DNA from: Methanothrix harundinacea 6Ac
GTDB lineage: Archaea; Halobacteriota; Methanosarcinia; Methanotrichales; Methanotrichaceae
Reading direction: 5' to 3'
NCBI RefSeq assembly: GCF_000235565.1
Contig: NC_017527.1
Location: 1,240,001 to 1,304,000, forward strand
Length of the DNA stretch: 64,000 bases
The notes below the pieces were generated by a model. The model made no database searches. It saw only the letters and a program-made list of their open reading frames with translations, and was not told where the DNA came from. Below, piece after piece: positions 1-64,000 of the stretch. The translations under genes and the position numbers were made by a program. The stretch's first letter is position 1, and the number at the start of each line of letters is the position of its first letter.

Positions 1-147
1 CTGAGGCCAAAGCTCGCGGAGATGGTCTTCTTCCGGCACGCGAACAGCCTCGAAGAGGCTCTGGCGATGGCCCGGGAGAGGCAGGGGCGGGATGCGAGGA
101 CGATCGTCATGCCCCACGGGGATCTGACGCTGGCTAAGCGAAAGTAG
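1..147 (+). CDS. LarA-like (nickel-dependent lactate racemase family) C-terminus, 5' truncated by window
   Basis: Only the last 48 codons are in the window; reading frame 1 is open from base 1 to TAG at 145-147. The peptide (LRPKLAEMVFF..., SLEEALAMARERQGRDA, IVMPHGDLTL) resembles the C-terminal lobe of LarA/DUF2088 proteins, where a helix 'S-x-E-E-A-L' precedes a short beta strand and a Pro-His-Gly loop. LarA enzymes racemise 2-hydroxy acids with a nickel-pincer cofactor. The catalytic and cofactor residues lie upstream and cannot be seen, so the family call rests on a short C-terminal match and the substrate is unknown. Confidence 0.5.
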   Translation: MRPKLAEMVFFRHANSLEEALAMARERQGRDARTIVMPHGDLTLAKRK

Positions 148-335
148 TAAAAATCAATCGAGGATTTTGATCAACCCCTGGCGGGTTGCCTCTCTTTAAA
201 TGCTCTTTAAATTGAGGTGACGGATTAGAGGGGCTTTTTAAAGTACTCAATCATATCAGGATTTATAAAATTTGTTTATGTCTTTTTAGTCTCTTCTAAT
301 ATGGCTGATTTTCGACGCCAGGATTTCCACCATCC

Positions 336-494
336 TTATGTTGAATTAAGCCATTTTGAATCCCTTAGTTTAGTTAATTCTTTCAGTAATTCGTCTCGTC
401 TTTCAAGAACTTGTTTTACTTGAAGATACGAGAAATGATGGCCGCCATCTAGATCTTTATTTAACGTCTCCCAAAGGTGACCAGCATATTTCAT
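336..494 (-). CDS. Small hypothetical protein, 52 aa, helical/coiled-coil tail
   Basis: An ATG at 492-494 opens a 52-codon frame ending in TAA (336-338). The protein begins MKYAGHLWETLNKDLDGG and continues into a charged, heptad-like helix (VKQVLERRDELLKELTKL). The surroundings are AT-rich and lie next to an IS5-type transposase, so this may be a resident small gene or part of a mobile segment. I do not recognise a family. The sensible composition and helix periodicity are the only support. Confidence 0.35.
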   Translation of the reverse strand: MKYAGHLWETLNKDLDGGHHFSYLQVKQVLERRDELLKELTKLRDSKWLNST

Positions 495-658
495 CGATAT
501 ATTATTATAATTTTTGATTTTATAATAATTTATGCTCGAGTATTCCTATTTACCATTGCCCATTCTTTAATTATCTCGGATCCGTCTCTTATTTTAGCTC
601 GTTCTCCGCTCTTAATCGATTCTCGATCCTTTTCCTCGTTTTTCGTCGATAGCTACCG

Positions 659-1603
659 CTATTTTGAGACGATTTCAGCATTTTTAAGTGTACATAGCTG
701 GTATAAGTCGAAAGCAAAGGCAGTGAATACCATTTTAACGTGAACTCTCGGGATCGTCGTTACCATTACATGCGCGCTTCGGAACACTCTTTTAATAACA
801 GCAAACTGACGTTCGCCCGGAAATCTCAGTTTGCTAATCAAGCGGTTTCGCAGCTTATCGAGATCGCTTAGAGGATGACCCGCTGCTGCACGTTTCATTG
901 TGAAGTCGTTTCCCTTAGCCTTCACACCGAAATATCCTTTGTCCCTGAGGACCACCTCTCCTTCAACCGATAGATCAACCCGACTATCGTGCACCGAAGC
1001 AGTTGTCGATTCGATGCTCCTTATCAGGCCGTAATCGATATCGACTTTAGAATGAAGTTTATAACCAAAATGGAGTTCCTCACCCTTCTTAGCCCAAGTT
1101 CCATCCCTGCTCCGACGAGTCCTAGCGGTCTCTCTTCTTGGTTTCTTTGAACCTCCTGGGTCGGCCTCTATAAACGTTGCATCCTGAATGGTTCCTCTTT
1201 TTACCTGAAGCCCTTTAAAATCGAGCTGTCTCTGGAGCTCTTCCCAAACGGACTCATCCTTTCCCGTCTGGGCCATCCGCTCGCGAAAAAGCCATATCGT
1301 CCTGGAATCGGGTATAGAATCAGGAAATCCTAAGAATTTCATAAAAGATATTCGATCCGAAATCTGCTTTTCAGTCTCGAGGTCGCTCAACCCGTACCAC
1401 TGCTGGAGCAAAAGCACCTTGAGCATCAGGATAACATCAAAGTTCGGCCTTCCGCCTCGTTCGGTTTTATTATGATACATCTCTTCAAGAATTGGTCGAA
1501 ATGGTTCCCACTCGATCAAGTTCGTTATCTTTGAAAGCCTATCGCCCAGCTTCTCTACGTTCTTGTAAGCTTCTCGAAGGCCCCAGGCAGTAAAAGAACT
1601 CAT
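659..1603 (-). CDS. IS5-type DDE transposase, apparently complete
   Basis: 314 aa, the usual length for IS5-family transposases. An N-terminal dimerisation/DNA-binding region (to about residue 110, containing GGRPNFDVILMLKVLLLQQW and SDRISFMKFLGF) is followed by the RNase H-fold core. The three acidic residues appear to be present: Asp in QDATFIEAD, Asp in VVLRDKGYFG, and Glu in GERQFAVIKRVF. It catalyses DNA cleavage and strand transfer for its own element. The flanks are AT-rich, unlike the GC-rich chromosome, but I could not identify convincing terminal inverted repeats or a target duplication, so the element ends are not given. No frameshift or internal stop is seen. Confidence 0.85.
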   Translation of the reverse strand: MSSFTAWGLREAYKNVEKLGDRLSKITNLIEWEPFRPILEEMYHNKTERGGRPNFDVILMLKVLLLQQWYGLSDLETEKQISDRISFMKFLGFPDSIPDSRTIWLFRERMAQTGKDESVWEELQRQLDFKGLQVKRGTIQDATFIEADPGGSKKPRRETARTRRSRDGTWAKKGEELHFGYKLHSKVDIDYGLIRSIESTTASVHDSRVDLSVEGEVVLRDKGYFGVKAKGNDFTMKRAAAGHPLSDLDKLRNRLISKLRFPGERQFAVIKRVFRSAHVMVTTIPRVHVKMVFTAFAFDLYQLCTLKNAEIVSK

Positions 1604-1743
1604 ACACTATTCATGTATATATTAGTATATAATGTTTTCCATAGACATGCTAGGTTTTTAGGAATCCTCGTGTACATTAGCATATACTACAAATGTCTAT
1701 TAATATCCAGTCCACATCTCGGCAATTGTAAAGGTGAAATCGC

Positions 1744-2151
1744 ATGAAGATCAGAGTAGTGAGTCAAAGAAGTGAGATAGCCGATTTGAGCCCCAACGAG
1801 AGGATGGTCCACATAGCCTTCAGACCTTCCAACGTCGATCTTTTGGACCTCATCAAGGCGTGTCCCAGGCTGAGGGCGATCCAGGTACCTCCATCCTACA
1901 ACAAGACCCTCTCCAAGGCCATCAGGCTATTCCTCCAGATGCAGGGGATCGACCTGCTCGAAGGAGATGTCTGGGGACACAGAAAGGACATCGACGAGTA
2001 CTACATGGTCGACGAGGGCGCTATCGAGCGGATCGGCGACCTGATATCCAGCGGCGAGAGCATCGACGATGCCGTAGCTCAGGTCACGATGACCACCAGA
2101 CTCTCTCCCGACATGATCAAGTACATAGCCAAGTCCAAGATGACCGCCTGA
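1744..2151 (+). CDS. DUF1699 family protein
   Basis: 135 aa starting MKIRVVSQRSEIADLSPNE. Recognised as DUF1699, a small family largely restricted to Methanosarcinales-type methanogens. A beta-alpha region (VHIAFRPSNVDLLDLIKACPRLRAIQVPPSY) precedes a charged helical C-terminus. Its function is not known. The ATG follows an A-rich spacer with a weak purine stretch (aaaggtgaaatcgc). It stands alone: transposase upstream, a convergent hydrolase gene downstream. Confidence 0.75.
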   Translation: MKIRVVSQRSEIADLSPNERMVHIAFRPSNVDLLDLIKACPRLRAIQVPPSYNKTLSKAIRLFLQMQGIDLLEGDVWGHRKDIDEYYMVDEGAIERIGDLISSGESIDDAVAQVTMTTRLSPDMIKYIAKSKMTA

Positions 2152-2210
2152 ACTCTGATTCAGGCGTCCAAAACCCTTTCTGCGCCATCTTCTTCGTTTA
2201 AATTTGAGAA

Positions 2211-2363
2211 CAGTTTAATATATTATCCGAACCGTTGAAGATTCCCTGCTGGGCTGAAGGCCGTTGAGGCGGTACACCGACCGCCCTTCTGCGGCTTATG
2301 CGATGAAATATCTGCCCAAAAAATGGAAGTGGAACCTTTAAGGCTCCTTTGAAACTTGCTAGA
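2211..2363 (+). other. Intergenic segment with TATA-like box and a GC hairpin; possible small RNA or 3' region
   Basis: A TATA-like string (tttaatatatta, about 2213-2224) is followed by a strong stem-loop in which GGCGGT (2268-2273) can pair with ACCGCC (2280-2285), inside an outer GCCG/CGGC pairing. On the minus strand a run of six T's (2326-2331) lies about 35 nt beyond the stop of the hydrolase gene, the kind of U-run where archaeal transcription ends. The segment may therefore be only a terminator region; a plus-strand small RNA is speculative. Confidence 0.2.
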
Positions 2364-3833
2364 TCAGTCCTGAGCAGCCCCAAATAACGTCCAGGGCTGG
2401 CCGGGCCTATCTTTCAGATAGCCGTTCAGATGGCTCCACTGAATGTGCTCGGTCAGGAACTCGGTGGCGTTGAACGGCATCCCGGCGGAGTTTCCCCATC
2501 TGGCCCAGAAGGAAAGATCCTTGGCCATGCTGCTGTCCATCACCTTTCCATCCACGGTTCCCCGGGGCTGGAAGGGCAAAGGTCGCCCCGGCTGGGAGAT
2601 GTACTCCCTGGCGTCCAGCTCGTAGTGACCGTCTACTGTGCGAGAGCAGGGATTGTCCCTGTTGAGGTAAACGTCGTAATGGTCGGCCAATATGGCCTTC
2701 GCCACCTCAACGTCTATCTTGCCGTAATGCTCGTCCATCAGCTGAGCCAGCCTCACCTGACGTGCTCCCTGGTGCCTTCTGATGTCGGCGTAGCCGGTGT
2801 TGGAGCATTCGAGGTTTCGAATCCTGGGGTCCAGGGGAGCGTTGAAGCCGATGAAGCTTCCGTCCCTGGTCCTGGTGACGTTGTAGAACTCGAGGCCCAG
2901 CTCGTAACGCATGATCTCTCCGGTGTTGATGTCCCCCAATAGCCAGGTGTTGGCGTAGCCACCGTTATTGTTCTTCTTCATTATATCCACGAACTGGTCC
3001 AGACCTTCAGAGTACTGCATGGCTCTGCGGATCCGGAAGAACTCGGAAACTTCATCGGGGTCGTAGAGGCTGAAGCCTCCGATGGTGGTCTCAGTTCCCA
3101 TCAGCCCGGCGTCCGTTACGAAGAAGTCGGCAAAGCTGTCGATGTAGCCGGGAGCTGACTGCATAAACATCCTATGTCCTTCCGACGGCTCAATGTCCAA
3201 GATCAAGTTGGAGAACTGGCCGAACTCGAATTCGTTCCAAGAGTTGTGAGCCATCACGATCCTGCCGTCTATGGTGGCGTTTCCGGTTGCGATGAATGCG
3301 CTGCAGTGATCTTTATCGTCCTTCTCCCCATCGGCGTATTTGCCCGATTTCTCGTTAGGCCACCAATAGTCGACGAGCTCTTCGTAGCCGTTCCAGGCGA
3401 GAATCTCCTGCCAGGATATGTTCACGTCGGCAGCCTGTGCCCCGTCTGCGATCCCTTTCATCTCATCCAAAAACTCCTGATACGTATCATTCTCTTCCAT
3501 ATCCTGATCGAGGACGAAGAGCCGCTCAGCGGCCTCCACGAAGAATTGCCATTCCTTTCCGGTATTCCAGTAGGTCAGATATTCCAGGCTCCTCTTGATC
3601 TCCCCTATCTCCTGGGCCATCAGGTATCCATGCTGAAATCCCCTGTCGTAAGGCTCGCCCTCAATGTGCAAGTATATCCAGCCGTTCTCTTCATATCGAG
3701 AGCCGTTGTTGTAGGTCACCACTTCGCCGGGCTCTGACTGGTCTGAGTTGTGATCATCGTCTGCTGTGACGAAGAACAGGCTCATAAAACCGACCGCTAC
3801 CAGGACGATCACGTACAACTTTTTAAACTGCAT
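2364..3833 (-). CDS. Secreted C45-like (acyl-CoA:6-APA acyltransferase/phospholipase B-like) Ntn hydrolase
   Basis: 489 aa. An N-terminal signal peptide (basic MQFKK, then a hydrophobic stretch to about residue 24) predicts export. The core has the C45/PLB-like features: a Gly-rich N-terminal segment (YDRGFQHGYLMAQEI), the candidate nucleophile Cys in DHCSAFIATGNATIDG, and MAHNSWNEF just after. In this fold the nucleophilic cysteine normally becomes the N-terminus after autocleavage. The substrate, probably an amide or acyl ester outside the membrane, cannot be told from sequence. The start is supported by GGAGG eight to ten bases upstream. Single-gene unit with a T-run terminator on its 3' side. 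Confidence 0.7.
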   Translation of the reverse strand: MQFKKLYVIVLVAVGFMSLFFVTADDDHNSDQSEPGEVVTYNNGSRYEENGWIYLHIEGEPYDRGFQHGYLMAQEIGEIKRSLEYLTYWNTGKEWQFFVEAAERLFVLDQDMEENDTYQEFLDEMKGIADGAQAADVNISWQEILAWNGYEELVDYWWPNEKSGKYADGEKDDKDHCSAFIATGNATIDGRIVMAHNSWNEFEFGQFSNLILDIEPSEGHRMFMQSAPGYIDSFADFFVTDAGLMGTETTIGGFSLYDPDEVSEFFRIRRAMQYSEGLDQFVDIMKKNNNGGYANTWLLGDINTGEIMRYELGLEFYNVTRTRDGSFIGFNAPLDPRIRNLECSNTGYADIRRHQGARQVRLAQLMDEHYGKIDVEVAKAILADHYDVYLNRDNPCSRTVDGHYELDAREYISQPGRPLPFQPRGTVDGKVMDSSMAKDLSFWARWGNSAGMPFNATEFLTEHIQWSHLNGYLKDRPGQPWTLFGAAQD

Positions 3834-4014
3834 CCTCGTTCCTCCAAAATTTTTTTCACCGCCAGCATATAATTATTAATGGAGAAGTAACTTTCGCTCT
3901 GATCAGCTCAAGACCGAGGACTGGTCTAAAAAGTATTCCAATCCGGGATACAGAAGAAGGCCGAGATGGTCGATATCAGGGTCGATAATCTTATATATCG
4001 AATGAGATCGACCC

Positions 4015-4243
4015 ATTGAAGGGTGGCCCAGATAGCTCGTCTCTTTGGAAAGCTGTCCATTGAGAGAGCAGAGGGAACCATGTCTGCATGAGATGACCCG
4101 GCCTTACTGATACATAGGAGCCATAATCCGGCAAGGCCTTTGCGAGAGCGACCGGTCCTCTGGGGGGAGGTTCCGGTTCATATTGCCTCGTGAACTTGGC
4201 CTTGTATTTCAAAAGCAGGACACCTTCAAGGAGTGTATGATGA
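4015..4243 (+). ncRNA. Long, potentially structured 5' leader of the rhodanese gene
   Basis: A good archaeal TATA box (cttatatatc, about 3990-3999) lies about 250 nt before the start codon, implying a leader of about 220 nt. It contains several pairings: GCAGA/TCTGC around the 4080s, GGCCTT (about 4101) with AAGGCC (about 4133), and a strong hairpin around 4150-4178 in which ACCGG-TCCTC pairs with GAGG-CCGGT. I do not recognise a known riboswitch consensus (no B12 box, TPP or fluoride motif seen). It could be a regulatory leader, or a separate small RNA followed by an internal promoter. Confidence 0.3.
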
Positions 4244-5173
4244 ATGCGAAGTAAACTCGCGAAGAGTGGAGCGTTGCTGATAATAATTATCGCTTTTACA
4301 AGCGGGACAGTCGCCAAATGCCCCAGCGACACCTTCAATCCCGGTGCCTGGAGCGGCCAATCATGGCTCGATACTTCAACAAGTCAGAAATCGAGCAACT
4401 CATCTGCAGCTGACACGAATAACGAGACGGCGGCCGAAGAGCCTAAAACGGCCTCGGATGAGGATGAATATATCGACTCCACATTCATAACTGCAGAGGA
4501 GCTGGTGGAGATGCTCGAAAGCGAGACGAAAACCCTCGTCGCCTACGTCAGCATCAGCCCCCCTCAGGGATCCTCGTACATCGAGGATTCGATAAATCTC
4601 TCCTCAGACAGGTTCTTCCAGAAAGACGATTCTGGAAACGAGATCCTGAAATCCGTCTCTAGAATGGCCGGGGCTCTGGGAGACGCCGGGATCACCGAGG
4701 AGGATGGGGTGGTGATATACGGGGACTGCTTCTCCTGCGGCGATTCGACCTTCGTCTTATGGATGATGAAGTACCTGGGCCATCAGAACGTCCGAATCCT
4801 CCAGGGACCGGCGACTGGCCTATCCACGGCATCGACTATGACGACGAAGCCTGTCGCGATCTACTTGGCCGATCCTGCCCCTGAACTTCTCGCAGATTAC
4901 GATTCCATCGCCGCAGGGGAGTTTGTGGTCGTCGACGCTAGAACTTCAGATCAGTTCGAAATAGACCACATCGATGGAGCGGTGAACATCGACTTCAACA
5001 CCTTGATCGAAGGCGACTGGATCAAGGATGATTCAGCCCTCGCCGAGATATTCGTCGATCTCGAAGGGGATAGCCCCATAGTCGTCTATTCCGATAACTT
5101 CCGGGAGGCCTCCATCGCCTGGTACGCCCTTCAGCATTTGGGGTATGACGCAAGGATTTACAGAGACTATTGA
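4244..5173 (+). CDS. Exported protein with two rhodanese-like domains
   Basis: 309 aa. Residues 1-25 form a signal peptide or membrane anchor (basic MRSKLAKSG, then ALLIIIIAFTSGTVA), followed by a Ser/Thr/Asn/Glu-rich linker to about residue 75, typical of surface-tethered archaeal proteins. The first rhodanese domain (about 80-195) has a Cys in the active-site loop (YGDCFSCGDS). The second (about 205-309) keeps the fold (VVVDARTSDQFEIDHIDGAVNI) but has YSDNFREAS where the Cys-loop should be, so it is probably inactive. Rhodaneses move sulfane sulfur; the cell-surface location suggests a role in extracellular sulfur or redox chemistry (inference). SD-like AAGGAG lies about ten bases upstream. 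Confidence 0.8.
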   Translation: MRSKLAKSGALLIIIIAFTSGTVAKCPSDTFNPGAWSGQSWLDTSTSQKSSNSSAADTNNETAAEEPKTASDEDEYIDSTFITAEELVEMLESETKTLVAYVSISPPQGSSYIEDSINLSSDRFFQKDDSGNEILKSVSRMAGALGDAGITEEDGVVIYGDCFSCGDSTFVLWMMKYLGHQNVRILQGPATGLSTASTMTTKPVAIYLADPAPELLADYDSIAAGEFVVVDARTSDQFEIDHIDGAVNIDFNTLIEGDWIKDDSALAEIFVDLEGDSPIVVYSDNFREASIAWYALQHLGYDARIYRDY

Positions 5174-5199
5174 ACTGAGAGATCTGCCCGCGGTTTAAT

Positions 5200-5264
5200 G
5201 GAAAAAGGAGGCGGTTTCAGGCGGTCGAATATTCGGAAAAACCGCCATAGCACCTTCTTTTTCC
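5200..5264. terminator. Bidirectional stem-loop between convergent genes
   Basis: GGCGGTTT (5210-5217) pairs with AAACCGCC (5239-5246), and the stem can be continued past a bulge by GGAAAAAGGA (5200-5209) with TTCTTTTTCC (5255-5264). The resulting A-run and T-run on either side suit termination from both directions. It lies between the rhodanese gene and the convergent aldo/keto reductase gene. Confidence 0.5.
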
Positions 5265-5309
5265 CTCAGGACTTCTCCATTTTGCAATCGCTTTGACCCA
5301 AGCTTCATT

Positions 5310-6167
5310 TCAGCCTGGCCCCCCTCCCCGATAGAACGCAAGCCTCCTCGCATACGGTCGGAAGAGGGCGAGCAGCTTCTCCTCCTCTTCTCCGGACAAA
5401 GGCTCCAGCTCCCGCCCCATCCGGGCGAGGAGCCGGACCTCCTCGGGGGTCGAGCAGCCGACGATGATGAGGGATACCTCCTGAGTTAAAGCGTACCGGA
5501 GGAGGAGGTCGGGGCCGATCCCGGCCCGGGGGTTTATGTAGTGGGAGCCCCCCAGGACCTTCATCCCGATGACGGCGATCCCCCGCTCCTTCGCCGCCCC
5601 GATCGTCCCGTCGAGGAACCCGCCTAGAACCCCCTCCAGGGGGTTCACCGGGATGAGGACGGCGTCGACGGGCCAGTTTTCGACGGCGTATGTCACGACG
5701 GAGGGGTCGTGGTGGCCGGTGACGCCTATTAGCTCCGTCCTTCCGACCTCCTTCGCCTCGGCGAAGGCCTCGAGGGCTCCGCCCGGCCCCTCGATCTCCC
5801 GGAGGTCCTGGCGGGTCCTGACGTCGTGGATCTGCCAGAGGTCGATGGCATCGAGGCCGAGGGTCTTCAGGGTCCTGTCCAGGTCGGCCCTGGCGCCCAT
5901 GGCGGTTCGGGACGCCGACTTGCTCGTCTGAAAGATTTCGCCCCGGAGATTGGGATGGGACCGCCAGAAGGTGCCGTAGTAGCCCTCGCTCCCCGAGTAG
6001 GCGGGGGCGGTGTCGAAGTAAGCGATCCCCTGGATTGCAGCCTCTTCGATCACCGCCGCCGCCCCCGCCTCCTCTCCATAGGTCCGGAGGATCCCCTCGC
6101 CGCCGAGGCCGACTGGGGTGACATTGCGGCCGCTCCCGCCGAAGGGCCGGGTCCTGATCTTCTCCAT
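5310..6167 (-). CDS. Aldo/keto reductase family oxidoreductase
   Basis: 285 aa from the chosen ATG at 6165-6167 (MEKIRTRPFGGSG); the frame is open further upstream but that part is low-complexity and would overlap the neighbouring gene. AKR features: N-terminal GLGGEGILRTYGEE, the Asp-Tyr region FDTAPAYSGSEGYYG (Asp and Tyr of the tetrad), the His region DAIDLWQIHDV, and the C-terminal nucleotide-binding SLIIVGCSTPEEV. The fold is a TIM barrel using NADPH, usually for carbonyl reduction. The active-site Lys, usually 25-35 residues after the Tyr, could be in FQTSKSAS. Substrate unknown. Confidence 0.8.
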   Translation of the reverse strand: MEKIRTRPFGGSGRNVTPVGLGGEGILRTYGEEAGAAAVIEEAAIQGIAYFDTAPAYSGSEGYYGTFWRSHPNLRGEIFQTSKSASRTAMGARADLDRTLKTLGLDAIDLWQIHDVRTRQDLREIEGPGGALEAFAEAKEVGRTELIGVTGHHDPSVVTYAVENWPVDAVLIPVNPLEGVLGGFLDGTIGAAKERGIAVIGMKVLGGSHYINPRAGIGPDLLLRYALTQEVSLIIVGCSTPEEVRLLARMGRELEPLSGEEEEKLLALFRPYARRLAFYRGGGPG

Positions 6168-6265
6168 ATCCACCGCCTCCACAAAGCCTCGCGCCTCTCT
6201 CTCGCCCGCCGGGTCAGCCCCTGGCGGCTGTTCCTCCTCCCTCGGCCGTTCTTGGGCGGGCCATT

Positions 6266-6565
6266 TCAGCCCTCCCTCTCGCCCCTCACCATCACCCTTC
6301 CGGCGGTGATGTCCGCGGGGAGGGGGAAGTAGTTGGAGAGGTTCTCCTTCACCCACTCCGAGGCGATCTCGTTCGACCGCTCGGCTCCGCCCTGGTGCTC
6401 GAAGAAGTTTATGAAGGCTACGAGGCCGTCCCCGCAGTCTACGCCGTAGTACTTGATGAAGCCGGGGATCTCCCGGACCCTCGGCAGGAACCTGTCTTCC
6501 ACAAGCCTCATCACCTCGCCGACCTTCTCCTCGTCGGTCTTGTAGCGCCTTATGCTCAGGTACAT
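6266..6565 (-). CDS. Dimeric alpha/beta-barrel (ABM-like) protein
   Basis: 99 aa, MYLSIRRYKTDEEKVGEVMRLV. It has the small ferredoxin-like dimeric barrel pattern seen in antibiotic-biosynthesis-monooxygenase-like proteins: strand, a helix with GEVMRLVEDRFLPRV, then IPGFIKYYGVDCGDGLVAFINFFE. Such proteins act as small-molecule monooxygenases or degrade reactive intermediates, but many members are uncharacterised. It lies just upstream of the aldo/keto reductase on the same strand with about 100 bp between them, so co-transcription is plausible. Confidence 0.65.
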   Translation of the reverse strand: MYLSIRRYKTDEEKVGEVMRLVEDRFLPRVREIPGFIKYYGVDCGDGLVAFINFFEHQGGAERSNEIASEWVKENLSNYFPLPADITAGRVMVRGEREG

Positions 6566-6781
6566 TTCTCCTCCACCCCTGTTTATGAACCGCCTCTGAT
6601 AATAACCTTATCCGAAGATGCCGATCTTACCGGCCTTCCGGAGGTTGGGCCGAAAGCTAGATCGACGGAGCTCGGCGGGGGAGGTTTTTTGGCCGGGGAG
6701 GTGGAGAGAGATGACATGGACGACGGAGGCCTTCGGCGGGATCTGGAGGGGCGGGCTATGAATGGAGGAAGGGGGGTTCAG

Positions 6782-7303
6782 GTGAAGCTCCTCGAAATTG
6801 ACCATCAGATGGCTGCGGCCATGGAAAGGGGGGCCGGGGAGTTTGAGGCCCGTTTCAGGGTGAGCTTGGGCGAGAGCTCCGAGGTGGCAGGGGTGGTGAT
6901 CTCCCAGACTCGTGGGATGGTCGAGGCAGACCCGAGGGATCGGCCGTGGGGAGGCTACCTAGCCATCGATCCCCTCACGGCGAAGGTCGTCGGCACATGC
7001 GCCTTCAAGGCGAGGCCGGCGGAAGAAGGCTCCGTCGAGATCGCCTACTTCACCTTCCCCCCCTTTGAGGGGAAGGGGTACGGGACGGCGATGGCCCTCC
7101 GGCTGATCGAGATGGCAGAGTCGTCCAGGAAGGTCGGGAGGATCCTGGCCCACACCCTCCCTGAGAGGAGCGGATCGACGAGGATCCTGGAAAAGGCCGG
7201 GATGAGCCTCATCGGCGAGGTGATCGATCCGGAAGATGGCCTCGTATGGCGGTGGGCTCGGGATCTCGAGGGCGCGGGGTCGGGGAAGCCCCGACCTCCA
7301 TGA
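6782..7303 (+). CDS. GNAT family N-acetyltransferase
   Basis: 173 aa from a GTG start at 6782, chosen because GGAGGAAGGGGGG ends just upstream and the protein then begins VKLLEIDHQMAAAMERG, which fits the family; an ATG at 6809 is an alternative. The GNAT acetyl-CoA site is clear: strand VVGTCAFKARPAEEGSVEIAYFTFP, then the pyrophosphate loop EGKGYGTAMALRLIEMA (Q/R-x-x-G-x-G/A type), and a late C-terminal strand (ILEKAGMSLIGEV). The acceptor may be a small amine or a protein N-terminus. It is followed after 15 bp by a methyltransferase gene on the same strand. Confidence 0.8.
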   Translation: MKLLEIDHQMAAAMERGAGEFEARFRVSLGESSEVAGVVISQTRGMVEADPRDRPWGGYLAIDPLTAKVVGTCAFKARPAEEGSVEIAYFTFPPFEGKGYGTAMALRLIEMAESSRKVGRILAHTLPERSGSTRILEKAGMSLIGEVIDPEDGLVWRWARDLEGAGSGKPRPP

Positions 7304-7318
7304 GGAAGGTTGGGCTAT

Positions 7319-8188
7319 ATGTCCAGAGACGATAGGATCGAGACCCCGGCCATGCTGAAGCTCCACCCCACCGCCAGCCTGGTGACCCTCTGGTCCCTCC
7401 CCCTCTACGCCGGGGCGGGGGCGCAGGTTCGGGATTTTTTGAAGATGCTGGATCTCTCCTCCGGCGAGGGGCTCCTCCGAAGATGTAATGACATCTGCGA
7501 CTGGTACGGCGAGGTGATCCTCAACAGAAAGCATTTCATAAAGAGGACCGCGAAAGGGCTCATCGCCGGGCGGGAGGGGCCGGTCCAGATCGTCATCCTC
7601 GCCTCCGGAAAGTCGCCGCTGGCCCTCGAGCTCCTCGTCGAGGAAGGATCCAGGATCTCCGGGGTCTTCGAGGTGGACCTCGCGGGGATGGAGGAGAAGG
7701 CCCGCCTCTACAGCCGCCTCCTCCCGCCGGGGGCGGGGATGCTGAGGTGCCTGGAGGCGGACGTCGCCGGATCCGATCTCGCCGAGAGGCTCGCCGAGGG
7801 GGGTTTCAACCCGGACGCTCCGGCGATCTTCGTCATGGAGGGGATCAGCTACTACCTTTCGGAGGAGGATCTGGCGGGGATCGTCTCAGGGCTTCGGTCC
7901 GGGGGGAGGAACCGGCTCATCCTCGAGTACCTCGTCCCCTGCCCCGAGGTGAGGTGGGAGAGGAGGGAGATCCCCCGGCGGATCTTCTCACTGATCCGAG
8001 AGGAGGCGGGGGCGGGAAGGATCACCTGCTACACCCGGGGAGAGCTCTCGGCCCTCTTCAAAGAGCTCGGAGGAAGGGTCGTCTCCACCTCCAGCATGGC
8101 GGAGATGGAGCAGCTCCGCCTCGGCATTAACGGGCGTTTCCTCAAGGCGGAAGATGGATGGATCGAGGGGCTCGTCGCCGCCTTATGA
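7319..8188 (+). CDS. Class I SAM-dependent methyltransferase, leucine-carboxyl-methyltransferase-like
   Basis: 289 aa from ATG 7319 (MSRDDRIETPAML); GAGGAAGG lies ten bases upstream. A SAM-binding region (VQIVILASGKSPLALELL) leads to an acidic residue at the end of the second strand (SGVFEVDLAGMEEKARLY), and then FVMEGISYYLSEEDLAGIVSGL, the E-G-x-x-x-Y-L motif typical of the LCM/Ppm1-TcmP family of carboxyl or small-molecule O-methyltransferases. It sits 15 bp after the GNAT gene, so the two may modify the same type of substrate. Substrate unknown. Confidence 0.7.
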   Translation: MSRDDRIETPAMLKLHPTASLVTLWSLPLYAGAGAQVRDFLKMLDLSSGEGLLRRCNDICDWYGEVILNRKHFIKRTAKGLIAGREGPVQIVILASGKSPLALELLVEEGSRISGVFEVDLAGMEEKARLYSRLLPPGAGMLRCLEADVAGSDLAERLAEGGFNPDAPAIFVMEGISYYLSEEDLAGIVSGLRSGGRNRLILEYLVPCPEVRWERREIPRRIFSLIREEAGAGRITCYTRGELSALFKELGGRVVSTSSMAEMEQLRLGINGRFLKAEDGWIEGLVAAL

Positions 8189-8292
8189 TATACCCCCTCG
8201 CCCTCCCCGCCCCGAGGCTCCGGCTCCCCCTGGGAGGGATGCCTCTTCCAACGAGAGGCTGTATCGCCCCTTCCAGATCCAATCCGGGCAGG

Positions 8293-9324
8293 TCACCTCC
8301 CGGCGAGGACCATCTCCGCCGTCCTCCTGGGGGTGTGCTTCGCCGGTGGGGCGTACCCCATCCTGATGAGGATCTGGGGGTAATCGACGCCGAGGATCCC
8401 GGCCATCCTCTCCCGGAGCTCGGCGATCGCCACCGGCTGGCTGAAGAGGTCGAACCTGACCCCCAATTTCGTCGCCGTCAGGAAGAGCCGCTCAAACCTC
8501 ATCCCCGCCTCGACCCAGGTCCCCCTCTCCTCGGCGTCGGTGGAAAGGATCCCGACGGCCGGGGAGGCCCTCATGAGGGCCATCTCCTTTCGGGCCCTGG
8601 ACGTCGAGGTGTCGAAGGTCCCGAAGATGAACTTGCCGAAGTAGGACTCGAAGTCCGAGTAGCCGAAGGCGTAGCCAGGAAGGCCGTCCCAGGCGTCCTC
8701 GTCGTTTCTCCTGATCCACCGGGCCAGGTCCTTTCGGAAGGCCTTGTTCCCGAGCTGGATCCTGTGGGACTCCCCCAGGACCTCGGCCATCGCCGCCCTC
8801 TCCGCGGGGTCGGTGAGGACGTCGAGGCGGAAGCCCCCATCTCCGACGGCCTCTTTCATCGCCTCGATCTTATCGGCCTCTATAGGCCGGTCGTCGTAGG
8901 CGCCGCGGTTGGTGTGCCTTTCTGTGATCTCGGGGAAGAGGTCAGGCGGATACTGCGGCGATGCTCCTCCATCCTCCTCGAACTTCACGACGGCGATCGT
9001 CTCGGCGTCGATCCCGTCGGGGAAGCGCTCGACCTGGTAGCCTAGATCGAAGTGCTCAGCGGCCAAAAGCAGGTTTGTGAGGAGGCACCCCAGGCTCATG
9101 TAGGTGGTCCTGTTCGTCGGCTCCACGTCGGGAAGGGTCCGGCCGAGGTCGGCCATCACCGTCACCTCGTTTCCGTCTACGGCGAGCCTCCAGGGCTGGT
9201 TGTTCGGCCCCGAGGGGGCCAAGACCGCGTACCGGAGGAGGAACTCCAGCTTCTCGTCGATCTTTCCCGACGCGGGGTAGTCCCCGGCGTCGACGCTCCA
9301 GGCGATAAGGTTCTTCTCTGCCAT
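8293..9324 (-). CDS. Acg-like nitroreductase family FMN protein
   Basis: 343 aa. The N-terminal segment LLRYAVLAPSGPNNQPWRLAV is the nitroreductase FMN-binding start (A-x-x-A-P-S-x-x-N-x-Q-P-W), and ERHTNRGAYDDRPIE is characteristic of the longer Acg-type members, in which two nitroreductase-like halves are fused in one chain. The C-terminal part (LGVRFDLFSQPVAI, PQILIRMGYAPP) closes the flavin site. Acg homologues may bind FMN without classic nitroreductase activity. A purine-rich GGAGAGG precedes the ATG. The gene is divergent from nurA. Confidence 0.8.
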   Translation of the reverse strand: MAEKNLIAWSVDAGDYPASGKIDEKLEFLLRYAVLAPSGPNNQPWRLAVDGNEVTVMADLGRTLPDVEPTNRTTYMSLGCLLTNLLLAAEHFDLGYQVERFPDGIDAETIAVVKFEEDGGASPQYPPDLFPEITERHTNRGAYDDRPIEADKIEAMKEAVGDGGFRLDVLTDPAERAAMAEVLGESHRIQLGNKAFRKDLARWIRRNDEDAWDGLPGYAFGYSDFESYFGKFIFGTFDTSTSRARKEMALMRASPAVGILSTDAEERGTWVEAGMRFERLFLTATKLGVRFDLFSQPVAIAELRERMAGILGVDYPQILIRMGYAPPAKHTPRRTAEMVLAGR

Positions 9325-9489
9325 AGTAATCTACCTCTCCACCATCCATTTTGGCTTACGAGCTTTTTAGGCTTGTGGGGTGGGAGGCGCCGCAGCTGGC
9401 AGGATGGGAACCTCCGCCAAGATCCCGGCGATTACTTCCCCTCCACTCTCAAAATCGGTATATACATCGACTTTCAACTCCTTTCCGAG

Positions 9490-10515
9490 ATGATCGAGAA
9501 GGAGAAGCTCGCCGGGGCCGCCCGGGCATTGGGGGAGTACCTCGCCCCCGTCGACCCCGACGAGTTCGAGGCGGAGACGGGGATCCGCGGCGACGACTTT
9601 CGCGAGATCGTCCCCCAGGAGTTCGACGGCCGGATCTTCGCCATCGACGGGTCCAACGTCGTCGTCTTCGACCTTGGAGCCGTCAGCCTGAACAGGATCA
9701 GGGCCGGCTACGTCGTCTACCGCGGCACCGAGTGGGAGAAGACCGCCATCACCTGTGACGACCTCTTCGTCGCCGATCGGGAGAACTACAGCCAGCACTT
9801 CAACCGGTATAGAAAGGGCATCTTCGACATTGAGGAACCCTTCGAGCTACAGTCCAAGGAAGAGCTCGACCGGATGGCGACCTTCTATCGGGACCTCCAG
9901 GAGCACGTCGCCCTCTTCGAGGCGGTCCTGGAGGCGGAGGCCGGCGACGTCGTCCTCTACGACGGGGGCTTCTCCCTCTGGAGGGAGCCCTACCACCGGG
10001 AGGTCTTCGACAGGATATTCGAACGGGCCGGGGAGAGGGGGGTGGACCTCCTGGCCATCAGCAAGTCCAGCCAGCTCTCCTGGGGGCGGGGGATCGCCAG
10101 GCCCCTCCTCAGGAGCGTCGATCGCGTCGGTTGCGCCGCCGTCCCCGGCAGCCCCTGGCTCGTCCGGCTCAGCGGCAGGAGGGCGATGAGGGAGGAGCCC
10201 TGGGGCGGAGAGACCTTCGCCGCCCGCCTCCACCCCGGATCGACCCACGCCTTCCGGGTCGACGCCCCCGGCCGGACGGCGGGGTCGATAGATGAGATCC
10301 TCGGGCGGATCGCCTTCTACTCCCGCTCCTCCGAGAGCCCCGGCTACCCCCACGCCCTCTTCAGGGCCCATCAGGAGATGAAGATCCCGATCCAGGAGCG
10401 AAACTTCACCCGGCTATCCCTCTTCGAGGAGCTCCGGGGGCTGGGATTTTCTGATGGAGAGGTCCGGGGCGCCCTGGACTATCACGAGATCCTCGATTCG
10501 ATCAAGAGGAGATAG
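9490..10515 (+). CDS. nurA: NurA 5'-3' nuclease
   Basis: 341 aa from ATG 9490 (MIEKEKLAGAARAL); the open frame upstream runs through unrelated sequence. NurA signatures: first catalytic Asp in IFAIDGSNVVVFDLG, and a second acidic motif in GDVVLYDGGFSLWREPYH. NurA is an RNase H-like nuclease that works inside the HerA hexamer on DNA ends, making 3' overhangs for RadA with Mre11-Rad50. The next gene, herA, starts 1 bp after the stop, so the two are tightly coupled. In many archaea nurA is the last gene of this operon; here it comes first. Confidence 0.85.
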   Translation: MIEKEKLAGAARALGEYLAPVDPDEFEAETGIRGDDFREIVPQEFDGRIFAIDGSNVVVFDLGAVSLNRIRAGYVVYRGTEWEKTAITCDDLFVADRENYSQHFNRYRKGIFDIEEPFELQSKEELDRMATFYRDLQEHVALFEAVLEAEAGDVVLYDGGFSLWREPYHREVFDRIFERAGERGVDLLAISKSSQLSWGRGIARPLLRSVDRVGCAAVPGSPWLVRLSGRRAMREEPWGGETFAARLHPGSTHAFRVDAPGRTAGSIDEILGRIAFYSRSSESPGYPHALFRAHQEMKIPIQERNFTRLSLFEELRGLGFSDGEVRGALDYHEILDSIKRR

Positions 10516-10516
10516 A

Positions 10517-12181
10517 ATGGCAGAAATGGCAGATTTATATGATGAAAGGTGGAAGGAAACCCCGGGGCAGGAGAGCGCCCCCCCGGAGGGTCTCGCCAGA
10601 ATCGGTCAGAAGCCCCAGACCATAGCCAGGGACGAAAGCTCTAACCCCTACTTCAGGATCATATCAAAAGACGTTCGGGAGTACCACTTCATCGTCCCGA
10701 GCGAGGAGGTGGTGGAGCTGGGGGAGATCTTCTCGATCCGGGACGGGAGGAGGGAGGCGGAGATCACCTTCCTCGCCAGGATCACCGACATCCTCCACGA
10801 CTCCAACTACGACGGAAACTGGGACACCGTCATCCGGGGCGACGGCTTCTACGACTCCGACCAGATCTTCTGCCGGGTGGTGGCAGAGCCCCTCGGCTGC
10901 GTCGTAAGGGATGAGGGCGGGGAGCGGTTCCGGAAGGCGAGGACGATCCCCGCCAAGTTCTCCCCGGCGGCGAAGGCCGGGAGGGAGGAGCTGAAGTTCC
11001 TCGCCGACGAGGAGGCGGACGTCGAGGTGGGGCTCCTCCGAAACGGGAGCGAGATCGTCGAGGGGATCCCCGTCGCCCTCGCAAGCTTCGCCATGGACCA
11101 CCACATGGGGGTCTTTGCGACGACGGGCATGGGCAAATCGAACTTCATGAAGGTCTTCGCCGCATCGTGCATGAAGAAGGCCTCCTCGAAGGAGTCGAAG
11201 TTCGGCCTCCTCATCGTCGACCCCCACGGCGAGTATATCCTGGGCAACGAGGGGACCAAGGGGCTCCTCCACCTCGCCCGGTACCGGGATGGGATCGTCT
11301 GCTACTCCACCGATCCTCGGCACAAAAAGGATCCGGCCGTCTCGGAGCTGACGGTGAAGAAGAGCGAGATCCTCCCCCAGGATATAGAGGTCCTCTACGC
11401 CTGGACCTCCGCCCAGAGGGAGGCGCTGGAGGCGATATCCCGGGTCTTCTTCGAGGAGGGGTGGATCGAGGAGTTCCTCACCCCCGAAGGGGCGGCGAAG
11501 ATGATCGCCGAGGGGTTCCACGAGAAGACCGTCGGAAGGATCGGGAGGACGATCAAGACGATCCTGGACAAGAACCGCTACATATCGGACTTCACCTCCA
11601 GCATCCCCGGGATCATCAATAGCCTCCTCGCGGGAAAGGTCGTCCTGGTGGACATTCCGAACCTGGGGGAGAGGAGCGAGCTCTTCCTCCTCTCGATCCT
11701 CTCCCGGGCGATCTTAGAACGGTACAGGATCGAGAGCGCCGAGGGGGCGAGGGGGAAGAGCTGCCTCATAACGATCGAGGAGGCGCAGCGGGTCCTCGGC
11801 GGCGGCGAGGGGAGCCTCGCCAGGTTCGAGTCGATCGCCCGGGAAGGGCGGAAGTTCGGGGTCGGCCTCTGCGCCATAACCCAGCAGCCGAAGCTGATCG
11901 ATAAGCAGCTCCTCTCCCAGTTCAACACCTTCGTCATCCTCGGCCTCGCCGACCGAAACGACAGGACGCGCCTCGAGGAGTCGGCGAAGCAGGATCTATC
12001 GTCCCTGGACGTCGAGATCCAGACCCTGGAGAAGGGGGAGGCGATCATCAGCACCCTGAAGATCCCCTTCCCCGTCCCCGCCAGCATCCATCTGTACGAA
12101 AAGTACCTGGAACGGCTCAACCGGGAGGGACCTTCTGAGGGGAGGGGGAGGATGGGGGGATTCAATCCTCCCCCCGATTAG
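10517..12181 (+). CDS. herA: HerA DNA translocase/helicase
   Basis: 554 aa from ATG 10517, preceded by AGGAGA inside the nurA stop region. A N-terminal HAS barrel region (REYHFIVPSEEVVELGEIFSIRDG) is followed by the FtsK/VirB4-like ATPase: Walker A in GVFATTGMGKSNFMK, Walker B in FGLLIVDPHGEY, sensor/arginine-finger region TIEEAQRVLGGGEGSLARFESIAREGR, and QQPKLIDKQLLSQFNTFV. HerA forms a hexameric ring that pumps duplex DNA into NurA during end resection. Part of nurA-herA-mre11-rad50. Confidence 0.9.
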   Translation: MAEMADLYDERWKETPGQESAPPEGLARIGQKPQTIARDESSNPYFRIISKDVREYHFIVPSEEVVELGEIFSIRDGRREAEITFLARITDILHDSNYDGNWDTVIRGDGFYDSDQIFCRVVAEPLGCVVRDEGGERFRKARTIPAKFSPAAKAGREELKFLADEEADVEVGLLRNGSEIVEGIPVALASFAMDHHMGVFATTGMGKSNFMKVFAASCMKKASSKESKFGLLIVDPHGEYILGNEGTKGLLHLARYRDGIVCYSTDPRHKKDPAVSELTVKKSEILPQDIEVLYAWTSAQREALEAISRVFFEEGWIEEFLTPEGAAKMIAEGFHEKTVGRIGRTIKTILDKNRYISDFTSSIPGIINSLLAGKVVLVDIPNLGERSELFLLSILSRAILERYRIESAEGARGKSCLITIEEAQRVLGGGEGSLARFESIAREGRKFGVGLCAITQQPKLIDKQLLSQFNTFVILGLADRNDRTRLEESAKQDLSSLDVEIQTLEKGEAIISTLKIPFPVPASIHLYEKYLERLNREGPSEGRGRMGGFNPPPD

Positions 12182-12196
12182 CTTTGGGGGAAGTTC

Positions 12197-13363
12197 ATGA
12201 AGATCGTCCACATGGCAGACTCCCACCTCGGCTTCTCCGCCTACGGCCGGGTCGACCGGTGGGGGAGAAACCAGAGAGAAGAGATGGTTTACCAGGGGTT
12301 TTCTAAGACCGTCGACAAGATAATCGACCTATCCCCCGACGCCGTCGTCCACGCCGGCGACGTCTTCCACCACGTCCGGCCCCGGATCAGGCCCCTCTAC
12401 GTCTTCCAGCAGAACCTGGAGCGGCTGGTGGAGGCCGGAATCCAGGTCGTCATCATCAGCGGAAACCACGACGCCCCCAAGAGCTACGCCTCCCTCTCTC
12501 CCTTCAGCCTCTTTGAGGGGATGGAGGGGGTCCAGATAGCTCACCGCTACCGGCACGAATGCTTCGAGGTAGGAGACCACCACTTCCACTGCATCCCCTT
12601 CTGCCTCAGCCCCGAGGACTACATGGAGGAGTTTAGAAAGATGCAGGAGCTCAGGGCGGAGATGTCGGGAGGAAGGGACGTCCTGGTGATGCACGGCCTG
12701 GTGGAGGCGCTCTGGGATAGGAGGCTGCGGACCGTCGGGGAGCACGAGATCGCCGAGAGCTTCCTGAAGGGGGACCTCACCTACATCGCCCTCGGCCACT
12801 ACCACGGCCAGGCCCGGGTGGCTAAGAACGCCTGGTACAGCGGCTCCGTCGAGTACTTCAGGTTCAGCGAAGCGAAGGACGAGAAGGGGATCCTCCTCGT
12901 AGACCTCGAATCCGGGAGGGTGGAGCAGATCCCCGTCCAGGAGAGGTACATGCTCGACCTCGACCCGATCGACTGCGGCGGCCTCTCCTCCCGGGAGGTG
13001 GAGGAGGGGATCTCCGCCGTCTGCCAACGTCGGGGGATAAAGGAGAAGATCGTCCGGCTCCGCCTCACAGACCTCTCGAGGGAGGCGTACAGGTCCCTCA
13101 GCCGGCGGATCGTCGGCGAGCTGAGGACCGAGGCCCTCCACCTCGAGATCATCCCGGAGTTCAGCGACGAGCCCTCCCTCCGGGTGACGGAGCCGGTGAG
13201 GGCGGAGGATCTGCCCCAGGAGTTCGAAACGTTCGTCGAGGGGGAGGCGGCCGGAGGCTCCATCCCCCCGGCGATCAGAGAGGAGGTCCTCGGCTACGGC
13301 ACTGAACTTCTCGCCCGGATCTCGGCGAAGAGGAGGACGGAGAGGTTGGATGCGCCTCAATAG
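12197..13363 (+). CDS. mre11: Mre11 DNA double-strand-break repair nuclease
   Basis: 388 aa starting MKIVHMADSHLGFSAYGR. All phosphoesterase metal-binding motifs are present in order: DSHLG, HAGDVFHHVRP, SGNHDAP, LVMHGLVE and LGHYHGQARV. It is a Mn-dependent 3'-5' exonuclease and ssDNA endonuclease that forms a 2:2 complex with Rad50 and clips blocked DNA ends. The stop overlaps the start of rad50 by 14 bp, consistent with translational coupling. A purine-rich GGGGGAAG lies about six bases before the ATG. Confidence 0.93.
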   Translation: MKIVHMADSHLGFSAYGRVDRWGRNQREEMVYQGFSKTVDKIIDLSPDAVVHAGDVFHHVRPRIRPLYVFQQNLERLVEAGIQVVIISGNHDAPKSYASLSPFSLFEGMEGVQIAHRYRHECFEVGDHHFHCIPFCLSPEDYMEEFRKMQELRAEMSGGRDVLVMHGLVEALWDRRLRTVGEHEIAESFLKGDLTYIALGHYHGQARVAKNAWYSGSVEYFRFSEAKDEKGILLVDLESGRVEQIPVQERYMLDLDPIDCGGLSSREVEEGISAVCQRRGIKEKIVRLRLTDLSREAYRSLSRRIVGELRTEALHLEIIPEFSDEPSLRVTEPVRAEDLPQEFETFVEGEAAGGSIPPAIREEVLGYGTELLARISAKRRTERLDAPQ

Positions 13364-16300
13364 CCTGTCGATGAAGAACTTCAAGAAGTATCGGGGGGCG
13401 GTGAGGGTCGAGTTCCAGGATGGCCTCACCGGCATCCTCGGCGGCAACGGCTCGGGGAAGAGCACCATCGTCGAGGCGATAGCCTGGGCCCTCTACGGGA
13501 GCAGGGCCTCGACGGTGAGGCGCGACTTCATCAAGAACTCCCGGGCCTCCGAGCGGGACGATCTGGAGGTGACCCTCTCCCTCCAGCACGACGGCAAGGA
13601 GATGACGGTCCTGCGGGCGATGAGGGGGAAGGGGATGGCGCCGGAGGCGAGGCTCAGAATCGATGGCGAGCTCGTCGCCTCCGGGACCCGGGAGGTGGAC
13701 GCCCGCCTCTCCGAGATCCTCCAGATAAGCTTTGCGGACTTCATGAAGACCTTCTACGCCCGGCAGAAGGACCTGGACAACCTGATAAGAGACCGGGGGT
13801 CGGAGAAGCGGGAGTACCTCCTCACCCTCCTGGGGCTCGACGAGGTCCGGGACGGGGCCCTCGAGGAGATCCGAGCCGACCTGAGGGAGGCGGAGGGAGA
13901 GGTCGGCCGGGTCGAGGGCGCCCTCGGGGAGATCGGGGACGTCGACCTTCTCCTCGAGGAGGGGGAGAGGGCCGTCGCCTCGGCGAGGGAGGAGCTTCTG
14001 GAGGCGAAGGGGCGGGAGGAGGAGATCGCCACCGCCCTCGAGGGGCGCCGCCAGAAGCTGGAGGGGGAGGCGGAGCGGAGGCGGGCCCGCGACGCCCTCG
14101 TCGGGGAGGTGGCGCGGCTCCGGGCCGACCTGGCCTCAAAGGAGGAGGCGATCGCCTCGGACGATAGGCGGCTCTCCGAGATCGAGGAGGGGAGGTGGAG
14201 GCTCTTCGAGCTGGAGCCGAAGCTCACGCGCCTCCGGGAGCTCCGGCTCCGCCTGGAGGGGATGGAGGCGAAGAGGCCGCGCCACCAGGCCCTCCTCGGA
14301 AGGAGGGCTCAGGTCGGGGCGGACCTGGAGGGGCGGGGCCGTCTCCTCTCGGATTCCGAGGCGAGGCTCGCGAGGCTCCGGGATGAGAGCCGGGAGCATG
14401 AGGCGATCCGGCCCCAGGAGGAGGAGTACCGCCGCCTCCTCTCGGAGCTGGAGGGGATGGAGGCGAAGAGGGACCGCTTCCAGGAGCTGGCATCCCTCGC
14501 CGGGCGGGAGAGGGCCCGGAAGGAGGCGGCGGAGGAGAACCTCGCCAGGGTCGAGGAGGAGATCCGGGGCTTATCGGCGGCGAAGCTCCGGATCGCCGAG
14601 ATCACCCCGTCCCTGGAGATCTTCAGGACCCTCCAGGAGATGGTCCGCCGGCAGGAGAGGGAGGGGGAGAAGGACCGGCTCCTCTCCGGCCTCCGGATGA
14701 GGGACCAAGCCGTCCGGTCTCGGATAGAACGGCTGAGGGCGGAGGTGGAAAGGATCGAGGGGGAGGTCACACGCCTCGGGGACCTGGAGGAGAGGGAGGC
14801 GGACCTCGTCAAGAAGGGGGAGGTGATCGGCCGCCTTCTGGCCGGGGCAGAGGAGGAGCTCGTCGGCCTCAAGTTCGGCCTGGAGGTGGCGAGGCGGGAG
14901 CTCCGGGAGGCGGAGGCTCAGAGGTCCAGGATCGAGGCCCTGGGGGAGGAGAGCCTCTGCCCCACCTGCGAGAGGCCCCTCGCGGAGCAGAGGCCCTTCC
15001 TCCAGGAGAAGTACAGGGCCGCCGCCTCCGGGGCAAAAGAGAGGATCTCCACCCTCGAAGGTCTGAAGGGCGACCTCCTCGCCAGGGTCGAGGAGGGGAG
15101 GCGGTCGATGGAGAGGACCCGAAGGGAGCTCTCCCGGATCGCAGAATTGAAGGCGGAACGGGGAGGGCTTCTCGCCGAGAGGCGGTCCCTCCTCGCCCAG
15201 GGGCAGGAGCTCTCCCGGGAGGCGGAGGAGATCGAGGCGGAGATCGGCTCCATCGGCCCCGTCGACTACGATCCAGATCGGCTCTCGCTCCTGGAGGCCG
15301 AGGTCTCCTCCCTCCTCCCCCTCGTCCAGGAGGAGCAGCAGCTCTCGGTCCGGATCGAGGCCCTCCCGAAGAAGAGGAGCGAGGAGGAGGTGGCGAGGGA
15401 GGCCCTCGCCACGTCCATCGCCAGGGTCGCCTCCCTGGCCGAGGAGATGGAAGTCCTCGGCTACTCCGAGGAGGAGAGGCTCCGGGCCCGGGAGAGGATC
15501 GGGTCCCTGAGGGAGGTCCACCGGAGGTTCTCGGCCCTGGCGGAGCGGATCCGGGAGATCCCGGCGGTCGAGGCGGCGGCGGACGGCCTGAGGTCCGAGG
15601 TGCGGCGGCTCCGAGACGAGCTGAAGGGGGTCGACGGGGAGATGGAGGCCCTCGGCTTCGATCCCGCCGAGTACGAGGGGCTCATTGGGGAGGCGAGGTC
15701 CCTCGCGGGGGCCGAGACGGCGGCAAACGAGATCAGGCTCGCCCTGGCGGCGGAGGGGGAGGTGAGCCGCCACCGGGGAGAGGCGGCGGCGGCGGCTTCG
15801 AGGCTCAGGGGAGAGGTCGCCCGGGCGGAGGAGGGGATCGTCGCCCTCGCCTTCTCCGAGGAGGCGTACCGGGAGGCGAGGTCATCCCTGGAGGAGGCCT
15901 CCCGCTGGCTGGAGGCGGCCCGGAAGGAGGCGTCGGCCGGGATGGTCCGCCTCGGCCTCGCCGAGGGGAACCTCGAAAGGCTCAGGGGCGAGGCTGCCAG
16001 GAGGAGGGAGCTGGAGGCGAGGGCGGCCGCCTTGAGGAGGCGGGTCCAGGTCGTCGAGACGACGAGGGTTCTTGTCAACCGGTTTTTGGACGCGATCCTG
16101 GTGAGGATGAGGAGGGAGATCGCCGAGAGCGCCGGCAGGATCCTCCAGGAGGTGACGGGAAAGTACGGCAGGATCAGCATCGACGAGGAGTTCAACATCC
16201 TCGTCGAGGACGAGGGGGAGTTCTACCCCATATCCCGCTACTCCGGCGGCGAGATCGACATGATCGCCGTCTCCGTCCGGATAGCCATCAGCGAGCGGCT

Positions 16301-16538
16301 GATGAGGTTCTCATCAAACGGCCCCGGCTACTCCTTCCTCATCCTCGACGAGGTCTTCGGAAGCCAGGACGTGGAGCACCGGGAGAGCATGATCAACATG
16401 CTCAGGAGCCTCGACGACCGCTTCCCCCAGATCTTCGCCATCAGCCACATCGGCGAGGTCCAGGGCCAGTTCGACAACTCGATCCTCGTCGTCGAGGATG
16501 AGGACGGGTCGAGCAGGATCGAGGTGGAGATGAGGTGA
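13350..16538 (+). CDS. rad50: Rad50 SMC-like ATPase
   Basis: 1062 aa. The N-terminal ATPase half has GGNGSGKSTIVEA (Walker A, about residues 32-40). A very long, arginine/glutamate-rich coiled coil follows, interrupted by the zinc hook CPTC (Cys537 and Cys540). The C-terminal half has the ABC signature YSGGEIDMIAVSVRIA, Walker B FLILDEVFGSQD and the H-loop region IFAISHIGEV. Two Rad50s join through the hook and bridge DNA ends, gating Mre11 by ATP. The coiled coil is strongly skewed to GAG/CGG codons, which gives long spurious open frames in other phases. Confidence 0.95.
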   Translation: MRLNSLSMKNFKKYRGAVRVEFQDGLTGILGGNGSGKSTIVEAIAWALYGSRASTVRRDFIKNSRASERDDLEVTLSLQHDGKEMTVLRAMRGKGMAPEARLRIDGELVASGTREVDARLSEILQISFADFMKTFYARQKDLDNLIRDRGSEKREYLLTLLGLDEVRDGALEEIRADLREAEGEVGRVEGALGEIGDVDLLLEEGERAVASAREELLEAKGREEEIATALEGRRQKLEGEAERRRARDALVGEVARLRADLASKEEAIASDDRRLSEIEEGRWRLFELEPKLTRLRELRLRLEGMEAKRPRHQALLGRRAQVGADLEGRGRLLSDSEARLARLRDESREHEAIRPQEEEYRRLLSELEGMEAKRDRFQELASLAGRERARKEAAEENLARVEEEIRGLSAAKLRIAEITPSLEIFRTLQEMVRRQEREGEKDRLLSGLRMRDQAVRSRIERLRAEVERIEGEVTRLGDLEEREADLVKKGEVIGRLLAGAEEELVGLKFGLEVARRELREAEAQRSRIEALGEESLCPTCERPLAEQRPFLQEKYRAAASGAKERISTLEGLKGDLLARVEEGRRSMERTRRELSRIAELKAERGGLLAERRSLLAQGQELSREAEEIEAEIGSIGPVDYDPDRLSLLEAEVSSLLPLVQEEQQLSVRIEALPKKRSEEEVAREALATSIARVASLAEEMEVLGYSEEERLRARERIGSLREVHRRFSALAERIREIPAVEAAADGLRSEVRRLRDELKGVDGEMEALGFDPAEYEGLIGEARSLAGAETAANEIRLALAAEGEVSRHRGEAAAAASRLRGEVARAEEGIVALAFSEEAYREARSSLEEASRWLEAARKEASAGMVRLGLAEGNLERLRGEAARRRELEARAAALRRRVQVVETTRVLVNRFLDAILVRMRREIAESAGRILQEVTGKYGRISIDEEFNILVEDEGEFYPISRYSGGEIDMIAVSVRIAISERLMRFSSNGPGYSFLILDEVFGSQDVEHRESMINMLRSLDDRFPQIFAISHIGEVQGQFDNSILVVEDEDGSSRIEVEMR

Positions 16539-16627
16539 TCGGCGATCCCGGCAGAGGGCAGTCCGGGAGGATGGTGGGCAGTCGGAGGGCTTCCCTGGGA
16601 GATGGAGCGATGGAAAGCTCGATGGGT

Positions 16628-17827
16628 CTATAGCCCCCCCTCCAGCCAGAGCCCCAGGGCCTTTCGGGCGATCCGAAGGCCCGATAGCCCCATCCGCGGC
16701 GCCACCTTTTTTATCGCCCGGCTCGGCCGGTCGAGGTCCCCCTCCTCCTCGATCACCTTTATCAGATCCCCTCGATCCGCCAAAAGGCGGAGGAGATCGT
16801 CCAGCTCCTCATCGGTCATCTCTGCCCTCATTTTGTGGACGATCATCCCGAGGCGGAGTTCTCTCCCCAACGCCGCCCGCCACCGCCTCTCGTACTCGCA
16901 GAGCCTCGCGGCGGAAGAGTCCCCCTCGCGGGCCGCGGCGGCGGCCACCTCCCCGGCGATCTTGGCAGAGACGAGCCCCGGATAGATCCCGCCGCCGCTG
17001 GTGGGCTTCACCTGCCCCGCGGCGTCGCCGACGGCGATGAAGCCATCGGCCACCGTGGAGGCGGGGGGCCCCAGGGGGAGCCCCCCCACGACGAGGTGGA
17101 GGGGGCCTCCTCGGATTCTGGAACGGATGGGGGGACTTTTCAGGAGGCGTTTCAGATATGGGCAGGCGTTATTTCGGCAGGAGAGCCCCACTCTCGCTAA
17201 CCCCTCCGGGGCGGGGATCGCCCAGGCGAAGAAGCCCGGTGCGACGTCCCGTCCGAGGAAGACCTCCACCATCTCCGGGTCCTCGACCTGGAATGGGACC
17301 TCCACCTGGGCGGAGGAGAGGACCTCCCGGGGCGGCCCGATCCCCGCCCGCCTCGCGATCCGGGCCCCCACCCCCTCGGCGGATACGACGACCCTCGCCT
17401 CGACCTTCCTCTGGTCAGAGCTGCGGCCGACTTTGAGGACGCTTCGTCCGCCGCCCCTAAGAAGGCCCGTCACAGGGGAGGCGATCATCACATCGGCCCC
17501 GGATCTCGCCGCCTCCGCCAGGAGCGCCCGGTCGAAGATTCTGCGGTCGACGACCCAGGCCTTCGTCTCGGGGGCCCGGAAGGTGAGCTGAACGCCCCCG
17601 GGGGATACGACCTTCGACCCCCGGACGGGCCTGATGGCGCGGTGGCCGACGGCCAGCTCCGCCTCTTCCATCGCCCGCACCCCGAGGAGCCCCGCGCACT
17701 GGACCGGCCAGCCCGCCCGGGAGTGCTCCTCAAAGATGACGACTCTGGCGCCAGCCTCGGCCGCCTTCTTTGCCGCCATCGATCCGGCGGGGCCGGCTCC
17801 GATGACGGCGACGTCGTACCGCTCCAT
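16628..17827 (-). CDS. Geranylgeranyl reductase family flavoprotein (archaeal lipid saturation)
   Basis: 399 aa. FAD Rossmann motif at the N-terminus (VAVIGAGPAGSMAAKKAAEAG with an acidic strand end VVIFEE), the substrate-side motif WPVQCAGLLGVRAME, and the second FAD motif GFIAVGDAAGQVKPTSGGGIYPGL. This matches digeranylgeranylglycerophospholipid reductases, which hydrogenate isoprenoid chains of archaeal membrane lipids. Several paralogues usually exist in methanogens, so the exact substrate (lipid core or another polyprenyl compound) is uncertain. Convergent with rad50. Confidence 0.8.
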   Translation of the reverse strand: MERYDVAVIGAGPAGSMAAKKAAEAGARVVIFEEHSRAGWPVQCAGLLGVRAMEEAELAVGHRAIRPVRGSKVVSPGGVQLTFRAPETKAWVVDRRIFDRALLAEAARSGADVMIASPVTGLLRGGGRSVLKVGRSSDQRKVEARVVVSAEGVGARIARRAGIGPPREVLSSAQVEVPFQVEDPEMVEVFLGRDVAPGFFAWAIPAPEGLARVGLSCRNNACPYLKRLLKSPPIRSRIRGGPLHLVVGGLPLGPPASTVADGFIAVGDAAGQVKPTSGGGIYPGLVSAKIAGEVAAAAAREGDSSAARLCEYERRWRAALGRELRLGMIVHKMRAEMTDEELDDLLRLLADRGDLIKVIEEEGDLDRPSRAIKKVAPRMGLSGLRIARKALGLWLEGGL

Positions 17828-17920
17828 CTCCGGGAGGTTCGATCGATCAGGGGGATAGCCTTTTCCATCTCTGGACGATAGGATAGCAGAGAGGGGCGGA
17901 AGGGTCAGGAGGATAAAGGC

Positions 17921-18901
17921 TTGGAGATCTTGTGGCTATCTGAGGAAGATGTGAAGTCGTCGCTGACGATGGCGGAGGCGATTTCCGCGGTGGAGGAGGC
18001 ATTCCGAGAGCACGGCCTGGGATCGGCCCAGATGCCGCCCAAGTCCTACCTCCACTACACCAAGTACCAGGGCGACCTCAGGACGATGCCCGCGTACCTG
18101 GAGGGGATGGACGCCACCGGCGTCAAGGTGGTGAACGTCCATCCGGAGAACCCCGCCAGAGGCATACCCACGGTGATGGCGTTGGTCGTCCTCCACTCCC
18201 CGAAGACCGGAGCTCCCATCGCCGTCATGGGAGGAACCCACCTCACCGAGATGAGGACGGGGGCGGCGGGGGCCGTCGCCGCGAGATACCTCGCAAGGGA
18301 GGGGTCCCGGAGGGTGGGGCTCCTCGGCGCCGGAGCCCAGGCGAGGACCCAGCTCTTGGGGCTCGCGGAGACCTTCGAGATAGAGACGGTCCTCGTCGCC
18401 GACATATCTATCGAGAGGTCCAGGTCCCTGGCAGGCTGGGCGGAGAGGTTCCTGGCGGCCGAGTACGTCATCTCCTCGGATATCAGGGACGTCTGCGACG
18501 CCGATATCCTCGTCACCACCACCCCATCGCGGAGGCCCCTGGTGAGGGAGGAGTGGATCTCCCGCGGGACCCACATCAACGCCATCGGCGCCGACGCCGC
18601 CGGAAAAGAGGAGCTGGACCCCGCGATCCTCAAGAGGTCGAAGGTGGTCGTCGACGACATCGTCCAAGCCTCCCACTCCGGGGAGGTGAACGTCCCCCTG
18701 GCGGAGGGGCTCCTCGCCCCCGGGGAGATATACGCCACCATCGGCGAGGTGGTGGCGGGGAAGGTCCCGGGCCGGGTTAGGGAGGAGGAGGTGACGGTCT
18801 TCGACTCTACGGGGCTTGCCATCCAGGACGTGGCGACGGCCATGGGGGTCTATAGCAGGGCCCTGGCGAGGGGCCTTGGGACGAAGCTCCCGTTCCTGTA
18901 G
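17921..18901 (+). CDS. ala: Alanine dehydrogenase, ornithine cyclodeaminase/mu-crystallin family
   Basis: 326 aa from a TTG start at 17921, supported by AGGAGG eight bases upstream. The OCD/mu-crystallin fold is clear: MPPKSYLHY, the catalytic-site LTEMRTGAAGAVAARYLA, then the NAD-binding motif VGLLGAGAQARTQLLGL, and the C-terminal SHSGEVNVPLAEG. Archaeal members (for example from Archaeoglobus) oxidatively deaminate L-alanine with NAD. Other family members act on ornithine or other amino or imino acids, so substrate specificity is inferred. Divergent from the lipid reductase gene. Confidence 0.75.
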   Translation: MEILWLSEEDVKSSLTMAEAISAVEEAFREHGLGSAQMPPKSYLHYTKYQGDLRTMPAYLEGMDATGVKVVNVHPENPARGIPTVMALVVLHSPKTGAPIAVMGGTHLTEMRTGAAGAVAARYLAREGSRRVGLLGAGAQARTQLLGLAETFEIETVLVADISIERSRSLAGWAERFLAAEYVISSDIRDVCDADILVTTTPSRRPLVREEWISRGTHINAIGADAAGKEELDPAILKRSKVVVDDIVQASHSGEVNVPLAEGLLAPGEIYATIGEVVAGKVPGRVREEEVTVFDSTGLAIQDVATAMGVYSRALARGLGTKLPFL

Positions 18902-18953
18902 CCCTCCCTTCGGATAAGCGATATATAACATCCCGACGACCTTAAGGTTGTCC

Positions 18954-19538
18954 ATGTACGCAATCATCGCCTGCGGCGTCTTCAAGGATGAGATCGAGGA
19001 GATAGCCGACGACCTCGGCTTCCCCGCGAGGATCCGGTACCTGGAGGCGGGGCTCCACGTCGACTTCGACGGCCTCGCCGAGGCCCTGAAGAGGGAGCTG
19101 GAGGATTGCCGAGGCTTCGATGGGATCGTCGTCGCCTTCGGCGAGTGCCACCCTAGGATCGCCGAGATCCTGGCCCCCTACAACGCCGTCCTCCTGCGGT
19201 GCCAGAACTGCATCGACGCCCTGATCACCAGAAAGAAGGTCGAGGAGATCGCAAAAAGGGGGCTTTACTTTTACCTATCGCCGGGGTGGGTCAAGGGCTG
19301 GAGGGATATGTTCGAGCGGATGAGCTGGAGCCGGGAGGAGGCTCGCTTCCAGCTCGCCCCCTTCAAGGGGGCGATATTCCTCGATACCCTCGGCAACGCT
19401 CAGGATTACGAGGAAGGGCTGATAGAATTTCTCGATTTCACCCTCTGCCCCTACGAGAAGATGCCCGTGGACCTCGCGCACTTCAGGGCTCTGATCCTGG
19501 AGGCAAAAGAGAGGTGTGACCTTGGACGAGGAGCTTGA
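18954..19538 (+). CDS. DUF1638 family protein
   Basis: 194 aa from ATG 18954 (MYAIIACGVFKDEIEEI); a TTG two codons upstream is possible. DUF1638 proteins are found in methanogens and some bacteria next to corrinoid/methyltransferase or redox genes; the function is unknown. Visible features are a Cys near the N-terminus (IACGVF), GECHPRIAEI, the Cys-containing LLRCQNCIDALI, and a C-terminal FTLCPYEKMP. Repeated cysteines suggest metal or redox chemistry. The 3' end overlaps the thioredoxin start, so the two are probably translationally coupled. Confidence 0.7.
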   Translation: MYAIIACGVFKDEIEEIADDLGFPARIRYLEAGLHVDFDGLAEALKRELEDCRGFDGIVVAFGECHPRIAEILAPYNAVLLRCQNCIDALITRKKVEEIAKRGLYFYLSPGWVKGWRDMFERMSWSREEARFQLAPFKGAIFLDTLGNAQDYEEGLIEFLDFTLCPYEKMPVDLAHFRALILEAKERCDLGRGA

Positions 19539-19923
19539 AAGGATACGGAGAAAGAAGCTCGAGGAGATGAAGAAGATGGCAAACGAACCAAAGGTGGACT
19601 ATCCCAACAGCCCCCTGAAGGTGACGGACGGGACCGTCGACGAAGTGATCGGCAGATATCCTCTCGTCATCGTGGACTGCTGGGCGGAGTGGTGCGGACC
19701 CTGCAGGATGGTCGGCCCGGTGATCGACGACCTAGCGAAGGAGATGGCCGGAAAGGTCGTCTTCGGGAAGCTGAACGTCGATGAGAACATGAAGACCTCC
19801 ACCAAGTACGGGATCATGGCGATACCGACGTTGCTCGTATTCAAGGACGGAAAGCTCATCGACCAGATGGTGGGGGCCTACCCCAAGAACACCCTCTCAA
19901 ACAAAATTCAGAAATATCTCTGA
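19516..19923 (+). CDS. trxA: Thioredoxin
   Basis: 135 aa from GTG 19516 (a TTG at 19522 is an alternative). A charged helix (EELERIRRKKLEEMKKM) precedes a full thioredoxin domain with the active site WAEWCGPCRMVGPVIDDLA and the cis-Pro loop GIMAIPTLLVFKDG. It reduces protein disulfides in the cytoplasm. The 23-bp overlap with the DUF1638 gene suggests the cysteine-rich DUF1638 protein could be a redox partner (inference). A T-rich stretch (gtttttgg, about 19952) after the stop may terminate transcription. Confidence 0.9.
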   Translation: MTLDEELERIRRKKLEEMKKMANEPKVDYPNSPLKVTDGTVDEVIGRYPLVIVDCWAEWCGPCRMVGPVIDDLAKEMAGKVVFGKLNVDENMKTSTKYGIMAIPTLLVFKDGKLIDQMVGAYPKNTLSNKIQKYL

Positions 19924-19968
19924 GGCTGGCAGATCGCCGCCTCAGAATACGGTTTTTGGTCTTCTCCC

Positions 19969-20493
19969 TCAGGCCCTGACCTTCGAGGGGATGAGAACGC
20001 CCGCCTTCTCCTGGGAGCCGATCTCCCGAAGGTCCTTGAGCCGGAAGTAGGCGTCCACCTGGTAGAGCGGCTTTGGATCTCTGCCGAGCTCTCTCGGGGC
20101 CTGGCCGACCTCCGACGGGACGGCGAAGGCCCCCTTCCTCCGGGCGGCGATCTCCTGGACCTCCTTTATCCTGAAGTAGGATGCGACGTCGTATAGGGGC
20201 TTCGCCTCTCTGGTGAGGACGTTAGGCTCCAGGCCCGTCTCCGACGGGACGATGAAGGTCCCCTTATCGCGGGCGGCGATCTCCCGAAGGTCCTTAATCC
20301 GGAAGTAGGCGTCGACCTGGTAGAGGGGCTTCGCCTCTCTGCTGAGATCGATCGGGTCGAGGGCGCGGTAGGCGACGGCGCCGAAGGTTGAAGCCTGGGG
20401 GGATCTTCCTGCCTCAGCAGCAGCGGGCAGGGCCAGGGCGAAGATCAGCAGCATGGCTGCCATCAGGGCGATATGGGAAATTCTCAGACTCAT
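19969..20493 (-). CDS. Exported protein with three tandem 'KPLYxVxxYFRIK' repeats
   Basis: 174 aa from ATG 20491-20493, which has GGAGG eight bases upstream; earlier starts in the frame lack one. A signal peptide (MSLRISHIALMAAMLLIFALA, cut near AAAEA) is followed by three repeats of about 43-52 residues, each with a Ser/Thr/Gly-Arg-[ED]-[AP]-KPLY-x-V-x-x-YFR-[IL]-K-[DE] core, an EIAA or EIGS helix and a [VI]PS[EK] end. I know no domain with this pattern. Regular hydrophobic/charged spacing suggests an extracellular repeat that binds something or self-assembles. A TATA box (AAATTTATATGC on the minus strand, 20527-20538) gives its own promoter. Confidence 0.7.
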   Translation of the reverse strand: MSLRISHIALMAAMLLIFALALPAAAEAGRSPQASTFGAVAYRALDPIDLSREAKPLYQVDAYFRIKDLREIAARDKGTFIVPSETGLEPNVLTREAKPLYDVASYFRIKEVQEIAARRKGAFAVPSEVGQAPRELGRDPKPLYQVDAYFRLKDLREIGSQEKAGVLIPSKVRA

Positions 20494-20526
20494 GATAATC
20501 CTCCTGGTTGTAATAGGTCGGATATG

Positions 20527-20538
20527 CATATAAATTTT
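20527..20538 (-). promoter_or_regulatory. TATA box for the three-repeat exported protein
   Basis: On the minus strand AAATTTATATGC lies about 35-45 nt before the ATG at 20493, which is the expected place for an archaeal TATA box and a short leader holding the GGAGG ribosome-binding site. Confidence 0.45.
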
Positions 20539-20568
20539 TAGGAGCATCATTTTTTTAAAGATCGGGCC

Positions 20569-20592
20569 CAGGCCCGGCCTTCGCCGGGCCTG
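20569..20592 (-). terminator. Strong GC stem-loop downstream of the gfcR-like gene
   Basis: CAGGCCCGGC (20569-20578) pairs perfectly over ten bases with GCCGGGCCTG (20583-20592) around a four-base loop. It lies 7 bp beyond the stop of the phosphoribosyltransferase-like regulator gene and 30 bp before the TATA box of the next minus-strand gene, so it probably separates the two transcripts. A run of T's (20550-20556) lies on the plus strand side only. Confidence 0.45.
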
Positions 20593-20598
20593 AACCTT

Positions 20599-21222
20599 TC
20601 AGTTCACCCTGATGATCTGGAGGAGGGATGAGACGGGGACCCCCACGATCTCGTCGACCCCCTTCTTGTCGAGGAGGACTCCGATGGCGTTGGTGGAGGC
20701 GCCGTGGTCGTTCAGCTCCTCCACCGCCTCCTCCAGGGTCCTCCCGGAGGTGATGACGTCATCGACGATGACGCACTCGGCGTCGACGACGTCGGCGAAG
20801 TTGGAGCTGAAGGTCCCCGATAGCTCCGTCTCCCCCGTCTCCTGAGACCATCTCTGCTTGGTGGGGGTGTAGACGGCGAGCTCCACCCCCAGCTCCTCGG
20901 CGACCATGCTGGCGAGGGGGACGCCGCTGAGGGCGATCCCGACGACGACGTCGACGTCGGAGTCGGAGCATTCCAGGCTGTCGAGGATCATGTCGGTCAG
21001 GGCCTGGGAGACGTGCCGGAGCCTTACGGAGCTCCTGCCGATGGCGCTCCAGTCGACGGAGACGTCCTTTGGTCCCTGGACCCCCGACCTCTTCTCGCCG
21101 TGGGTGAGGAGCCAGGTGACCGTCTCCCGGGATACGTTCAGCTCCTCGGCGATCTGTCCCTCCACCAATCCCTCCGCCTTCAGCTCGGCGGTCTTCTCTA
21201 TCAGACTGTCTATATTTTTCAT
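20599..21222 (-). CDS. gfcR: GfcR-type orotate-phosphoribosyltransferase-like transcription regulator
   Basis: 207 aa. An N-terminal helix-turn-helix (LKAEGLVEGQIAEELNVSRE, ending VTWLLTHGEK) is fused to a type I PRTase fold with the PRPP motif VIVDDVITSGRTLEE. This architecture is GfcR, which in haloarchaea controls glucose/fructose-catabolism and glycolysis genes; PRTase-like binding of a phosphorylated metabolite is thought to be the signal. In a methanogen it could set gluconeogenesis or glycogen flux (inference). The start overlaps the nob1 stop as ATGA, so the two are co-transcribed. Confidence 0.85.
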   Translation of the reverse strand: MKNIDSLIEKTAELKAEGLVEGQIAEELNVSRETVTWLLTHGEKRSGVQGPKDVSVDWSAIGRSSVRLRHVSQALTDMILDSLECSDSDVDVVVGIALSGVPLASMVAEELGVELAVYTPTKQRWSQETGETELSGTFSSNFADVVDAECVIVDDVITSGRTLEEAVEELNDHGASTNAIGVLLDKKGVDEIVGVPVSSLLQIIRVN

Positions 21223-21680
21223 AATTTACCCCCTCGTCTCTTCTTCGCCGGGGTGCCGCAGACGGGGCACTCTTCGCCCTCTAACGGCCTGCCGCACCCC
21301 GGGCACCTACAGGTCCGCTTCGCGATCCTCCGGATCCGGGGCATGGCGATCGGCTCGACCTGGAGGCCCAGGTGGAGGGCGGCGTTCTGAAGGGCGTAGT
21401 CGTCGGTCGCCAGCCGGGCGGAGAGCTCCAGGGCTTTCGCCAGAATCTCCAGGTCGACCTCGGAGAGGACAGCGGAGTCCCCGGTCATATCGGCGGCCGC
21501 CCTCGCCTTCTCCAGCGCCTCAGCGGTGGGGGGCTCGATCCTAGCCCCCGATATCTTCAGCCGCATCCGGGACCGGAGGTCCTTCAGCTCCCCCTCGACC
21601 CCTGGGACGGTGATCACCTCTCCATCGAGGTCCTTCCCGTATATGAAGACCGACGAGTCTGCGACGATGAAAGGTGACAT
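21219..21680 (-). CDS. nob1: NOB1 family endoribonuclease (16S rRNA 3'-end maturation)
   Basis: 153 aa from ATG 21678-21680; an ATG seven codons upstream is also possible. A PIN domain with the first acidic residue in FIVADSSVFIYGKD, LSEVDLEILAKALEL and LATDDYALQNAA (further acidic residues) is followed by a zinc ribbon, CRCPGCGRPLEGEECPVCG. Nob1 cuts the 3' end of 16S rRNA in late small-subunit assembly. The stop overlaps the gfcR-like gene, an unusual pairing of ribosome maturation with a metabolic regulator. Confidence 0.88.
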   Translation of the reverse strand: MSPFIVADSSVFIYGKDLDGEVITVPGVEGELKDLRSRMRLKISGARIEPPTAEALEKARAAADMTGDSAVLSEVDLEILAKALELSARLATDDYALQNAALHLGLQVEPIAMPRIRRIAKRTCRCPGCGRPLEGEECPVCGTPAKKRRGGKL

Positions 21681-21814
21681 CCCGGAACTTTTTGACCCCA
21701 TACTACTTGGACTTTGCCTCGGTGGGGGGTTGGAGGCGGTATCGACAGGAAGGGACCGTCCTTCAGACCAAAACGCTATTATGATATGATGCTGCCCAGG
21801 GGAGGGAGGATGCC

Positions 21815-22222
21815 ATGGCGAAGAAGAGGAAGAAGTCCAAGAGCGGTCAGAGAGGAGCTTCAGACGAGGCAGAAGGTGCTGATAAGACGACCAACCTTCC
21901 CGAGAAGGGGAAGCCGGATCGGAGGAAGTCCCGGTCCGACGGGATAGTCATGACCCTCTACCCGGCGGTCCTGGGGGTCATCTTCGGGTTCGCGAGCCTC
22001 GAGCTCTTTGGGACCGGCGTCCCCGAGGAGGGGGCGGTGGGGATGACCTACCCCTGGTACTTCGTCATGACCCTGGTCATCGCCATAAGCTACTACATCC
22101 AGAGGTTCACATACCCCTTCATGAAGATAAACGTCGATGAGTTCAAGGCCAAGGACTGGTTCTACGTCGAGTTCATAGCCGTAGACCTATGGCTCGTCTC
22201 CTGGACCCTCCTTCTGAACTAG
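21815..22222 (+). CDS. EMC6-like small membrane protein
   Basis: 135 aa. A lysine/arginine-rich cytoplasmic N-terminus (MAKKRKKSKSGQRG...) of about 42 residues precedes three hydrophobic helices: IVMTLYPAVLGVIFGFASLE, YFVMTLVIAISYYIQRF and IAVDLWLVSWTLLLN. Length, topology and position next to the ABCE1 gene fit archaeal EMC6-like proteins, relatives of a core subunit of the ER membrane protein insertase; a membrane-insertion role is inferred. GGGAGGGAGGATGCC just before the ATG provides a good SD. The stop is 13 bp from the next ATG. Confidence 0.6.
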   Translation: MAKKRKKSKSGQRGASDEAEGADKTTNLPEKGKPDRRKSRSDGIVMTLYPAVLGVIFGFASLELFGTGVPEEGAVGMTYPWYFVMTLVIAISYYIQRFTYPFMKINVDEFKAKDWFYVEFIAVDLWLVSWTLLLN

Positions 22223-22235
22223 GCCGGTGGGACGG

Positions 22236-23999
22236 ATGAGGATCGCTGTAATCAATCGGGACCGGTGTCAGCCGAGGAAGTGCATCCGGGAGTGCGAGTA
22301 CTTCTGCCCGCCGGTGAGGACCGGCGACGAGACGGTCACCTTCCCCGACGGAAAGCCGGTGATCACCGAGAACCTCTGCGTCGGCTGCGGGATCTGCGTC
22401 CGGAAGTGCCCCTTCGGGGCGATCTCGATCATAAACCTCCCCGACGAGCTGGAGAACCCCACCCACCGTTACGGCAAGAACGGCTTCGCCCTATACGGCC
22501 TCCCCGTCCCCGCCGTCGGGAAGGTGACGGGTCTCCTCGGGCCGAACGGGATCGGCAAGAGCACCGCCGTCGCCATCCTCTCGGGGCTCCTCGCCCCGAA
22601 CCTGGGGAGGGGCGCTTCCTGGGAGGAGGTCCTCCACCTCACCTCCGGCTCGGCCCTCGGCGACTACCTCCGAAGGGTCGTGGAGAAGGGGGTGAAGACC
22701 GCCTACAAGCCCCAGTACGTCGACAGGATACCCAAGAGCTTCACCGGGACGGTCCGGGCCCTCCTGGAGAGGACCGACGAGCGGGGCGCCCTATCGGATC
22801 TGGCGGAGAGGATGAACCTGTTGTCGCTGATGGACCGGGAGATCTCGGGGCTATCCGGCGGGGAGCTTCAGCGGGTCGCCATCGTCGCATGCGCCGCCCG
22901 GGACGCTGACGTCTACTTCTTCGACGAGATCAGCCCGTACCTGGACATATACCAGAGGATCAACGCCGCCCGGGCCATCGGGGATCTGGCGGAGACGAAG
23001 GCGGTGATGGTGGTGGAGCACGACCTGGGCCTGTTGGACCTTCTGGCCGAGAACGTTCACATCGTCTACGGGACGCCGGGGGCCTACGGCGTCATAACCC
23101 GGCCGAAGGGGGTGAGGGTCGGGATCAACCAGTACATAAAGGGGTACCTCCCCGAGGAGAACATCCGGATCCGGTCGGAGCCGATCGTCTTCGAGGTCCA
23201 CGCCCCCCGGGCCGAGAAGGACGTCCCCCTCCTCGCAGGTTACGGCTCCTTCACCAAAAAGTACTCTTCGTTCGTCCTGGAGGCGGAGCGGGGCGAGATC
23301 AGGAGGGGGGAGGTCGTCGGGATCCTGGGGCCGAACGGTATCGGAAAGACCACCTACATCAAGATCCTGGCGGGGGCGGAGGTCCCGACGACCGGCGCCC
23401 TCGACCTCAAGCTGAAGGTCTCCTACAAGCCCCAGTACCTGAAGGCGGAGGCGGACCTGGCCGTCGAGGGGTTCCTTCGAAGGATATCGAAGGAGTTCGA
23501 CTCGAGCCGGTACCAGTCGGAGTTCGTCAAGCCTTTGGGGATCGAGAAGCTCCTGGAGCAGCCGATGGACGAGCTCTCCGGCGGGGAGCTTCAGCGGGTC
23601 GCCATCGTCGGATGCCTCAGCCGGGAGGCGGATCTGTACCTGCTGGATGAGCCGTCGGCCCACCTCGACGTTGAGCAGAGGATGATGGCGGCGAAGGTGA
23701 TGAGGCGGTTTGCCGAGAGCGCCGAGCGGTCTGTCCTGGTCGTCGACCACGACATATACCTCATCGACCTCCTCTCCGAGAAGCTGATGGTCTTCGAGGG
23801 GGAGGCAGGGAAGACGGGCGTCGCCCACCCCCCCGTCGAGATGAGGGCGGGGATGAACCGGTTTTTGAAGGGCATAGGGATCACCTTCAGGAGGGACGAG
23901 GACACCCGCCGCCCCCGGGTGAACAAGCCCGGCTCGAGGCTAGACCGGTCCCAGAGGGAGTCGGGGGAGTACTACTACTACGCCGCCGACGCCGCCTGA
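22236..23999 (+). CDS. rli1: ABCE1/Rli1 ribosome recycling ATPase
   Basis: 587 aa from ATG 22236 (MRIAVINRDRCQPRKC); a GTG three codons upstream is possible. The N-terminal Fe-S domain has two ferredoxin-type Cys clusters (CQPRKCIRECEYFCP and CVGCGICVRKCPFGAI). Two ABC ATPase domains follow: first Walker A LLGPNGIGKSTAVAI, signature LSGGELQRVAI; second Walker A ILGPNGIGKTTYIKI, signature LSGGELQRVAI again, with LLDEPSAHLDVEQRM. ABCE1 splits post-termination 70S ribosomes with aRF1/aPelota. The hinge is regular and nothing is missing. Confidence 0.95.
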   Translation: MRIAVINRDRCQPRKCIRECEYFCPPVRTGDETVTFPDGKPVITENLCVGCGICVRKCPFGAISIINLPDELENPTHRYGKNGFALYGLPVPAVGKVTGLLGPNGIGKSTAVAILSGLLAPNLGRGASWEEVLHLTSGSALGDYLRRVVEKGVKTAYKPQYVDRIPKSFTGTVRALLERTDERGALSDLAERMNLLSLMDREISGLSGGELQRVAIVACAARDADVYFFDEISPYLDIYQRINAARAIGDLAETKAVMVVEHDLGLLDLLAENVHIVYGTPGAYGVITRPKGVRVGINQYIKGYLPEENIRIRSEPIVFEVHAPRAEKDVPLLAGYGSFTKKYSSFVLEAERGEIRRGEVVGILGPNGIGKTTYIKILAGAEVPTTGALDLKLKVSYKPQYLKAEADLAVEGFLRRISKEFDSSRYQSEFVKPLGIEKLLEQPMDELSGGELQRVAIVGCLSREADLYLLDEPSAHLDVEQRMMAAKVMRRFAESAERSVLVVDHDIYLIDLLSEKLMVFEGEAGKTGVAHPPVEMRAGMNRFLKGIGITFRRDEDTRRPRVNKPGSRLDRSQRESGEYYYYAADAA

Positions 24000-24029
24000 G
24001 GCGGCCCGCCCTAAACCATTCCTACCTCA

Positions 24030-24325
24030 AAATCATTCCACCTCATTCCACCCATTTTATCCCATTTCGCCCTTCCCATCTCGGCCTCAAATCGTTCCAT
24101 CCCATTCCACATTCCATCCCGTTCCATTACATTCCAGATTCATCCCTTTCCATCCCGTTCCACATTCCATCCCATTCCACATTCCATTCCCGTTCCACAT
24201 TCCATTCCCGTTCCACATTCCATTCCCGTTCCACATTCCATTCCCGTTCCACATTCCATTCCCGTTCCACATTCCATTCCCGTTCCACATTCCATTCCCG
24301 TTCCACCCCATTCCATCCCGTTCCA
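24030..24325. repeat. Degenerate (CATTCC)n-like satellite between rli1 and the FKBP genes
   Basis: About 300 bp of T/C-rich sequence built almost entirely from variations of ATTCC/GTTCC pentamers (cattcca, gttccat, attccac). It contains no plausible gene; on the minus strand it is open in one frame only because the repeat unit is 18 bp, giving a meaningless Met-Trp-Asn-Gly-Asn-Gly peptide. It contains the perfect 18-bp array given separately. Confidence 0.85.
24179..24304. repeat. Perfect 18-bp tandem repeat, 7 copies
   Basis: The unit acattccattcccgttcc occurs seven times in a row without a single mismatch (24179-24196, then every 18 bp to 24304). Its perfection against the decayed flanking pentamer repeats implies recent expansion by slippage. 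It is too short-unit and has no spacers, so it is not a CRISPR. Confidence 0.95.
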
Positions 24326-24449
24326 TCGGAGGCGGCCCGCTCCCCTCCCCCCCGGCGCCGCCATCGCCCGGGGGCTATCCCCGATTTCTAGGATAAACCG
24401 CCATCTACATATCTATAGGATCTGAAACCATCCTCCAGGAGACTTCGAG

Positions 24450-24998
24450 ATGGAGAGGGCAAAGGCCGGGGACGCCGTCCGCGTCCATTACGCCGGGAGG
24501 CTCGAGGACGGGACGGTCTTCGACTCCTCCGCCGGAAAGGAGCCCCTGGAGTTCACCATCGGCGACGGGATGGTGATCCCGGGGTTTGAGGCGGCAGTGG
24601 TGGGGATGAGCCCCGGCGAGAGGAAGAGGGTGAAGATCCCCCCCGAGGAGGCGTACGGCCCCCGCCGCCAGGAGATGGTGATGGAGGTGGAGAGGAGGTG
24701 CATCCCGCAGGAGTTTGAGCCGGAGGTGGGGCAGATCCTCCAGATCGGCGGGTCCCGGGAGAGGATGCTCCAGGTGGCGGTCTCTGAGGTGACGGAGTCC
24801 TCCGTCTTCCTGGACGCAAACCACCCCCTGGCGGGCAAGCCCCTCCTCTTCGAGGTCGAGATGGTGGAGATCCTGGGGAGCAGAAGAGACGGCAAGGATG
24901 AGGGGACGGAGGAGACGCAGGAGAAACAGGAGAAACAGGAGAAGCAGGAGACGCAGGAGAAGCAGGAGATGGAGGAGATGGAGGAGATGAGAGGATGA
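24450..24998 (+). CDS. FKBP/SlyD-type peptidyl-prolyl isomerase with Gln/Glu/Lys tail
   Basis: 182 aa. Residues 1-145 are a SlyD-like [49 protein letters not shown] (flap and core), AYGPRR, an inserted chaperone (IF) domain (about 70-125), then [21 protein letters not shown]. The last 35 residues are low-complexity repeats of QEKQEK/QETQEK, probably an extended acidic-basic tail produced by codon slippage. It helps fold proteins in the cytoplasm. SD GGAG is upstream; the stop overlaps the next FKBP start (ATGA). Confidence 0.85.
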   Translation: MERAKAGDAVRVHYAGRLEDGTVFDSSAGKEPLEFTIGDGMVIPGFEAAVVGMSPGERKRVKIPPEEAYGPRRQEMVMEVERRCIPQEFEPEVGQILQIGGSRERMLQVAVSEVTESSVFLDANHPLAGKPLLFEVEMVEILGSRRDGKDEGTEETQEKQEKQEKQETQEKQEMEEMEEMRG

Positions 24999-25420
24999 GG
25001 CAGGCAAAGGAGGGGGACTCGGTGAGCCTCCACTACAAGGGGAGCTTCGAGGACGGGACGGTCTTCGACAGCTCTGAGACCCACGGCGCGCTGAAGTTCA
25101 CCGTCGGGCGGGGTACGGTGATCCCGGGCTTCGAGGAGGCGGTGGTGGGGATGAAGCTCGGGGAGGCGAAGACCGTCACCATCGCCCCGGAGAAGGGGTA
25201 CGGCCCTCGAAAGGAAGAGCTTCTGGTCAGAATCGCCCGGCAGGAGCTTCCGCCGGACCTCGACCCGGCGGTCGGCCAGAGGATCGAGTTCTCCAAGGGC
25301 GACCAGAGGTTTGAGCTCACCGTCTCCGAGGTCACCGAAGAGGCGGTCACCTTCGACGCCAACCACCCCCTGGCGGGAAAGACCCTCGTCTTCGACCTCC
25401 TCCTCCTGGAGATCGAGTGA
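24995..25420 (+). CDS. FKBP/SlyD-type peptidyl-prolyl isomerase
   Basis: 141 aa, homologous along its length to the preceding gene but without its tail. Motifs: [52 protein letters not shown], an IF domain, and [21 protein letters not shown]. The ATGA overlap and collinear similarity show a tandem duplication that kept both copies. Both lie in one transcription unit with ywbE. Confidence 0.9.
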
Positions 25421-25494
25421 GCCTGGAGGCGCGGGCCGGGACGGAGCCGAAGCGGAGCGGGACCGAAGCCGAGGCGATAGGGAGCAGAAGGAGC

Positions 25495-25689
25495 ATGGAC
25501 GGCAAGAACCGAAAGGACATAAAGCCGGGGATGAAGGTCGAGATCATCCTCAAGCGCGACCAGAAGACCGGGAAGCTGACCGAAGGGGTGGTGAAGGAGA
25601 TCCTCACCAACTCCTCCTTCCACCCCCACGGGATCAAGGTCCGGCTCGCCGACGGCCAGGTGGGGCGGGTGGCGAGGATCGTGGGGTAG
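25495..25689 (+). CDS. ywbE: YwbE family protein
   Basis: 64 aa from ATG 25495, preceded by GAAGGAG; an upstream in-frame ATG would add a low-complexity N-terminus. [20 protein letters not shown] followed by [17 protein letters not shown] and [20 protein letters not shown] matches the small single-domain YwbE family, a short beta-barrel of unknown function widespread in archaea and bacteria. Follows the two FKBP genes by 75 bp. Confidence 0.8.
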
Positions 25690-25775
25690 GGGGTCTCTCG
25701 GCCAACCAAGATTTGTCCCTGAAACCGTTGGGGAAGCGAAAGATTTTTTCGTTGGCAGGCGAAGGGCAATTTACC

Positions 25776-27569
25776 ATGCCAACCCAACATTATTCCGTTA
25801 CACAGCCTCCCATAGAGACACTTCTTACACGGGTCAAATCTGGCGAGATGGCCATACCAGAAATCCAGCGACCTTTTGTCTGGAGTGCAGTCAAAGTACG
25901 CAACTTACTCGATTCTTTATACCAGGGTTATCCAGTCGGGTATCTGATCACATGGCGTAATCCAAATGTTAAACTGAAAGATGGATCCACATCTTCCGGT
26001 AAGCATATCCTTATCGACGGCCAACAGCGCGTTATAGCTCTTATGGCAGCTGTCCTTGGACTGGACGTTGTTGACAAAAATTACAAACGAATCAAAATAC
26101 GAATAGCATTTCATCCGATGAAAGAGCAGTTCGAAGTGTTAAACGCGTCTATCGAGAAGGATTTCTCTTGGATTCCTGATATTTCTGTGGTTTTCGACCC
26201 AAAAACGAGTATATTCGATTTGGTGACGGCTTACTGCGATAAAAATCCCGGGGCAACCAGAGACGAAATTTTTCGGAGCATCGAGCGCATGAAGGGCGTT
26301 ACCAGCAACCAGATCGGCCTGATCGAACTTGACTCGGATTTTGATATTGAAACTGTTACTGAGATATTCATTCGTGTCAACTCTGAGGGCGTGCCTCTGA
26401 GCCAGGCTGACTTTGCAATGTCAAAGATCGCCGTCAATGAATCCTACCGAGGCAATACCTTAAGGAAGGCTATCGACTACTTCTGTCACCTCGCAGTAGC
26501 TCCTGAATTCTTTAATGATATGCAAAACGATAAGAAGTTCACAGAGAGCGAATTCTTCCAGCATATGGGGTGGCTTCGAAATGAAAAAGAGGACATATAC
26601 GATCCATCGTATACCGATATGCTCAGGGTTGCTTTCACATCGGAGTTCCAGCGAGGTCGTCTGGAGGACCTAGTCGCTCTCCTGTCGGGCCGAAACTTCG
26701 AGACAAGACAGTACGAAGAGGTTATCGTTGAGGATTCTTTTAACCGGCTTAAAAAAGGCATTCTTCGATTCATGAATGAGACCAACTTTAAGAACCTCAT
26801 CATTATCATTCGCTCTGCGGGCTTTGTGGACTCTTCCATGATCCGCTCTCAAAACTCGCTTAACTTCGCTTATATCCTATACTTGACGCTCCGGGATCAA
26901 GGCATACCACCTGCCGATATTGAGCGTTATGTTAGGCGATGGTTCGTAATGTCTGTTCTTACAGGGCGATACTCGTATTCACCAGAATCAACCTTCGACT
27001 ACGACATCCGACAGATTCATGATCAAGGTATTAAGGCATATGCTAACGGTCAAATAAGTGGAGCGCTATCGGATGCCTTTTGGGAATCAGCACTGCCTCA
27101 GAATCTCAATACATCGGTCGCATCTAGTCCCTTCTTCCGCCTATACCAGGCAGCACAGATAAAGGCAAATGATCTAGGATTTCTGTCTAAAGACATCACC
27201 GTCCGGGAGCTGATAGAAGTTAAGTCCGATGTTCACCATCTCTTTCCTAGAGACTATCTTAAAAAGAGTGGTCTAGCTCCAGGACATTACAACCAGATTG
27301 CCAACTATGTAGTGGCTCAAAGCGAGATCAACATTGCCATCGGAAATAAAGAGCCCAGAATTTATTTTAATCAGCTTTTAGAACAGTGTTGCGAAGGCCC
27401 GAAGCTTTATGGCAACATTACCGATATGGACGAACTCAAAGAAAACTTTTGCATGAACTGTATTCCTGAAGGCGTGGAGAATATGACGGTCGAGGATTAT
27501 CCGGAGTTTCTAACCGAAAGACGCAGGCTCATGGCCCAGAAGATAAGGAGATATTTCGAAGGGCTCTAA
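25776..27569 (+). CDS. DUF262/HNH (GmrSD-like) type IV restriction-type protein
   Basis: 597 aa from ATG 25776; the frame is open upstream through ywbE in another phase. The N-terminal ParB-like DUF262 domain has the hallmark [10 protein letters not shown] (residues 27-36) and [12 protein letters not shown] (79-90, D-G-Q-Q-R nucleotide-processing motif). The C-terminus has a DUF1524/HNH-like motif around residue 487 ([14 protein letters not shown], then [22 protein letters not shown]). This combination cleaves modified (for example glucosylated hydroxymethylcytosine) phage DNA in GmrSD/BrxU enzymes. Codon use is clearly AT-richer than neighbours, a sign of transfer. Its 3' end abuts a truncated mcrC. 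Confidence 0.8.
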
Positions 27570-27570
27570 C

Positions 27571-28092
27571 CTCCCCGGCTTCCTCTTCGACATGAACCGG
27601 TTCTTCCAGGCGCTTCTTTCCCGGTTTCTCCGGGAGAACCTGCCGGGCTACACCGTCGTGGACGAATGCCGCCTCAGCGGCATGATATCCTACGTCCCCG
27701 GGAAGAACCCGAGAAATCGGCGGGCTCCAGACCCCCGCCCGGACTACGCGATCCTGAGGGGGCCGGAGGTCGTCTCCATCCTCGACGCCAAGTACCGGGA
27801 TTTATGGGAAAACCCCCTCCCCCGGGAGATGCTATACCAGCTCGCCATCTATGCCCTCATCGGAGGGCGGGGCGCGGGGGGAAGGGCTGCGATCCTCTAT
27901 CCGACGACCGCCCCCGGGGCGGAGGAGGCGGAGGTCGAGGTGAGGGATCCGGTCGGCGGCGGGGGGAGGGGCCGGGTGGTCCTCCGCCCGGTGGATTTAT
28001 ATAAACTGGAGAATTTAATCTCGGATGGTCGGGCCTACCGGGAGCGGGCGGAGTATGCCCGGCGGCTCGCGTTCGGGGATTCTAGGAGATGA
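27571..28092 (+). pseudogene. McrC-like restriction subunit, C-terminal fragment
   Basis: The frame [20 protein letters not shown] starts immediately after the stop of the DUF262 gene and runs to TGA at 28090-28092. It matches the middle and C-terminus of McrC, including the PD-(D/E)xK nuclease core: [22 protein letters not shown] and the following [15 protein letters not shown]. The N-terminal half of McrC, and any mcrB, are absent from the window. A shortened protein could start at ATG 27592, but the DUF262 gene most likely replaced or interrupted the original gene. Confidence 0.7.
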
Positions 28093-28254
28093 AATCCCGT
28101 TTACGCCGTCCTTCTTCGTTTTTGACAGCGCTCATCATGGGGATCGAGGACGAGATGCAAGGTTGAGGTCGGGGCTTAGACGCGAAAGCCTTCGCGTTTC
28201 AAGAATAGATAAAACAGATCCGCCAGGAGGGCTGGCTCATTTCGCCTCGCTTCA

Positions 28255-28749
28255 TCAGAGGCCTATCTTCGCCTTTATCTCGGCGATATCCCTTTCCATC
28301 CTCTCCATCCGCCCGGCGTGGATGGTGCCCAGGTCCTCTCTAAGTCCGCGCACCTGGTCGACGGTTTCATCCTGTTTTTCGAGCATTCTATCCATCTTCT
28401 CGTCCATCCTCCCCATCCTTTCGTTCATGCTGATGAGGATGGGGATCGCTTTATCCATCTGCTCCACTGTGCTCAAGGCCGTAGCCTCCTGAAGGGTCAT
28501 CACCAACCCCTTGAAATCCTCGATCCTGACCTCCGAGACCTGAGCATGCTCTGGACGATGGGTTAAGAGAAACTCTTTGAGGTTTGATATCTTATCCTCT
28601 TCGGCCTCGGCCAGGACGACCACAGCGTTATCTGATACGTTCAGGGCAGAAAACCGCTCTATCCCCTCGATGATGGCCTGGTGCATCAGGAATATCCGGT
28701 AGCCCACCCCCTGCACCATCGGACCTGTGATCAATGCCTTTATCTTCAT
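28255..28749 (-). CDS. Acylphosphatase domain fused to a coiled-coil tail
   Basis: 164 aa. Residues 1-90 look like acylphosphatase: ALITGPMVQGVGYRIFL contains the phosphate loop with its Arg (G-x-x-V-Q-G-V-G-Y-R), and FSALNVSDNAVVVLAEAEE supplies the catalytic-type Asn. Standard acylphosphatases end here, but this protein continues for about 75 residues as a Met/Glu/Asp/Arg-rich amphipathic helix (MNERMGRMDEKMDRMLEKQD), probably a coiled coil for oligomerisation or membrane/partner binding. It lies between two mcrC remnants. Confidence 0.65.
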   Translation of the reverse strand: MKIKALITGPMVQGVGYRIFLMHQAIIEGIERFSALNVSDNAVVVLAEAEEDKISNLKEFLLTHRPEHAQVSEVRIEDFKGLVMTLQEATALSTVEQMDKAIPILISMNERMGRMDEKMDRMLEKQDETVDQVRGLREDLGTIHAGRMERMERDIAEIKAKIGL

Positions 28750-29031
28750 TTCAGATCAACCATTTATTGGCCACCAATGTTATTTGATTTTTTGGTCCCT
28801 GATGCCCCACGTCAGAATCAACCTGCTAGAACATAAGGGGGCTCGGCGGGAGATCAGCGATCCTCTATCCGACGATCTCTGGCGAGGCTGCGGGGGCCTA
28901 CGCCCGGCGGCTCGCCTTCGGGGATTCGAGGAGACTAAATCTCCGTTCGATGGGGAGAGCCTCGATGGGTCGAGGATCTCAGAATGGGCCGCCCCCGGAG
29001 AAGCTCCGCCATCCAATCCCCAGCTCGACGG
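28750..29031. other. Gap carrying a second mcrC scrap; otherwise no gene
   Basis: Between the acylphosphatase-like gene and the aminotransferase. The only recognisable content is the short mcrC-like tail at 28857-28940. The AT-rich first 80 bp probably hold the promoter of the acylphosphatase-like gene. Confidence 0.5.
28857..28940 (+). pseudogene. Second, internally deleted mcrC C-terminal remnant
   Basis: The plus-strand frame reads AILYPTISGEAAGAYARRLA then FGDSRRLNL. It matches two separated parts of the first fragment, [16 protein letters not shown] (about 27886-27933) and [14 protein letters not shown] (about 28048-28089), joined by a deletion of about 110 nt; the first fragment's stop codon is altered here. 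This is a degraded second copy of the mcrC tail. Confidence 0.55.
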
Positions 29032-30243
29032 CTACATCATCTCCTCGATGGACCTCGCGAGCCTTCCCATCCCCTCCACGATCCTCTCCTCGTCGGAGTT
29101 GGAGAAGTTCAGCCTCAGGGTGTTGTAGCCGCCGCCGTTGGCGTAGAAGGCCTGCCCCGGAACGAAGGCGACGTCGTTTTTGATGGCGCTGTCGAAGAGC
29201 TCCAATGACGACATATTCTCCGGGAGGGTCACCCAGAGGAACATCCCCCCCTCGGGCCTGGTGCACTCGACCCCGGCGGGGAAGCTCTCCTCGATCATCT
29301 TCACCATCAGGTCCCTCTGCCTCCTGTACCCGGACCGGACCGTTTCCATCTGCTGGCTTACGTCATTGTCCACCAGGTACTGGTAGGCGATCCTCTGAGA
29401 GAGGATGCTGGTGTGCAGGTCCGATGCCTGCTTTGCGATGACCATCCTCTCCATGATGTCGCTCCGGGCGCAGGCCCAGCCGAGGCGGAGCCCCGGCGAG
29501 ATCACCTTGGAGAAGGAGCCGAGGAGGACGGCCCTCCCCCCGAGATACCGCCTCATCGACGGCGCCTCCTCGCCGATGAACCTCAGCTCGCCGTAAGGGT
29601 CGTCCTCGACGAAGACGGTGGCATGCCCCCTCATCGCCCCGGCCACCTCCCTCCTCCTCTCCTCGGAGTAGCTCACCCCGGTGGGATTCTGGAAGTTGGG
29701 GACGGCGTAGAAGAGCTTCGCCGGCCCCTCCGAGAGGGCGACCGCGAGGGCGCGCGGGTCGATACCATCCTCCTTCAGGGGGACGGAGCGGAACTTTGGC
29801 TCGAAGATCCCGAAGGCCTGGATGGCGGCGAGGTACGTCGGCTCCTCGACGATGACCCGGTCTCCCTTGTCTAGGAACGCCTTTCCCAAGAGGTCCAGCC
29901 CCTGCTGTGAGCCGGTCGTGATGAGGATCTCCTCGGCGTCGACCTTCAGCCCCTTCCTGGCATACCTCTCGACGATCAGCTCTCTCAGGGGAAGATAGCC
30001 CTCGGTGGTGCTGTACTGGAGGGCTGCCTCGCCGCTCTCCCTCAATACCTTCTGGGCGGCCTCTGCCACCTCCCTCACCGGAAAGAACCGGGGATTTGGA
30101 AGCCCCCCCGCAAAGGAGATCGTCTTTGGGTCCTCTGTCACCTTCAGGATCTCTCTTATGAAGGACCGGGGAACCCGGGACATCCTCTCCGCAAAGGGGC
30201 TGATGGCCTCGTCTGCCCCTTCAGGACCTCTGGTATAATCCAT
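29032..30243 (-). CDS. PLP-dependent aminotransferase, LysN/aminoadipate-aminotransferase-like (MocR-type fold I)
   Basis: 403 aa. Class I/II aminotransferase: N-terminal TISFAGGLPNPRFFP, QYSTTEGYLPLRELI, ILITTGSQQGLDLLGKAF, the Asn/Pro and Asp pair YAVPNFQNPTGVSYSEERR and VFVEDDPYGEL, and the Schiff-base Lys in LLGSFSKVISPGLRLGW. The C-terminal Arg region NTLRLNFS binds the alpha-carboxylate. Such enzymes transaminate 2-aminoadipate, branched-chain or aromatic amino acids; which one is not determinable here. The neighbouring divergent gene is a PNPOx-like flavoprotein. Confidence 0.85.
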   Translation of the reverse strand: MDYTRGPEGADEAISPFAERMSRVPRSFIREILKVTEDPKTISFAGGLPNPRFFPVREVAEAAQKVLRESGEAALQYSTTEGYLPLRELIVERYARKGLKVDAEEILITTGSQQGLDLLGKAFLDKGDRVIVEEPTYLAAIQAFGIFEPKFRSVPLKEDGIDPRALAVALSEGPAKLFYAVPNFQNPTGVSYSEERRREVAGAMRGHATVFVEDDPYGELRFIGEEAPSMRRYLGGRAVLLGSFSKVISPGLRLGWACARSDIMERMVIAKQASDLHTSILSQRIAYQYLVDNDVSQQMETVRSGYRRQRDLMVKMIEESFPAGVECTRPEGGMFLWVTLPENMSSLELFDSAIKNDVAFVPGQAFYANGGGYNTLRLNFSNSDEERIVEGMGRLARSIEEMM

Positions 30244-30412
30244 GTCGTAACCACCATCCGGGACCCAGTCCCCTGGCTGCTCCAGGGCGATCCCTCCAAT
30301 ATATATAAGTATGATGGTGAGATCTCCTTCGCAGTTCCGTCGGGGCAGGCTCGGGCCCCCATCCTAAATCCCGTCTCGGATGGATCGTCTTGAACGGATC
30401 GGAGAGATTTAT

Positions 30413-30835
30413 ATGAACCTGAAAGAGTTCACAAAATTCGCTAACGACAACCCCGTCGGCTACGTCGCGACGGCGGAGGGGAACCAGCCCCACGTCAGGG
30501 CCTTTCTGATGTGGTTCGCCGACGAGACCGGATTTTACTTCCACACCGGCGAGCAGAAGAAGGTCTGCCAGCAGCTCCGGAAGAACCCTCTCGTCGAGGT
30601 CTGCTTCTCTTCACAAAACCACGATAAGATTATGAGGGTCGCGGGGGAGATGGAGTTTCTCGACGACGCCGGGCTGAGGGCCCGGCTGATCGAGGAGAGG
30701 CCCTTCCTGAAGGCGATCGTCCAGGGCCCCGAGGACCCGAACCTGGCCATATTCCGGATGCACCACGGAGAGGCCCGATTCTGGACGATGGAGTTCAACA
30801 TGAGGGAGGGGGAGGCCCCCAGGGCGTCGTTCTGA
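30413..30835 (+). CDS. Pyridoxamine-5'-phosphate-oxidase-like FMN-binding split-barrel protein
   Basis: 140 aa from ATG 30413, with GGAGAG eight bases upstream. The split barrel is recognisable: FANDNPVGYVATAEGNQPHV (flavin-phosphate strand), AFLMWFADETGFYFHTGEQK, KNPLVEVCFSSQN, then a C-terminal FWTMEFNMREG. These small single-domain proteins bind FMN or F420 and reduce or sequester small molecules; they are not true PdxH. In a methanogen an F420 cofactor is possible. Confidence 0.8.
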   Translation: MNLKEFTKFANDNPVGYVATAEGNQPHVRAFLMWFADETGFYFHTGEQKKVCQQLRKNPLVEVCFSSQNHDKIMRVAGEMEFLDDAGLRARLIEERPFLKAIVQGPEDPNLAIFRMHHGEARFWTMEFNMREGEAPRASF

Positions 30836-30843
30836 TTTAGCGC

Positions 30844-31221
30844 CTACCAGGGGACGAAGAGCATCTTGCCTTCAGCCCTCTTCCCCTTGACGAGCTGGCA
30901 GTGGCGCAGGATCGCAAACTCGTTCTGCACCTCCGCGGGGCTGAGGCCGAACTCGCGGCCGATCTCCTCGGGGGATGCCCCGTCCCTCGACCTGATGAGC
31001 TCGTAGATCTTCGCCTGGACCTCCGTCAGCCCCTCCGTCCCCTCCAGCCCCGCCATCTCCCGGAAGACTCGCTTGGACCTCTCGCCCCAGGGGTCGCAGA
31101 CCTTGATCCGGTGGCACCGGTCGAAGTAGCACTCCTCGCAGAGCCTCTCCCCCTCGTGGAGGATCAGCTCCTCCTCCCCCAGATCCTGACCGCAGCCCTG
31201 ACAGCGGCCGTCTCCATCCAT
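30844..31221 (-). CDS. Zinc-finger plus winged-helix regulator-like protein
   Basis: 125 aa from ATG 31219-31221; GGAGG lies eight bases upstream and the preceding gene's TGA is adjacent, so the longer open frame is not used. CQGCGQDLGEEELI...LCEECYFDRC forms a four-Cys treble-clef or ribbon (residues about 6-35). The C-terminal half (QAKIYELIRSRDGASPEEIG and EFGLSPAEVQNEFAILRHC) is a winged helix. It is probably a DNA-binding regulator, downstream in an operon with the AhpD-like gene. Confidence 0.65.
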   Translation of the reverse strand: MDGDGRCQGCGQDLGEEELILHEGERLCEECYFDRCHRIKVCDPWGERSKRVFREMAGLEGTEGLTEVQAKIYELIRSRDGASPEEIGREFGLSPAEVQNEFAILRHCQLVKGKRAEGKMLFVPW

Positions 31222-31222
31222 C

Positions 31223-31561
31223 TCAATCGCCTCCTCTGGGGAGAGGGTCCTCGTCCTCTCCATCGTCGAGGAGGTAGGAGGCGTAGGTGAACCCCGACCC
31301 GAGCCGGACGAGGGCGCCGACGGCCGCCGCCTCCAGAATCTCCTCGGGGCTGGCTCCGGCCATCGATGCGTGTCGCTTCTGCGCCCCGACGCAGTACCGG
31401 CAGTTGACGGCGACGGCAGAGGCGAGGGCGATCAGAGCCTTCTCCTTCCCCTTTATGGCGCCGTCCTTAAGAACCTCGGCAGATAGCGCCTCAAAGGCCC
31501 CTAGAGCCTCAGGCCCCAGGGCCTCGACGAACCGATAAGGCCTCCGCTTATCTTCCTTCAT
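31223..31561 (-). CDS. Carboxymuconolactone decarboxylase/AhpD-like protein
   Basis: 112 aa. Single CMD domain: a helix rich in Ala, [33 protein letters not shown] with the redox pair C-x-x-C and the His eight residues on, then [26 protein letters not shown]. AhpD-like proteins reduce disulfides or detoxify peroxides. The start overlaps the stop of the upstream zinc-ribbon gene (ATGA-type), so three genes (zinc ribbon, CMD, regulator) form one minus-strand operon. Confidence 0.85.
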
Positions 31562-32028
31562 ATCGATCTTCTCCTACAAGGGTCAGCCCCGCCGTCCAGA
31601 TCGCCCCTGCCGCACCTGCAAGCCATCGACCTCCAGAGGCGGGTGCATATCTCCCGGTCGAACCGCTCCCTCAGGATCTGATAGGCGGCCATCACCTCTT
31701 TGGGATCGGCCCCCTCCTCCGCTGCCTTCTTCTCCAGCCTAATGACCAGCTCGTCGTAGTTGCTGTGGTCGTGCCTGATGGCAGTGGAGATGGCTATCGG
31801 CCCGAAGGGCGGCTCCAGCCTCCCCCGGTAGAACGCCTCCGCCGCCCCCGGGAGGTCGTCGGGGACCCGGACCTCCAGGGGGACCCGGACCGCCCACCTC
31901 TCAAGGCTGAGGGGGATCCCCTCCAGGTCGATCTTCACCTTCGACCGGCACTGGGGGCAGCAGGCGTAGACCTCCGCCCGCCCCCTGTACTCCCAGCGAG
32001 CGCCGCACCTGCCGCAGCGAAGCTGCAT
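31558..32028 (-). CDS. Hypothetical zinc-ribbon protein
   Basis: 156 aa from ATG 32026-32028 ([16 protein letters not shown]); another ATG seven codons upstream is possible. The N-terminus is a zinc ribbon (CGRCG ... CCPQC, residues about 4-30). A middle hydrophobic part ([20 protein letters not shown]) and helix ([22 protein letters not shown]) follow, and a second Cys cluster sits at the end ([15 protein letters not shown]). I do not recognise a family. First gene of the operon with the CMD protein and the zinc-finger regulator. Confidence 0.6.
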
Positions 32029-32136
32029 GGTATGTACATAGTAGAACATTGTAGAAATAACTTCCCGCAGGGCCAGCCACCGCTCAGTGGGCCACCTAGG
32101 CTCTGGGCCTCTGCGGCAGGGAGGGGGGCGGGCTGC

Positions 32137-32313
32137 CTACTCCCCATCGTTGAAGCTGAAGGGGAGATAGAGCGCCTTGAAGCCCAGATAGGCTGTCAGG
32201 AGGACGAGGAAGGCCCTCGATGCCGCCACGTATTCGGGGGGCCAGTAACCGGGCTGGTCCAGCACCCCGAGAGAGGACATGAAGGTCCAGGGAATGGACC
32301 AAAGGTATGCCAT
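32137..32313 (-). CDS. Small membrane protein, 58 aa
   Basis: ATG at 32311-32313 is preceded by GGAGG at the right distance (GGAGGTGGATT). The protein starts MAYLWSIPWTFMSSLGVLDQ, has the aromatic/proline segment PGYWPPEY, then one hydrophobic helix (AASRAFLVLLTAYLGFKALY) and ends PFSFNDGE. No family recognised. A TATA-like AAAAATTTTTAATATAA lies about 40-60 bp upstream on the same strand. Confidence 0.6.
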   Translation of the reverse strand: MAYLWSIPWTFMSSLGVLDQPGYWPPEYVAASRAFLVLLTAYLGFKALYLPFSFNDGE

Positions 32314-32595
32314 AATCCACCTCCGGAATCGTCGGCACTGATCAAGTATTCGATCATTATATTAAAAATTTTTGGAGAAACCTCCGGTCGAGGCGGCCGG
32401 GGTACCTGGCTCTTCGATCGTCGAGGTCTAAAGATCTCCGCCCCCGACGCGTCGGTGTAGGAGCGGTTCCGGAAGAGGAAAATCTGCCGGAGGAATCCGC
32501 CCGCCCCTCCCGGCCGCCGGGCGGGATGGTGGAAGGGCCCTCGACCCCGCCCAGACCCAAAACCTCCAGGGATGGGAGGTGGAGGAGCCCCCGGA

Positions 32596-32910
32596 TCACC
32601 GGGGCCTCCGGTACGGATACCTCATCTCCTCTCCGCACTCAAGGCAGGTGACGGTGACCATCCCATCCCTCAGCCTCACCCGGGTCCTCCCGGGGGAGAG
32701 GTAGCACCGACACCCCTTGCAGATCCGCCTCTTCAGCCGGCGGGGGATCCGGACCCTCATCCTCATCCCCATCCTCCTGGCGATCTCGACGTACCTGTCG
32801 CTCCTCTCCGGATGCCGCTCGTGCTCCTCCTCGGCGAGGACGAAGAGCCGCTCGATCCTCTGCCTCGCCAGGTCCCTCCCCCGGTAGTATCCTTTCTTCC
32901 TCCTCGCCAT
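32596..32910 (-). CDS. rnp4: RNase P protein component 4 (Rpp21/Rnp4)
   Basis: 104 aa from ATG 32908-32910 (MARRKKGYYRGRDLARQRIERLF). The central helices (SDRYVEIARRMGMRMRVRIPRRLKRR without its first residues) precede the zinc-binding CKGCRCYLSPG ... CLECGEEMRYPYR, four Cys as in archaeal Rpp21. Together with Rpp29 it stabilises RNase P RNA for tRNA 5' processing. No Shine-Dalgarno is seen; the TATA box lies only about 22-31 bp before the ATG, so the mRNA is probably leaderless. Confidence 0.85.
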   Translation of the reverse strand: MARRKKGYYRGRDLARQRIERLFVLAEEEHERHPERSDRYVEIARRMGMRMRVRIPRRLKRRICKGCRCYLSPGRTRVRLRDGMVTVTCLECGEEMRYPYRRPR

Positions 32911-32930
32911 GAGGAGAGGTTCAGCCCCGG

Positions 32931-32940
32931 GGCTTATAAA
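32931..32940 (-). promoter_or_regulatory. TATA box for leaderless rnp4
   Basis: CTTTATAAGC on the minus strand, about 22-31 nt upstream of the rnp4 ATG. This spacing places the transcription start at or next to the start codon, in keeping with the missing ribosome-binding site. Confidence 0.5.
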
Positions 32941-33042
32941 GGGCATCCCACCTCAGGGAGGGCGAGATCCGCCTCGCCCTGGGGCGAGGGCCCACCATCG
33001 GGCGGATATACTATTTCTAGGGGGAGGACGAAGAATCCGGCG

Positions 33043-33324
33043 ATGCCAGGAAAACTCCCCCGAAATGGCCCTCTCCCCGACCCCACCATATCCCCGGAGA
33101 TCCGGGAGTACATCAAAAAGAGCTTCTCAGAGCTTCGGATAGCCACCACCTGCGAGGGGCCGATCCTCCTACCGGTGAGGCTCAGCCCCCCAAAGCCGAT
33201 GGACAGAAGGCTCGAGGTGGAAGGGAGGACCCTCTACATCTCCGCCGTCCAGGCCCCGAGGATAAAGGAGATCGACAGCAGGATGCTCCCCAAGTGCGTC
33301 CTTCAGAAGAAGAAGAGATGCTGA
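33043..33324 (+). CDS. Conserved-looking hypothetical protein, 93 aa
   Basis: ATG 33043 follows GGGGGAGGACG and a TATA-like gatatacta about 35-40 bp upstream. The protein (MPGKLPRNGPLPDPTISPEI ... SELRIATTCEGPILLPVRLSPPKP ... LYISAVQAPRIKEID) has an alternating strand/loop pattern and a basic C-terminus with one Cys pair region (KCVLQKKKRC). No family recognised. It converges with the XTP pyrophosphatase gene 9 bp downstream. Confidence 0.55.
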   Translation: MPGKLPRNGPLPDPTISPEIREYIKKSFSELRIATTCEGPILLPVRLSPPKPMDRRLEVEGRTLYISAVQAPRIKEIDSRMLPKCVLQKKKRC

Positions 33325-33333
33325 CCCGGCGGC

Positions 33334-33867
33334 TCATCGGGCCCCAAGCCACTCCTTCAGGGCGCGGATAGATCCGCCCCGGTGAGAGATCCGGTTCTTC
33401 TCCGCGAGGTCCATCTCGGCGATCGTCTTCTCCCCCACCCGGAAGATCGGGTCGTACCCGAATCCTCCAGAGCCCCGGGGTTCGAGGGCGATCTCCCCTT
33501 CCAGCTCCCCCGAGAAGAGGATCGGCTCCATCCCCGGCTCCGCGTACGCCACCACCGACCGGAAGACCGCCCTCCTATGGGGTCTTCCCTCCATCAGCCG
33601 GAGGATCCCCTCGTTTCCGATGGTATCGAAGACGTAGGCGGAGTAGACCCCGGGAAAACCCATCAGGGAGTCGATGAAGAGCCCCGCGTCCTCGATCATC
33701 ACGGGCCCCGGCAGCCTATCCACCACATCCCGGATGCCATAGACCGCCACCTCCTCAAGGGTGTCGGCCTGGATCTCGGGGTACCCGATCTTCCTCTGCT
33801 CTACGTCCCCCAGAAGCTCTTGGGCCTCCTCATACTTTCCCCGGTTCCCGGTGACGAAATATATCAA
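33334..33867 (-). CDS. RdgB/HAM1 family XTP/dITP pyrophosphatase
   Basis: 177 aa. MIYFVTGNRGKYEEAQELL is the nucleotide-binding start (T-x-N-x-x-K); then QADTLEEVA, MIEDAGLFIDSLMGFPGVYSAYV (E-D-[SA]-G-L metal site), and the C-terminal GSGGFGYDPIFRVGEKTIAEMD with SHRGGSIRAL. The enzyme hydrolyses deaminated purine nucleoside triphosphates to keep them out of DNA and RNA. Length and motifs are complete. Confidence 0.93.
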   Translation of the reverse strand: MIYFVTGNRGKYEEAQELLGDVEQRKIGYPEIQADTLEEVAVYGIRDVVDRLPGPVMIEDAGLFIDSLMGFPGVYSAYVFDTIGNEGILRLMEGRPHRRAVFRSVVAYAEPGMEPILFSGELEGEIALEPRGSGGFGYDPIFRVGEKTIAEMDLAEKNRISHRGGSIRALKEWLGAR

Positions 33868-33949
33868 AGTGAAAAGCCTCCCCAGAAACCTTCATCGCAC
33901 GCATATTAATCGGCTTTCCTCGAGTAGACCGAGGCCCGGGGCGGCCGAC

Positions 33950-34927
33950 TCAACCGATCCGATCGACCCGGCAGCTCGAGACCTCTGAGTTGCATGCCGG
34001 ATCGACGGAGTCCATCCACCTGACGGTGATCGTCACCCCTGGATTCGATCTTGCTGTGGTGGGTGAGAGGTCCCCGTAGACTCTGACCCGCTTCGTCTCC
34101 CCCGGCGCGAGGTCGCCCAGATCCAGAAAACCGATCCAATCCCCTTCATCCCCCGTCGCCTCATTCCTGTACCTGGCGCCGTTGAGCCACATCACCACGG
34201 GGATGAGATCCATGAACCATACATTTCGGGCGTAGCTAGGGCCGTGGTTGGCGACATTGACGACGTAAAGGGGCATATCTTCTCCACCCTCCTCCGGGGA
34301 AGGACACGTCACCACCACCCTCACCTCCGCCTCGGCCATTACCGTGGTTTGGGTGGAGGCCTCGATCTCCTCCGGACGGGGGTCGGCCCGATCTTCCGTC
34401 ACCCTGGCGGCGGCGGAGATCACCGTCCCTGGCGGGACCGAAGGGGCGACCACCAGATCCACTGTCAGCCTCTCGACCCCCCCGGCGGAGAGGTCCCCGA
34501 CGGTCCAGACCCCACCCCTCCGGTCGTACTCTCCCCGGCTGACGGTGAAGGACTCCAGGGTGACCCCCTCGGGGATCGAGAGGTTGGTGGTGATGATCAC
34601 GGAGGCGGCGGGGCCGGAGTTCCTCACCTCGAAGGTGTAGCTGAAGCTCTCTCCCGCGACGACGGCTTCGCCCTTTGCCGAGGATGTCACGGAGAGGTCC
34701 AGGGCGGCCAGGGCCCCCCCGGGGACTATCCCCACCGCGGAGACGAGGACGATCAGGCCGAGGAAAATTATAGATGCCTGCCGAGAGGCGCGGGCGGGGA
34801 TCCGCCCGGGGAGCCAGAGCCCGGACCGCCGAGGAGAACGGGGATGATCGCCACCTTTGTTGCCAAGAAGGACCGGATATGAGCCTTCGGTCCGCCCTTC
34901 AGAACCCGACCACCACCATGAGACCAT
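33950..34927 (-). CDS. Surface protein with DUF11/CARDB-like beta-sandwich repeats
   Basis: 325 aa from ATG 34925-34927, supported by GGAGGGGGG seven bases upstream. An unusually long basic N-terminus (about 50 residues, RSPRRSGLWLPGRIPARASRQ) precedes a hydrophobic segment (ASIIFLGLIVLVSAVGIVPG), then two Ig-like DUF11-type domains: LDLSVTSSAKGEAVVAGESFSYTF... with NSGPAASVIITTNLSIPEGV, and VRVVVTCPSPEEGG... with NHGPSYARNVWFMDLIP. Such domains are common on methanogen cell surfaces. The terminal Cys pair may form a disulfide. Confidence 0.7.
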   Translation of the reverse strand: MVSWWWSGSEGRTEGSYPVLLGNKGGDHPRSPRRSGLWLPGRIPARASRQASIIFLGLIVLVSAVGIVPGGALAALDLSVTSSAKGEAVVAGESFSYTFEVRNSGPAASVIITTNLSIPEGVTLESFTVSRGEYDRRGGVWTVGDLSAGGVERLTVDLVVAPSVPPGTVISAAARVTEDRADPRPEEIEASTQTTVMAEAEVRVVVTCPSPEEGGEDMPLYVVNVANHGPSYARNVWFMDLIPVVMWLNGARYRNEATGDEGDWIGFLDLGDLAPGETKRVRVYGDLSPTTARSNPGVTITVRWMDSVDPACNSEVSSCRVDRIG

Positions 34928-35137
34928 CTTCAGCCCCCCTCCAGAATTTTGGGCAACATTGTTTTCTTATAGCAACTTTGCCATACCGCACCGAGGGTTG
35001 TATCACCAGGATATAAATCTGTCGCGCCTTGGCGGAAGAGATGGCGCCTCCCCGTCGATGGCCGCCCCCCGGAGGGGAACGTTTTTCATCCCTCGAAATC
35101 ACCCTCTGTCGAAAAGGAGGCAGGAGCTGATGCGGTG

Positions 35138-36382
35138 ATGCTGGAACTGGGGGATAGAATAGCGGTCACAAAGGACGGCGTCCGCCGGGAGGGGGTCCTG
35201 ATGCCCTCCGTCAGCGGCAGAGTGGTCATCAAGATGGAGAGCGGCTACAACGCCGGCTTCGATCCGGAACGGTCCGTGGTGGAGCTTCTGGCTCGGGGGA
35301 AGGCCCTGAAGGTCCCCCCGCCTCCGCCCCTGCCGCGCTCGGAGGGGCTCCCGAAGGTCTCGATCCTCTCCACGGGGGGGACGATCGCCAGCAAAGTCGA
35401 CTACAGGACGGGGGCTGTCACCAGCCAGTTCTCCGCCGAGGAGATCATATCATCGATCCCGGAGCTCTTGGAGATCGCGAACTACGAGGGGAAGGTGATC
35501 TACAACATCCTCAGCGAGAACATGAAGGCCGAGTACTGGCAGGTCCTGGCGAGGGCCGTCGGGTCGGAGATAGAGAAGGGCGCAGCAGGCGTCATCATCA
35601 CCCACGGGACCGACACCATGACCTACACCGCCGCCGCCCTCTCCTTCATGGTGAAGACCCCGGTTCCGATCGTCCTCGTCGGCTCCCAGAGGTCCTCCGA
35701 CCGGCCCAGCAGCGATGCCGCCATGAACGCCATCTCGGCGGCCAGGGTGGCGACGACGGATATCGCCGAGGTGACGGTGGTGATGCACGGGTCCACCAGC
35801 GACGACTTCTGCCTCGTCCACCGGGGTACTCGGGTCCGGAAGATGCACACCTCCCGGAGGGACGCCTTCCGGAGCATAAACCAGCACCCCATCGCCAGGG
35901 TCCTTTATCCGTCCCGGGATCTCGAGATCCTGGGGGACTTCCGGAGGAGGGGCGAGGTGGAGCTGGAGGTGAACGATCGGCTCGAGCCGAGGTGTGCCCT
36001 CGTCAAGTACTTCCCCGGAGGGAGCCCCGACCTCTTCGAGGAATGCATCGCCGCCGGGTACCGGGGGATCGTCCTGGAGGGGACGGGGCTCGGCCACGTC
36101 GCCTCCGACTGGGTGGGGTCGATAAAGGCCGCCACCGACGCGGGGGTCCCCGTGGTGATCACCTCCCAGTGCCTCCGGGGGAGGGTCTGTGACCGGGTTT
36201 ACGACACGGGCCGAGACATCCTCGCCGCCGGAGGTATCGAAGGCGGGGACATCCTCCCCGAGGTGGCCCTGGTGAAGCTGATGTGGGCCCTCGCCAACAC
36301 CGGCTCCGTCGACGAGGCGGAGGCGGTGATGAAGATCTCCCTCGCGGGAGAGATCTCCGCGTCGACCCCGACGACGGTCTGA
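35138..36382 (+). CDS. gatD: Glu-tRNA(Gln) amidotransferase subunit D
   Basis: 414 aa from ATG 35138 (a GTG one codon earlier is equally possible). The N-terminal beta-barrel ([21 protein letters not shown]) is specific to GatD. The asparaginase-like core follows with [37 protein letters not shown] and [19 protein letters not shown], holding the two catalytic Thr, Asp and the downstream Lys region. GatDE makes Gln-tRNA(Gln) from Glu-tRNA(Gln) in archaea; the partner gatE is not in this window. A TATA box (about 35011-35020) implies a GC-rich leader of about 95 nt. Confidence 0.92.
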
Positions 36383-36426
36383 GGCCGGGGGCGGCCGCTA
36401 AACCCCCCCGCCCTCCGCCCCCAACG

Positions 36427-36434
36427 CTTATAAA
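36427..36434 (+). promoter_or_regulatory. TATA box of the rpl10e-aIF2 beta operon
   Basis: CTTATAAA lies 51-58 bp before the TTG start of rpl10e; GGAGG (36471-36475) provides the ribosome-binding site nine bases before that start. Confidence 0.55.
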
Positions 36435-36484
36435 CCATATCGATCTACTAGGCAGGCTCAAGATCACTTTGGAGGAGTTCAGTT

Positions 36485-37000
36485 TTGACACGTAAACCAG
36501 CAAGCATGTACAGAAGGCTGGAGCGCCCCTATACCCGGAGAGAGTACATGGGGGGCGTTCCGGGGAGCAAGGTCGTCCACTACGACATGGGCAACCTCAA
36601 CACCGAATTTCCCGTCACCCTGACCCTGGTGGCCAAGGAGCCCTGCCAGATCAGGCACACCGCCCTGGAGGCGGCGAGGGTCACAGCCAACCGTTATCTC
36701 ATGACCTACGTCGGAAGGCTCAACTTCCACATGAAGCTTAGGGTCTACCCCCACCAGGTCCTCCGGGAGAACAAGCAGGCGACGGGGGCCGGGGCAGACC
36801 GAGTCTCCAGCGGGATGCGCCACGCCTTTGGGAAGGCCGTCGGGACCGCTGCGAGGGTGGATGCGGAACAGAAGATCTTCTCCGTCAGCACCGCCCCCAC
36901 GAGCGTCCCCCAGGCGAAGATGGCCCTGAGGAGGGCGGGACATAAGCTGCCCACTCCGATCTACATCGTCGTCGAGAAGGGCGCCGAGCTGATAAAATAA
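36485..37000 (+). CDS. rpl10e: Large ribosomal subunit protein L10e (uL16)
   Basis: 171 aa from TTG 36485 ([24 protein letters not shown]); the TTG is favoured by GGAGG nine bases upstream. Family motifs: [13 protein letters not shown]-like ([20 protein letters not shown]), [55 protein letters not shown]. It sits near the peptidyl-transferase/aminoacyl-tRNA path of the 50S subunit. A rare start may tune expression with the following initiation-factor gene. Confidence 0.95.
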
Positions 37001-37020
37001 TCGAGGTTGTCGGTGTTCTG

Positions 37021-37647
37021 ATGGAAGACTACATGAAAGGGCTCGAGCGGGCCATGAGCAGGCTTCCCGCCTCCAGGGGTACGGAGGACAGGTTCGTCAT
37101 ACCCCCCCCGAAGATCTTCTACGAGGGGAAGACGACGGTCCTGGAGAACTTCGCCGGCATCGCTGACGCCCTCAACCGGGACCCGGATCACCTGATGAAG
37201 TTCATCCTCCAGGAGATGGGGACCGCCGGCAAGATCGAGGGCCAGCACGCCGTATTCCAGGGGAGGTTCACGGAGCAGAACCTCGAGCGGCACATCGACT
37301 CCTACGTCCAGGAGTACGTCATCTGTTCCGAGTGCCACAGGCCCGACACCCAGCTGATCAGGAGCGATCGCGTCCTGATGCTCAAGTGCGAGGCCTGCGG
37401 GGCTCATCGGCCCGTCAGAAAGAGGAAGACGAAGACGGTCGTCCCCAAGGACGTCATAGAGGAGGGGGAGACCTACGAGCTGCGGATCGACTCGGTGGGG
37501 AGGAAGGGCGACGGCATCGCCAGGGTCGACAAGTTCATGATCTTCGTCCCGGGGACGGCCAAGGGCGACATCGTCCGGGCGAAGATAAAGAAGATCAGCG
37601 GAACCCTCGCCTTCTCAGAGGTCGTGGAGAGGAAGGGCTCGGCCTGA
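37021..37647 (+). CDS. Translation initiation factor aIF2 subunit beta with C-terminal TRAM domain
   Basis: 208 aa. Residues 1-135 are aIF2-beta: N-terminal helix ([13 protein letters not shown]), central alpha/beta domain ([30 protein letters not shown]), and zinc ribbon [29 protein letters not shown]. Residues about 145-208 are a TRAM RNA-binding barrel ([32 protein letters not shown] without a break). The fusion is known in Methanosarcinales-type methanogens. aIF2 carries initiator Met-tRNA to the 30S subunit. Same transcription unit as rpl10e. Confidence 0.92.
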
Positions 37648-37662
37648 GGGGGCTTATCTGCC

Positions 37663-37896
37663 ATGGAGCCGGAGATAAACCTCACCTTCACCGACCGCCA
37701 CCTCTACCTCCTGGAGTTCCTCCCCCCAGGGTACTGGAAGGAGTTCGCCGATAGCTACAACTCTCTACCTTGGGAGGAGCGGGGCGACGAGAGGCTCGCC
37801 ATCGTCGCCGAGAACTACTCCTACCTCCTCGACCTTCTCGTCCACGCGAGGCTCTACCACCTGAGCAGAATGCCTTACGAGGAGCGGTTCAGGTAG
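37663..37896 (+). CDS. Small hypothetical protein, 77 aa
   Basis: MEPEINLTFTDRHLYLLEFL with LPPGYWKEFADSYNSLPWEERGDE and a helical C-terminus (LDLLVHARLYHLSRMPYEERF). Rich in Leu, Tyr and Glu with balanced codon use typical of neighbours, 15 bp after aIF2-beta and 27 bp before cofE, so probably in the same operon. Family not recognised. Confidence 0.55.
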   Translation: MEPEINLTFTDRHLYLLEFLPPGYWKEFADSYNSLPWEERGDERLAIVAENYSYLLDLLVHARLYHLSRMPYEERFR

Positions 37897-37923
37897 CTTC
37901 TAGCCGCTCCGGAGCCGATCTCT

Positions 37924-38667
37924 ATGGACCCGGTCTGCTGCCATCTGGTGAGGGGCCTTCCCGCGATAAAGGAGGGGGACGACCTCGCAGCGATGATCAG
38001 GGAGCGGTTTGCCGTCCAGGACGGCGACGTCGTCTGCATCGCCTCCACCGTCGTCTCCAAGGCGGAAGGGCGGGCGAGGAGGCTCGAGGACTACTCCCCC
38101 TCCCCCAGGGCCGAGGAGATCGCCGGAAGGCTGGAGAAGGATCCGAGGTTCGTCCAGGCGGTCCTGGAGGAGGCGGAGGAGGTTCTTTTAGATCACCCCT
38201 TCCTCCTGGTGGCGACGAGGTTCGGCCACATCGGGGTCAACGCCGGCATAGATAGATCGAACGTCGGCGAGGGGAGGATCCTACTCCTCCCGGTGGACCC
38301 CGGAGCCAGCGCCGAGGAGATCCGCCGCCGCCTCGGTAGGGACTGCGCCGTCATCGTCACCGACACCTGCGGAAGGCCCTTCCGCTGCGGCGTCGCGGGC
38401 GTCGCCATCGGCTGGGCCGGGATCGCGGCCCTGCGGGACTGGCGGGGGGAGCGGGACCTGGAGGGGAGGGAGCTGGAGATAACCCTGGAGGCGATCGCCG
38501 ACGAGGTCGCCGGGATGGCGAACCTCCTGATGGGGGAGGCGGGGGACGGAACCCCCGCCGCCGTCCTCCGGGGGCTCGCCCTCCCGAAGGCTGGGTGGAG
38601 GCTCTTCCGGCCGCGGGAGCTGGACGTGATCCGGGCCCGGCTCCGGGATCGGGATTCCGGGATCTAG
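37924..38667 (+). CDS. cofE: Coenzyme F420-0:L-glutamate ligase
   Basis: 247 aa. The N-terminus is CofE-like (VRGLPAIKEGDDLAAMIRERF, DGDVVCIASTVVSKAEGRARRL with the nucleotide-contacting Lys), and the middle has LLVATRFGHIGVNAGIDRSN, then VIVTDTCGRPFRCGVAGVAIGWAG, the metal/GTP-binding residues. CofE adds the first one or two glutamates to F420-0 using GTP. cofC is 20 bp downstream, so two F420 steps are coupled. Confidence 0.95.
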   Translation: MDPVCCHLVRGLPAIKEGDDLAAMIRERFAVQDGDVVCIASTVVSKAEGRARRLEDYSPSPRAEEIAGRLEKDPRFVQAVLEEAEEVLLDHPFLLVATRFGHIGVNAGIDRSNVGEGRILLLPVDPGASAEEIRRRLGRDCAVIVTDTCGRPFRCGVAGVAIGWAGIAALRDWRGERDLEGRELEITLEAIADEVAGMANLLMGEAGDGTPAAVLRGLALPKAGWRLFRPRELDVIRARLRDRDSGI

Positions 38668-38687
38668 ATCGAAGCGTCTGACCAGCC

Positions 38688-39407
38688 ATGCGGCCCATAA
38701 GAGTCGTCATACCCTTCAAGCTCGACTGCGCCAAGAGCAGGCTCTCAACGGTCTTATCTACCGTGGAGAGGGAGAGGCTCGCCCTCGCGATGCTCGAGGA
38801 CGTCGTCGACGCCGTCTCGGGTTTGGGTACCGTCACGATCCTGCTGAAGAGTCCCCTTCCCGGGGGTGGGGTTCTCGAGGATAAGATAAGCGGAGCAGGA
38901 AAAAGGTCCGGGATCGAGGTCCTCGATTCTCCGAAGGAGCTGGACGAGGCCCTCAACCTCGTCATCGAGGCGGAGGAGAGGAAGGGCTGGCCTGGCGACC
39001 TCCTGATCGCCATGGCGGACCTCCCCCTGATGAGCCCCTCGGATATCGCCGATCTCGTCCGCACCCCCGGCGACGTGGTGATCGCTCCAGGGAGGGGGGG
39101 CGGAACAAATATAATCCTCATCAGAGACCCTCGGTTTAGGGTCTGCTACTACGGCCTCAGTTTCTTGAAGCACCTTCGAAGGGCGGAAGAGCTGGGGCTT
39201 TCGGTCGGGGTCTTCGAGTCGTTCCGGTGTTCAATCGACATCGACGAGCCCTCGGACCTGGTGGAGGCGCTGATCCACGGTCGGGGGAGGACCCCGGAGC
39301 TGTTGAGGGATATGGGCTTTGAGCTGTCGGGAAAGAGGAGTAAGTCGAGGGTGGGGTGCCTTCGATTAGAAGGGGCCAGCCGGAAGGGGCCGGCCAGAAG
39401 GAGCTAG
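38688..39407 (+). CDS. cofC: 2-phospho-L-lactate guanylyltransferase
   Basis: 239 aa. MRPIRVVIPFKLDCAKSRLSTVLS is the CofC nucleotide-binding start (P-x-K-x-x-x-x-K-[ST]-R-L). LLIAMADLPLMSPSDIADLV holds the metal-binding Asp, and VVIAPGRGGGTNIILIRDPRFRVCYYG and FRCSIDIDEPSDLVEALIHG complete the family pattern. It activates 2-phospholactate with GTP for F420 synthesis. The last 20 residues (ASRKGPARRS) are a basic tail. Confidence 0.94.
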   Translation: MRPIRVVIPFKLDCAKSRLSTVLSTVERERLALAMLEDVVDAVSGLGTVTILLKSPLPGGGVLEDKISGAGKRSGIEVLDSPKELDEALNLVIEAEERKGWPGDLLIAMADLPLMSPSDIADLVRTPGDVVIAPGRGGGTNIILIRDPRFRVCYYGLSFLKHLRRAEELGLSVGVFESFRCSIDIDEPSDLVEALIHGRGRTPELLRDMGFELSGKRSKSRVGCLRLEGASRKGPARRS

Positions 39408-39426
39408 CCGGAACCGTCGTCGAGGT

Positions 39427-39657
39427 TTAACCCGAGATGTACTGGCAGATGCCGAAAGTTATGGGCCCCGTCTTCGTCGTATCGCAGGGGAACTCCGGAC
39501 AAAAAAAGCAATGCCTCACATTTTTATTGAAGGCACAGGTCGCGATTTTGCAGAACTGGTTCTCCCTGGGAACGCAAGCCTGACTCTCGTTGGGACAGAC
39601 GCCTTTGACCCTTCGAGGACATATCTCACAGCTTACCCCACAGACGCCGATCTTCAT
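39427..39657 (-). CDS. DUF3795-like cysteine-rich protein
   Basis: 76 aa with 11 Cys: IGVCGVSCEICPRRVKGVCP, QACVPRENQFCKIATCAFNK and HCFFCPEFPCDTT. The spacing (C-x-x-x-C-x-x-C, then C-x-x-C-x-x-x-x-C) is the DUF3795 pattern, presumably binding zinc or an Fe-S centre. The function is unknown. Codon use is less GC-biased than neighbours. The ATG (39655-39657) overlooks no obvious SD. Confidence 0.65.
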   Translation of the reverse strand: MKIGVCGVSCEICPRRVKGVCPNESQACVPRENQFCKIATCAFNKNVRHCFFCPEFPCDTTKTGPITFGICQYISG

Positions 39658-39683
39658 TCATCATCACCAAAAGGCCGCCAGTT

Positions 39684-40187
39684 CTAGTAGACCGTGACTC
39701 TCCTAACGCCGTTTATGTCCATGAGGAGCCGGACCAGCTCCCCGGGGATCTTGGCCTCGGTGATGATGGTGAGCTTCGGCTGCTCGACGAAGTAGGGGTC
39801 GTCGGAGACCGCCTGCCTTATGGAGAGGCCGTATCTCGCGACGGCGCTCGCCACCTCGCCGAGGAGGCCGGTCTGGGCGGCGTCGACGGGGGTGATCACG
39901 ATGACGCCGAGGCCCATCACCGGGGCCACCTCGGCGAGGGAGGTCATCGACCGGACGTTCTTGAAGATCTTCCAGAGCTCGCCGTCCTCGACGATCGCCG
40001 CGGCGGTGGTATCCACCACCCTCCGATCGACGTCCAGCTCCTTCGCGATCTGGGCGTGGGGTATCTCGATCCCCCCCGAGACGACCCTCCCCCGGTCGCT
40101 CACCTGAAATCCCCGCTCCAGGATCAGCCTCACCACCTTCTCCTGCGCCGGATAGCGCTTGAACTTCGCCAGAATCACCCGCCACAT
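39684..40187 (-). CDS. ACT-domain regulator of amino acid metabolism (COG2061-like)
   Basis: 167 aa. N-terminal winged-helix-like part (AQEKVVRLILERGFQVSDRG, then PHAQIAKELDVDRRVVDTTA) is followed by a C-terminal ACT-type domain (VIVITPVDAAQTGLLGEVAS, IRQAVSDDPYFVEQPKLTII, ELVRLLMDINGVRRVTVY). This layout is that of predicted archaeal amino-acid-responsive regulators. Ligand and targets are unknown. Confidence 0.8.
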   Translation of the reverse strand: MWRVILAKFKRYPAQEKVVRLILERGFQVSDRGRVVSGGIEIPHAQIAKELDVDRRVVDTTAAAIVEDGELWKIFKNVRSMTSLAEVAPVMGLGVIVITPVDAAQTGLLGEVASAVARYGLSIRQAVSDDPYFVEQPKLTIITEAKIPGELVRLLMDINGVRRVTVY

Positions 40188-40372
40188 AACATCGCCATTC
40201 TGACCTTTATTGGCCTAAACTGTACAAAAGCCCTTTCCTCCACCGCCCGGGCGAGGGGCGGCCGATGGCACCCCCAGGGTAGATGGACCGGGACTGAAGA
40301 GGAGATGAATGGGAGGGGGAAGGAGACCTCGAAAGGCGAAGAGGCGGGCGAGAGGTAGGGGGGCTATGCCCC

Positions 40373-41482
40373 TCAGGAGAACATCTCCGCCGGAGGCTCC
40401 TTAGTCTCCTTCTTCGCCTTCGCCGCCGCAGCCTCCAGGTGGCGCTGCTCGATGGTGACCTCGTCGATGATGGCGCCGTGGAGGGCCACCTTCAGGACCT
40501 TCTCGACGAGGTCCCTGCCGGAGAAGCCCTCGGTGAGCCTGGAGATGGCGGCGAGGTCCAGGGCGCCCACCTCCACCGGGAGGGTCTCGACGTTCCTCGC
40601 GAGGATCGAGAGCCTCTCCTCGGCGTTCGGTAGCCGGAACTTTATCTCCTCCTCAAACCTGGACCGGATCGACTCGTCCAGGAACTCGATCTTGTTGGTG
40701 GCGGCGATGGTGCAGACCCCCTTCCTCGAGTGGATCCCGTCCATCTCCGTCAGGAGGGCGTTCACCACCTCCGAGACGTCGCCCCGGAGGTCCTGGTACC
40801 TCCTGTCCAGGGCGATGGCGTCCAGCTCGTCGATGAAGATGATGCAGGGGGCCATCTGCTCCGCCCTCTGGTATAGGCCGTGGATCTGGCGGGACCCCTC
40901 GCCGACGAACTCGCCGATGAGGGTCGTCGCCTTGATCGGGATCATGGGGACCTTCGTCTCCCGGGAGAGGGCCTTGGCCATCATCGTCTTCCCGGTGCCG
41001 GAGGGGCCGTAGAAGAGGATGTTTCTGGGGGCCCACTTGCCGAAGATCTCGGGGTCGGCGAGGAACCTCTCGACGATCTTCATCTTCCGCCTCGCCTCCT
41101 CCTGGCCGACGACGTCGTCGAAGGTGACCTCGCTCTTGATCTTCGCCGCCTCGGCCTTCTTCCTCTCCACCACGATCCTCGTCTCCGATCCGACGACCGA
41201 GACCCTGGGGTTCGCCTTTACCACCTTGAAGGCAAAGTCGGGGTAGAGCCTCCGGTCGAAGAGGTAGCAGCCCGGCCTCACCAGCTCCCCGTACCACTGC
41301 TCCCGGGCGTAGCGCTCGAAGAGGCGGGGGTCATCGACCTCGGGGTTGTCCTGAAAGACGCTCTTGAGAGGATAGCCTGCCGGCCTCAGGAGGACGTACC
41401 TCGCCCCCGACGTCCTGCTCCGCTCCAGCTTGCCGCCAGCCTCTTTTGTTCCGGTCTTCTGGATCGATCGCACGTCCTCCAA
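40373..41482 (-). CDS. AAA+ ATPase (CDC48/PAN-like single-AAA protein)
   Basis: 369 aa. An N-terminal region of about 115 residues unlike PAN's coiled coil (YVLLRPAGYPLKSVFQDNPE) leads to one classical AAA module: FDDVVGQEEARRKMKIVERF, Walker A LFYGPSGTGKTMMAKAL (about 157-171), Walker B IIFIDELDAIALDRRY, the Asn sensor TIAATNKIEFLDESIRSRFEEEI with the Arg finger, and a C-terminal lid (SRLTEGFSGRDLVEKVL). It remodels a protein or complex by ATP hydrolysis; the target is unknown. The C-terminus lacks an obvious HbYX proteasome motif (ends PPAEMFS). Confidence 0.85.
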   Translation of the reverse strand: MEDVRSIQKTGTKEAGGKLERSRTSGARYVLLRPAGYPLKSVFQDNPEVDDPRLFERYAREQWYGELVRPGCYLFDRRLYPDFAFKVVKANPRVSVVGSETRIVVERKKAEAAKIKSEVTFDDVVGQEEARRKMKIVERFLADPEIFGKWAPRNILFYGPSGTGKTMMAKALSRETKVPMIPIKATTLIGEFVGEGSRQIHGLYQRAEQMAPCIIFIDELDAIALDRRYQDLRGDVSEVVNALLTEMDGIHSRKGVCTIAATNKIEFLDESIRSRFEEEIKFRLPNAEERLSILARNVETLPVEVGALDLAAISRLTEGFSGRDLVEKVLKVALHGAIIDEVTIEQRHLEAAAAKAKKETKEPPAEMFS

Positions 41483-41649
41483 CTCCAGCCCGAATATAGT
41501 TAAAGGTATTGGCCTTCCGTCGGCGGGCCGGCAAGCCGCCTCCCCCCCAGGCCCTCCCCGAAATCCTCCCCCATTCCTTCCGGGATCCTCGATGATGGGA
41601 TGAGAGGGCCATCGAGGACCCTACGAATGAGCCGCACGCAAGAATACAG

Positions 41650-41656
41650 TTAAATA
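41650..41656 (+). promoter_or_regulatory. TATA box of tRNA-Leu
   Basis: TTAAATA lies 34-40 bp before the tRNA 5' end, slightly further than the usual 25-30 bp to a transcription start, consistent with a short 5' leader removed by RNase P. Confidence 0.4.
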
Positions 41657-41689
41657 GGTGTACTGCGACTTGGTCGTTGCCTCTTTATC

Positions 41690-41777
41690 GCGGGGGTCGC
41701 CAAGCCAGGTCAACGGCGCTAGGTTCAGGGCCTAGTCTCGCAGGAGTTCGTGGGTTCGAATCCCATCCCCCGCACCA
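41690..41777 (+). tRNA. tRNA-Leu (anticodon CAG), CCA encoded
   Basis: A class II tRNA: acceptor stem GCGGGGG pairs with CCCCCGC, discriminator A then encoded CCA (41775-41777). The anticodon arm is CTAGG-TTCAGGG-CCTAG with CAG at the anticodon position, and a long variable arm (TCTCGCAGGAGTTC region) precedes the T arm GTGGG-TTCGAAT-CCCAT. The 3' half from 41717 is duplicated at 50897, so it serves as the attachment site of an integrated element; the gene itself remains complete. Confidence 0.95.
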
Positions 41778-41802
41778 ATTTAACTTTACTGATATCGATT
41801 TT
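41717..41802 (+). repeat. attL: tRNA-proximal copy of the element's 86-bp direct repeat
   Basis: Identical to 50897-50982 except at 41781 (t/a) and 41783 (a/c). The first 64 bp (41717-41780) match exactly and comprise the anticodon arm to the CCA end of tRNA-Leu plus three bases; the remaining 22 bp continue as actttactgatatcgattt-like DNA on both sides. Integration within this homology leaves a working tRNA gene here. Confidence 0.93.
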
Positions 41803-42019
41803 GGTGTTTTCTACCAAACCCTTGATGTAATAACCTGTGCCTTTATCGTAAAAATAGTTAATCGCGAAATAGGTACAACCTTGTGCCTACATGATTCTGT
41901 ATTTATAAATCAAGCTGAATGTAACAACAAAGCCCCCTAATTAGAACTTTTAGAATAATAATTCAGAAATAATTTTAAAGGGCAGAGACAAAGGAGACAT
42001 AATGCTTAATCTCTTTTAT

Positions 42020-42200
42020 GTTAACACCTCCATCAGAAGGTAAGAGAAAAGAAGGAATCTCTCACCTTCTATCGGTGGGTGAAGAAGAGAAGCCCCACCG
42101 TTTGGAGGTCCGACAAAGGGTAAAGGATAGAACCCCCTTGTCGAAAACTGACGATCTAGCCCCTATTAGCCTCTGAAGATGTGGGGAACACCTTCGTCAT
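42020..42200 (-). ncRNA. Candidate multi-branched structured RNA of the integrated element
   Basis: Five helices can be drawn: P1 42026-42031 with 42104-42109 closing a two-hairpin branch; P2 42035-42046 with 42059-42070 (12 bp, one non-Watson-Crick position); P3 42073-42079 with 42094-42100 (7 bp); P4 42111-42120 with 42134-42143 (one non-WC position); P5 42149-42154 with 42194-42199, with an inner CCCC/GGGG pairing. The two exceptions (42042:42063 and 42117:42137) are A-C on the plus strand but G-U wobbles on the minus strand, pointing to minus-strand transcription. A TATA-like AAAATATAAAATC (minus, about 42205-42217) sits just upstream. Class not recognised. Confidence 0.5.
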
Positions 42201-42235
42201 CGATAGATTTTATATTTTTGCTCAAATCAGATGTT

Positions 42236-42436
42236 TTAATCTACCTCATAAGATAGGCTCTCATATCGGATCAAGATGCTTTCGGCTATAAGATTCAGAG
42301 CTTTATATATATTATCGTCAACGAATTGATTTAGAGTTAGAGATTTTAGAAAATTCTGGAATTCCTCACAATTCTCTAAAATTTGGGGCTTTGAATACAT
42401 CCCAAAAGTCCCGCCTTCTGTTTTTTTGACTTTCAT
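42236..42436 (-). CDS. Hypothetical element protein, 66 aa
   Basis: MKVKKTEGGTFGMYSKPQIL, then a mostly helical remainder (NCEEFQNFLKSLTLNQFVDD, LNLIAESILIRYESLSYEV). AGGAGA precedes the ATG and the start overlaps the preceding gene's stop (ATGA), so it is the last gene of a three-gene minus-strand operon. Family not recognised. Confidence 0.55.
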   Translation of the reverse strand: MKVKKTEGGTFGMYSKPQILENCEEFQNFLKSLTLNQFVDDNIYKALNLIAESILIRYESLSYEVD

Positions 42437-42672
42437 TTATAATTTCTCCTTAGTTTAATCTCTTCAATTGGCATAAATGCCGCGAACCCTAAATCAAGGT
42501 CTTCCCCCATCAACTTTTTTAAATTTATTAGATATTTTAATTTTGCATTTTCGTCGCTTAAACTTGCAGCAAAACCGAACTCTTCGGTTGAATCCTCTAC
42601 ATTTAGCAATTCATTTAGTTGGCGTCTATGTTCTTCTTTATCCAACTTGATCAACCCCGCAAACTTTATCAA
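42433..42672 (-). CDS. Hypothetical element protein, up to 79 aa
   Basis: The frame begins with TTG at 42670-42672; internal TTG codons at the seventh and tenth positions are alternatives, so the start is uncertain. It is helical and charged (LDKEEHRRQLNELLNVED, DENAKLKYLINLKKLMGEDL). The 5' end overlaps the upstream gene by about 35 bp and the 3' end overlaps the downstream gene by 4 bp, so all three are probably translated from one mRNA. Family not recognised. Confidence 0.5.
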   Translation of the reverse strand: MIKFAGLIKLDKEEHRRQLNELLNVEDSTEEFGFAASLSDENAKLKYLINLKKLMGEDLDLGFAAFMPIEEIKLRRNYK

Positions 42673-43252
42673 TATAAGCTAAAATCTCGGCTTCATTAGC
42701 CCGCCAGCCCCCTATTTGTTTTTCGAACTCATCAATAGTTTTTTGAAGATTCTGAATTTTTCTGGACTCATCCATGATGCCGACACGAAGATAACTGCTG
42801 GGGGGCAATGTTCCATCACCCAGGATTTCACGTCCCCTCTTAACGTATCCGGCTACCTGCTGACTATGCTTTTTTGTAATACGAATTTCCAGAGAATCCA
42901 ATTCCGCATTAAGTAAAAGCTGGTTACTGACCAACTGAGATTTTAACCATTCATACTCTGAAACACAGCATATTTCCGTATATTTTTGGCAAAACTTCTC
43001 TATTTGCAGAATCTTAGCAAGGTTCTTCTCTCTCTCAGCCTCAACTCTTTTAAATTTTTCAAAACTTTTAGAAGATTGGGGAGCTGCAATCTCGGGGTTT
43101 TTTCCAGAGAAGTCTACAGAATATTCTTGTTTCAATCCGTTCTTCAGGTTCCGATATTCCAGGGTTAATAACTTATCTCTCTCAGCTAAAGAAATACATT
43201 TATCACCCTCAATATTTCTGTGTCCATTATTATAATATTCTATAATTTGCAT
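42638..43252 (-). CDS. Hypothetical coiled-coil element protein, 204 aa
   Basis: First gene of the minus-strand operon at the left end of the element, with ATG 43250-43252 and an AT-rich promoter (CTTAAATATATC on the minus strand, about 43283-43295). Long amphipathic helices (FEKFKRVEAEREKNLAKILQ, LLLNAELDSLEIRITKKHSQ, IQNLQKTIDEFEKQIGGW) suggest a coiled-coil protein; a Cys-rich patch FCQKYTEICCVSEYEW lies in the middle. Divergently transcribed from the ribbon-helix-helix gene at 43375. Function unknown. Confidence 0.6.
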   Translation of the reverse strand: MQIIEYYNNGHRNIEGDKCISLAERDKLLTLEYRNLKNGLKQEYSVDFSGKNPEIAAPQSSKSFEKFKRVEAEREKNLAKILQIEKFCQKYTEICCVSEYEWLKSQLVSNQLLLNAELDSLEIRITKKHSQQVAGYVKRGREILGDGTLPPSSYLRVGIMDESRKIQNLQKTIDEFEKQIGGWRANEAEILAYIDKVCGVDQVG

Positions 43253-43374
43253 AGTCTTAAATATGTTTTGGGATATATAGATATATTTAAGTTTTTAAAT
43301 TGGTTTTTTGTTGGTATATTCCAAATTAGTTTTATGGATAAACTTATTATATACTTTATATATAAAAAAGAGCT

Positions 43375-43509
43375 ATGGTAAAAATAATCGTAAACGTCCC
43401 GGACAACCTTTTAGATAAGTTGGAATCGTATAAGACTAACAATTATTACACAAGTAGAAATGCTTTATTAGTTGAAGCTATCAGAGATTTTCTGAAAAAT
43501 GAGGGGTGA
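43375..43509 (+). CDS. Ribbon-helix-helix (CopG-like) DNA-binding protein, 44 aa
   Basis: MVKIIVNVPDNLLDKLESYK, then SRNALLVEAIRDFLKNEG. The N-terminal strand KIIVNVP followed by two helices with a S-R-N/S turn is the CopG/MetJ/Arc fold. Such proteins bind DNA as dimers and often repress their own operon or control copy number. The TGA overlaps the ribosome-binding region of the next gene. TATA-like atactttatatata about 30 bp upstream. Probably the element's master repressor (inference). Confidence 0.75.
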   Translation: MVKIIVNVPDNLLDKLESYKTNNYYTSRNALLVEAIRDFLKNEG

Positions 43510-43513
43510 TTTT

Positions 43514-43867
43514 ATGAGTAACAAAGACGAGATGATTAAACAAGCCATAAAAGAATTTTTAAAAGATACAAAAACTATGGCGGTAGAGTTCAACGCCTTC
43601 CCCGGTCAAAACATTGAAGAAGTACCTATTGAAGAACTGGTTCGGTTCAGTCTCTCAATGCAGACCTTTTGGCTATCCAAACTCTTGAAAGACGGAGAGA
43701 GCATTAACAAAAATTTAATAACTTCTCTCCGTCTTATAAATGAGATGTCTAAATCGGTGATTGGAGTAAGGCAACAGATAACGAAGGACACAAAGCTCCA
43801 AGTCAACGACCCTATGAAAGCCCTTCAAGACTCTTTAAAAAAGAGCATGAAAAAGGAGGTTAAATAA
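43514..43867 (+). CDS. Hypothetical element protein, 117 aa
   Basis: MSNKDEMIKQAIKEFLKDTK; the ATG at 43514 has GAGGGGTGA five bases upstream. Largely helical (VPIEELVRFSLSMQTFWLSK, NKNLITSLRLINEMSKSVIG) with a basic C-terminus (SLKKSMKKEVK). It follows the ribbon-helix-helix gene by 4 bp and precedes the next by 2 bp. No family recognised. Confidence 0.65.
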   Translation: MSNKDEMIKQAIKEFLKDTKTMAVEFNAFPGQNIEEVPIEELVRFSLSMQTFWLSKLLKDGESINKNLITSLRLINEMSKSVIGVRQQITKDTKLQVNDPMKALQDSLKKSMKKEVK

Positions 43868-43869
43868 AA

Positions 43870-44175
43870 ATGAGACCACCATATACGTTTAACAACGTTT
43901 TGCGGGACTTAAAATTAATATTGCATGAAAATGATAATTATTGCGATATTTTATTTAACAACCTGGAGAACGGGTTTATCAAAATTGAATCCATGCAAGA
44001 GCTGAGGAACGACCCAAAAACATTAACCTTGGCTATCTACCAGTTGATTATGGGTGATTTGTTAAACATATTCCTTTTAATGGACTCCATGATCTCAGAA
44101 GATGAAGAGGAAGAGATAGAGGTAGAAGAGGAGGAGGATTCTCCCCAATATTCCGGTGGTTTTTTTGATTATTAA
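43870..44175 (+). CDS. Hypothetical element protein with acidic tail, 101 aa
   Basis: MRPPYTFNNVLRDLKLILHE; helical body (LTLAIYQLIMGDLLNIFLLM), then an almost uninterrupted acidic run (SEDEEEEIEVEEEEDS) and a short aromatic end (YSGGFFDY). AAGGAGG eight to nine bases upstream is a strong ribosome-binding site. Acidic tails of this kind often mimic DNA or bind basic partners; the following basic 32-aa peptide could be one (speculation). Confidence 0.65.
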   Translation: MRPPYTFNNVLRDLKLILHENDNYCDILFNNLENGFIKIESMQELRNDPKTLTLAIYQLIMGDLLNIFLLMDSMISEDEEEEIEVEEEEDSPQYSGGFFDY

Positions 44176-44288
44176 ACGAATAATATATAAGCCTACCTAT
44201 TTTTTAGTATCTACTTATGAGGTTGGGCCGGTCCATCGGACTTTGTTAGGAAAAGGTTCTTATTTTAAAATCTCAAGAGGGTTTGACT

Positions 44289-44387
44289 ATGAATAATAAA
44301 AATAAACATCCTAAAGATAAGGGTAAAGAGAAAAGGCCAAAACGCCAGAGAAAGAGATCAGATAGAGATTTTAAAATAATAGTTTAG
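44289..44387 (+). CDS. Very basic 32-aa peptide
   Basis: MNNKNKHPKDKGKEKRPKRQ and then RKRSDRDFKIIV. Lys/Arg make up nearly half of the residues. AAGAGGG seven to ten bases upstream. The small size and composition make the call tentative, but the frame starts and stops between well-supported genes with its own spacing. Could bind nucleic acid or the acidic protein encoded just upstream. Confidence 0.35.
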   Translation: MNNKNKHPKDKGKEKRPKRQRKRSDRDFKIIV

Positions 44388-44447
44388 TTCGATAGAAAAG
44401 CTTATATACTAGAAGGTATATGTATGCTTACTTAGGAGGTAAATGAT

Positions 44448-44588
44448 ATGTTAATTCATGATAAAGTTTGCTCTTTTAGAGTCAGTCCCGGACTAGGGAC
44501 AAAGATAGAGAACAGAATAAAGGAAATGGAAATGACTCCATCGGAATACTACCGTTATCTAATAAGAAGGGATTTAGGAGAGATTTAA
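44448..44588 (+). CDS. Ribbon-helix-helix-like protein, 46 aa
   Basis: MLIHDKVCSFRVSPGLGTKI with helix ENRIKEMEMTPSEYYRYLIR and RRDLGEI. A strand (CSFRVSP) followed by two helices and a T-P-S-E-Y turn fits a short RHH protein. AGGAGG is eight bases before the ATG and a TATA-like cttatatact lies about 48 bp upstream. The stop is 1 bp from the ASCH gene start, so the two form an operon. Confidence 0.65.
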   Translation: MLIHDKVCSFRVSPGLGTKIENRIKEMEMTPSEYYRYLIRRDLGEI

Positions 44589-44589
44589 A

Positions 44590-44976
44590 ATGATTTTTAC
44601 TTTGGACCATATACTGAAAATTTTAGATGGAACTAAAACTATGACGCGACGGTCTGTTAAAGGGCGACATTATAAAGTTGATCAAGATTATGCGGTTCAA
44701 CCGCATAGGAATAAGCCGTCTATGTTTAGGATAGCCATAACAGGTAAAAAGCTTGAACGACTTGGAGATATCACCCCAGAGGATGTAAAACTAGAAGGCT
44801 ATGGTTCAAAAGAGGAGTTTATAGAGGCGTGGAGATCTGTTAATGGGGGGTATAATCCCCAGGCTGAGGTTATTGCTTATACTTTTAAACTAGACCCCGT
44901 TTATAAAGCAATAGGAATAGGAGAGATGAGAAAACTTAAAAAAATTGAAAGGGTTTGTGGGAACAAACCAGTTTAG
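44590..44976 (+). CDS. ASCH domain protein
   Basis: 128 aa. MIFTLDHILKILDGTKTMTR is the ASCH start (I-L-x-G-x-K-T-x-x-x-R), MFRIAITGKKLERLGDITPE continues the PUA-like barrel, and EEFIEAWRSVNGGYNPQAEV is the usual C-terminal helix and loop. ASCH domains bind RNA or modified nucleosides; some are ribonucleases or amidohydrolases. On mobile elements they may process host RNA. Coupled to the RHH gene just upstream. Confidence 0.8.
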   Translation: MIFTLDHILKILDGTKTMTRRSVKGRHYKVDQDYAVQPHRNKPSMFRIAITGKKLERLGDITPEDVKLEGYGSKEEFIEAWRSVNGGYNPQAEVIAYTFKLDPVYKAIGIGEMRKLKKIERVCGNKPV

Positions 44977-45086
44977 GAGAACAAAGCTTATGGTGGAGGA
45001 ATACCAAACGCTTAAGTAGAGATTCTTCTTTTACTATTTAAGCTTTTCGGTTATTCCTTCTTAAATCTATTAGGAGGAATAATAAT

Positions 45087-46844
45087 ATGGATTTAACAAG
45101 TTTAACCCAAAATGAATTGGTAGAGAGAAAAATATATGGCTTTCATAAGCCATCTAAAAAGCAACTAGAGGAAGAAAAACTTCAAGCTGAAATGGAATAT
45201 TTAGATGAACTAATGCGTGAAGAAATTAGAGCGGAACTTGTAAAAGAATTTGAACAAAAGGCTAAAATAGAAAAGCTATTAGCTAAACAAGATAAAAGGT
45301 CTGCTACAGAGATAACATTAGATTTAATTTTAAATAGCAATGTTGAATTATGGCAAAGTGAGGGAGAAGGTTACATAACATTTGAACTAGACGGCCATCT
45401 TGAAAACCATCCCATTAGATCTAAAAAAGGAAGGTTGTACCCTGCTAAAGTTTATTATGAGTCTGAAGGTAAAGCCCTTAACAAAAACGCTCTTGAGTTG
45501 GTTCTAACAGAACTTGAAAATCGGGCTTTGTTTAATGGGAAAGAGTATCCTGTCTTCTTACGTGTCGGTAAAGATAATGACGGCTACATTTATCATGATC
45601 TTTGTAATGAAAATTGGGAAGTTGTTAGAATTGGGGCTAATGGTGTTTGGCTTGATCAGAATCCGCCCATCAAGTTTATCCGTAGCGATAATATGAAAGC
45701 CCTACCTTATCCTAAATGGTGCACCATTGATGATGATGATCCTAAACTTAGAGATTATATCGACGATCTACTTAATGACCTCTGGATGATCACAAACCTA
45801 GAGAATGACTACAAAGGCCAGGTCTTCTTTTGGAGTGCGTTATTAGGGGCTCTAAAGCCAGATAAACCATATCCTGTATTGTTTGTTACCGGAGAAAAAG
45901 GGTCTGCTAAATCTAGTTTTTCCCGTATATTCGGTTTAACCATAGACCCCAAGCACGTCCAATTAGTGAAAGCTCCTACAAAAGAACAAGACCTATATGT
46001 AGCGGCAAAAAACAATTGGATTCTAAGCTTTGATAACTCTTCTGGAATACCCGCTCCTATAGCTGACGCTATGGCATCTATAGCCACTGGTGGAGGTTTT
46101 ACGTCTAGAGAGTTGTACTCTGATAATACTGAAAAGACCTATAGAGCCGACCGGCTACAGTTGATTAATGGTATCGGGAACCTAACCCATAGACCGGACC
46201 TATTAGATAGAGCCCTACATATTCATCTTAAGCATATTCCGCAACATAAAAGGCTGACAGAACGTGAAATTAACAAAATTTTTGAAGAGTTGCATCCCAA
46301 GCTGTTATCTCTGCTATATGCTACCATATCAAACGGCTTATACTTCCGGGACCAAGTTTGTTTAGAATGTCTTCCCAGGATGGCAGACTTTGCGTTATGG
46401 ATATGTGAATGCCTAGAGGATAACAGGTATCTATGGCAGTTTTGCATGGGGGAGGAATTTTTAGACGTTCTCGAAGGTTCTATCTCTGATGCATGGGTTG
46501 AAATCATGGAGACAGACGCTTTTACTAAGAGTTTAGCTGAATACATCACGAAAAATCCAGATGCAACGGTAATTCAAACACAAGTATTTTATGAAGAAAT
46601 TTTAGATGCTGCTGGCTTAGATAAGTATCATGTGCCTGATGGATTCCCGAAAGCTCCAAAGTCTTTATGGTCTTTTATTGAACGTTCTGCACCAGTAATT
46701 AGAGAGGCTTTAAAGGTTGATATCCAACGGTCTGTTAAAGAAAATGTTGTGTATATAATTATCAATAGACTAGAAGATCAACCGCCGAAAGAACAAAGGC
46801 AAACCGAAATAACGGTAAATCCTGAGTCAAATGAGCCAAAATAA
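45087..46844 (+). CDS. D5-like/SF3-type replication ATPase
   Basis: 585 aa. An N-terminal Lys/Glu-rich helical part of about 75 residues, a middle region (GEGYITFELDGHLENHPIRS) and then the ATPase: PYPVLFVTGEKGSAKSSFSR (Walker A G-x-x-G-S-A-K-S), NNWILSFDNSSGIPAPIADA (Walker B-like, sensor), and RPDLLDRALHIHLKHIP. This matches the D5/poxvirus-like helicases that archaeal and phage elements use to start replication. The start ATG is preceded by AGGAGGAATAAT. A putative iteron origin lies just downstream. No archaeo-eukaryotic primase motif is evident. Confidence 0.8.
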   Translation: MDLTSLTQNELVERKIYGFHKPSKKQLEEEKLQAEMEYLDELMREEIRAELVKEFEQKAKIEKLLAKQDKRSATEITLDLILNSNVELWQSEGEGYITFELDGHLENHPIRSKKGRLYPAKVYYESEGKALNKNALELVLTELENRALFNGKEYPVFLRVGKDNDGYIYHDLCNENWEVVRIGANGVWLDQNPPIKFIRSDNMKALPYPKWCTIDDDDPKLRDYIDDLLNDLWMITNLENDYKGQVFFWSALLGALKPDKPYPVLFVTGEKGSAKSSFSRIFGLTIDPKHVQLVKAPTKEQDLYVAAKNNWILSFDNSSGIPAPIADAMASIATGGGFTSRELYSDNTEKTYRADRLQLINGIGNLTHRPDLLDRALHIHLKHIPQHKRLTEREINKIFEELHPKLLSLLYATISNGLYFRDQVCLECLPRMADFALWICECLEDNRYLWQFCMGEEFLDVLEGSISDAWVEIMETDAFTKSLAEYITKNPDATVIQTQVFYEEILDAAGLDKYHVPDGFPKAPKSLWSFIERSAPVIREALKVDIQRSVKENVVYIIINRLEDQPPKEQRQTEITVNPESNEPK

Positions 46845-47017
46845 TTTAGCTCAGGAAAATTTTTTGTTAAAATCGCTATCTGTTGGCTTATCCTGAGTCA
46901 AATGAGTCATATGAGCCAAATTTTAAACTTGGAATTTTTGAGATATAATTATATGATATAATATAGAAGAGAAAAGACAAAGTAGAAGATTTGACTCATT
47001 TGACTCATTTGGCTCCT
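46821..47017. repeat. Iteron-like TGAGTCAAA repeats flanking an AT-rich core: putative replication origin
   Basis: The motif TGAGTCAAATGAGCC occurs at 46823-46837 and, with an added TGAGTCA step, at 46894-46917. An inverted set lies at 46990-47014 (ttgactcatttgactcatttggct), so 46894-46920 and 46990-47014 form a large inverted repeat. Between them is a very AT-rich core (about 46925-46975) that includes atataattatatgatataatata. Position just after the replication ATPase is typical of a plasmid origin. Confidence 0.5.
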
Positions 47018-47546
47018 CCAATCATGTAGCCAAGAGCGGCCTAATGTTGGACGATTGAAAAATTGACTAAACCTTAAGCTTGAAGTCCGGCATTTTGGAA
47101 TTAGGAAAAATTTTCCTAATTGTTTTAGAAAACAAATACCTCGAAATGAGGTAATTATTTTGTAAAATTAAAAGTATATACTCTATATATACTGTTTTAC
47201 CTTGTATATATCTTTTAGATATACAATATAATTAAATATTAAAGATTATGTTAAAGTCGTTTGTATATATGCGACGACCATAAGGTTAAAATAAGCCAGA
47301 AATAAATAAAAAAAATATAAATTACTTTTATTTAACTAGATGACGATCAAAAAGCTTTAGCTGTCAAAGCTCGCCAGCGACCACCGAAAAGATTTTAATA
47401 AACATCATAAAATTTAGAATGATAAAATGGAATCGATATCAGTAGAGGGTGTTAAGCTATAATCCAAGGGTCTATTTGCCGATCAAGTTTTTACTAATAA
47501 TAAGAAGTAGAAACTTATATATGGTAAAGCCCCACCAGTATAAGAT
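47018..47546. other. AT-rich non-coding segment with palindromes
   Basis: No credible gene. It contains a 23-bp palindrome (47099-47121, arms aattaggaaaa/ttttcctaatt) and a hairpin at 47137-47153 (tacctc/gaggta), followed by long TATA-rich stretches. These may be part of the replication origin or terminators of the ATPase gene and promoter of the recombinase at 47547. Confidence 0.55.
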
Positions 47547-48119
47547 ATGATAACTAAGTTGATTGAGGTCGAAGAGTTCCATAGGCTTATCTCAGTACTT
47601 CATGGTCGAGACCGCTTAATAGTTGAACTTCTAGCAAGTACCGGATTAAGGGTCTCTGAGTTAGTCCAGTTGAAGAGGGGCGATATAGACCTTGAGGCTC
47701 AACTTATCCGCTTAAACGCCACCAAAACTAAAACACAAACCTATAGAGAGGTAATAATTCCAGCTCCATTAGTTCCAGATCTTAAACGGTACATGGATCA
47801 ACTTGAAGGTGAGTTCCTATTCCCAGGTCAAGGTAAACCCCACGTAACCAGCCAGAGAATAAGGCAGATAGTCCATGATGGAGCTGTAAAGGCTGGAATC
47901 CAAGTCGCCTATCGTGATAACACCAAAGGCAAAAGGAATCTATGGAAGGTTACGCCCCATACATTACGGAGCCTCCATGCAATCCATAGTCTGGACTGTG
48001 GAATTCCCATCTCTGACCTTCAAAGCCAGTTAGGACATAGTTCTTTAGCTTCAACCTCTAGGTACTTGGAGGCGGGGGTTAACCACAGAAGAAAATCATA
48101 TAAAAAATTTAAATTTTAG
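47547..48119 (+). CDS. Tyrosine recombinase, catalytic domain only
   Basis: 190 aa. Catalytic residues in order: Arg in LLASTGLRVSELVQLKRGDID, Lys region (TKTKTQTYREVIIP), H-x-x-R in VTPHTLRSLHAIHS, GHSS in LQSQLGHSSLASTSRYLEAG with the nucleophile Tyr. The usual N-terminal core-binding (SAM-like) domain is missing: the protein begins right at the catalytic domain, as in short archaeal Xer-like or plasmid resolvase recombinases. It may resolve dimers of the element or assist the integrase. Confidence 0.85.
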   Translation: MITKLIEVEEFHRLISVLHGRDRLIVELLASTGLRVSELVQLKRGDIDLEAQLIRLNATKTKTQTYREVIIPAPLVPDLKRYMDQLEGEFLFPGQGKPHVTSQRIRQIVHDGAVKAGIQVAYRDNTKGKRNLWKVTPHTLRSLHAIHSLDCGIPISDLQSQLGHSSLASTSRYLEAGVNHRRKSYKKFKF

Positions 48120-48124
48120 ATTTC

Positions 48125-48559
48125 TTACGATTTTCTAACAAAATTATACTCCCAATAGATCAAGTATTCAATATAGTACTCTCTGGTACCCTTAGGCACC
48201 TCATAAACAACCTTTCCAGAAACAACATCGCCATCTTGAATCGTTTTAATCGGCAAAGTGTCAATCGAGGGATCAAATGTTGCATGAGCGCATGTATATA
48301 GAACGTCATTAACGTAAGCATCAAAATTGTATGGAGAAACGTCGAATTTTGAATAACCATGGTTTTCAAGCTCGATATCAACAACCATATATACATAACC
48401 AGGTTTTGCCTGCCAAGGATTATTTCCAAAACCAATTTTATCGGTTGTGTAAGAACTATAATCCCAGAGAATATACTTGTCATCTCCAACTGCGGAACCA
48501 CACATAATCAAAAACATCAATAGAGCAATCCCTAAGCTTTTTACCGTTTCTGGTATCAT
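48125..48559 (-). CDS. Exported DUF4352-like protein
   Basis: 144 aa. Signal peptide (MIPETVKSLGIALLMFLIMC, cut near GSAVGDD). The rest is a beta-sandwich typical of DUF4352/TRAPP-like surface proteins: YVYMVVDIELENHGYSKFDV, FDAYVNDVLYTCAHATFD, DGDVVSGKVVYEVPKGTREYYI. Function unknown. AGGTGAC precedes the ATG; 12 bp separate it from the upstream exported-protein gene. Confidence 0.65.
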   Translation of the reverse strand: MIPETVKSLGIALLMFLIMCGSAVGDDKYILWDYSSYTTDKIGFGNNPWQAKPGYVYMVVDIELENHGYSKFDVSPYNFDAYVNDVLYTCAHATFDPSIDTLPIKTIQDGDVVSGKVVYEVPKGTREYYIEYLIYWEYNFVRKS

Positions 48560-48571
48560 ATTTTATGTCAC

Positions 48572-48967
48572 CTACCAAGTTATATGGTCTGCATACGAAA
48601 CTTTAGCACCGAGGGCAAGTTCTGACTCATCCGGATAATACACTCCTATAATGTAATTATAGATCCCTTCACCAATTTCTTTTCCGGGCGGATCATCGGG
48701 GCTGAATGTCTTTACCAGTCTCACGAAGTTATCACCTAATTCTTTTCCGTATTTCTCCGAAGTAGACCAACCAACAATAAGAGCGAGAGAAAGAGTATAA
48801 TCATCCTGGATAATCGCTGCATCCTGAACTTGGGAATATCCCTCTATAGAGATAATAGCTAATTCTTTTGCTTCTTCACTTACTATAGGTGCATTCTCTC
48901 CGGCAACCATACCACAAGTAAGTAGGCAGCCCAAAAGAATGGATGCTATTGCAGTTTTCAACATCAT
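48572..48967 (-). CDS. Exported hypothetical protein, 131 aa
   Basis: Signal peptide MMLKTAIASILLGCLLTCGM (cut near VAGENA), with a strong AGGAGGAGC SD six bases from the ATG. The mature part is mixed (SIEGYSQVQDAAIIQDDYTL, NFVRLVKTFSPDDPPGKEIG) and ends in a hydrophilic domain. It resembles no family I recognise. Precedes the DUF4352-like gene in the same operon. Confidence 0.6.
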   Translation of the reverse strand: MMLKTAIASILLGCLLTCGMVAGENAPIVSEEAKELAIISIEGYSQVQDAAIIQDDYTLSLALIVGWSTSEKYGKELGDNFVRLVKTFSPDDPPGKEIGEGIYNYIIGVYYPDESELALGAKVSYADHITW

Positions 48968-49112
48968 TTTGCTCCTCCTAGGATTACAATTTTGAATTGA
49001 TCATTTCATTATAAAAGAAGGTTTCGGCAGGGTTATCTCAAAGGTGTCACCTTTAGCCACTGTAGCGATCTTGCACATTGATTTAGATGTTGTTCAAGTT
49101 CTATAAAGAATA

Positions 49113-49766
49113 TTAGATTATTTCTAATATACTTCTTTCTCGAATCGTCTCATTTTCTCCAAAAGCAAATGATGCTAATAAATCATATAGCGGTTTTTGT
49201 ATAACTTTATCATCATCTGCTCCATACCATTCATACGCCATCATATCATAAGTATTATCAGAAGAAAATATAGCCCTTATACCTATAAAACTGTTATTAT
49301 ACTCTGGTTTAATCCAAACAATAACCCAATTTAAATTATATTGATCCATAAAAAACGTTGCATATTCTTCACCATCCGGTTTAATGCTTAATCCAGTTCC
49401 TCCGCTAAATGCGGTACCAATATTTATGATATTCTTTTTATAATATTCACAAATCGCATCATTTACATACCACGGTGTCAGGTCTTTAATGACTCTCCAG
49501 TTGACTTCCTCAGGTTTTACATGTTGGAGAAAACCCCTTTGATCATGAATAAAATAATAAATAATATTATCTAACTCTTCATTTGATAAGTAAACCTTAT
49601 CTATTCTTATGGCTGATATGTTATCTGATATTATAGTTTTGTTTGTATTATTTTCTGCTATATACCAACCATCGGGGATAGAAATAGAAAAGTTCCCATC
49701 TAGGATATCTTCAGCTGTCCCTAGTCCTATAAAGAGGAATAATACGGCTAAGTATAGTTCCTTCAT
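49113..49766 (-). CDS. Exported hypothetical protein, 217 aa
   Basis: Signal peptide MKELYLAVLFLFIGLGTAED. The mature region is Asn/Asp/Tyr/Ile-rich beta structure (NFSISIPDGWYIAENNTNKT, YNLNWVIVWIKPEYNNSFIG) resembling PsbP/lipoprotein-like sandwich folds seen in methanogen surface proteins. No family assigned. About 145 bp lie between it and the next exported-protein gene, so it has its own or a shared upstream promoter. Confidence 0.6.
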   Translation of the reverse strand: MKELYLAVLFLFIGLGTAEDILDGNFSISIPDGWYIAENNTNKTIISDNISAIRIDKVYLSNEELDNIIYYFIHDQRGFLQHVKPEEVNWRVIKDLTPWYVNDAICEYYKKNIINIGTAFSGGTGLSIKPDGEEYATFFMDQYNLNWVIVWIKPEYNNSFIGIRAIFSSDNTYDMMAYEWYGADDDKVIQKPLYDLLASFAFGENETIRERSILEII

Positions 49767-49839
49767 AGTATGTCCAAAGAAGGCTATACTATGTATATTT
49801 TATGGCTATTTTTTAAAATGATGATGCCCTGATAAAATA

Positions 49840-50715
49840 TCACAACACTAAATACTCCTCATACATCTTCCTCTTAGTTTCATTCGCGACGTGCGCATAC
49901 CTCAAAGTCGTTCTAATATCCTTATGCCTTAATAATTCTTTGATTATTCTAATGTCGCAACCTTTAGCAACCATAATTGTGGCTGGACTATGCCTACTAA
50001 AAACGTGAACCGCTCCAGGCTTCTTTATTCCAGCCTTCTTTTTATAACCCATAAACATCCTATGAATATCCCCTCTATCCCAAAGGTTGAAGTTATCAGT
50101 GAAGAATAACGGGTATTTACCCTCGACTTCTATTTTTGGTCGAATATTCAAGTAGATCCTGAGAGTTTCTACGCATTCATCATTCAAAAGAGCTATGTCG
50201 TCCCTACCCCCTTTTGTTTCCCGAAGCCTTATAGTCCTTTTGTCTAAATCTAAGTCATTATCCTCAAGCTTGGATAATTCCCCTGATCTAAGACACCCAT
50301 AGAAAAGGGTTTTAAGCATAGCTAAATGCTTAATGTTGCTGCAGACACTAAAAATATTTAATACATCATTTTCATCAAAATAATATGGTAGGCTGTCATT
50401 TCTGGTCAGTATTTTTGTAGACCAATCAATGTTTTTCATCTCAAAATATTTTTTTAAGGCGAAAACCGTGTTGTTAACATGGGATTTAGAAGCCCCCTGA
50501 TCAAGCAAAAGGTCTCTATAATCATCTGCTTTTTTCGTACAAGGTTCATTTGGTCGCGAATACTCAATAAATTTGCCTACCCTTCCACTGTAGAGACTGA
50601 TGGTTTGATAACGATAACCTTGGTTAGTTAGAAAACGTTTGTAGTTTTCTACAATAGTTTCAAGTTTGTGCTCCTCTGCTGTTTGGACGTTCCAATTGAC
50701 TTTTGCTTTTCCCAT
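49840..50715 (-). CDS. int: Tyrosine recombinase (integrase) of the element
   Basis: 291 aa with both domains. N-terminal core-binding helices (LETIVENYKRFLTNQGYRYQ, VNNTVFALKKYFEMKNIDWS) precede the catalytic domain: Arg in LKTLFYGCLRSGELSKLEDN, Lys in RLRETKGGRDDI, the Arg box HVFSRHSPATIMVAKG, and LLRHKDIRTTLRYAHV ending with the nucleophile Tyr. The first box residue is Val rather than the usual His (V-F-S-R-H), and the Gly of GHKD is Arg; both are tolerated variants elsewhere. Its position next to attR marks it as the integrase. Confidence 0.9.
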   Translation of the reverse strand: MGKAKVNWNVQTAEEHKLETIVENYKRFLTNQGYRYQTISLYSGRVGKFIEYSRPNEPCTKKADDYRDLLLDQGASKSHVNNTVFALKKYFEMKNIDWSTKILTRNDSLPYYFDENDVLNIFSVCSNIKHLAMLKTLFYGCLRSGELSKLEDNDLDLDKRTIRLRETKGGRDDIALLNDECVETLRIYLNIRPKIEVEGKYPLFFTDNFNLWDRGDIHRMFMGYKKKAGIKKPGAVHVFSRHSPATIMVAKGCDIRIIKELLRHKDIRTTLRYAHVANETKRKMYEEYLVL

Positions 50716-50817
50716 ATCTCATCCAACCCTCAAATTAGGTACAACCTTTTATCACAGGATTGGTAGAGCATCCAATATGTTCAGACAAATTGGTATCTGT
50801 AGAGACTTAAAACCCTA

Positions 50818-50893
50818 AGTTACCACCGTTACGGATAGTTACCACCGCTACGGATAGTTGCCACCGTTACGGATAGTCGCCACCATTACGGAT
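50818..50893. repeat. Four 19-bp imperfect tandem repeats abutting attR
   Basis: Units at 50818, 50837, 50856 and 50875, each of the form agtTaccaccgttacggat with one to three changes. They lie on the element side, 4 bp before the attR repeat and just upstream of the integrase gene, which is where integrase arm-binding or excisionase sites are found. Confidence 0.8.
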
Positions 50894-50896
50894 AGT

Positions 50897-50982
50897 CGCT
50901 AGGTTCAGGGCCTAGTCTCGCAGGAGTTCGTGGGTTCGAATCCCATCCCCCGCACCAATTAACCTTTACTGATATCGATTTT
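50897..50982 (+). repeat. attR: distal copy of the element's 86-bp direct repeat
   Basis: Matches 41717-41802 with two mismatches; contains the 3' half of tRNA-Leu with its encoded CCA. The 5' half of the tRNA is absent here, so this copy cannot make a tRNA. Confidence 0.93.
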
Positions 50983-50988
50983 ATTCTC

Positions 50989-51266
50989 TCAGCGGAAGAA
51001 ATCTTTTCGATGGCTCAAGCCGCGTTGGGCCTCTTTGCTCAGCTCTTCCTCTGTCAGATCGAAGGCGTCGATGCCGTAATCGGCGAGCTTCAACAGGAAA
51101 AGTGTGCGGGGGATGCCAGCGAGCCTGGCGGCGGCTCCCGACGATAGCCTCCCCATCTCGAAGAGCTTGGCCGCCGCTGCCATCCGGATCTTCCGGCCCA
51201 GCTCCTCGGGATCGAGCTTCAGGACTCGAAGGCCTCGTCAGGAACGTGAAACGCTATTTCGACCAT
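50989..51266 (-). pseudogene. UPF0175-type antitoxin, frameshifted
   Basis: The main frame (stop at 50989) reads [20 protein letters not shown], then [20 protein letters not shown], a good UPF0175 antitoxin core; the first in-frame ATG is at 51181-51183. The expected N-terminus, [15 protein letters not shown], is in another frame from ATG 51264-51266 and hits TGA. Adding one base near 51225-51230 (TTCGA to TTCCGA) would join them as ...[13 protein letters not shown]. The partner toxin is not seen nearby. Confidence 0.7.
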
Positions 51267-51300
51267 ATTATATAATCTCTTCCAATAGGGGGCAAACGCC

Positions 51301-51523
51301 TCAGACGGAGATTTCGACGCATCTCGCGGTGGTGGTTGGCTCGGGTATGGGGAGGTTGTCTTCTTTCAGGCCCTCCAGATGAAGCTCTATCGCTTTTCTC
51401 ATCAGCTCCGCCGTCTCCTCTCCAGTCTTGCCGGCTGCGACCACGCCGGGAAGGTCCGGGCAGTATGCGAGAGTAATTTCGCTCACCCTTCTCGATGATG
51501 ATTGCATATCTGGCTCGGGTCAT
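51301..51523 (-). pseudogene. HicB-like antitoxin, frameshifted
   Basis: The N-terminal part from ATG 51521-51523 (MTRARYAIIIEKGERNYS) and the remainder (AYCPDLPGVVAAGKTGEETA, ELMRKAIELHLEGLKEDNLP) are in different frames; one extra base near 51478-51481 separates them. Joined, they give a normal HicB fold (IIIEKGExNYSAYCPDLPGVVAAG) of about 74 residues. AGGAGA lies seven bases before the ATG. HicA toxin is absent. Confidence 0.75.
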
Positions 51524-51868
51524 CTTCAATCTCCTTTAGGTCCGCCTGCTTTTATGTGCTTTTAAGGGTTGGGTGGGAGGACTTAGATCGCCGCCGTCGG
51601 GACGAGGGTCTCGGGGGCGTTCCCGCCGCCTCGACCGCAGAGCCGGGATCGGCGCCGATCACCTCGGAGGCGCGCCTGTATCGGGTGATCGCCATCGCCG
51701 TCGTCGGCTGGTCGACCATCGGGGTGGTCGGGCTTCTCTTCGATGAGGGCAGTACCCGAATCTTTTGTCTGTTGAGGAGAAGGAGCGGCTTCTGAGGATA
51801 GAAGTTAGTATGAATTTAATAGTATTAATCTCAACTCAGTGGCTCAAAAGTAGCGGTTTATAACAAAA
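51524..51868. other. Gap between antitoxin remnants and the caspase-phosphorylase gene; no confident gene
   Basis: A plus-strand frame is open from about 51502 to 51795 (hydrophobic YRVIAIAVVGWSTIGVVGLL near its end), but it overlaps the hicB remnant and lacks a good start. Near 51760-51800 another frame reads NLLSVEEKERLLRIE, reminiscent of small addiction-module antitoxins, without a start. Best taken as decayed accessory sequence. Confidence 0.4.
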
Positions 51869-54796
51869 CTACAAAATAGAATAATTCACCATATTTTTAT
51901 AGAACTTTTCAGCATACTCCTTAACCATCCTCTTTGAGCTGAAATGCGACCCTGTATTCATAGTTGCTTCTTTCATCACATTGACCCAACTCCTAGGCAC
52001 ACCTCCGTCATCCACCCTATAGTAGAGAGGTACAACTTCCTTTTCCAGTATATCGTATATAGTGGCTGCATCCTCGTCATCCCTGACACTCTCGTCGATA
52101 TCCTTAGCTCCCTCGAAGCCCCATCCGTTCTTGCCGTTATATCCCTCAACCCACCAACCACCGAATATGCTGATCTGTGGAACACCGTTGAGTGATGCCA
52201 TCATCCCACTAGTTCCACATGCTTCCATTGAAGGTATTGGATTGTTTAACCACAAGTCCACACCACGTAGCATATACTGAGCAATGTATTGATCGTAGTC
52301 TTCTACGAATGCAATCCTTCCCCCAAAGTCCTTGTTTGAGGCCACATTTAAGATCTGTTGTAAGAGGATCTTTCCATACTGGTCATCGGGATGGGCTTTG
52401 CCTGCAAAAATGATCTGGACCGGCCTGTAAGGGTCTGTTAAAATTTTCCTGAGTCTTTCCAAATCTCGGAATATAAGTGTCGCCCTATTGTAAGAAGCGA
52501 ATTGGTGTACAAAACCTATAGTAAGAACATTCGGGTCGAGCATAACACCAAAAGGCGTAATGGTCTTTGGATTTGGTTCGTTACACGAGTACCAGTTCTT
52601 CCTAGCCCTCTCTGTGATTTCGTTAAGTAGCTTCAATTTCATACGTCGATGATGCTTCCACAAGACCGCGTCAGGAATCTCGTCCATCAGCTCCCAAATC
52701 CGGGGGTCGTCATGTTCTTCCAACCATCCCCTACCAAGATATTTGTTGAAAATTTTGTTTCCTAAATCACGATCTATCCAAGTGGGAACGTGGATTCCGT
52801 TGGTTACGTTATCAATTGGAAGTTCGTCATTAGGATAGTCGGACCAGAAGTTGCGCCACATATCTATAACTATTTCCTGATGTCGTTTACTGACGCAATT
52901 GCGATAGGCGGACATACGCAGGGCGAAAGCGGTCATGTCAAAGCCGCTGGCCGGGTCTCTGGGATCGATCCCGAGTTTGAAGAAATCCTCACAACTTATT
53001 CCAAGGAGTCGGATATACGTCCTAAAATATTTATCCATCAGCTGGAACGAAAATTTATCCTGATTTGCAGGAACCAGTGTATGGGTAGTGAAAAGCGTTG
53101 TCTTCTTAACCACTTCTTCAGCTTCCTCACGTCTGCTGCCCGTTTCAATCCGTTCTCTTAGTCTCTCTAGGATGGCGAAGGCAGGTTGACCCTCGTTAAG
53201 GTGGATTATTGAGGGTTCAATCCCCAAAGCTTTCAATACCCTGACTCCACCGATGCCTAGGACGATATCTTGCCTCAGCTTCTGTTCAGAGTCCCTGGTA
53301 TGAATTCTGTTCGATATTATCTGGTCTTCGGGTTCGTTGGCGTCGACAGCAGTATCCATAAGGTAGAGATCGGCTCTTCCTACTTGGACCTTCCAAACCG
53401 CGACATATATCGGTTTTTCTAATGCTGAAATCTCCACAAGGAGGGGGTCTCCGTTTTCGTCCAGTAGCTTCTTAACAGGAGCGTTCTCTCTCTCTAACCT
53501 CTCACAGGCACCTGCTTGCCATCCGTCGGATGTGATCCTTTGGAGGAGATACCCCTCTGGGTACATGAAGCCAACTCCAACAATGGGAACCCCGAGATCG
53601 CTGCACTCCTTCAGATAGTCTCCCGCCAGAAAACCAAGACCATCCGCATAGACTGGAAGGGCATGATGCAGACCATACTCTGCAGAAAAGTATGCAATCT
53701 TACAATCCTTTGGATCTGCAACGTTAGTTTTGAACCATCCGCTTGCAGGGTCCATTCCTCTCTCAAACTTGGCCATAACTGCATCGTAGTACCTCAAAAA
53801 ACGGGGGTCCATAGACGCGAGCTTGAAGACGCCGTCGTCGAGCTCGTGCATCATCTTGACGGGGTTATGGCCGTTTCGGCTCCAAGCCGCCCGACCGCCA
53901 AGCATTATGAAAAGCTCTCTTCCTTCGGGATGCCAGCTCCACCACAGGTTGTAGGCTAGATTGCCCAAATTACGTATCCTATCAGGAATATGCGTAAAAG
54001 TCTGCTTCAAGGTATAACGTGGAGACAGTCGGGCATTATTCTCAATAACAATGCTTCTGACTTTAAAATTACTATTGTGAGCAAGTACTACCTCACCGCG
54101 CACGTTCAGTGCCCACTTCATCGGTATTTGTTTTCGATCTAATTTCATTTGCTCTTGGATATAAGAGTAAATGCCATCCATTGTGATATCGCCATTATTG
54201 TTAGCAGCACCCCAACTTCGAATACCTTCAACTAAGTGCTTTGTAAATATACCATTATTCTCTGATTCACTCTCCCAAGATTGCTGAATACTAGTTGAAG
54301 AGGTTAGGATGTAAGTACCGCTCGTTTCTTTAAACAGCGATGTTAGTTGTTCGTCGACGCTACCGCGGCTAAGTTCGTCACCAGCCAAACCACTATAGCA
54401 GCAATCTAAAATTATAATCACATTATTAACATATGAATCATCTATAAATCCCTTTATATTTTCTATTGGAATAGATGTTGATTTTAAAAGACTTATATCG
54501 GTATTAGCGGTAGCAAGGTGAAGCTTTCCAGCACGGTCTTGTTTACCGTGGCCCGAATAATAAATCAAAACTAAATCGTATTTACTGGCTTTTTTGAAGA
54601 CTTTTTCCATCTCTTTCATAATTTCGAAATTATCACAATTCTCTAACGGCAAAGTTTCAGAGAAATTTCCATAATCCTTGGAAATGAGCACTTCGTTGAA
54701 ATCTTTTACATCATTTACAGGACACTTCAAGTTATGCAAGTTAGAGTCCTGGAATTGACTACTAGCAATCAAAACAGCGTAACGATTTTCATTCAT
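51869..54796 (-). CDS. Caspase-like (C14) protease fused to a degenerate alpha-glucan phosphorylase
   Basis: 975 aa. Residues 1-245 form a caspase/metacaspase-like domain: MNENRYAVLIASSQFQDSNL, the His in LIYYSGHGKQD (His83) and the Cys in IIILDCCYSGLAGDE (Cys133), so the dyad looks intact. Residues about 265-975 are a complete alpha-glucan phosphorylase fold of the short (TIGR02094-type) class: LGNLAYNLWWSWHPEGRELF, IAYFSAEYGLHHALPVYADG, NVTNGIHVPTWI, IFAGKAHPDDQYGK. However, Met866 stands where the PLP-binding Lys should be (EACGTSGMMASLNG), GFVHQFASYNRA replaces GFARRFATYKRA, and NEGQPAF and PANQD have lost their His. The phosphorylase is probably not catalytic. Start overlaps the upstream membrane-protein gene. 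Confidence 0.85.
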   Translation of the reverse strand: MNENRYAVLIASSQFQDSNLHNLKCPVNDVKDFNEVLISKDYGNFSETLPLENCDNFEIMKEMEKVFKKASKYDLVLIYYSGHGKQDRAGKLHLATANTDISLLKSTSIPIENIKGFIDDSYVNNVIIILDCCYSGLAGDELSRGSVDEQLTSLFKETSGTYILTSSTSIQQSWESESENNGIFTKHLVEGIRSWGAANNNGDITMDGIYSYIQEQMKLDRKQIPMKWALNVRGEVVLAHNSNFKVRSIVIENNARLSPRYTLKQTFTHIPDRIRNLGNLAYNLWWSWHPEGRELFIMLGGRAAWSRNGHNPVKMMHELDDGVFKLASMDPRFLRYYDAVMAKFERGMDPASGWFKTNVADPKDCKIAYFSAEYGLHHALPVYADGLGFLAGDYLKECSDLGVPIVGVGFMYPEGYLLQRITSDGWQAGACERLERENAPVKKLLDENGDPLLVEISALEKPIYVAVWKVQVGRADLYLMDTAVDANEPEDQIISNRIHTRDSEQKLRQDIVLGIGGVRVLKALGIEPSIIHLNEGQPAFAILERLRERIETGSRREEAEEVVKKTTLFTTHTLVPANQDKFSFQLMDKYFRTYIRLLGISCEDFFKLGIDPRDPASGFDMTAFALRMSAYRNCVSKRHQEIVIDMWRNFWSDYPNDELPIDNVTNGIHVPTWIDRDLGNKIFNKYLGRGWLEEHDDPRIWELMDEIPDAVLWKHHRRMKLKLLNEITERARKNWYSCNEPNPKTITPFGVMLDPNVLTIGFVHQFASYNRATLIFRDLERLRKILTDPYRPVQIIFAGKAHPDDQYGKILLQQILNVASNKDFGGRIAFVEDYDQYIAQYMLRGVDLWLNNPIPSMEACGTSGMMASLNGVPQISIFGGWWVEGYNGKNGWGFEGAKDIDESVRDDEDAATIYDILEKEVVPLYYRVDDGGVPRSWVNVMKEATMNTGSHFSSKRMVKEYAEKFYKNMVNYSIL

Positions 54797-55166
54797 ATTC
54801 AGACGTCCCTAAAAACTCGCTTGCTTTTTTGAACGTCTCTTCTATCTGATCCGAACGCATGTTTTTCGCACTTATAGATAATTCAGCTCCATCACTTCGA
54901 TGTATGTTCAATTCCAAGGACGATTCTCTTTCAAAATATGATTTTAACACGCCAAATAATGCAGCTAAGGCTCCAAATTTTATAGAATATAAAAGAATTA
55001 CTCCTAGCGTGATCGGTTCTCCCTTAGCCTTTTCGTTTATTGAACCTTCTGGCAATTTTGCATCTATATCAGTCTCTCTAGAGATCGACTTGAATAAATC
55101 TGCCGCTAATACCTGGAGATCTTCATCGACAAGCTCCTCGGATGAAACAACAAGTTTTACAGCCAT
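54789..55166 (-). CDS. EACC1-like small membrane partner of the caspase fusion
   Basis: 125 aa. Soluble N-terminus (MAVKLVVSSEELVDEDLQVL, AADLFKSISRETDIDAKLPE), one hydrophobic helix (TLGVILLYSIKFGALAALFG, about residues 53-72) and a C-terminal strand-turn-strand (SSLELNIHRSDGAELSISAK) with the x-D-G-x turn typical of EACC1, the effector-associated constant component found before caspase, trypsin and other effectors in NTP-dependent conflict systems. Its 3' end overlaps the fusion gene by 8 bp, so they are translated together. EACC1 is expected to tether or switch the effector. The family call rests on size, topology and context. Confidence 0.6.
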   Translation of the reverse strand: MAVKLVVSSEELVDEDLQVLAADLFKSISRETDIDAKLPEGSINEKAKGEPITLGVILLYSIKFGALAALFGVLKSYFERESSLELNIHRSDGAELSISAKNMRSDQIEETFKKASEFLGTSEYE

Positions 55167-55544
55167 CTAATCATCCCTCTTTAGCTTATTCATATTAAGA
55201 CTTACTCAGCTGATTAGGCAGAACTTACTTTCTCCAAGCGAGAAACTTGATATTATGCCTACGGATAAGTCATCCCAATAAGTGATATTAGTAGCACTAC
55301 AAGTTCACAGCACACAATTTAACCGCGTGACTGTCATGCGATCTTTTCATATAGAATATTAAAAATATATTCATCTCTTATATATCTTATTTGTTTAACA
55401 TTATCCTTGAGATGATTACGACAATACTGATTTTCTGTCTATATAGCTATGTTCTGATAAAGAAAATTTACCAACAACAGATTTATGATATAAAAATTGA
55501 GTTGTGAGCTCTAAAAGCCCTCCTTTTAGATCTAGCTAGCACCC
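55167..55544. other. AT-rich intergenic region between tyrS and the caspase operon
   Basis: Holds the promoter of the minus-strand caspase operon and the 3' region of tyrS. Apart from one small plus-strand reading frame (55412-55507, listed) nothing gene-like is visible. Its low GC content matches the caspase operon rather than tyrS. Confidence 0.5.
55412..55507 (+). CDS. Possible 31-aa hydrophobic peptide
   Basis: MITTILIFCLYSYVLIKKIY then QQQIYDIKIEL. A single membrane-spanning helix followed by a charged tail, with a TATA-like ttatatat (about 55378-55385) at about 30 bp, which would give a leaderless mRNA. Type I-toxin-like in size and shape, but AT-rich DNA often yields such frames by chance, so support is weak. 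Confidence 0.25.
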   Translation: MITTILIFCLYSYVLIKKIYQQQIYDIKIEL

Positions 55545-56498
55545 TCACCCCATCTTCTCCCTCACCGGCTCCAAAATCGCGTTCAGATGCTCCACGGCGC
55601 TCTTCTTGAGGTCCAGGGGGTGCATCTTCCCGGCGAGGTAGTCCGCCTCCAGCGCCTCGTACTTATCGTACGTCACGTCGCCGCCGAACTTCTCGGGCCG
55701 CCTTATGGTGACCGCCCCCAGGCGGGGGAGGATGTGGTACTTGAAGAGCTCGGTGACGGGGTTTCCTTCGATATCTTTGGCGGGGCAGTAGGCGGAGATG
55801 ATCTTCTTCTCCAGGTCCTCGGCGGAGTCGTCGACGGAGATGTAGTTTCCCTTCGAGGAGGACATCTTCCCGCCGTTGAGGCCGGAGATTATCGGCGTGT
55901 GGAGGCAGACCGGCGGCTGCAGGCCGAGCTTGGGCATCTCTTCTCTAGCCAGCATGTGGATCTTCCTCTGGTCGATCCCCCCGACGGCGAGGTCGACTCT
56001 GAGGGCCGCGATGTCCACCGCCTGCATCAGGGGGTAGATCATCTGGGAGACGTGGGGGTTGTCCATGTTCCTGCCCACCTCGTCCATCGATCGGCGGGCG
56101 CGGTTGAGGGTGGTGTTTCGCGCCATCTTCAGGACGTTCTTGACGTACTCCGGCTCCAGCTGGTAGTCGGTCCCGTAGACGAACTCCGTCTTTTCTGGGT
56201 CGAGGCCGAGGGCTATGAAGCAGTCGCGGTTGTAGTCGGCGGTCGCCCTCACCTCTTCCAGGGTCCCCTTCTCGTTGAGGTAGGCGTGGAGGTCGGCGAG
56301 GAGGACGACTACCTGAAATCCGGCGGCCTGGAGGTCGATCAGCTTGTTTGCGGTGAGCATGTGGCCCATGTGGACCTTTCCGCTCGGCTCGTACCCGACG
56401 TACCCCCTCGGCCTCTCCTTCGCCTCCATCAGCGCCTTCAGCTCGTCGAGGGTCACGACCTCCTCTGCGTTCCTGATCACCAGCTCAAGCCTCTCCAA
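55545..56498 (-). CDS. tyrS: Tyrosyl-tRNA synthetase
   Basis: 317 aa, the length of archaeal TyrRS. The class I signatures are GKVHMGHMLTANKL (HIGH-type) and KMSSSKGNYISVDD (KMSKS-type); the Tyr-binding segments YGTDYQLEPEYVKNVLKMAR and MQAVDIAALRVDLAVGGIDQ are present. It charges tRNA-Tyr. The GC-rich codon use marks it as core chromosome, in contrast to the adjacent caspase operon. Confidence 0.95.
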   Translation of the reverse strand: MERLELVIRNAEEVVTLDELKALMEAKERPRGYVGYEPSGKVHMGHMLTANKLIDLQAAGFQVVVLLADLHAYLNEKGTLEEVRATADYNRDCFIALGLDPEKTEFVYGTDYQLEPEYVKNVLKMARNTTLNRARRSMDEVGRNMDNPHVSQMIYPLMQAVDIAALRVDLAVGGIDQRKIHMLAREEMPKLGLQPPVCLHTPIISGLNGGKMSSSKGNYISVDDSAEDLEKKIISAYCPAKDIEGNPVTELFKYHILPRLGAVTIRRPEKFGGDVTYDKYEALEADYLAGKMHPLDLKKSAVEHLNAILEPVREKMG

Positions 56499-56822
56499 AA
56501 GATATCACCACCCCCCCCAGAGGAGAGGGGATGTATAACGCTTTTGGTTCCTCTGGGCGGAAGGCCAAAATTTGCCGGCTCCGAGCCATCGGCGCCGTTT
56601 TCTGCGGAGGCGCCCTCGAAGTCAGGGCGGTCGAGGTGGCGGAGTCGAGGAGGGAGGGTCTGGTTGAGGGGGGAGGATATGGTGAGATGATGAGATGACC
56701 ATATGAAGAGAAGATGAGATTATGAGAAGATGAGATGAGGTGACCAGATGAAGAGATGAGGATACATCGACCTTGAAGGCGGGTTTATGCGGCGGCCGAA
56801 GGCTCCGGGGGACGGCGGGAAA

Positions 56823-56831
56823 GGGTTATTA
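56823..56831 (+). promoter_or_regulatory. Promoter motif GGGTTATTA of small membrane protein 1
   Basis: Within cgggaaagggttatta; the same extended motif (gaaagggttat, or gaaatcgttat) recurs before the two paralogues at 57134 and 57415 with constant spacing to their start codons. Confidence 0.55.
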
Positions 56832-56855
56832 CCCGCCTCCCCAAAACGGGAGGGC

Positions 56856-57110
56856 ATGAGGCCGAAGGAGCTGGGGAAGGGGAGGAGGAGGGCCAGGGAT
56901 GCGGATCGCAGCGCGGATCTCGATACGGATCGGCCAGCGGCCCCGACGGAGTTGGGAGAGGAGAGGAGGAAGGAGAAGACGGTGGGCCTCCTCTTCCTCG
57001 CCCTCCTCTTCGCCCTGATCTTCTGGGATGCGTTCTGGTTCCTCTCCAAGTTCCTCCTCGCCTTCGTCATCGTCTACATCCTCTATCTCGGATTGAGGTC
57101 TCGATCCTGA
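56856..57110 (+). CDS. Small membrane protein (paralogue 1 of 3)
   Basis: 84 aa from ATG 56856 (GGGAGG upstream). A charged N-terminus (MRPKELGKGRRRARDADRSA) leads to two adjacent hydrophobic helices, LLFLALLFALIFWDAFWFLS and KFLLAFVIVYILYLGL, with a basic end. It is similar to the next two genes in the helical hairpin and the V-Y-x-x-Y-L-x-L-R end. Own promoter (GGGTTATTA at 56823-56831, 33 bp before ATG). Confidence 0.6.
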   Translation: MRPKELGKGRRRARDADRSADLDTDRPAAPTELGEERRKEKTVGLLFLALLFALIFWDAFWFLSKFLLAFVIVYILYLGLRSRS

Positions 57111-57133
57111 TCCAGGCCCGTCCCAGACGGAAA

Positions 57134-57142
57134 GGGTTATCA
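57134..57142 (+). promoter_or_regulatory. Promoter motif GGGTTATCA of small membrane protein 2
   Basis: Embedded in cggaaagggttatca, 33 bp upstream of the ATG at 57167. Matches the motif of its neighbours. Confidence 0.55.
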
Positions 57143-57166
57143 GAAGGCAGGGCCCACCTCCCGGCC

Positions 57167-57349
57167 ATGAGATGCAGAATGGCGGGCAGATCGGGCAGGA
57201 TCCGGAGCCGCGAGCAGAAGATCATCCTCCTGGTCCTGGCGGTGGTGATCGTCGCCCTCCTCTGGAACTTCCTGGGGGTCATCCTCCGGCTCATCCTCTT
57301 CGCCGCCGTCGTCTACCTGGTCTACCGCCTCCTCCAGAGCTGGACCTGA
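57167..57349 (+). CDS. Small membrane protein (paralogue 2 of 3)
   Basis: 60 aa from ATG 57167; an ATG four codons later is an alternative, but 57167 keeps the promoter spacing of its paralogues. Basic N-terminus (MRCRMAGRSGRIRSREQK), helical hairpin IILLVLAVVIVALLWNFLGV and ILRLILFAAVVYLVYRLLQS. Promoter GGGTTATCA at 57134-57142, 33 bp before the ATG. Membrane function unknown. Confidence 0.6.
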   Translation: MRCRMAGRSGRIRSREQKIILLVLAVVIVALLWNFLGVILRLILFAAVVYLVYRLLQSWT

Positions 57350-57414
57350 CGGCGGAATGGCGAAATAGGAGATTCTGGTCCCTAAGGAGATCGGTCGGAA
57401 AATCGTAACGGAAA

Positions 57415-57423
57415 TCGTTATCA
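57415..57423 (+). promoter_or_regulatory. Promoter motif TCGTTATCA of small membrane protein 3
   Basis: Embedded in acggaaatcgttatca, 32 bp upstream of the ATG at 57447. Slightly diverged (TCG for GGG) from the other two. Confidence 0.5.
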
Positions 57424-57446
57424 ACTGAAGGGTGATAACTGGAGCC

Positions 57447-57629
57447 ATGCCTCGTCAGATTTCGGCCGGGGCGGGGGGGAGCCGCTCCCTCGCAAAGAAC
57501 GCCCTCCTCCTCGTCCTCGCCTTCATAGTCGCCGTCCTCCTCTGGAACGTCATAGGCTTTCTAGCCGGGATAGCGATCTTCGCTCTTGTCGTGTACGTCG
57601 TATACCTCGTCCTCCGGCGCCACCTCTGA
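57447..57629 (+). CDS. Small membrane protein (paralogue 3 of 3)
   Basis: 60 aa from ATG 57447. MPRQISAGAGGSRSLAKN then ALLLVLAFIVAVLLWNVIGF and LAGIAIFALVVYVVYLVLRR. Shares L-L-W-N-x-x-G and V-Y-x-V-Y with paralogue 2. Promoter TCGTTATCA at 57415-57423, 32 bp before the ATG. The last 80 bp overlap the 3' end of the convergent mobA gene. Confidence 0.6.
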   Translation: MPRQISAGAGGSRSLAKNALLLVLAFIVAVLLWNVIGFLAGIAIFALVVYVVYLVLRRHL

Positions 57630-58239
57630 CCTCCTCGATCCGGCGGGCCTCGATGAGGTCCTCGTCGGTGTTGAGGTTGAAGAGGCTCAAGAGCTCGGGG
57701 TCGAGGGGGCGGAGGAGATTCAGGGGGACGGTCCGGACCGCTAGCCCCTCCAGGGGGGCCCGGATCCTCCGCTCCCCCGCGGCCAGAGCCTCCCGGCAGG
57801 CCCGCGCCATGGGGCCGGCCCTGTAGACGGCGTGGAGCGGCTCCAGGAAGCCGCTTTTTCCCTCCGGGACCGCGGCGTCGTGCCCCTCGGCGAGGTCGAA
57901 TAAGAGCTCCAGAACCCGGGGGTTCAGAAAGGGGAGGTCGCAGCCGACGGCGAGGGCGTAATCGCCTGCTGCCGCCTCCATCCCGGCGGCGAGCCCCGCC
58001 ACGGGGCCGAAGCCCTGGACGGGGTCGGAGGCGAGCCTCGCCCCGGGGACGAGCCCCCGGAGCCTCGAGAGCTGATCAAAGTCCCTGGCCACCACCACCA
58101 GATCGGCCGCCACCTCCTCGACCACCTCCACCGTCGCCTCGATCATCGTTCGGCCGAAGGGCTCGAGGAACGCCTTCTCCGAGCCGATCCTCCTTCCGGC
58201 GCCCCCGGCGAGGATCACGCAAGACCGCAGAGCTCCCAT
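57550..58239 (-). CDS. mobA: Molybdenum cofactor guanylyltransferase MobA-like
   Basis: 229 aa. VILAGGAGRRIGSEKAFLEP is the nucleotidyltransferase P-loop-like start (L-A-G-G-x-S/A-x-R-x-G-x-x-K). YALAVGCDLPFLNPRVLELL supplies the metal-binding Asp, and EPLHAVYRAGPMARACREAL and FNLNTDEDLIEARRIEE complete MobA. It attaches GMP to molybdopterin (or tungstopterin) for formate/formylmethanofuran dehydrogenases. The last 25 residues (RGIRRTRQERRSLSRLESL) are atypical and overlap the third small membrane gene, so the native end may be shorter. Confidence 0.88.
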   Translation of the reverse strand: MGALRSCVILAGGAGRRIGSEKAFLEPFGRTMIEATVEVVEEVAADLVVVARDFDQLSRLRGLVPGARLASDPVQGFGPVAGLAAGMEAAAGDYALAVGCDLPFLNPRVLELLFDLAEGHDAAVPEGKSGFLEPLHAVYRAGPMARACREALAAGERRIRAPLEGLAVRTVPLNLLRPLDPELLSLFNLNTDEDLIEARRIEEVRGGAGGRGIRRTRQERRSLSRLESL

Positions 58240-58808
58240 CCTCCCTCCTCGCAGTCCTCCCTCAGGGCCCGGAGGAGGGCCGCCTCAGGGTCTCGATGGA
58301 TCGAGCTGGAGGTGAGGACGGTATAATCGGGGCTGACGGAGGCGGTGGCCCTCCCCGCCTCCTCGAATAAAGCTCTGATAGACGCCTCGTCCGGCGGCCT
58401 CCCAGATCCGAGCCGCTTGAATGCGAAATCTCGGGTGAACCTGTTTCCGAGGATGATCAGCGTCGACGCCCCCCTCTTCGATATCTCGGCTCTTTTGCCG
58501 TCGACCTCCACCAGGAGGTACCCTCCGGGGACGAGGTAGATCCTCCTCCGCCTCTCTCTCTCGGCGGAGATCTCCGTCACCTCCCCCGCCAGGACGCCTC
58601 CTCTATCCCAGACCTTCTCCCGGCCGTCGGCGATCGCGACCTTTGAGCCGAGCTCTTCGCATCTCCTCTGGAGATCCTCGCGGCTCCTGATCTCGCCGCC
58701 GTAAAGCTCCTCCTCCAGCTCCTCGGCTCTTCCGAAGAAGGCGATGCTCCTCTTGTCCCCGGCTACGATCGCCCTCTTCTTCCCCGCAAAGCCCACCACC
58801 AGAGACAT
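58215..58808 (-). CDS. DUF2121-like protein
   Basis: 197 aa. MSLVVGFAGKKRAIVAGDKR with the D-K-R-S and an N-terminal beta pattern reminiscent of Ntn-type hydrolases, then VAIADGREKVWDRGGVLAGE and RRIYLVPGGYLLVEVDGKRA. I assign it to the methanogen-specific DUF2121 group with moderate confidence; function unknown. Its 3' end overlaps mobA by 25 bp, and it lies downstream of folD, so they may be co-transcribed. Confidence 0.5.
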   Translation of the reverse strand: MSLVVGFAGKKRAIVAGDKRSIAFFGRAEELEEELYGGEIRSREDLQRRCEELGSKVAIADGREKVWDRGGVLAGEVTEISAERERRRRIYLVPGGYLLVEVDGKRAEISKRGASTLIILGNRFTRDFAFKRLGSGRPPDEASIRALFEEAGRATASVSPDYTVLTSSSIHRDPEAALLRALREDCEEGGWELCGLA

Positions 58809-58847
58809 CCAGCTCGCCCTTCCTTCGAAACCCTTCGATCCGGGTTT

Positions 58848-59699
58848 TCACCCTTCCTTCATCTTCATCTTCATCTCGGCCGCCTTCGCCGTCTGGCTCA
58901 TCAAAATCGAGACGGTGAGGGGTCCGACCCCCCCGGGGACGGGGGTGACGGCCGCAGCCACCCCGATCACCTCGTCGAACTGGACGTCCCCGACGGTCCG
59001 GCCACCGACCCTGTTTATGCCCACATCGAAGACGTAAGCCCCCGGCCGGACCATATCCCCCCGGATGAGGCCCGGGACCCCCGCCGCCACCACCAGGACC
59101 TCGGCTTTCCGGGTGTGGGATGCGAGGTCTTTGGTGAAGACGTGGCAGACGGAGACGGTGGCGTTTCTGTTGAGCATCATCGCCGCCAGGGGCTTTCCGA
59201 CGACGTTGCTGTGGCCGACGATCACCGCCTCCTTCCCCTCTAAGTCGACCCCAAGCCTCTCCAGGGCCCAGATGATCCCCTTCGGCGTACATGGAACTAG
59301 CCCCTCGGCCCCGGCGAGGAGGGAGCCCATGTTCATTGGGTGGAAGCCGTCGACGTCCTTTGCGGGGTCGATGGCCGCCATCGCCCGCGCCGGGTCGAGC
59401 TCCCGGGGTAGGGGGAGCTGGAGGAGGATGCCGCTGACGTCCTCCCTCTCGTTGAGGCCCCGGATCGTCTCCAAGATCTCATCGATCCCCGCGCCCTCCG
59501 GGAGGTTCACATTCTCGGACCTTATCCCGACCCGATCGCAGGCGGAGTGCTTGATCCTGACGTACATCGCGGAGGCGGGGTTATCGCCGACGATGATCGT
59601 CGCAAGCCCCGGCCTTCCGCCCAGGGCTGCGAGTTCATCGACCCTCACTTTCGTCTCGGCTTCCACCTCGGAGGCGAGGGCCTTGCCGTCGATGATCAT
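58848..59699 (-). CDS. folD: Methylene-tetrahydrofolate dehydrogenase/methenyl-THF cyclohydrolase
   Basis: 283 aa from ATG 59697-59699, overlapping the glyA TGA by ATGA; the longer frame would run inside gly[21 protein letters not shown], the substrate-site [20 protein letters not shown], then [40 protein letters not shown] (NADP fold) and [20 protein letters not shown]. It interconverts 5,10-methylene- and 10-formyl-THF. Coupling to glyA indicates use of THF rather than methanopterin in this biosynthetic branch. The tail ([12 protein letters not shown]) is normal. Confidence 0.95.
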
Positions 59700-60940
59700 C
59701 CCAGTTCCGGATATAGGGGGAACTTCAGACAAAGCTCAGCCACCTCGTCTTTCACCCTGGCTATGACCTTCTCGTCGCCTATGTTCCGGAGGACGGAGGC
59801 GATCATCTCAGCGATCTGGACCATCTCCGGCTCCTTCATCCCCCGGGTGGTGACGGCTGGGGTCCCGATCCTGATACCGCTGGTGATGAAGGGCGAGGTC
59901 GGATCGAAGGGGATGGTGTTCTTGTTGAGGGTGATCCCCCCCCGCTCCAGGGCCGCTTCGGCATCTTTTCCGGAGTAGGGCATCTTCAGGAGCTTGACCA
60001 GCATCAGGTGGTTGTCGGTCCCGCCGCTGACGAGCTCGAAGTCCCTCTCAAGGAGGGTCCTGGCGATGACGGCGGCGTTCCTCACGATCTGCTCCTGGTA
60101 GACCTTGAACTCGGGGGCCAGGGCCTCCTTGAAGGCGACGGCCTTCGCGGCGATGACGTGCATCAGGGGGCCGCCCTGGACCCCGGGGAAGACCGCCCTG
60201 TCGATGGCGGGGGCGATCTCCTGCCTGCACATGACCACGCCGCCCCTCGGGCCCCGGAGGGTCTTGTGGGTGGTGGTGGTGACGACGTCGGCGTGGGGTA
60301 TCGGCGAGGGGTGGACCCCGGCGGCGACGAGACCTGCGATGTGGGCGATGTCCGCCATCAGGTAGGCTCCCACCTCGTCGGCCACCTCCCGGAGGGCAGC
60401 AAAGTCGATGGTCCGCGGGTATGCGGAGGCGCCGGTGACGATCATCTTCGGGGAGCATTCTTTTGCTATATCCAGCATCTCGCCGTAGTCGAGCATCTCG
60501 GTCTCTCTATTGACGCCGTAGTGGACGACGTTGTAGATCTTGCCGGAGAAGTTGACGGGGCTTCCGTGGGAGAGGTGGCCGCCGTGGTCGAGGGCCATCC
60601 CCATGACGGTGTCGCCGGGCTTGAGGAGGGCGAGGTAGACGGCCATGTTCGCCTGGGAGCCGCTGTGGGGCTGGACGTTGACGTGCTCGGCGCCGAAGAG
60701 GGCCCGGCACCGGTCCCTCGCCAGGTTCTCGGCGACGTCGACGAAGGTGCAGCCGCCGTAGTACCGTTTGCCAGGATAGCCCTCGGCGTATTTATTCGTC
60801 ATCACGTTGTTGTAGGCCTCCATCACCGCGGGGCTGGTGAAGTTCTCGGCGGCGATCAGCTCCAGGCCGTTTCTCTGTCGCTCCAGCTCATCTCTTATGG
60901 CGGAGGCGATCTCGGGGTCCACATCATCGAGGAAGTTCAA
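59696..60940 (-). CDS. glyA: Serine hydroxymethyltransferase
   Basis: 414 aa. [20 protein letters not shown] is the SHMT start; [20 protein letters not shown], and then the PLP-Lys region [20 protein letters not shown] (V-T-T-T-T-H-K-T). It converts serine plus THF to glycine plus methylene-THF. Forms an operon with folD. AT-poor codon use like the core chromosome; upstream the divergent PUA-protein gene begins about 130 bp away. Confidence 0.96.
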
Positions 60941-61073
60941 TTAAATCACCGATAAACGATCTTCTGGTGAGGATTGCCTCGGGGGCAAAATAGGTTATGG
61001 TGGGTGGGCGGTGCACCGGGGCCCCGGATCGGATCGGCAGCCTTTTTAGCCGGTGGGGCGAAACCCGGGAAGG

Positions 61074-61529
61074 ATGCTAAAAAGGGCGAGGATGATAGCC
61101 GACCTCCAGTTCGGCCGCGGCTGCGGGCGGGCCCTCTTCGGGGAAGATACCACCTTCATGCTCTCGAATACCGGAAGGTTGCGGCACCTTCATCGGGACG
61201 GAGAGAGGATAGCGACGGTGAGGGCGAGAGACGGCCTTCTCACCTTGAGCGCCCTGGGCGCAAAGCTCCTCTACGACTTTCTTCCTCCCCCCCGGCAGAG
61301 GGTCGTGATCAGAAGGGATGTGGCCCCCTACGTGGCGAAGGGGGGGACCGCCTTCGCAAAGCACGTCGTCAGCGTCGACCCCGAGGTGAGGGCCGGAGAG
61401 GAGGTCCTGGTCGTAGACGAGGACGGAAGGCTCATCGCCACCGGGAGGGCGGTCCTCGCGCCGGAGGAGATGATGGCAATCCGCCGGGGCCCTGCCGTCC
61501 TCGTGAGGTCCGGCCAGGATGAGGACTGA
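61074..61529 (+). CDS. PUA-domain protein (TGT C-terminal-like)
   Basis: 151 aa from ATG 61074, with GGGAAGG immediately upstream. An N-terminal DUF/PreC3-like part (MIADLQFGRGCGRALFGEDT with FMLSNTGRLRHLHRDGERIA) precedes a PUA domain (RRDVAPYVAKGGTAFAKHVV then VDPEVRAGEEVLVVDEDGRL). This layout matches the RNA-binding C-terminus of archaeal tRNA-guanine transglycosylase and stand-alone homologues. RNA-binding is inferred; catalytic activity is not. Confidence 0.75.
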   Translation: MLKRARMIADLQFGRGCGRALFGEDTTFMLSNTGRLRHLHRDGERIATVRARDGLLTLSALGAKLLYDFLPPPRQRVVIRRDVAPYVAKGGTAFAKHVVSVDPEVRAGEEVLVVDEDGRLIATGRAVLAPEEMMAIRRGPAVLVRSGQDED

Positions 61530-61596
61530 GGGGCCCTTACCTCCCCCCCTCCGGCCGGAGATAATCCATCATTTTTTTATCCTCGGAAGATGGGAA

Positions 61597-62763
61597 TCAA
61601 GCTTTTCTGAAGGGCGACATCGCCCGGAGGCTCTCGGCCACGGAGACGATCGCCTCTCCGACGCGGTCGACCTCCTCGTCGGTGTTCTCCCGCCCCAGGG
61701 TGATCCGCAGGGACCCGTGGGCCTCCTGGGGCCGCAGGCCGATGGCGGTGAGGACGTGGCTTGCCACCGTCTTCTTCGAGGAGCAGGCGGAGCCGGTGGA
61801 GACGGCGATGCCTTTCGCGTCTAGCCGCAGCAGCAGAGCCTCCCCCTCGATGTAAGAGAAGCCGAGGTTGAGGTTATTTGGGAGCCTCTTCGTCCGAGAG
61901 CCGTTGACCCAGGTCTCTTCGACCCGCTCCAGGACGTAGTCAGCAAGCCTGTCCCTCATCCCGCTGATCCTCACCATCTCCCCCTCCAGGTTCCTCCCGG
62001 CCAGCTCCGAGGCCGCGGCGAGGCCGACGATCCCGGGGACGTTCTCGGTCCCTGACCTCATCCCCCGCTCGTGGCCGCCGCCGAAGACGATCGGCTCGAT
62101 CGGCGTTTTTTTCCGGATGTAGAGGGCGCCGACCCCCTTGGGGCCGTGGAGCTTGTGGGATGAGATCGAGAGGAGGTCCACCCCCAGGTCGTCGACCTTC
62201 GCCGGGATCTTGCCGACGGTCTGGACGGCGTCGGTGTGAAAGACGATCCCTCGATCGGAAGCCAGCTCCGCCGCCTCGGCGATCGGCTGGATCGTCCCGA
62301 TCTCGTTATTTGCGTGCATGATGGAGATGAGGATCGTATCCTCCCGGATCGCCGCCTCCAGGGCCTCGACCTCCACCAGACCCTCCCGGTTCACCGGGAG
62401 ATGAGTCACTTCGAACCCCTCCTCCTCCTCCTCCAGCTTCCTGCAGGGCTCGAGGACTGCGGGGTGCTCGATGGAGGTGGTGATGATGTGTCTTCCTCGG
62501 TCTCGGTTCGCCAGGGCGGCGCCCCTTATCGCCAGGTTGTCCGACTCGGTCCCGCCGCTGGTGAAGTAGACCTCTCCCGCCTCGGCTCCGATGAGCCGCG
62601 CCACCCGCTCTCGGGCCTCCTCCAGGGCGGCCCGGGCTGCTAGCCCCGGCTGGTGGAGGCTGGAGGCGTTGCCGAAGATCTCGACGAAGGCGGCATTCAT
62701 CGCCTCGATCACCTCCGGGGCCATCGGGGTGGTGGCGGCGTGGTCCATGTAGATCCTCTTCAT
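61597..62763 (-). CDS. nifS: Cysteine desulfurase NifS/IscS family
   Basis: 388 aa from ATG 62761-62763 (MKRIYMDHAATTPMAPEVIE); an upstream ORF extension is low complexity. MDHAATTPM and GNASSLHQPGLAARAALEEA, YFTSGGTESDNLAIRGAAL, FHTDAVQTVGKIP, PLP-Lys in LLSISSHKLHGPKGVGALY, and the active Cys in GIAVSTGSACSSKKTVASHV. It moves sulfur from cysteine for Fe-S clusters or thiolation. No iscU or nifU is adjacent in the window. Confidence 0.93.
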   Translation of the reverse strand: MKRIYMDHAATTPMAPEVIEAMNAAFVEIFGNASSLHQPGLAARAALEEARERVARLIGAEAGEVYFTSGGTESDNLAIRGAALANRDRGRHIITTSIEHPAVLEPCRKLEEEEEGFEVTHLPVNREGLVEVEALEAAIREDTILISIMHANNEIGTIQPIAEAAELASDRGIVFHTDAVQTVGKIPAKVDDLGVDLLSISSHKLHGPKGVGALYIRKKTPIEPIVFGGGHERGMRSGTENVPGIVGLAAASELAGRNLEGEMVRISGMRDRLADYVLERVEETWVNGSRTKRLPNNLNLGFSYIEGEALLLRLDAKGIAVSTGSACSSKKTVASHVLTAIGLRPQEAHGSLRITLGRENTDEEVDRVGEAIVSVAESLRAMSPFRKA

Positions 62764-63124
62764 GGGAAAATCCGAGGAGCCCATAGGGTAAATAGGCGGC
62801 GAGGGTTCGGGGCGGGAAATCCCATCGCCTTCTTCTTCAGCGGCCTCCTCGTCCTGCGGCCTCGTGATGGTGGAGGTCGGCGCGAGGCGGGGGGCCATAG
62901 GGTAGCCTGGTATCCCACAGATAGGGGGTCCTGCGACCGGCGATCAAATCGCAGTGGCACCATCATTTTCTTATTGGTTAGCGTATTGAGGCTATAACAG
63001 CTGTTAGTGTACAGAAATATACCCTAGGATCTTAATTTAGAAGATGAAAATAAATCGAAATCTTATAAGGGGGCAGAACTTATAAATAACGATATAACAT
63101 TTGACGAATTGGGTGAGCATAAGA
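62764..63124. other. Gap between nifS and the TrlF-like gene
   Basis: The first half is GC-rich continuation of the chromosome and the second half turns AT-rich from about 62960, marking the left edge of the next accessory segment. A TATA box (CTTATAAATA, 63079-63088) and a GGGTGAG SD (about 63111-63117) serve the gene at 63125. No other gene is seen. Confidence 0.5.
63079..63088 (+). promoter_or_regulatory. TATA box of the TrlF-like gene
   Basis: CTTATAAATA, 37-46 bp before ATG 63125, with a purine-rich ribosome-binding site (ttgggtgag) between. Confidence 0.5.
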
Positions 63125-64000
63125 ATGAATGATCCACGGGGATCTTTATGGCGAAAATGGGATTTGCATGTCCATACCCCAGAATCATTAGTTCAAGGAT
63201 ATGGGGCAAATAATGACGAGACCTGGGAAAGATTCTTAACGGAGCTTGAAAGCCTCCCCCCTGAGTATAAGGTCATTGGAATAAATGATTACATCTTTAT
63301 AGATGGATACAAGCGAGTTATTAAGGCTAAATCAGATGGCAGACTAAAAAACATAGATTTAATTCTACCAGTAATAGAGCTTAGATTGGATAAATTTGGA
63401 GGTACTGATAGTAACTTAAGTAAAATTAATTTCCATATAATATTCTCTAACGAGGTTAATCCTGACATAATTCATGAACAATTTTTAAATGCAATAAAAC
63501 CAGGGTATCGTCTATCCCCCCAATATGAAGACATACAACAAGAATGGAGCGGACTCGTAACAAAAAATAGCTTAGAAGATTTAGGCAGATTAATAATTGA
63601 AAGTGTCCCACATGAGAAACGATCACAATACAGCCCTCCTCTGACGGAGGGATTTAATAATTTAAATTTTTCATATGATAAAATCCTAGATGCACTTAAA
63701 TCTCCATATTTTAAAGACAGATATCTTACTGCGGTAGGTAAAACAGAATGGGCAGATATCAAATGGAATGACCATTCTATTGCAGAAAAAAAGACGATAA
63801 TAAACGACTCCAATTTAGTGTTTATCTCTTCGGAGACTATTGAAGCATTTGATAAAGCTAAGCGCAATCTAACAACTTCAAAGGTAAACGATAGATTGCT
63901 TGATTGCAGTGATGCTCACTATTTCAATGACGCCTTGAGTAAAGACCGTATAGGAAAATGTTTTACCTGGATAAAAGCAGACACAACATTCGAAGGTTTA
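63125..64000 (+). CDS. TrlF-like protein: PHP phosphoesterase domain, C-terminus cut by window edge
   Basis: The 292 codons visible from ATG 63125 contain no stop. The start is typical of the TrlF family: GSLWRKWDLHVHTPESLVQG (the D-x-H-x-H metal motif of PHP phosphoesterases), then ETWERFLTELESLP and YKVIGINDYIFIDGYKRVIK, and near the end VNDRLLDCSDAHYFNDALS with the C-terminal metal His. Full-length TrlF proteins continue into an AAA/SMC-like ATPase and act as RNA/tRNA-targeting defence or toxin proteins. The ATPase lies outside the window. AT-rich codon use suggests recent acquisition. Confidence 0.75.
   Translation, partial: MNDPRGSLWRKWDLHVHTPESLVQGYGANNDETWERFLTELESLPPEYKVIGINDYIFIDGYKRVIKAKSDGRLKNIDLILPVIELRLDKFGGTDSNLSKINFHIIFSNEVNPDIIHEQFLNAIKPGYRLSPQYEDIQQEWSGLVTKNSLEDLGRLIIESVPHEKRSQYSPPLTEGFNNLNFSYDKILDALKSPYFKDRYLTAVGKTEWADIKWNDHSIAEKKTIINDSNLVFISSETIEAFDKAKRNLTTSKVNDRLLDCSDAHYFNDALSKDRIGKCFTWIKADTTFEGL

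Follow-up and report, generated by a model that had tools for sequence, protein, structure and literature searches.

A probably exported repeat protein of Methanothrix harundinacea is one form of a repeat-protein family found here only in Methanotrichaceae

The DNA analysed here, referred to as the window, is a stretch of 64,000 nucleotides from Methanothrix harundinacea 6Ac (NC_017527.1, positions 1,240,001 to 1,304,000). It carries a short gene for a repeat protein that runs on the minus strand from an ATG at 20493 to a stop codon at 19969-19971 and encodes a product of 174 amino acids. The initial annotation had located a repeat-protein gene at 19969-20493 and these coordinates are correct, the strand being minus; the plus strand of the same interval contains stops and has no open frame. 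The features of the locus are the following.

18948-19538, plus strand: DUF1638 gene, also used to recognize the orthologous locus
19516-19923, plus strand: thioredoxin-like gene, convergent with the adjacent repeat gene and used to recognize the orthologous locus
19969-20493, minus strand (20493 to 19969): repeat gene of 174 codons and a stop, based on the open reading frame call, matches in the genus and dN/dS
19972-20103, minus strand: unit 3, residues 131-174, based on periodicity; least conserved unit in the genus
20104-20232, minus strand: unit 2, residues 88-130, based on the 43-aa/129-nt periodicity
20233-20361, minus strand: unit 1, residues 45-87, based on the 43-aa/129-nt periodicity
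20416-20493, minus strand: predicted signal peptide region, about residues 1-26, read from the sequence
20500-20505, minus strand: ribosome-binding site AGGAGG
20528-20534, minus strand: TATA-box-like TTTATAT

The repeat gene is a real coding gene under purifying selection. It is carried by all eight other genomes of the genus, among 60 relatives examined, with the copy in G003 partly masked by N; the seven full-length orthologues are 60-78% identical to the window protein, and dN/dS values of 0.17-0.44 were obtained for all 28 pairs of eight orthologues, counted with a simple Nei-Gojobori script. The protein changes faster than the products of the neighbouring genes, as its within-genus identity to the window is about 60-77%, compared with 82-93% for the thioredoxin and about 85-95% for the product of a phosphoribosyltransferase-type gene. 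The TATA-like stretch starts about 41 nt before the ATG, and the conservation upstream of the gene within the genus (AAAAATTTATAT in seven of eight members, AGGAGG in eight of eight) supports the earlier proposal that the gene has its own promoter. A scan for sigma-70 promoters gave no match, which is expected since the host is archaeal.

The N-terminus of the product reads as a Sec-type signal peptide of about 26 residues that ends in AAAEA, in line with the export that had been predicted. Behind it, the KPLY motif recurs at residues 55, 98 and 141, giving a period of exactly 43 residues, rather than the approximately 45 estimated previously, and three copies spaced by 129 nt at the DNA level; the phase in which the 43-residue units are drawn is a choice. 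The threefold repeat is far beyond chance, with a best self-diagonal score of 246, whereas 1000 shuffles gave at most 53. All three units of the window protein have the core KPLY...YFR[IL]K, as had been noted, but this core is not invariant across the eight full-length members of the genus, in which KPLY is kept in 8/8 for unit 1, 6/8 for unit 2 (where PLY is kept in 8/8) and 2/8 for unit 3, making the last the loosest of the three. Cysteine is absent from the mature part, whose computed pI is 9.3 and which has 6.1% Gly, 0.7% Asn and 4.1% Gln, and the window protein contains 4.7% Tyr and no N-glycosylation sequon.

Two further tandem arrays were observed in the window. Approximately 12.9 copies of an 18-bp unit, TTCCATTCCCGTTCCACA, occupy 24095-24325, where the minus strand is open as (NGMWNG)n, and the array sits between what we take to be an ABCE1-like gene and two FKBP-type genes. 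At 24910-24987, about 8.7 copies of a 9-bp unit lie within the presumed FKBP-type gene 24450-24998 and correspond to a C-terminal tail of the EEMEE/EKQEKQ type.

No known domain had been recognized in the protein, and profile searches agree: Pfam gave no match at E values up to 10, NCBIfam a single match under the model cut-off, and a profile search of the PDB a best match of 0.061 that was dismissed, so that a known intracellular domain, which had been named as evidence against export, did not appear in any of the three. Short Pfam matches of the protein P0002, including KH_BICC1, were below the cut-offs and were rejected as a repeat array meeting short stretches of the models, and a PDB search with P0002 gave no match. 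AlphaFold2 modelling of the window protein from a shallow alignment of eight sequences gave a mean pLDDT of 41.9, with the signal helix as the sole confidently modelled helix and about 34-43 per block outside it, and modelling of a 113-residue 12-mer array of another family member from a single sequence gave 37.0; at these alignment depths, neither model contained a strand or a stacking fold. The low pLDDT values are compatible with a flexible or disordered chain, but shallow alignments give the same result.

Relatives in other genera indicate that the window gene is one lineage's version, that of Methanocrinis/Methanothrix harundinacea, of a repeat-protein family found here only in Methanotrichaceae. 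These relatives have a signal peptide followed by back-to-back 12-residue units (KPTYDVxxYFxx), by super-repeats of 36 or 34 residues, or by two or three motifs only. The basic element of the family, which they share with the window protein, is not the 43-residue unit but a shorter motif, [KR]P-x-Y-[DN]-[VI]-x-x-[YF]-x-[RK]-x, about 12 residues long and repeated two to ten times; the window protein itself has the signal peptide and motifs of this type. The period is 43 in the window protein, 12 in G014, G015 and G020, 34 in G017 and 36 over 12 in G023, where the 36-residue super-repeat consists of three 12-mers and its 108-nt copies are 95-100% identical; an example of the back-to-back arrangement is the exported protein of G014, with KPTYDVQKYFHF-KPTYDVEQYFKF. 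In G023 the gene is on the minus strand near 392.4 kb. In 11 of 12 proteins the autocorrelation peaks, at 43, 36, 12/24/36 or 34 residues, were higher than in any of 300 shuffles; the protein that fell short is that of G033, a member of the main Methanothrix genus with two motifs only. We suggest that in the window's lineage a whole cassette, P-x-x-L-[GS]-x-x-x-KPLYxVxxYFRxK...VPS, was triplicated, whereas other genera multiplied the 12-residue motif alone. The family offers a clear case of a short conserved motif with a repeat period rebuilt genus by genus, and the window protein, instead of being a lone oddity, is one form of a rapidly remodelled family.

The link between the 43-aa and the 12-aa types was found at the level of profiles, which align over nearly their whole length with a probability of 99.8 and an E value of 4.2e-30, a figure that overstates their independence because the 43-aa-type profile includes one row from genus g5 and the g5 member is in both alignments. 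Single-sequence searches also connect the two types (E 0.0014 for G020 and 1e-13 for L052), and the bridging genus g5 resembles the window protein in having LxPIxLG at the N-terminus and VPSK at the C-terminus. Direct profile alignments are weak for the main Methanothrix genus, with only 13 columns, all in the signal peptide, aligned to the 12-aa type and 39 columns at a probability of 88.7 to the window type, and its membership therefore leans on the order of the motifs and on synteny. Family members in this genus (L035-L044, L055-L073) often have, after the signal peptide, an N-x-S/T-rich run, NATANITLNETQNAT, that looks like a target of heavy N-glycosylation.

A signal-type N-terminus was found in every intact member that was read, and twelve of twelve mature proteins have no cysteine, which led us to reject a redox connection with the adjacent thioredoxin. 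Their Tyr content ranges from 4.7 to 16.1%, the window protein lying far below the 12-aa-type members. The single N-terminal hydrophobic helix and the basic pI of the mature window protein could also describe a bitopic protein with an uncleaved helix, the outer part of which would bind an acidic surface glycan or lipid. We consider such a membrane-tethered form quite improbable, since most members read have typical cleavage-site residues (A-x-A) behind their hydrophobic segment and the charge is not strongly basic across genera (Lys+Arg 9.7-16.7%, Asp+Glu 6.5-14%).

The strict periodicity, with its alternating aromatic and charged residues, raises another alternative, a filament subunit whose repeats would form cross-beta or stacked-repeat fibres outside the cell as a minor part of the sheath, its plugs or surface filaments. 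Functional amyloids have imperfect repeats of 19-80 aa, and the available part of the same source describes the plug proteins as unclear and the plugs of Methanosaeta sheaths as not released by 5 M NaOH (PMC6242892); a Methanocrinis strain has thin surface filaments but no pilin genes, according to the accessible part of PMC10598746. A period that shifts between 12, 34, 36 and 43 residues within one family is, however, hard to fit to one stacked fold, main-Methanothrix members carry just two or three motifs, and strands are absent from both AlphaFold2 models, and we judge a filament subunit to be unlikely.

A member of the family was located in 45 of the 50 Methanotrichaceae genomes and in all 33 of those of high quality (completeness of at least 90% and contamination of at most 5%). 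Profile A1 matches 31 of the 50 and misses many main-Methanothrix members, so that 14 of the 45 were added through matches to the 12-mer profile or as a motif-bearing exported frame at the orthologous place. DUF1638 is present in 15 of the 19 genomes without an A1 match and in 13 of 13 others inspected at the thioredoxin-DUF1638 locus, and motif-bearing exported frames occur at this locus in many inspected genomes. The five genomes in which no intact gene was found (G060, G062, G063, G067 and G068) are all 56-87% complete. In G060 the gene at the usual place (L125:2658-2969) is frame-broken or truncated in the draft, which could be an assembly error.

Outside the family, a search with a repeat profile had been proposed by the initial annotation and, run with the family profiles, it found relatives only in Methanotrichaceae. 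The 12-mer profile A3 matched 28 of the 50 Methanotrichaceae genomes and nine of 392 genomes in a sample of the phylum, all nine Methanotrichaceae, although it does not reach the window's genus and could therefore miss distant members outside Methanotrichaceae too. Among 84,980 species scanned, 22 matches to the pattern were obtained and nine of these were confirmed; all nine come from records named Methanothrix, Methanocrinis, Methanosaeta, Methanotrichaceae or Methanosarcinales-MAG and fit Methanotrichaceae, in accordance with the Methanothrix-type host that had been surmised from the sequence. Three weak matches were rejected as chance: L002 in the window's own genome (E 0.134), presumably a binding-protein-like sequence, L015, which we take to be RecA/RadB-like, and L019, a short frame opposite what is presumably a ribosomal-protein-like gene.

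The genomic position of the gene is also widely kept. In 34 of 45 genomes, that of the window included, the repeat gene and the thioredoxin-DUF1638 pair are oriented towards each other; the other 11 are six genomes of genus g6, G015 and G016, where the distance is 3-4 kb, and G009, G065 and G066, where the parts are on different contigs. Of 28 genomes outside the window's genus and g6, which represent eight genera, 26 have a gene for an anchored exported protein (P0004-like) at most 1.5 kb upstream of the repeat gene and in the same orientation (25 by script and G031 from reading its frames); the gap is 0.8-1.1 kb in G014 and G015, with an intervening gene in G015. The anchored protein has 330-370 residues and a C-terminal hydrophobic anchor, and gave no match in Pfam or NCBIfam. 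This pairing hints at a function at the cell surface, and the repeat protein might be a dedicated partner of the anchored protein, such as a small secreted ligand or an assembly factor. The pair is, however, split in 15 of 43 genomes, as it is absent from the window's genus (0/9) and g6 (0/6), and likewise in G009 and G028; in the window's genome the anchored-protein gene is 288 kb away, at C2:1548475-1549503, although the window's genus retains both genes, apart, in nine of nine. The anchored protein (e.g. L107:2696-3754) was found in 46 of the 50 Methanotrichaceae genomes and in 71 of the 392 genomes of the phylum sample (13 Methanotrichaceae, 57 from other families of the class and one from elsewhere), and by this distribution it appears to be older and wider-spread than the repeat protein, which is absent from those other genomes. 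A dedicated partnership seems unlikely. In the window's genome the neighbour of the anchored-protein gene is an oligosaccharyltransferase gene (AglB/STT3), and in G022 it is an M50 protease gene.

Methanothrix and its relatives, which live in tubular sheaths, are among the major methanogens that use acetate. The initial annotation had suggested a repeat that stacks or binds a polymer at the cell surface, plausibly in the sheath. Of this proposal, the export signal, the repeats, the promoter, the host and the restriction to a family whose whole order carries sheath-forming proteins (PMC11576556) are supported, while stacking, polymer binding and a place in the sheath stay conjectural. We tentatively favour the view that the repeat protein is a secreted, cysteine-free, Tyr/Lys/Arg-rich protein of many motifs that may belong to the matrix of the cell surface or sheath. 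A conserved motif with variable spacing and number, the restriction to one lineage, fast change, an export signal and the lack of a confident fold are, in combination, typical of chains that work by numerous weak and equivalent contacts. The protein would be exported by Sec and, as it has neither a C-terminal anchor nor a cysteine, may be a polymer-like chain that is free or loosely retained in the zone of the membrane, S-layer and sheath. The working part would be the short motif of roughly 12 residues, repeated two to ten times. Its regularly spaced Tyr/Phe and Lys/Arg, with Asp, could form numerous weak interactions with the surface layer, with glycan or with other copies, so that the chain would serve the cell coat as a multivalent matrix or cross-linking protein. 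Selection would preserve the motif, the fact that it is repeated and the signal for export, and leave copy number and spacing free (12, 34, 36 or 43 residues by genus).

In a more specific and improbable form of this proposal, the protein would be a sheath or spacer-plug component specific to Methanotrichaceae, gluing the plug, S-layer and sheath hoops through exported Tyr/Lys linear motifs in essentially every member of the family and in nothing else. A predicted exported protein with a member in every good genome of the family and no match outside it in the genomes searched here is at least a concrete single-gene candidate for the sheath or plug. SH sheath-forming proteins occur in all Methanotrichales, and the available portion of that study states that the composition of the plug and the sheath assembly proteins could not be identified (PMC11576556); forming a sheath may also require accessory factors (PMC6242892, from the part available), and one Methanocrinis species forms filaments in a common sheath (PMC10598746, likewise in part).

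In the open literature searched, the repeat residue strings KPTYDV, KPLYDV and KPLYQV did not occur and no extracellular tandem-repeat family of Methanotrichaceae was described, and the literature on spacer plugs and on the secreted proteome of the species contained nothing on the repeat protein. Proteins of the mussel foot type are secreted flexible chains with Lys-Pro-Ser-Tyr repeats and a second aromatic residue. The common multiplicity of K-P-x-Y offers a possible analogy, with no homology claimed, for weak adhesion by Tyr and Lys, although mussel foot proteins are animal and hydroxylated tyrosine is unlikely in a strict anaerobe. CsgA, FapC and chaplins are likewise exported and have imperfect repeats comparable in length (19, 34 or 48, and 41 aa; PMC6242892, available part), but their repeats are G/N/Q-rich whereas those of the candidate are based on Y/K/R/D/P; the low Gly, Asn and Gln content of the mature window protein and the lack of a Pfam or NCBIfam family at cut-off set it apart from the curli/Fap type.

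MspA of Methanothrix thermoacetophila (ABK14853.1) is also lineage-restricted, exported and from the same family of archaea, and is possibly a secondary sheath component (available parts of PMC6242892 and PMC11576556); compared by description only, it has 60.9 kDa and two cysteines, whereas the mature repeat protein has about 16.5 kDa and none. A role in electron conduction has been proposed for MspA (PMC10470525); the same role was weighed for the aromatic repeats of the present protein and set aside. Surface proteins have been considered for electron uptake (PMC10470525, PMC12072023), none of them tied to the repeat gene in the portions of these papers available. The SH proteins of Methanothrix, Methanospirillum and ANME-1 are, like the repeat protein, exported proteins of sheathed archaea, and their core in AlphaFold2 models consists of two six-stranded, amyloid-like beta sheets (PMC11576556, available portion). 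Unlike the SH proteins, with their predicted two-sheet core and caps, the repeat protein is small and shows no such core in its low-confidence models, and whereas SH proteins are encoded in many copies, in gene clusters and also in other orders, it is mostly single-copy, with one own-genome match by protein and profile besides the chance match, and found here only in Methanotrichaceae.

Follow-up and report, generated by a model that had tools for sequence, protein, structure and literature searches.

A 9.2-kb element in the tRNA-Leu(CAG) gene of Methanothrix harundinacea 6Ac: a probable integrative plasmid without capsid genes, whose integration module also occurs in small tailed viruses

What kind of element lies in the tRNA-Leu(CAG) gene of Methanothrix (Methanosaeta) harundinacea 6Ac, and how may it have entered? 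The genome of the strain includes 2,559,043 bp plus the 11,991 bp of plasmid pH6Ac, sizes which have already been published (PMC3349665). The window, that is the whole stretch of 64,000 nucleotides analysed (contig NC_017527.1), carries a segment of 9.2 kb with a G+C content of 36.5%, versus about 64% around it. The borders of the segment are formed by the following features, numbered as in the window:

41690..41777, + strand: tRNA-Leu(CAG), with 3' half plausibly supplied by the element (attL; ARAGORN, direct repeat)
41717..41802, + strand: attL copy of the 86-bp direct repeat (repeat comparison)
41719..41735, + strand: predicted crossover core, anticodon stem-loop CTAGG-TTCAGGG-CCTAG (intersection of the att repeats of related elements and proviruses)
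41803..41982, + strand: left-end arm, resembling one end of the ~13-kb provirus L237 and a scar in genome G012 (alignment)
50818..50896, + strand: 19-bp iteron, 4.2 tandem copies abutting attR (repeat finding)
50897..50982, + strand: attR, displaced tRNA-Leu(CAG) 3' half plus tail (repeat comparison, genome matches)

A reading made from the sequence only had proposed that the 3' half of the tRNA gene and 25 further bases recur at 50897 with two mismatches, and that the DNA in between is AT-rich. Both statements hold. The two copies of 86 nt are identical at 84/86 positions (98%) and spaced by 9,180 bp; the tRNA portion shows no differences, and both mismatches fall in the tail 3' of the tRNA. 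The G+C content drops sharply from about 0.64 outside the repeats to 0.33-0.40 inside. Such identity of two 86-mers 9 kb apart is far beyond chance. The other long matches to the att block in the genome are other tRNA-Leu genes only, and this resemblance might hint at a chance or ancestral duplication of a tRNA next to unrelated AT-rich DNA. The identity, however, includes the non-tRNA tail, the borders in composition are sharp, and the integrase family described below is tied to such sites, so that this explanation is extremely improbable. Site-specific integration into tRNA-Leu(CAG), as originally suggested, is supported by the repeat, by the composition, by the intactness of the integrase, and by the occurrence of three independent elements with a like layout in other tRNA-Leu genes.

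The tails tell something of the history of the site. The attR tail (AACCTTTACTGATATCGATTTTAT) is nearer than the attL tail to the flank of the tRNA-Leu(GAG) gene of the same genome (TTACCTTTCTTGATAGCGATTTTAT), which fits the notion that attR is the original right side and that today's 3' half of the tRNA came with the element. The two mismatches thus suggest that attR may be the old host flank, but the argument would be weaker if the tRNA-Leu(GAG) flank is itself the scar of an element, as a survey of the tail motif suggests. Within 10-40 nt of the tRNA T-arm, TATCGATTTT occurs 20 times in 50 genomes, versus 0 for the reversed control, and 15 of the 18 complete tRNAs flanked by the motif are tRNA-Leu (Gln 2, Ser 1). 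Since about 5 tRNA-Leu genes per genome are estimated, motif bearers are a small minority, and the motif is better read as carried by elements of this kind than as a general host trait.

The integrase gene lies next to attR:

49840..50715, - strand: Int1, 291-aa XerA-like integrase with a family-wide HxxxR box II (profiles, alignment, model)

The ORF is intact and lies outside the att sites, 181 bp from attR. The residues R143, K168, H237, R241, H264 and Y273 are invariant in 19 relatives, and the mean pLDDT of the AlphaFold model is 88. The nearest solved structures are the XerA proteins of T. acidophilum and P. abyssi (species names partly after PMC8371274). Int1 is nevertheless no chromosomal XerA by the NCBIfam profile (NF040815), as it scores 162.7 bits, below the curated cut-off of 220. 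Box II reads H-x-x-x-R-H in 19/19 aligned relatives (H-V-F-S-R in Int1), and has one residue more than box II of XerA (HxxR). Like XerA and the classical integrases of pNOB8 and SNJ2, Int1 has a XerA-like fold and sequence and a gene that stays intact after integration; in contrast to pNOB8, where the signature is R..YxxR..Y, all 19 members carry HxxxR. A tRNA target is common to elements of the suicidal SSV type as well, but there the integrase gene is split and the signature is R..KxxR..Y, whereas Int1 is not split and lacks KxxR. That the integrase is not interrupted, unlike in SSV-type elements, had been correctly noticed; this is the ordinary, classical condition among archaea and nothing unusual (PMC8371274). 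With direct repeats, one of which completes the tRNA gene, and an intact integrase gene outside att, the element conforms to the classical (type II) archaeal elements.

The family of Int1 is narrowly distributed. At E <= 1e-50 it is found in 18 of 237 genomes of the class, all Methanotrichaceae, and at a laxer cut-off in 22 of 50 genomes of the order. Throughout these 50 genomes its members usually reside beside tRNA-Leu genes, with all five anticodons represented, and sometimes beside tRNA-Arg, -Ser or -Pro genes. Matches in metagenome-assembled genomes labelled Dehalococcoidia, Alkalihalobacillus and Thermoclostridium have been taken as mis-binned contigs, rather than as host range. As far as searched, the mobile-element family is confined to acetate-using methanogens. 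No earlier description of it was found in a literature search limited to open-licence papers.

Three further elements share the layout seen at tRNA-Leu(CAG), with the integrase divergent from attR, and their repeats can be compared with those of two proviruses:

G012 element: tRNA-Leu(GAG), repeat of 64 bp, spacing 9,376 bp
G011 element: tRNA-Leu(TAA), repeat of 92 bp, spacing 9,103 bp
G030 element: tRNA-Leu(TAA), repeat of 58 bp, spacing 8,255 bp
Provirus L238: tRNA-Pro, repeat of 50 bp, spacing 14,146 bp
Methanothrix concilii provirus (genome G015): tRNA-Ser(GCT), perfect repeat of 107 bp, spacing 15,423 bp

In the 6Ac, G012 and G030 elements and in provirus L238 the repeat starts at, or at most 2 bp from, the 5' base of the anticodon stem; in the G011 element it spans the whole tRNA. 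The repeat of the M. concilii provirus extends instead over the promoter side of the gene, and the last part of the tRNA that it includes is the anticodon stem, up to its 3' base. The anticodon stem-loop is the sole overlap of the two kinds of repeat, and the crossover is therefore placed there: strands are likely exchanged within 41719-41735, and the 7-base loop TTCAGGG is the likely overlap. The repeats of family members thus locate the crossover without experiment. The SSV1 integrase likewise exchanges strands at the anticodon loop (PMC8371274). Behind the attR of the G012 element (L054, G012:C43, 11078-11300), about 140 bp resemble the left end of the 6Ac element, as though a tandem integration of two elements had been followed by the loss of one.

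The element also carries a replication module and a second recombinase:

45087..46844, + strand: Rep, 585-aa D5/SF3-like helicase, lacking the Prim-Pol domain that its relatives on plasmids have (pH6Ac homology, fold matches)
47431..47444, - strand: 14-mer of the att tail, TACTGATATCGATT, repeated exactly but inverted at 103 bp upstream of Int2 (sequence match)
47547..48119, + strand: Int2, tyrosine recombinase of 190 aa made up of the catalytic domain only, putative resolvase (Pfam Phage_integrase, 6e-27)

Rep is 37% identical over 483 residues to the replicase of pH6Ac (G000:C1, 11,991 bp), the plasmid of the same strain. Homology covers the helicase region; the plasmid replicase (1,124 aa), in contrast to Rep, carries an N-terminal Prim-Pol domain fused to the helicase, and neither Int1 nor att was found on pH6Ac. 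Relatives on plasmids or plasmid-sized contigs (pH6Ac, G011:C24, G011:C18) are 1,062-1,348 aa long, and a Prim-Pol match was obtained for both plasmid-type relatives tested. G011:C24 (10,121 bp) is probably circular, given its 127-bp terminal overlap. Two further Rep proteins, which share a contig with Int1 (L088, L089), also lack the Prim-Pol part. Among viral contigs, a single-protein search with Rep gave nothing, whereas alignments did find relatives. The protein had been called a D5-like ATPase. The Rep model was matched by Foldseek to vaccinia D5, MPXV E5, NrS-1 and the SaPI5 primase-helicase, but its pLDDT of 63 is too weak for more than a fold class, and Pfam D5 gave no match; the name stands at the level of fold only. 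No replication origin was identified in the element.

Int2 is 50% identical to a recombinase encoded on G011:C18, a plasmid-like contig of 12.2 kb which also encodes Rep, and may serve in the resolution of multimers. Allowing one mismatch, the att-tail 14-mer has three sites in the genome, all inside the element; the inverted copy near Int2 is suggestive only, since among 2000 shuffles 18 also yielded some 14-mer in common with att. The iterons, Int2 and the inverted copy had all escaped the sequence-only reading. Elsewhere in the 6Ac genome (G000:C2, 60965-61324) lies a fragment that has 41% identity to Int2 and is interrupted by an in-frame stop; it is perhaps the remnant of another element.

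The remaining genes are mostly small:

42236..42436, - strand: ORF, 66 aa (ORF list, Pfam scan)
42433..42672, - strand: ORF, 79 aa (ORF list, Pfam scan)
42638..43252, - strand: ORF, 204 aa (ORF list, Pfam scan, PADLOC)
43375..43509, + strand: 44-aa ribbon-helix-helix-like repressor (PHROG transcriptional repressor, E 6.5e-4)
43499..43867, + strand: ORF, 122 aa (ORF list, Pfam scan)
43870..44175, + strand: ORF, 101 aa, acidic C-terminus (ORF list, Pfam scan)
44448..44588, + strand: 46-aa ribbon-helix-helix or NikA-like ORF (weak Pfam match, E 0.006, below cut-off)
44590..44976, + strand: ASCH-domain-like protein, 128 aa (Pfam ASCH, E 9.7e-4, just below cut-off; phrog_874, E 1e-8)
48125..48559, - strand: secreted DUF4352 protein, 144 aa (profile match)
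48572..48967, - strand: predicted secreted protein, 131 aa (signal-like N-terminus)
49113..49766, - strand: predicted secreted protein, 217 aa (homolog in L238, phmmer E 8e-13)

That ribbon-helix-helix regulators are present is plausible for two short ORFs, though both matches are weak. The statement that most genes lack relatives was too strong: relatives exist for both recombinases, the helicase, the ASCH protein and one secreted protein, while nearly half of the small genes have none. PADLOC found no match inside the element. Readings as a casposon or as a conjugative element were discarded, as Cas1 and conjugation genes are absent from the Pfam and PHROG scans.

Relatives of Int1 also reside in small tailed viruses. 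Four IMG/VR contigs, 14.4-14.9 kb long, are of this kind, as are a GTDB contig of 14.3 kb and the provirus of M. concilii: in them an Int1 relative is accompanied by genes for terminase, portal, scaffold and major capsid protein. The part of the GTDB contig that was read stops short of its scaffold and capsid genes. For two members of this set the gene families were confirmed. Int1 and the integrase of the tailed provirus L237 share 61% identity. The left 230 bp of the element can be aligned, also at 61%, to that end of L237 at which virus sequence comes after the 5' half of a tRNA-Leu. There (12650-12760) the 5' half of the tRNA-Leu(CAA) breaks off shortly behind the anticodon stem, and the adjoining virus sequence fails to rebuild the tRNA. 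Provirus L238 (IMGVR_UViG_3300040744_000214) resembles the 6Ac element: its integrase, of the Int1 family, is likewise located next to attR, it encodes a helicase like Rep, and a homolog of the secreted protein at 49113-49766 lies between its portal and scaffold genes; relatives of this protein occur in 3 other genomes. The M. concilii provirus (G015:C1, 1,685,936-1,701,465) also encodes an integrase of the family. Unlike the 6Ac element, both proviruses, which measure about 14-15 kb, have genes for terminase, portal, scaffold and capsid; in the window, no profile for terminase, portal or capsid matched. A virus-like contig of Methanocrinis natronophilus (L244, G011:C13, 14,527 bp) has the same capsid genes without Int1, and has small genes in common with plasmid contigs of that genome.

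The four capsid-less elements, the 6Ac one included, measure 8.3-9.4 kb and have a common layout but different cargo. The G030 element shares the integrase (72-80%), the replicase and a 137-aa protein with the small tailed viruses, the G012 element the integrase and a different ATPase, the G011 element only the integrase; the latter element would, in our own reading of its sequences, carry restriction-type genes. One integration module is common to small tailed viruses and to elements that lack a capsid, the cargo of which is of plasmid, virus-like or restriction type.

Int1, both ends and one secreted protein recur in proviruses, as would be expected too of a viral satellite or of a gutted provirus. 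According to the first view, capsid-less elements of 8-9.5 kb would be packaged by the tailed Methanotrichaceae viruses of about 14-15 kb with the same integrase family. The likeness of both element ends and of Int1 to L237, the homolog of the secreted protein inside L238, and the existence of other elements of this size with the integrase and replicase of the proviruses but not their capsid genes speak in favor of it. On the other hand, no terminase of this virus family was found in the 6Ac genome, neither a small-terminase-like nor a capsid-remodelling gene was recognised in the element, and Rep and Int2 are nearer to plasmids than to viruses, which makes a satellite unlikely. A former small tailed provirus that had lost its structural genes would account for the ends, for the position of the integrase and for the secreted gene shared with L238. 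This origin is quite unlikely: remnants of structural genes are missing and the genes are intact, Rep and Int2 are of plasmid type, and elements of like size without a capsid are found four times, their contents differing.

The element is best explained as a capsid-less integrative plasmid in tRNA-Leu(CAG), with an integration module in common with small tailed viruses, a reading to which we assign a probability of roughly two in three. Its att repeats, intact genes, family of sites and module homology are matters of observation, and the following cycle may be envisaged. Int1 would recombine attP of the element with the tRNA gene at a point plausibly inside the anticodon stem-loop, and the element would restore the 3' half of the tRNA. 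The element should be excisable, since int1 is intact and outside att, presumably as a circle; this would be replicated by the D5-like helicase using a host primase, and kept monomeric by Int2. The Int1 family may represent a site-specific integration tool for acetate-using methanogens, archaea that are genetically difficult.

An empty site in related genomes had been proposed as a check. No exact empty site was found in the genus genomes compared: tRNA-Leu(CAG) is occupied by other elements in G009, G012 and probably G010, the flank is masked in G013, and otherwise the tRNA is not beside the same gene. Nor was an excised form of the element encountered. Conserved core genes lying between the repeats in relatives, which would have spoken against an insertion, were not encountered. 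The element read at tRNA-Leu(CAG) in locus L045 encodes a 173-aa protein and a 327-aa integrase, and is unrelated to the one in 6Ac. In G009, G012 and G010 (loci L045, L043 and L047), tRNA-Leu(CAG) is followed by this element or by the sequence of its left end, and so is tRNA-Leu(GAG) in G011 and G013 (loci L029 and L036). Unrelated elements thus use the same tRNA genes, which are shared integration hotspots.

Just right of the element, at 51869-55166 on the - strand, a caspase domain of the EACC1-associated type, above the NCBIfam cut-off, is fused to an alpha-glucan phosphorylase, and adjoins a short ORF with a weak EACC1 match. Further on, the segment 56934-60989 of the window is syntenic but inverted in a relative (G012:C8), which indicates that the region right of the tRNA-Leu gene has been rearranged.

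Follow-up and report, generated by a model that had tools for sequence, protein, structure and literature searches.

Methanothrix is an ecologically important methanogen for which the literature search found no small-RNA study. Archaeal plasmids and integrated elements have, to our knowledge, yielded few non-coding RNAs. A strongly folding stretch on an integrative element of Methanothrix harundinacea 6Ac raises several questions: is it the gene of an RNA? From which strand would this RNA be made? And what might it do in the element that carries it? The stretch lies in a window of 64,000 nucleotides (the whole piece of DNA that was analysed) from the genome of Methanosaeta (Methanothrix) harundinacea 6Ac, which comprises a chromosome of 2,559,043 bp and a plasmid, pH6Ac, of 11,991 bp (PMC3349665).

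The tRNA-Leu(CAG) gene (41690-41777) is the insertion site of a 9.2-kb integrative element whose att repeats (41717-41802 and 50897-50982) are 98% identical over 86 bp, and whose GC content is about 36%, against about 64% outside the element and about 61% in the genome. It encodes two tyrosine recombinases, one Rep-like and one ASCH-like protein, and several further proteins that match no known family (Table 1). The 204-aa product of the orphan operon next to the structure has no relative in the 238 genomes of the class, PADLOC gave no match for 10 element proteins (the reading as defence genes was dropped), and a search by pattern for integrase relatives in viral and genome contigs confirmed none. 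A 19-nt repeat, AGTTACCACCGTTACGGAT, is present in four head-to-tail copies (50818-50893) in the interval that separates the recombinase gene from attR; these are possibly recombinase arm sites. Beyond the element, a 975-aa ORF (51869-54796, minus strand) has a caspase domain (Peptidase_C14) at its N terminus, joined with DUF3417 and a carbohydrate phosphorylase, a putative and unusual fusion.

Table 1. Positions of the features discussed, numbered within the window unless another sequence is named.
Feature	Positions	Strand	Remarks
Integrative element	41717-50982		flanked by 86-bp att repeats at tRNA-Leu(CAG)
Block between att and RNA	41803-41982		about 70-75% conserved in congener (L075:10164-10304)
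BRE/TATA-like box	41966-41981	plus	GAAATAATTTTAAAGG; best of the local sites, with score 8.0 and rank 42 of 18,208
Structured core	42020-42146	minus	three-way junction (P2 and P3 closed by P1) and the separate hairpin P4
P1	42026-42032/42103-42109	minus	7 bp, closes the junction, ACCUCCA/UGGAGGU
P2 hairpin	42034-42071	minus	14 bp in fold; 12-bp part 42035-42046/42059-42070; loop 42048-42057 (UUCCUUCUUU; plus strand AAAGAAGGAA)
P3 hairpin	42073-42079/42094-42100	minus	7 bp; 14-nt loop 42080-42093 (GCUUCUCUUCUUCA)
P4 hairpin	42110-42144	minus	10-11 bp; 10-bp part 42111-42120/42134-42143; loop 42121-42133 (GUUCUAUCCUUUA)
P5, weaker fifth helix	42150-42201	minus	outer 42150-42154/42197-42201, inner 42175-42182/42188-42195
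BRE/TATA-like box	42205-42220	minus	CAAAAATATAAAATCT; score 7.4, rank 55 of 18,208 element positions
T run	42208-42219	plus	TTTTATATTTTT; terminator-like, just after structure
Orphan operon (204-aa, 79-aa and 66-aa ORFs)	42236-43252	minus	reads towards RNA
Rep-like protein	45087-46844	plus	relatives include one on plasmid pH6Ac and others in family genomes
Tyrosine recombinase intB	49840-50715	minus	
Hairpin GTTATGTGACT...AGTCACATAAC	L021 235-280, 7883-7929; L022 13328-13373, 14676-14720; L023 6728-6773		

About 220 bp inward of the left att repeat, the DNA specifies a multi-branch fold that is beyond chance. All the helices named in an earlier note on this DNA were found: P1 to P4 form with pair probabilities of 0.94-1.0 on the minus strand, where P4 precedes the three-way junction, and the outer part of P5 reaches only 0.41. 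On the minus strand the core has a folding energy of -59.9 kcal/mol, whereas 1000 dinucleotide shuffles give -35.0 +/- 3.5 and none was as good (z -7.21); the plus strand has a z of -4.16, with 1/1000 shuffles as good, and the 182-nt stretch gives -4.67 (minus) and -3.19 (plus). This is also the GC-richest 181-nt segment of the element, with a GC fraction of 0.49 where the element averages 0.36.

Does this fold belong to any known class? ARAGORN found only the tRNA-Leu, and with Rfam 15 only this tRNA (41690-41774) passed the gathering cut-off, the matches at a weak threshold being far below their cut-offs and at chance level, in agreement with the initial impression that the class was not a recognised one. 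A hammerhead-like CUGAUGG, judged by eye, was rejected, as its junction bases are paired and it lacks an A behind the second G. A covariance model built from the single sequence retrieved nothing except the query itself from 50 family genomes and 238 class genomes, and nothing above chance from 393 genomes of the phylum; unfiltered scans of the nearest elements were empty. DNA searches gave no convincing match in the family genomes and short weak matches only in plasmids and phages, and a gapped word search in genome contigs gave none. Three stray matches were discarded: a lone exact 19-mer in viral contigs, which lies inside a peptidyl-prolyl isomerase-like gene and is thus put down to chance; a 14.7-bit covariance match in L029, where the local DNA folds no better than shuffles; and a 21-bit match in G494, whose E value of 0.096 in the 393-genome scan is at chance level. 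Since no homologue, and hence no compensatory base change, was found in the class and phylum genomes, the claim of a new ncRNA family cannot be made, although missing homologues are not surprising for a fast-changing element.

The nearest comparison is offered by a congener (G012), in which the block from the att repeat onwards (41717-41982) is about 75% conserved. This similarity ends before the structure and includes the plus-strand promoter sequence, and the matching place in the congener shows no unusual fold (z -0.07 and +0.63). At 674-10310 of L075, from the same genome, lie a related integrase element at a tRNA-Leu(GAG) gene and, beyond its right att, a remnant that matches the left end of the 6Ac element, an arrangement that points to tandem or successive insertions.

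The question of the strand is less easily settled. The earlier note held that the wobble pairs fix it, counting as the only mismatches two that are A-C on the plus strand and G-U on the minus. Both exist, one within P2 (42042/42063) and one within P4 (42117/42137), but P5 holds two more of the same kind (42179/42191 and 42152/42199), so that at 4/4 internal transition mismatches the minus strand has G-U where the plus has A-C. Over 196 nt, the minus fold is better than the plus by 12.6 kcal/mol; the pair probabilities on minus and plus are 0.94 and 0.87 for P1, and 0.98 and 0.45 for P4. When the organism's own RNAs are taken as a yardstick, the sense strand of the rRNA has the better fold in 95% of 84 overlapping windows and is never worse by at least 12 kcal/mol. 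The wobbles speak for the minus strand without fixing it: of 30 own tRNAs, only 17 have the better fold on the sense strand, which means that fold energy alone can guide the choice of strand poorly, and the three hairpin loops are pyrimidine-rich on the minus strand but purine at 32/37 bases on the plus, the composition usual for RNA loops; own rRNA loops are 62% purine in the sense fold and 39% in the antisense fold.

The promoters were scored with a matrix trained on 30 own tRNA genes (consensus CGAAAcgTTTATATA), in which the TATA box precedes the tRNA by about 33 nt. The TATA-like box reported earlier on the minus strand is present, but its score is an ordinary one, and the correct placement claimed for it is not supported: by the geometry of the own promoters it would start an RNA at about 42180, inside P5, which would cut this helix. 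The box is moreover the same AT run as the T run of the plus strand, read backwards. Near the 3' end of a minus-strand RNA, no T-rich run resembling a terminator occurs, the nearest T5 being at about 41850-41854. The promoter-like site with the highest score in the element is found elsewhere, on the minus strand at 45034-45049 (CGAAAAGCTTAAATAG, score 14.3), directed away from rep and antisense to the ASCH gene.

These signals leave room for a non-coding RNA of about 215 nt read from the plus strand, convergent with the orphan operon, whose A/G-rich loops would be contact sites for protein or RNA. It would run from the best-scoring promoter of the vicinity, with a predicted start at about 42004-42006, shortly before the structure, to a T-rich run that follows the structure immediately and is one of only two plus-strand runs of 10 T in 12 in the element; these two signals flank the whole structure and equal the minus-strand box in quality. 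Its loops would be purine-rich like those of sense rRNA, and its promoter sequence is kept in the congener, although the conserved block may there just stop at the edge of a deletion. What makes this reading doubtful is the fold itself, which is weaker on the plus strand, loses P5, drops P4 to the low probability given above and places A-C mismatches inside P2 and P4, together with an energy deficit of a size that the true strand never showed in the rRNA windows. The minus strand, as an RNA of its own or as the tail of the operon, accordingly appears more likely than the plus and slightly better than an even bet, the remainder falling to readings at the DNA level or without function.

The reading that we favour, tentatively and at somewhat less than even confidence, is that of a minus-strand gene of the element for a non-coding small RNA at least about 160 nt long, a candidate orphan that would lower translation through its loops. 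Transcription would begin at about 42180 from a weak promoter of its own, and the transcript would fold into the P1-P4 core and display three pyrimidine-rich, UCCUU-like loops (UUCCUUCUUU, GCUUCUCUUCUUCA and GUUCUAUCCUUUA). These could base-pair with the purine-rich ribosome-binding sites of mRNAs of the element (or of the host), and this pairing would lower translation and so tune genes that the element uses for replication or carries as cargo. On the minus strand the loops do resemble anti-Shine-Dalgarno sequences, and against 13 start regions of the element their pairing exceeds that with coding interiors as a non-significant trend (p 0.06, 0.065 and 0.14), while the plus-strand loops show no such preference (p 0.81-0.99). 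The best partners of the P2 loop are rep, ASCH, orf101 and p131, genes with clear Shine-Dalgarno sequences. A bolder version, in which the loops would be multivalent anti-Shine-Dalgarno decoys that regulate translation of both replication and cargo genes and the RNA, beside attP, would represent a new class of element-borne archaeal small RNA, is unlikely. In the excised circle, whose geometry follows from the att repeats, the minus strand runs from the RNA through attP towards intB, which lies downstream, and the context of the RNA would therefore change on integration, a statement about geometry and not functional evidence.

How does this candidate compare with characterized regulators? In Methanosarcina mazei, sRNA154 is reported to mask ribosome-binding sites with a loop, and masking of such sites is reported for sRNA41 as well (PMC5867862). 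Like them, the candidate is intergenic and structured and comes from the same archaeal class, and its minus-strand loops would be complementary to Shine-Dalgarno-like sequences; it differs in lying on a mobile element and in a target trend of p ~0.06, and the likeness is one of description, the covariance model being without a match in the Methanosarcinia genomes searched. With copy-control antisense RNAs (CopA/CopT, RNAI/RNAII, pMV158 RNAII) it shares being a stem-loop RNA on a replicon, but, unlike them, it is not antisense to the rep leader, which lies 3 kb away. That leader carries a 12-bp hairpin (45049-45085) that covers the Shine-Dalgarno sequence (z -3.6 for the 101-nt leader) and may, as modelled, be a possible translational switch, and, with the Shine-Dalgarno sequence hidden in this way, RNA-level control of rep is plausible. 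Antisense control of rep by the candidate was nonetheless rejected: the longest match of the P2 loop to the leader is just 10 nt (45053-45062), 17% of shuffles match some leader likewise, and cofolding lent no support, the energies of the full RNA with the leaders being nothing special for Rep.

The same minus-strand fold would also arise if the stretch were the structured 3' UTR of the orphan operon, with a role in RNA stability or as a 3'-end element and with no separate small RNA. The last stop codon (42236) lies only 35 nt upstream of P5, no T run intervenes on the minus strand, and the minus fold is the preferred one; yet the multi-branch fold exceeds what a protective hairpin needs, and the 204-aa protein, being an orphan, leaves this reading without comparative support. 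We regard it as unlikely.

We consider it quite unlikely that the inverted repeats act at the level of DNA, as single- or double-stranded sites for integration (an arm) or replication. The structure does adjoin attL/attP, and inverted repeats occur also at 46895-47015 of the element and in related plasmids, but a nested three-way junction with a G-U bias is RNA-like, and the conserved block on the att side ends before the structure. Furthermore, a better candidate for the replication origin is found just 3' of rep (46815-47015), where iteron-like repeats (TGAGTCAAATGAGCCA) accompany strong inverted repeats and the strongest fold of the element in a 160-nt scan (z -6.8). In the plasmids, the hairpin GTTATGTGACT...AGTCACATAAC, with a spacing of 34-36 nt, has two copies in pH6Ac, two in the G009 element and one in L023, replicons that all encode related Rep proteins, and is probably a replication or Rep-binding site. 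These are inverted repeats on the same replicon family as the candidate, but single, long and AT-rich hairpins of near-constant spacing, unlike the compact multi-branch core. Very unlikely, finally, is a functionless chance or decaying cluster of inverted repeats, to which the restriction to one genome and the lack of conservation in every relative searched would point, but which sits poorly with z = -7.2, the highest GC of the element and four helices with intact pairing.

What the locus means for the biology of Methanothrix depends on expression. If the stretch is not expressed, it would be an example of how strong single-sequence folds can mislead; if it is, it would provide a concrete and testable case of RNA control in a mobile element of this genus.
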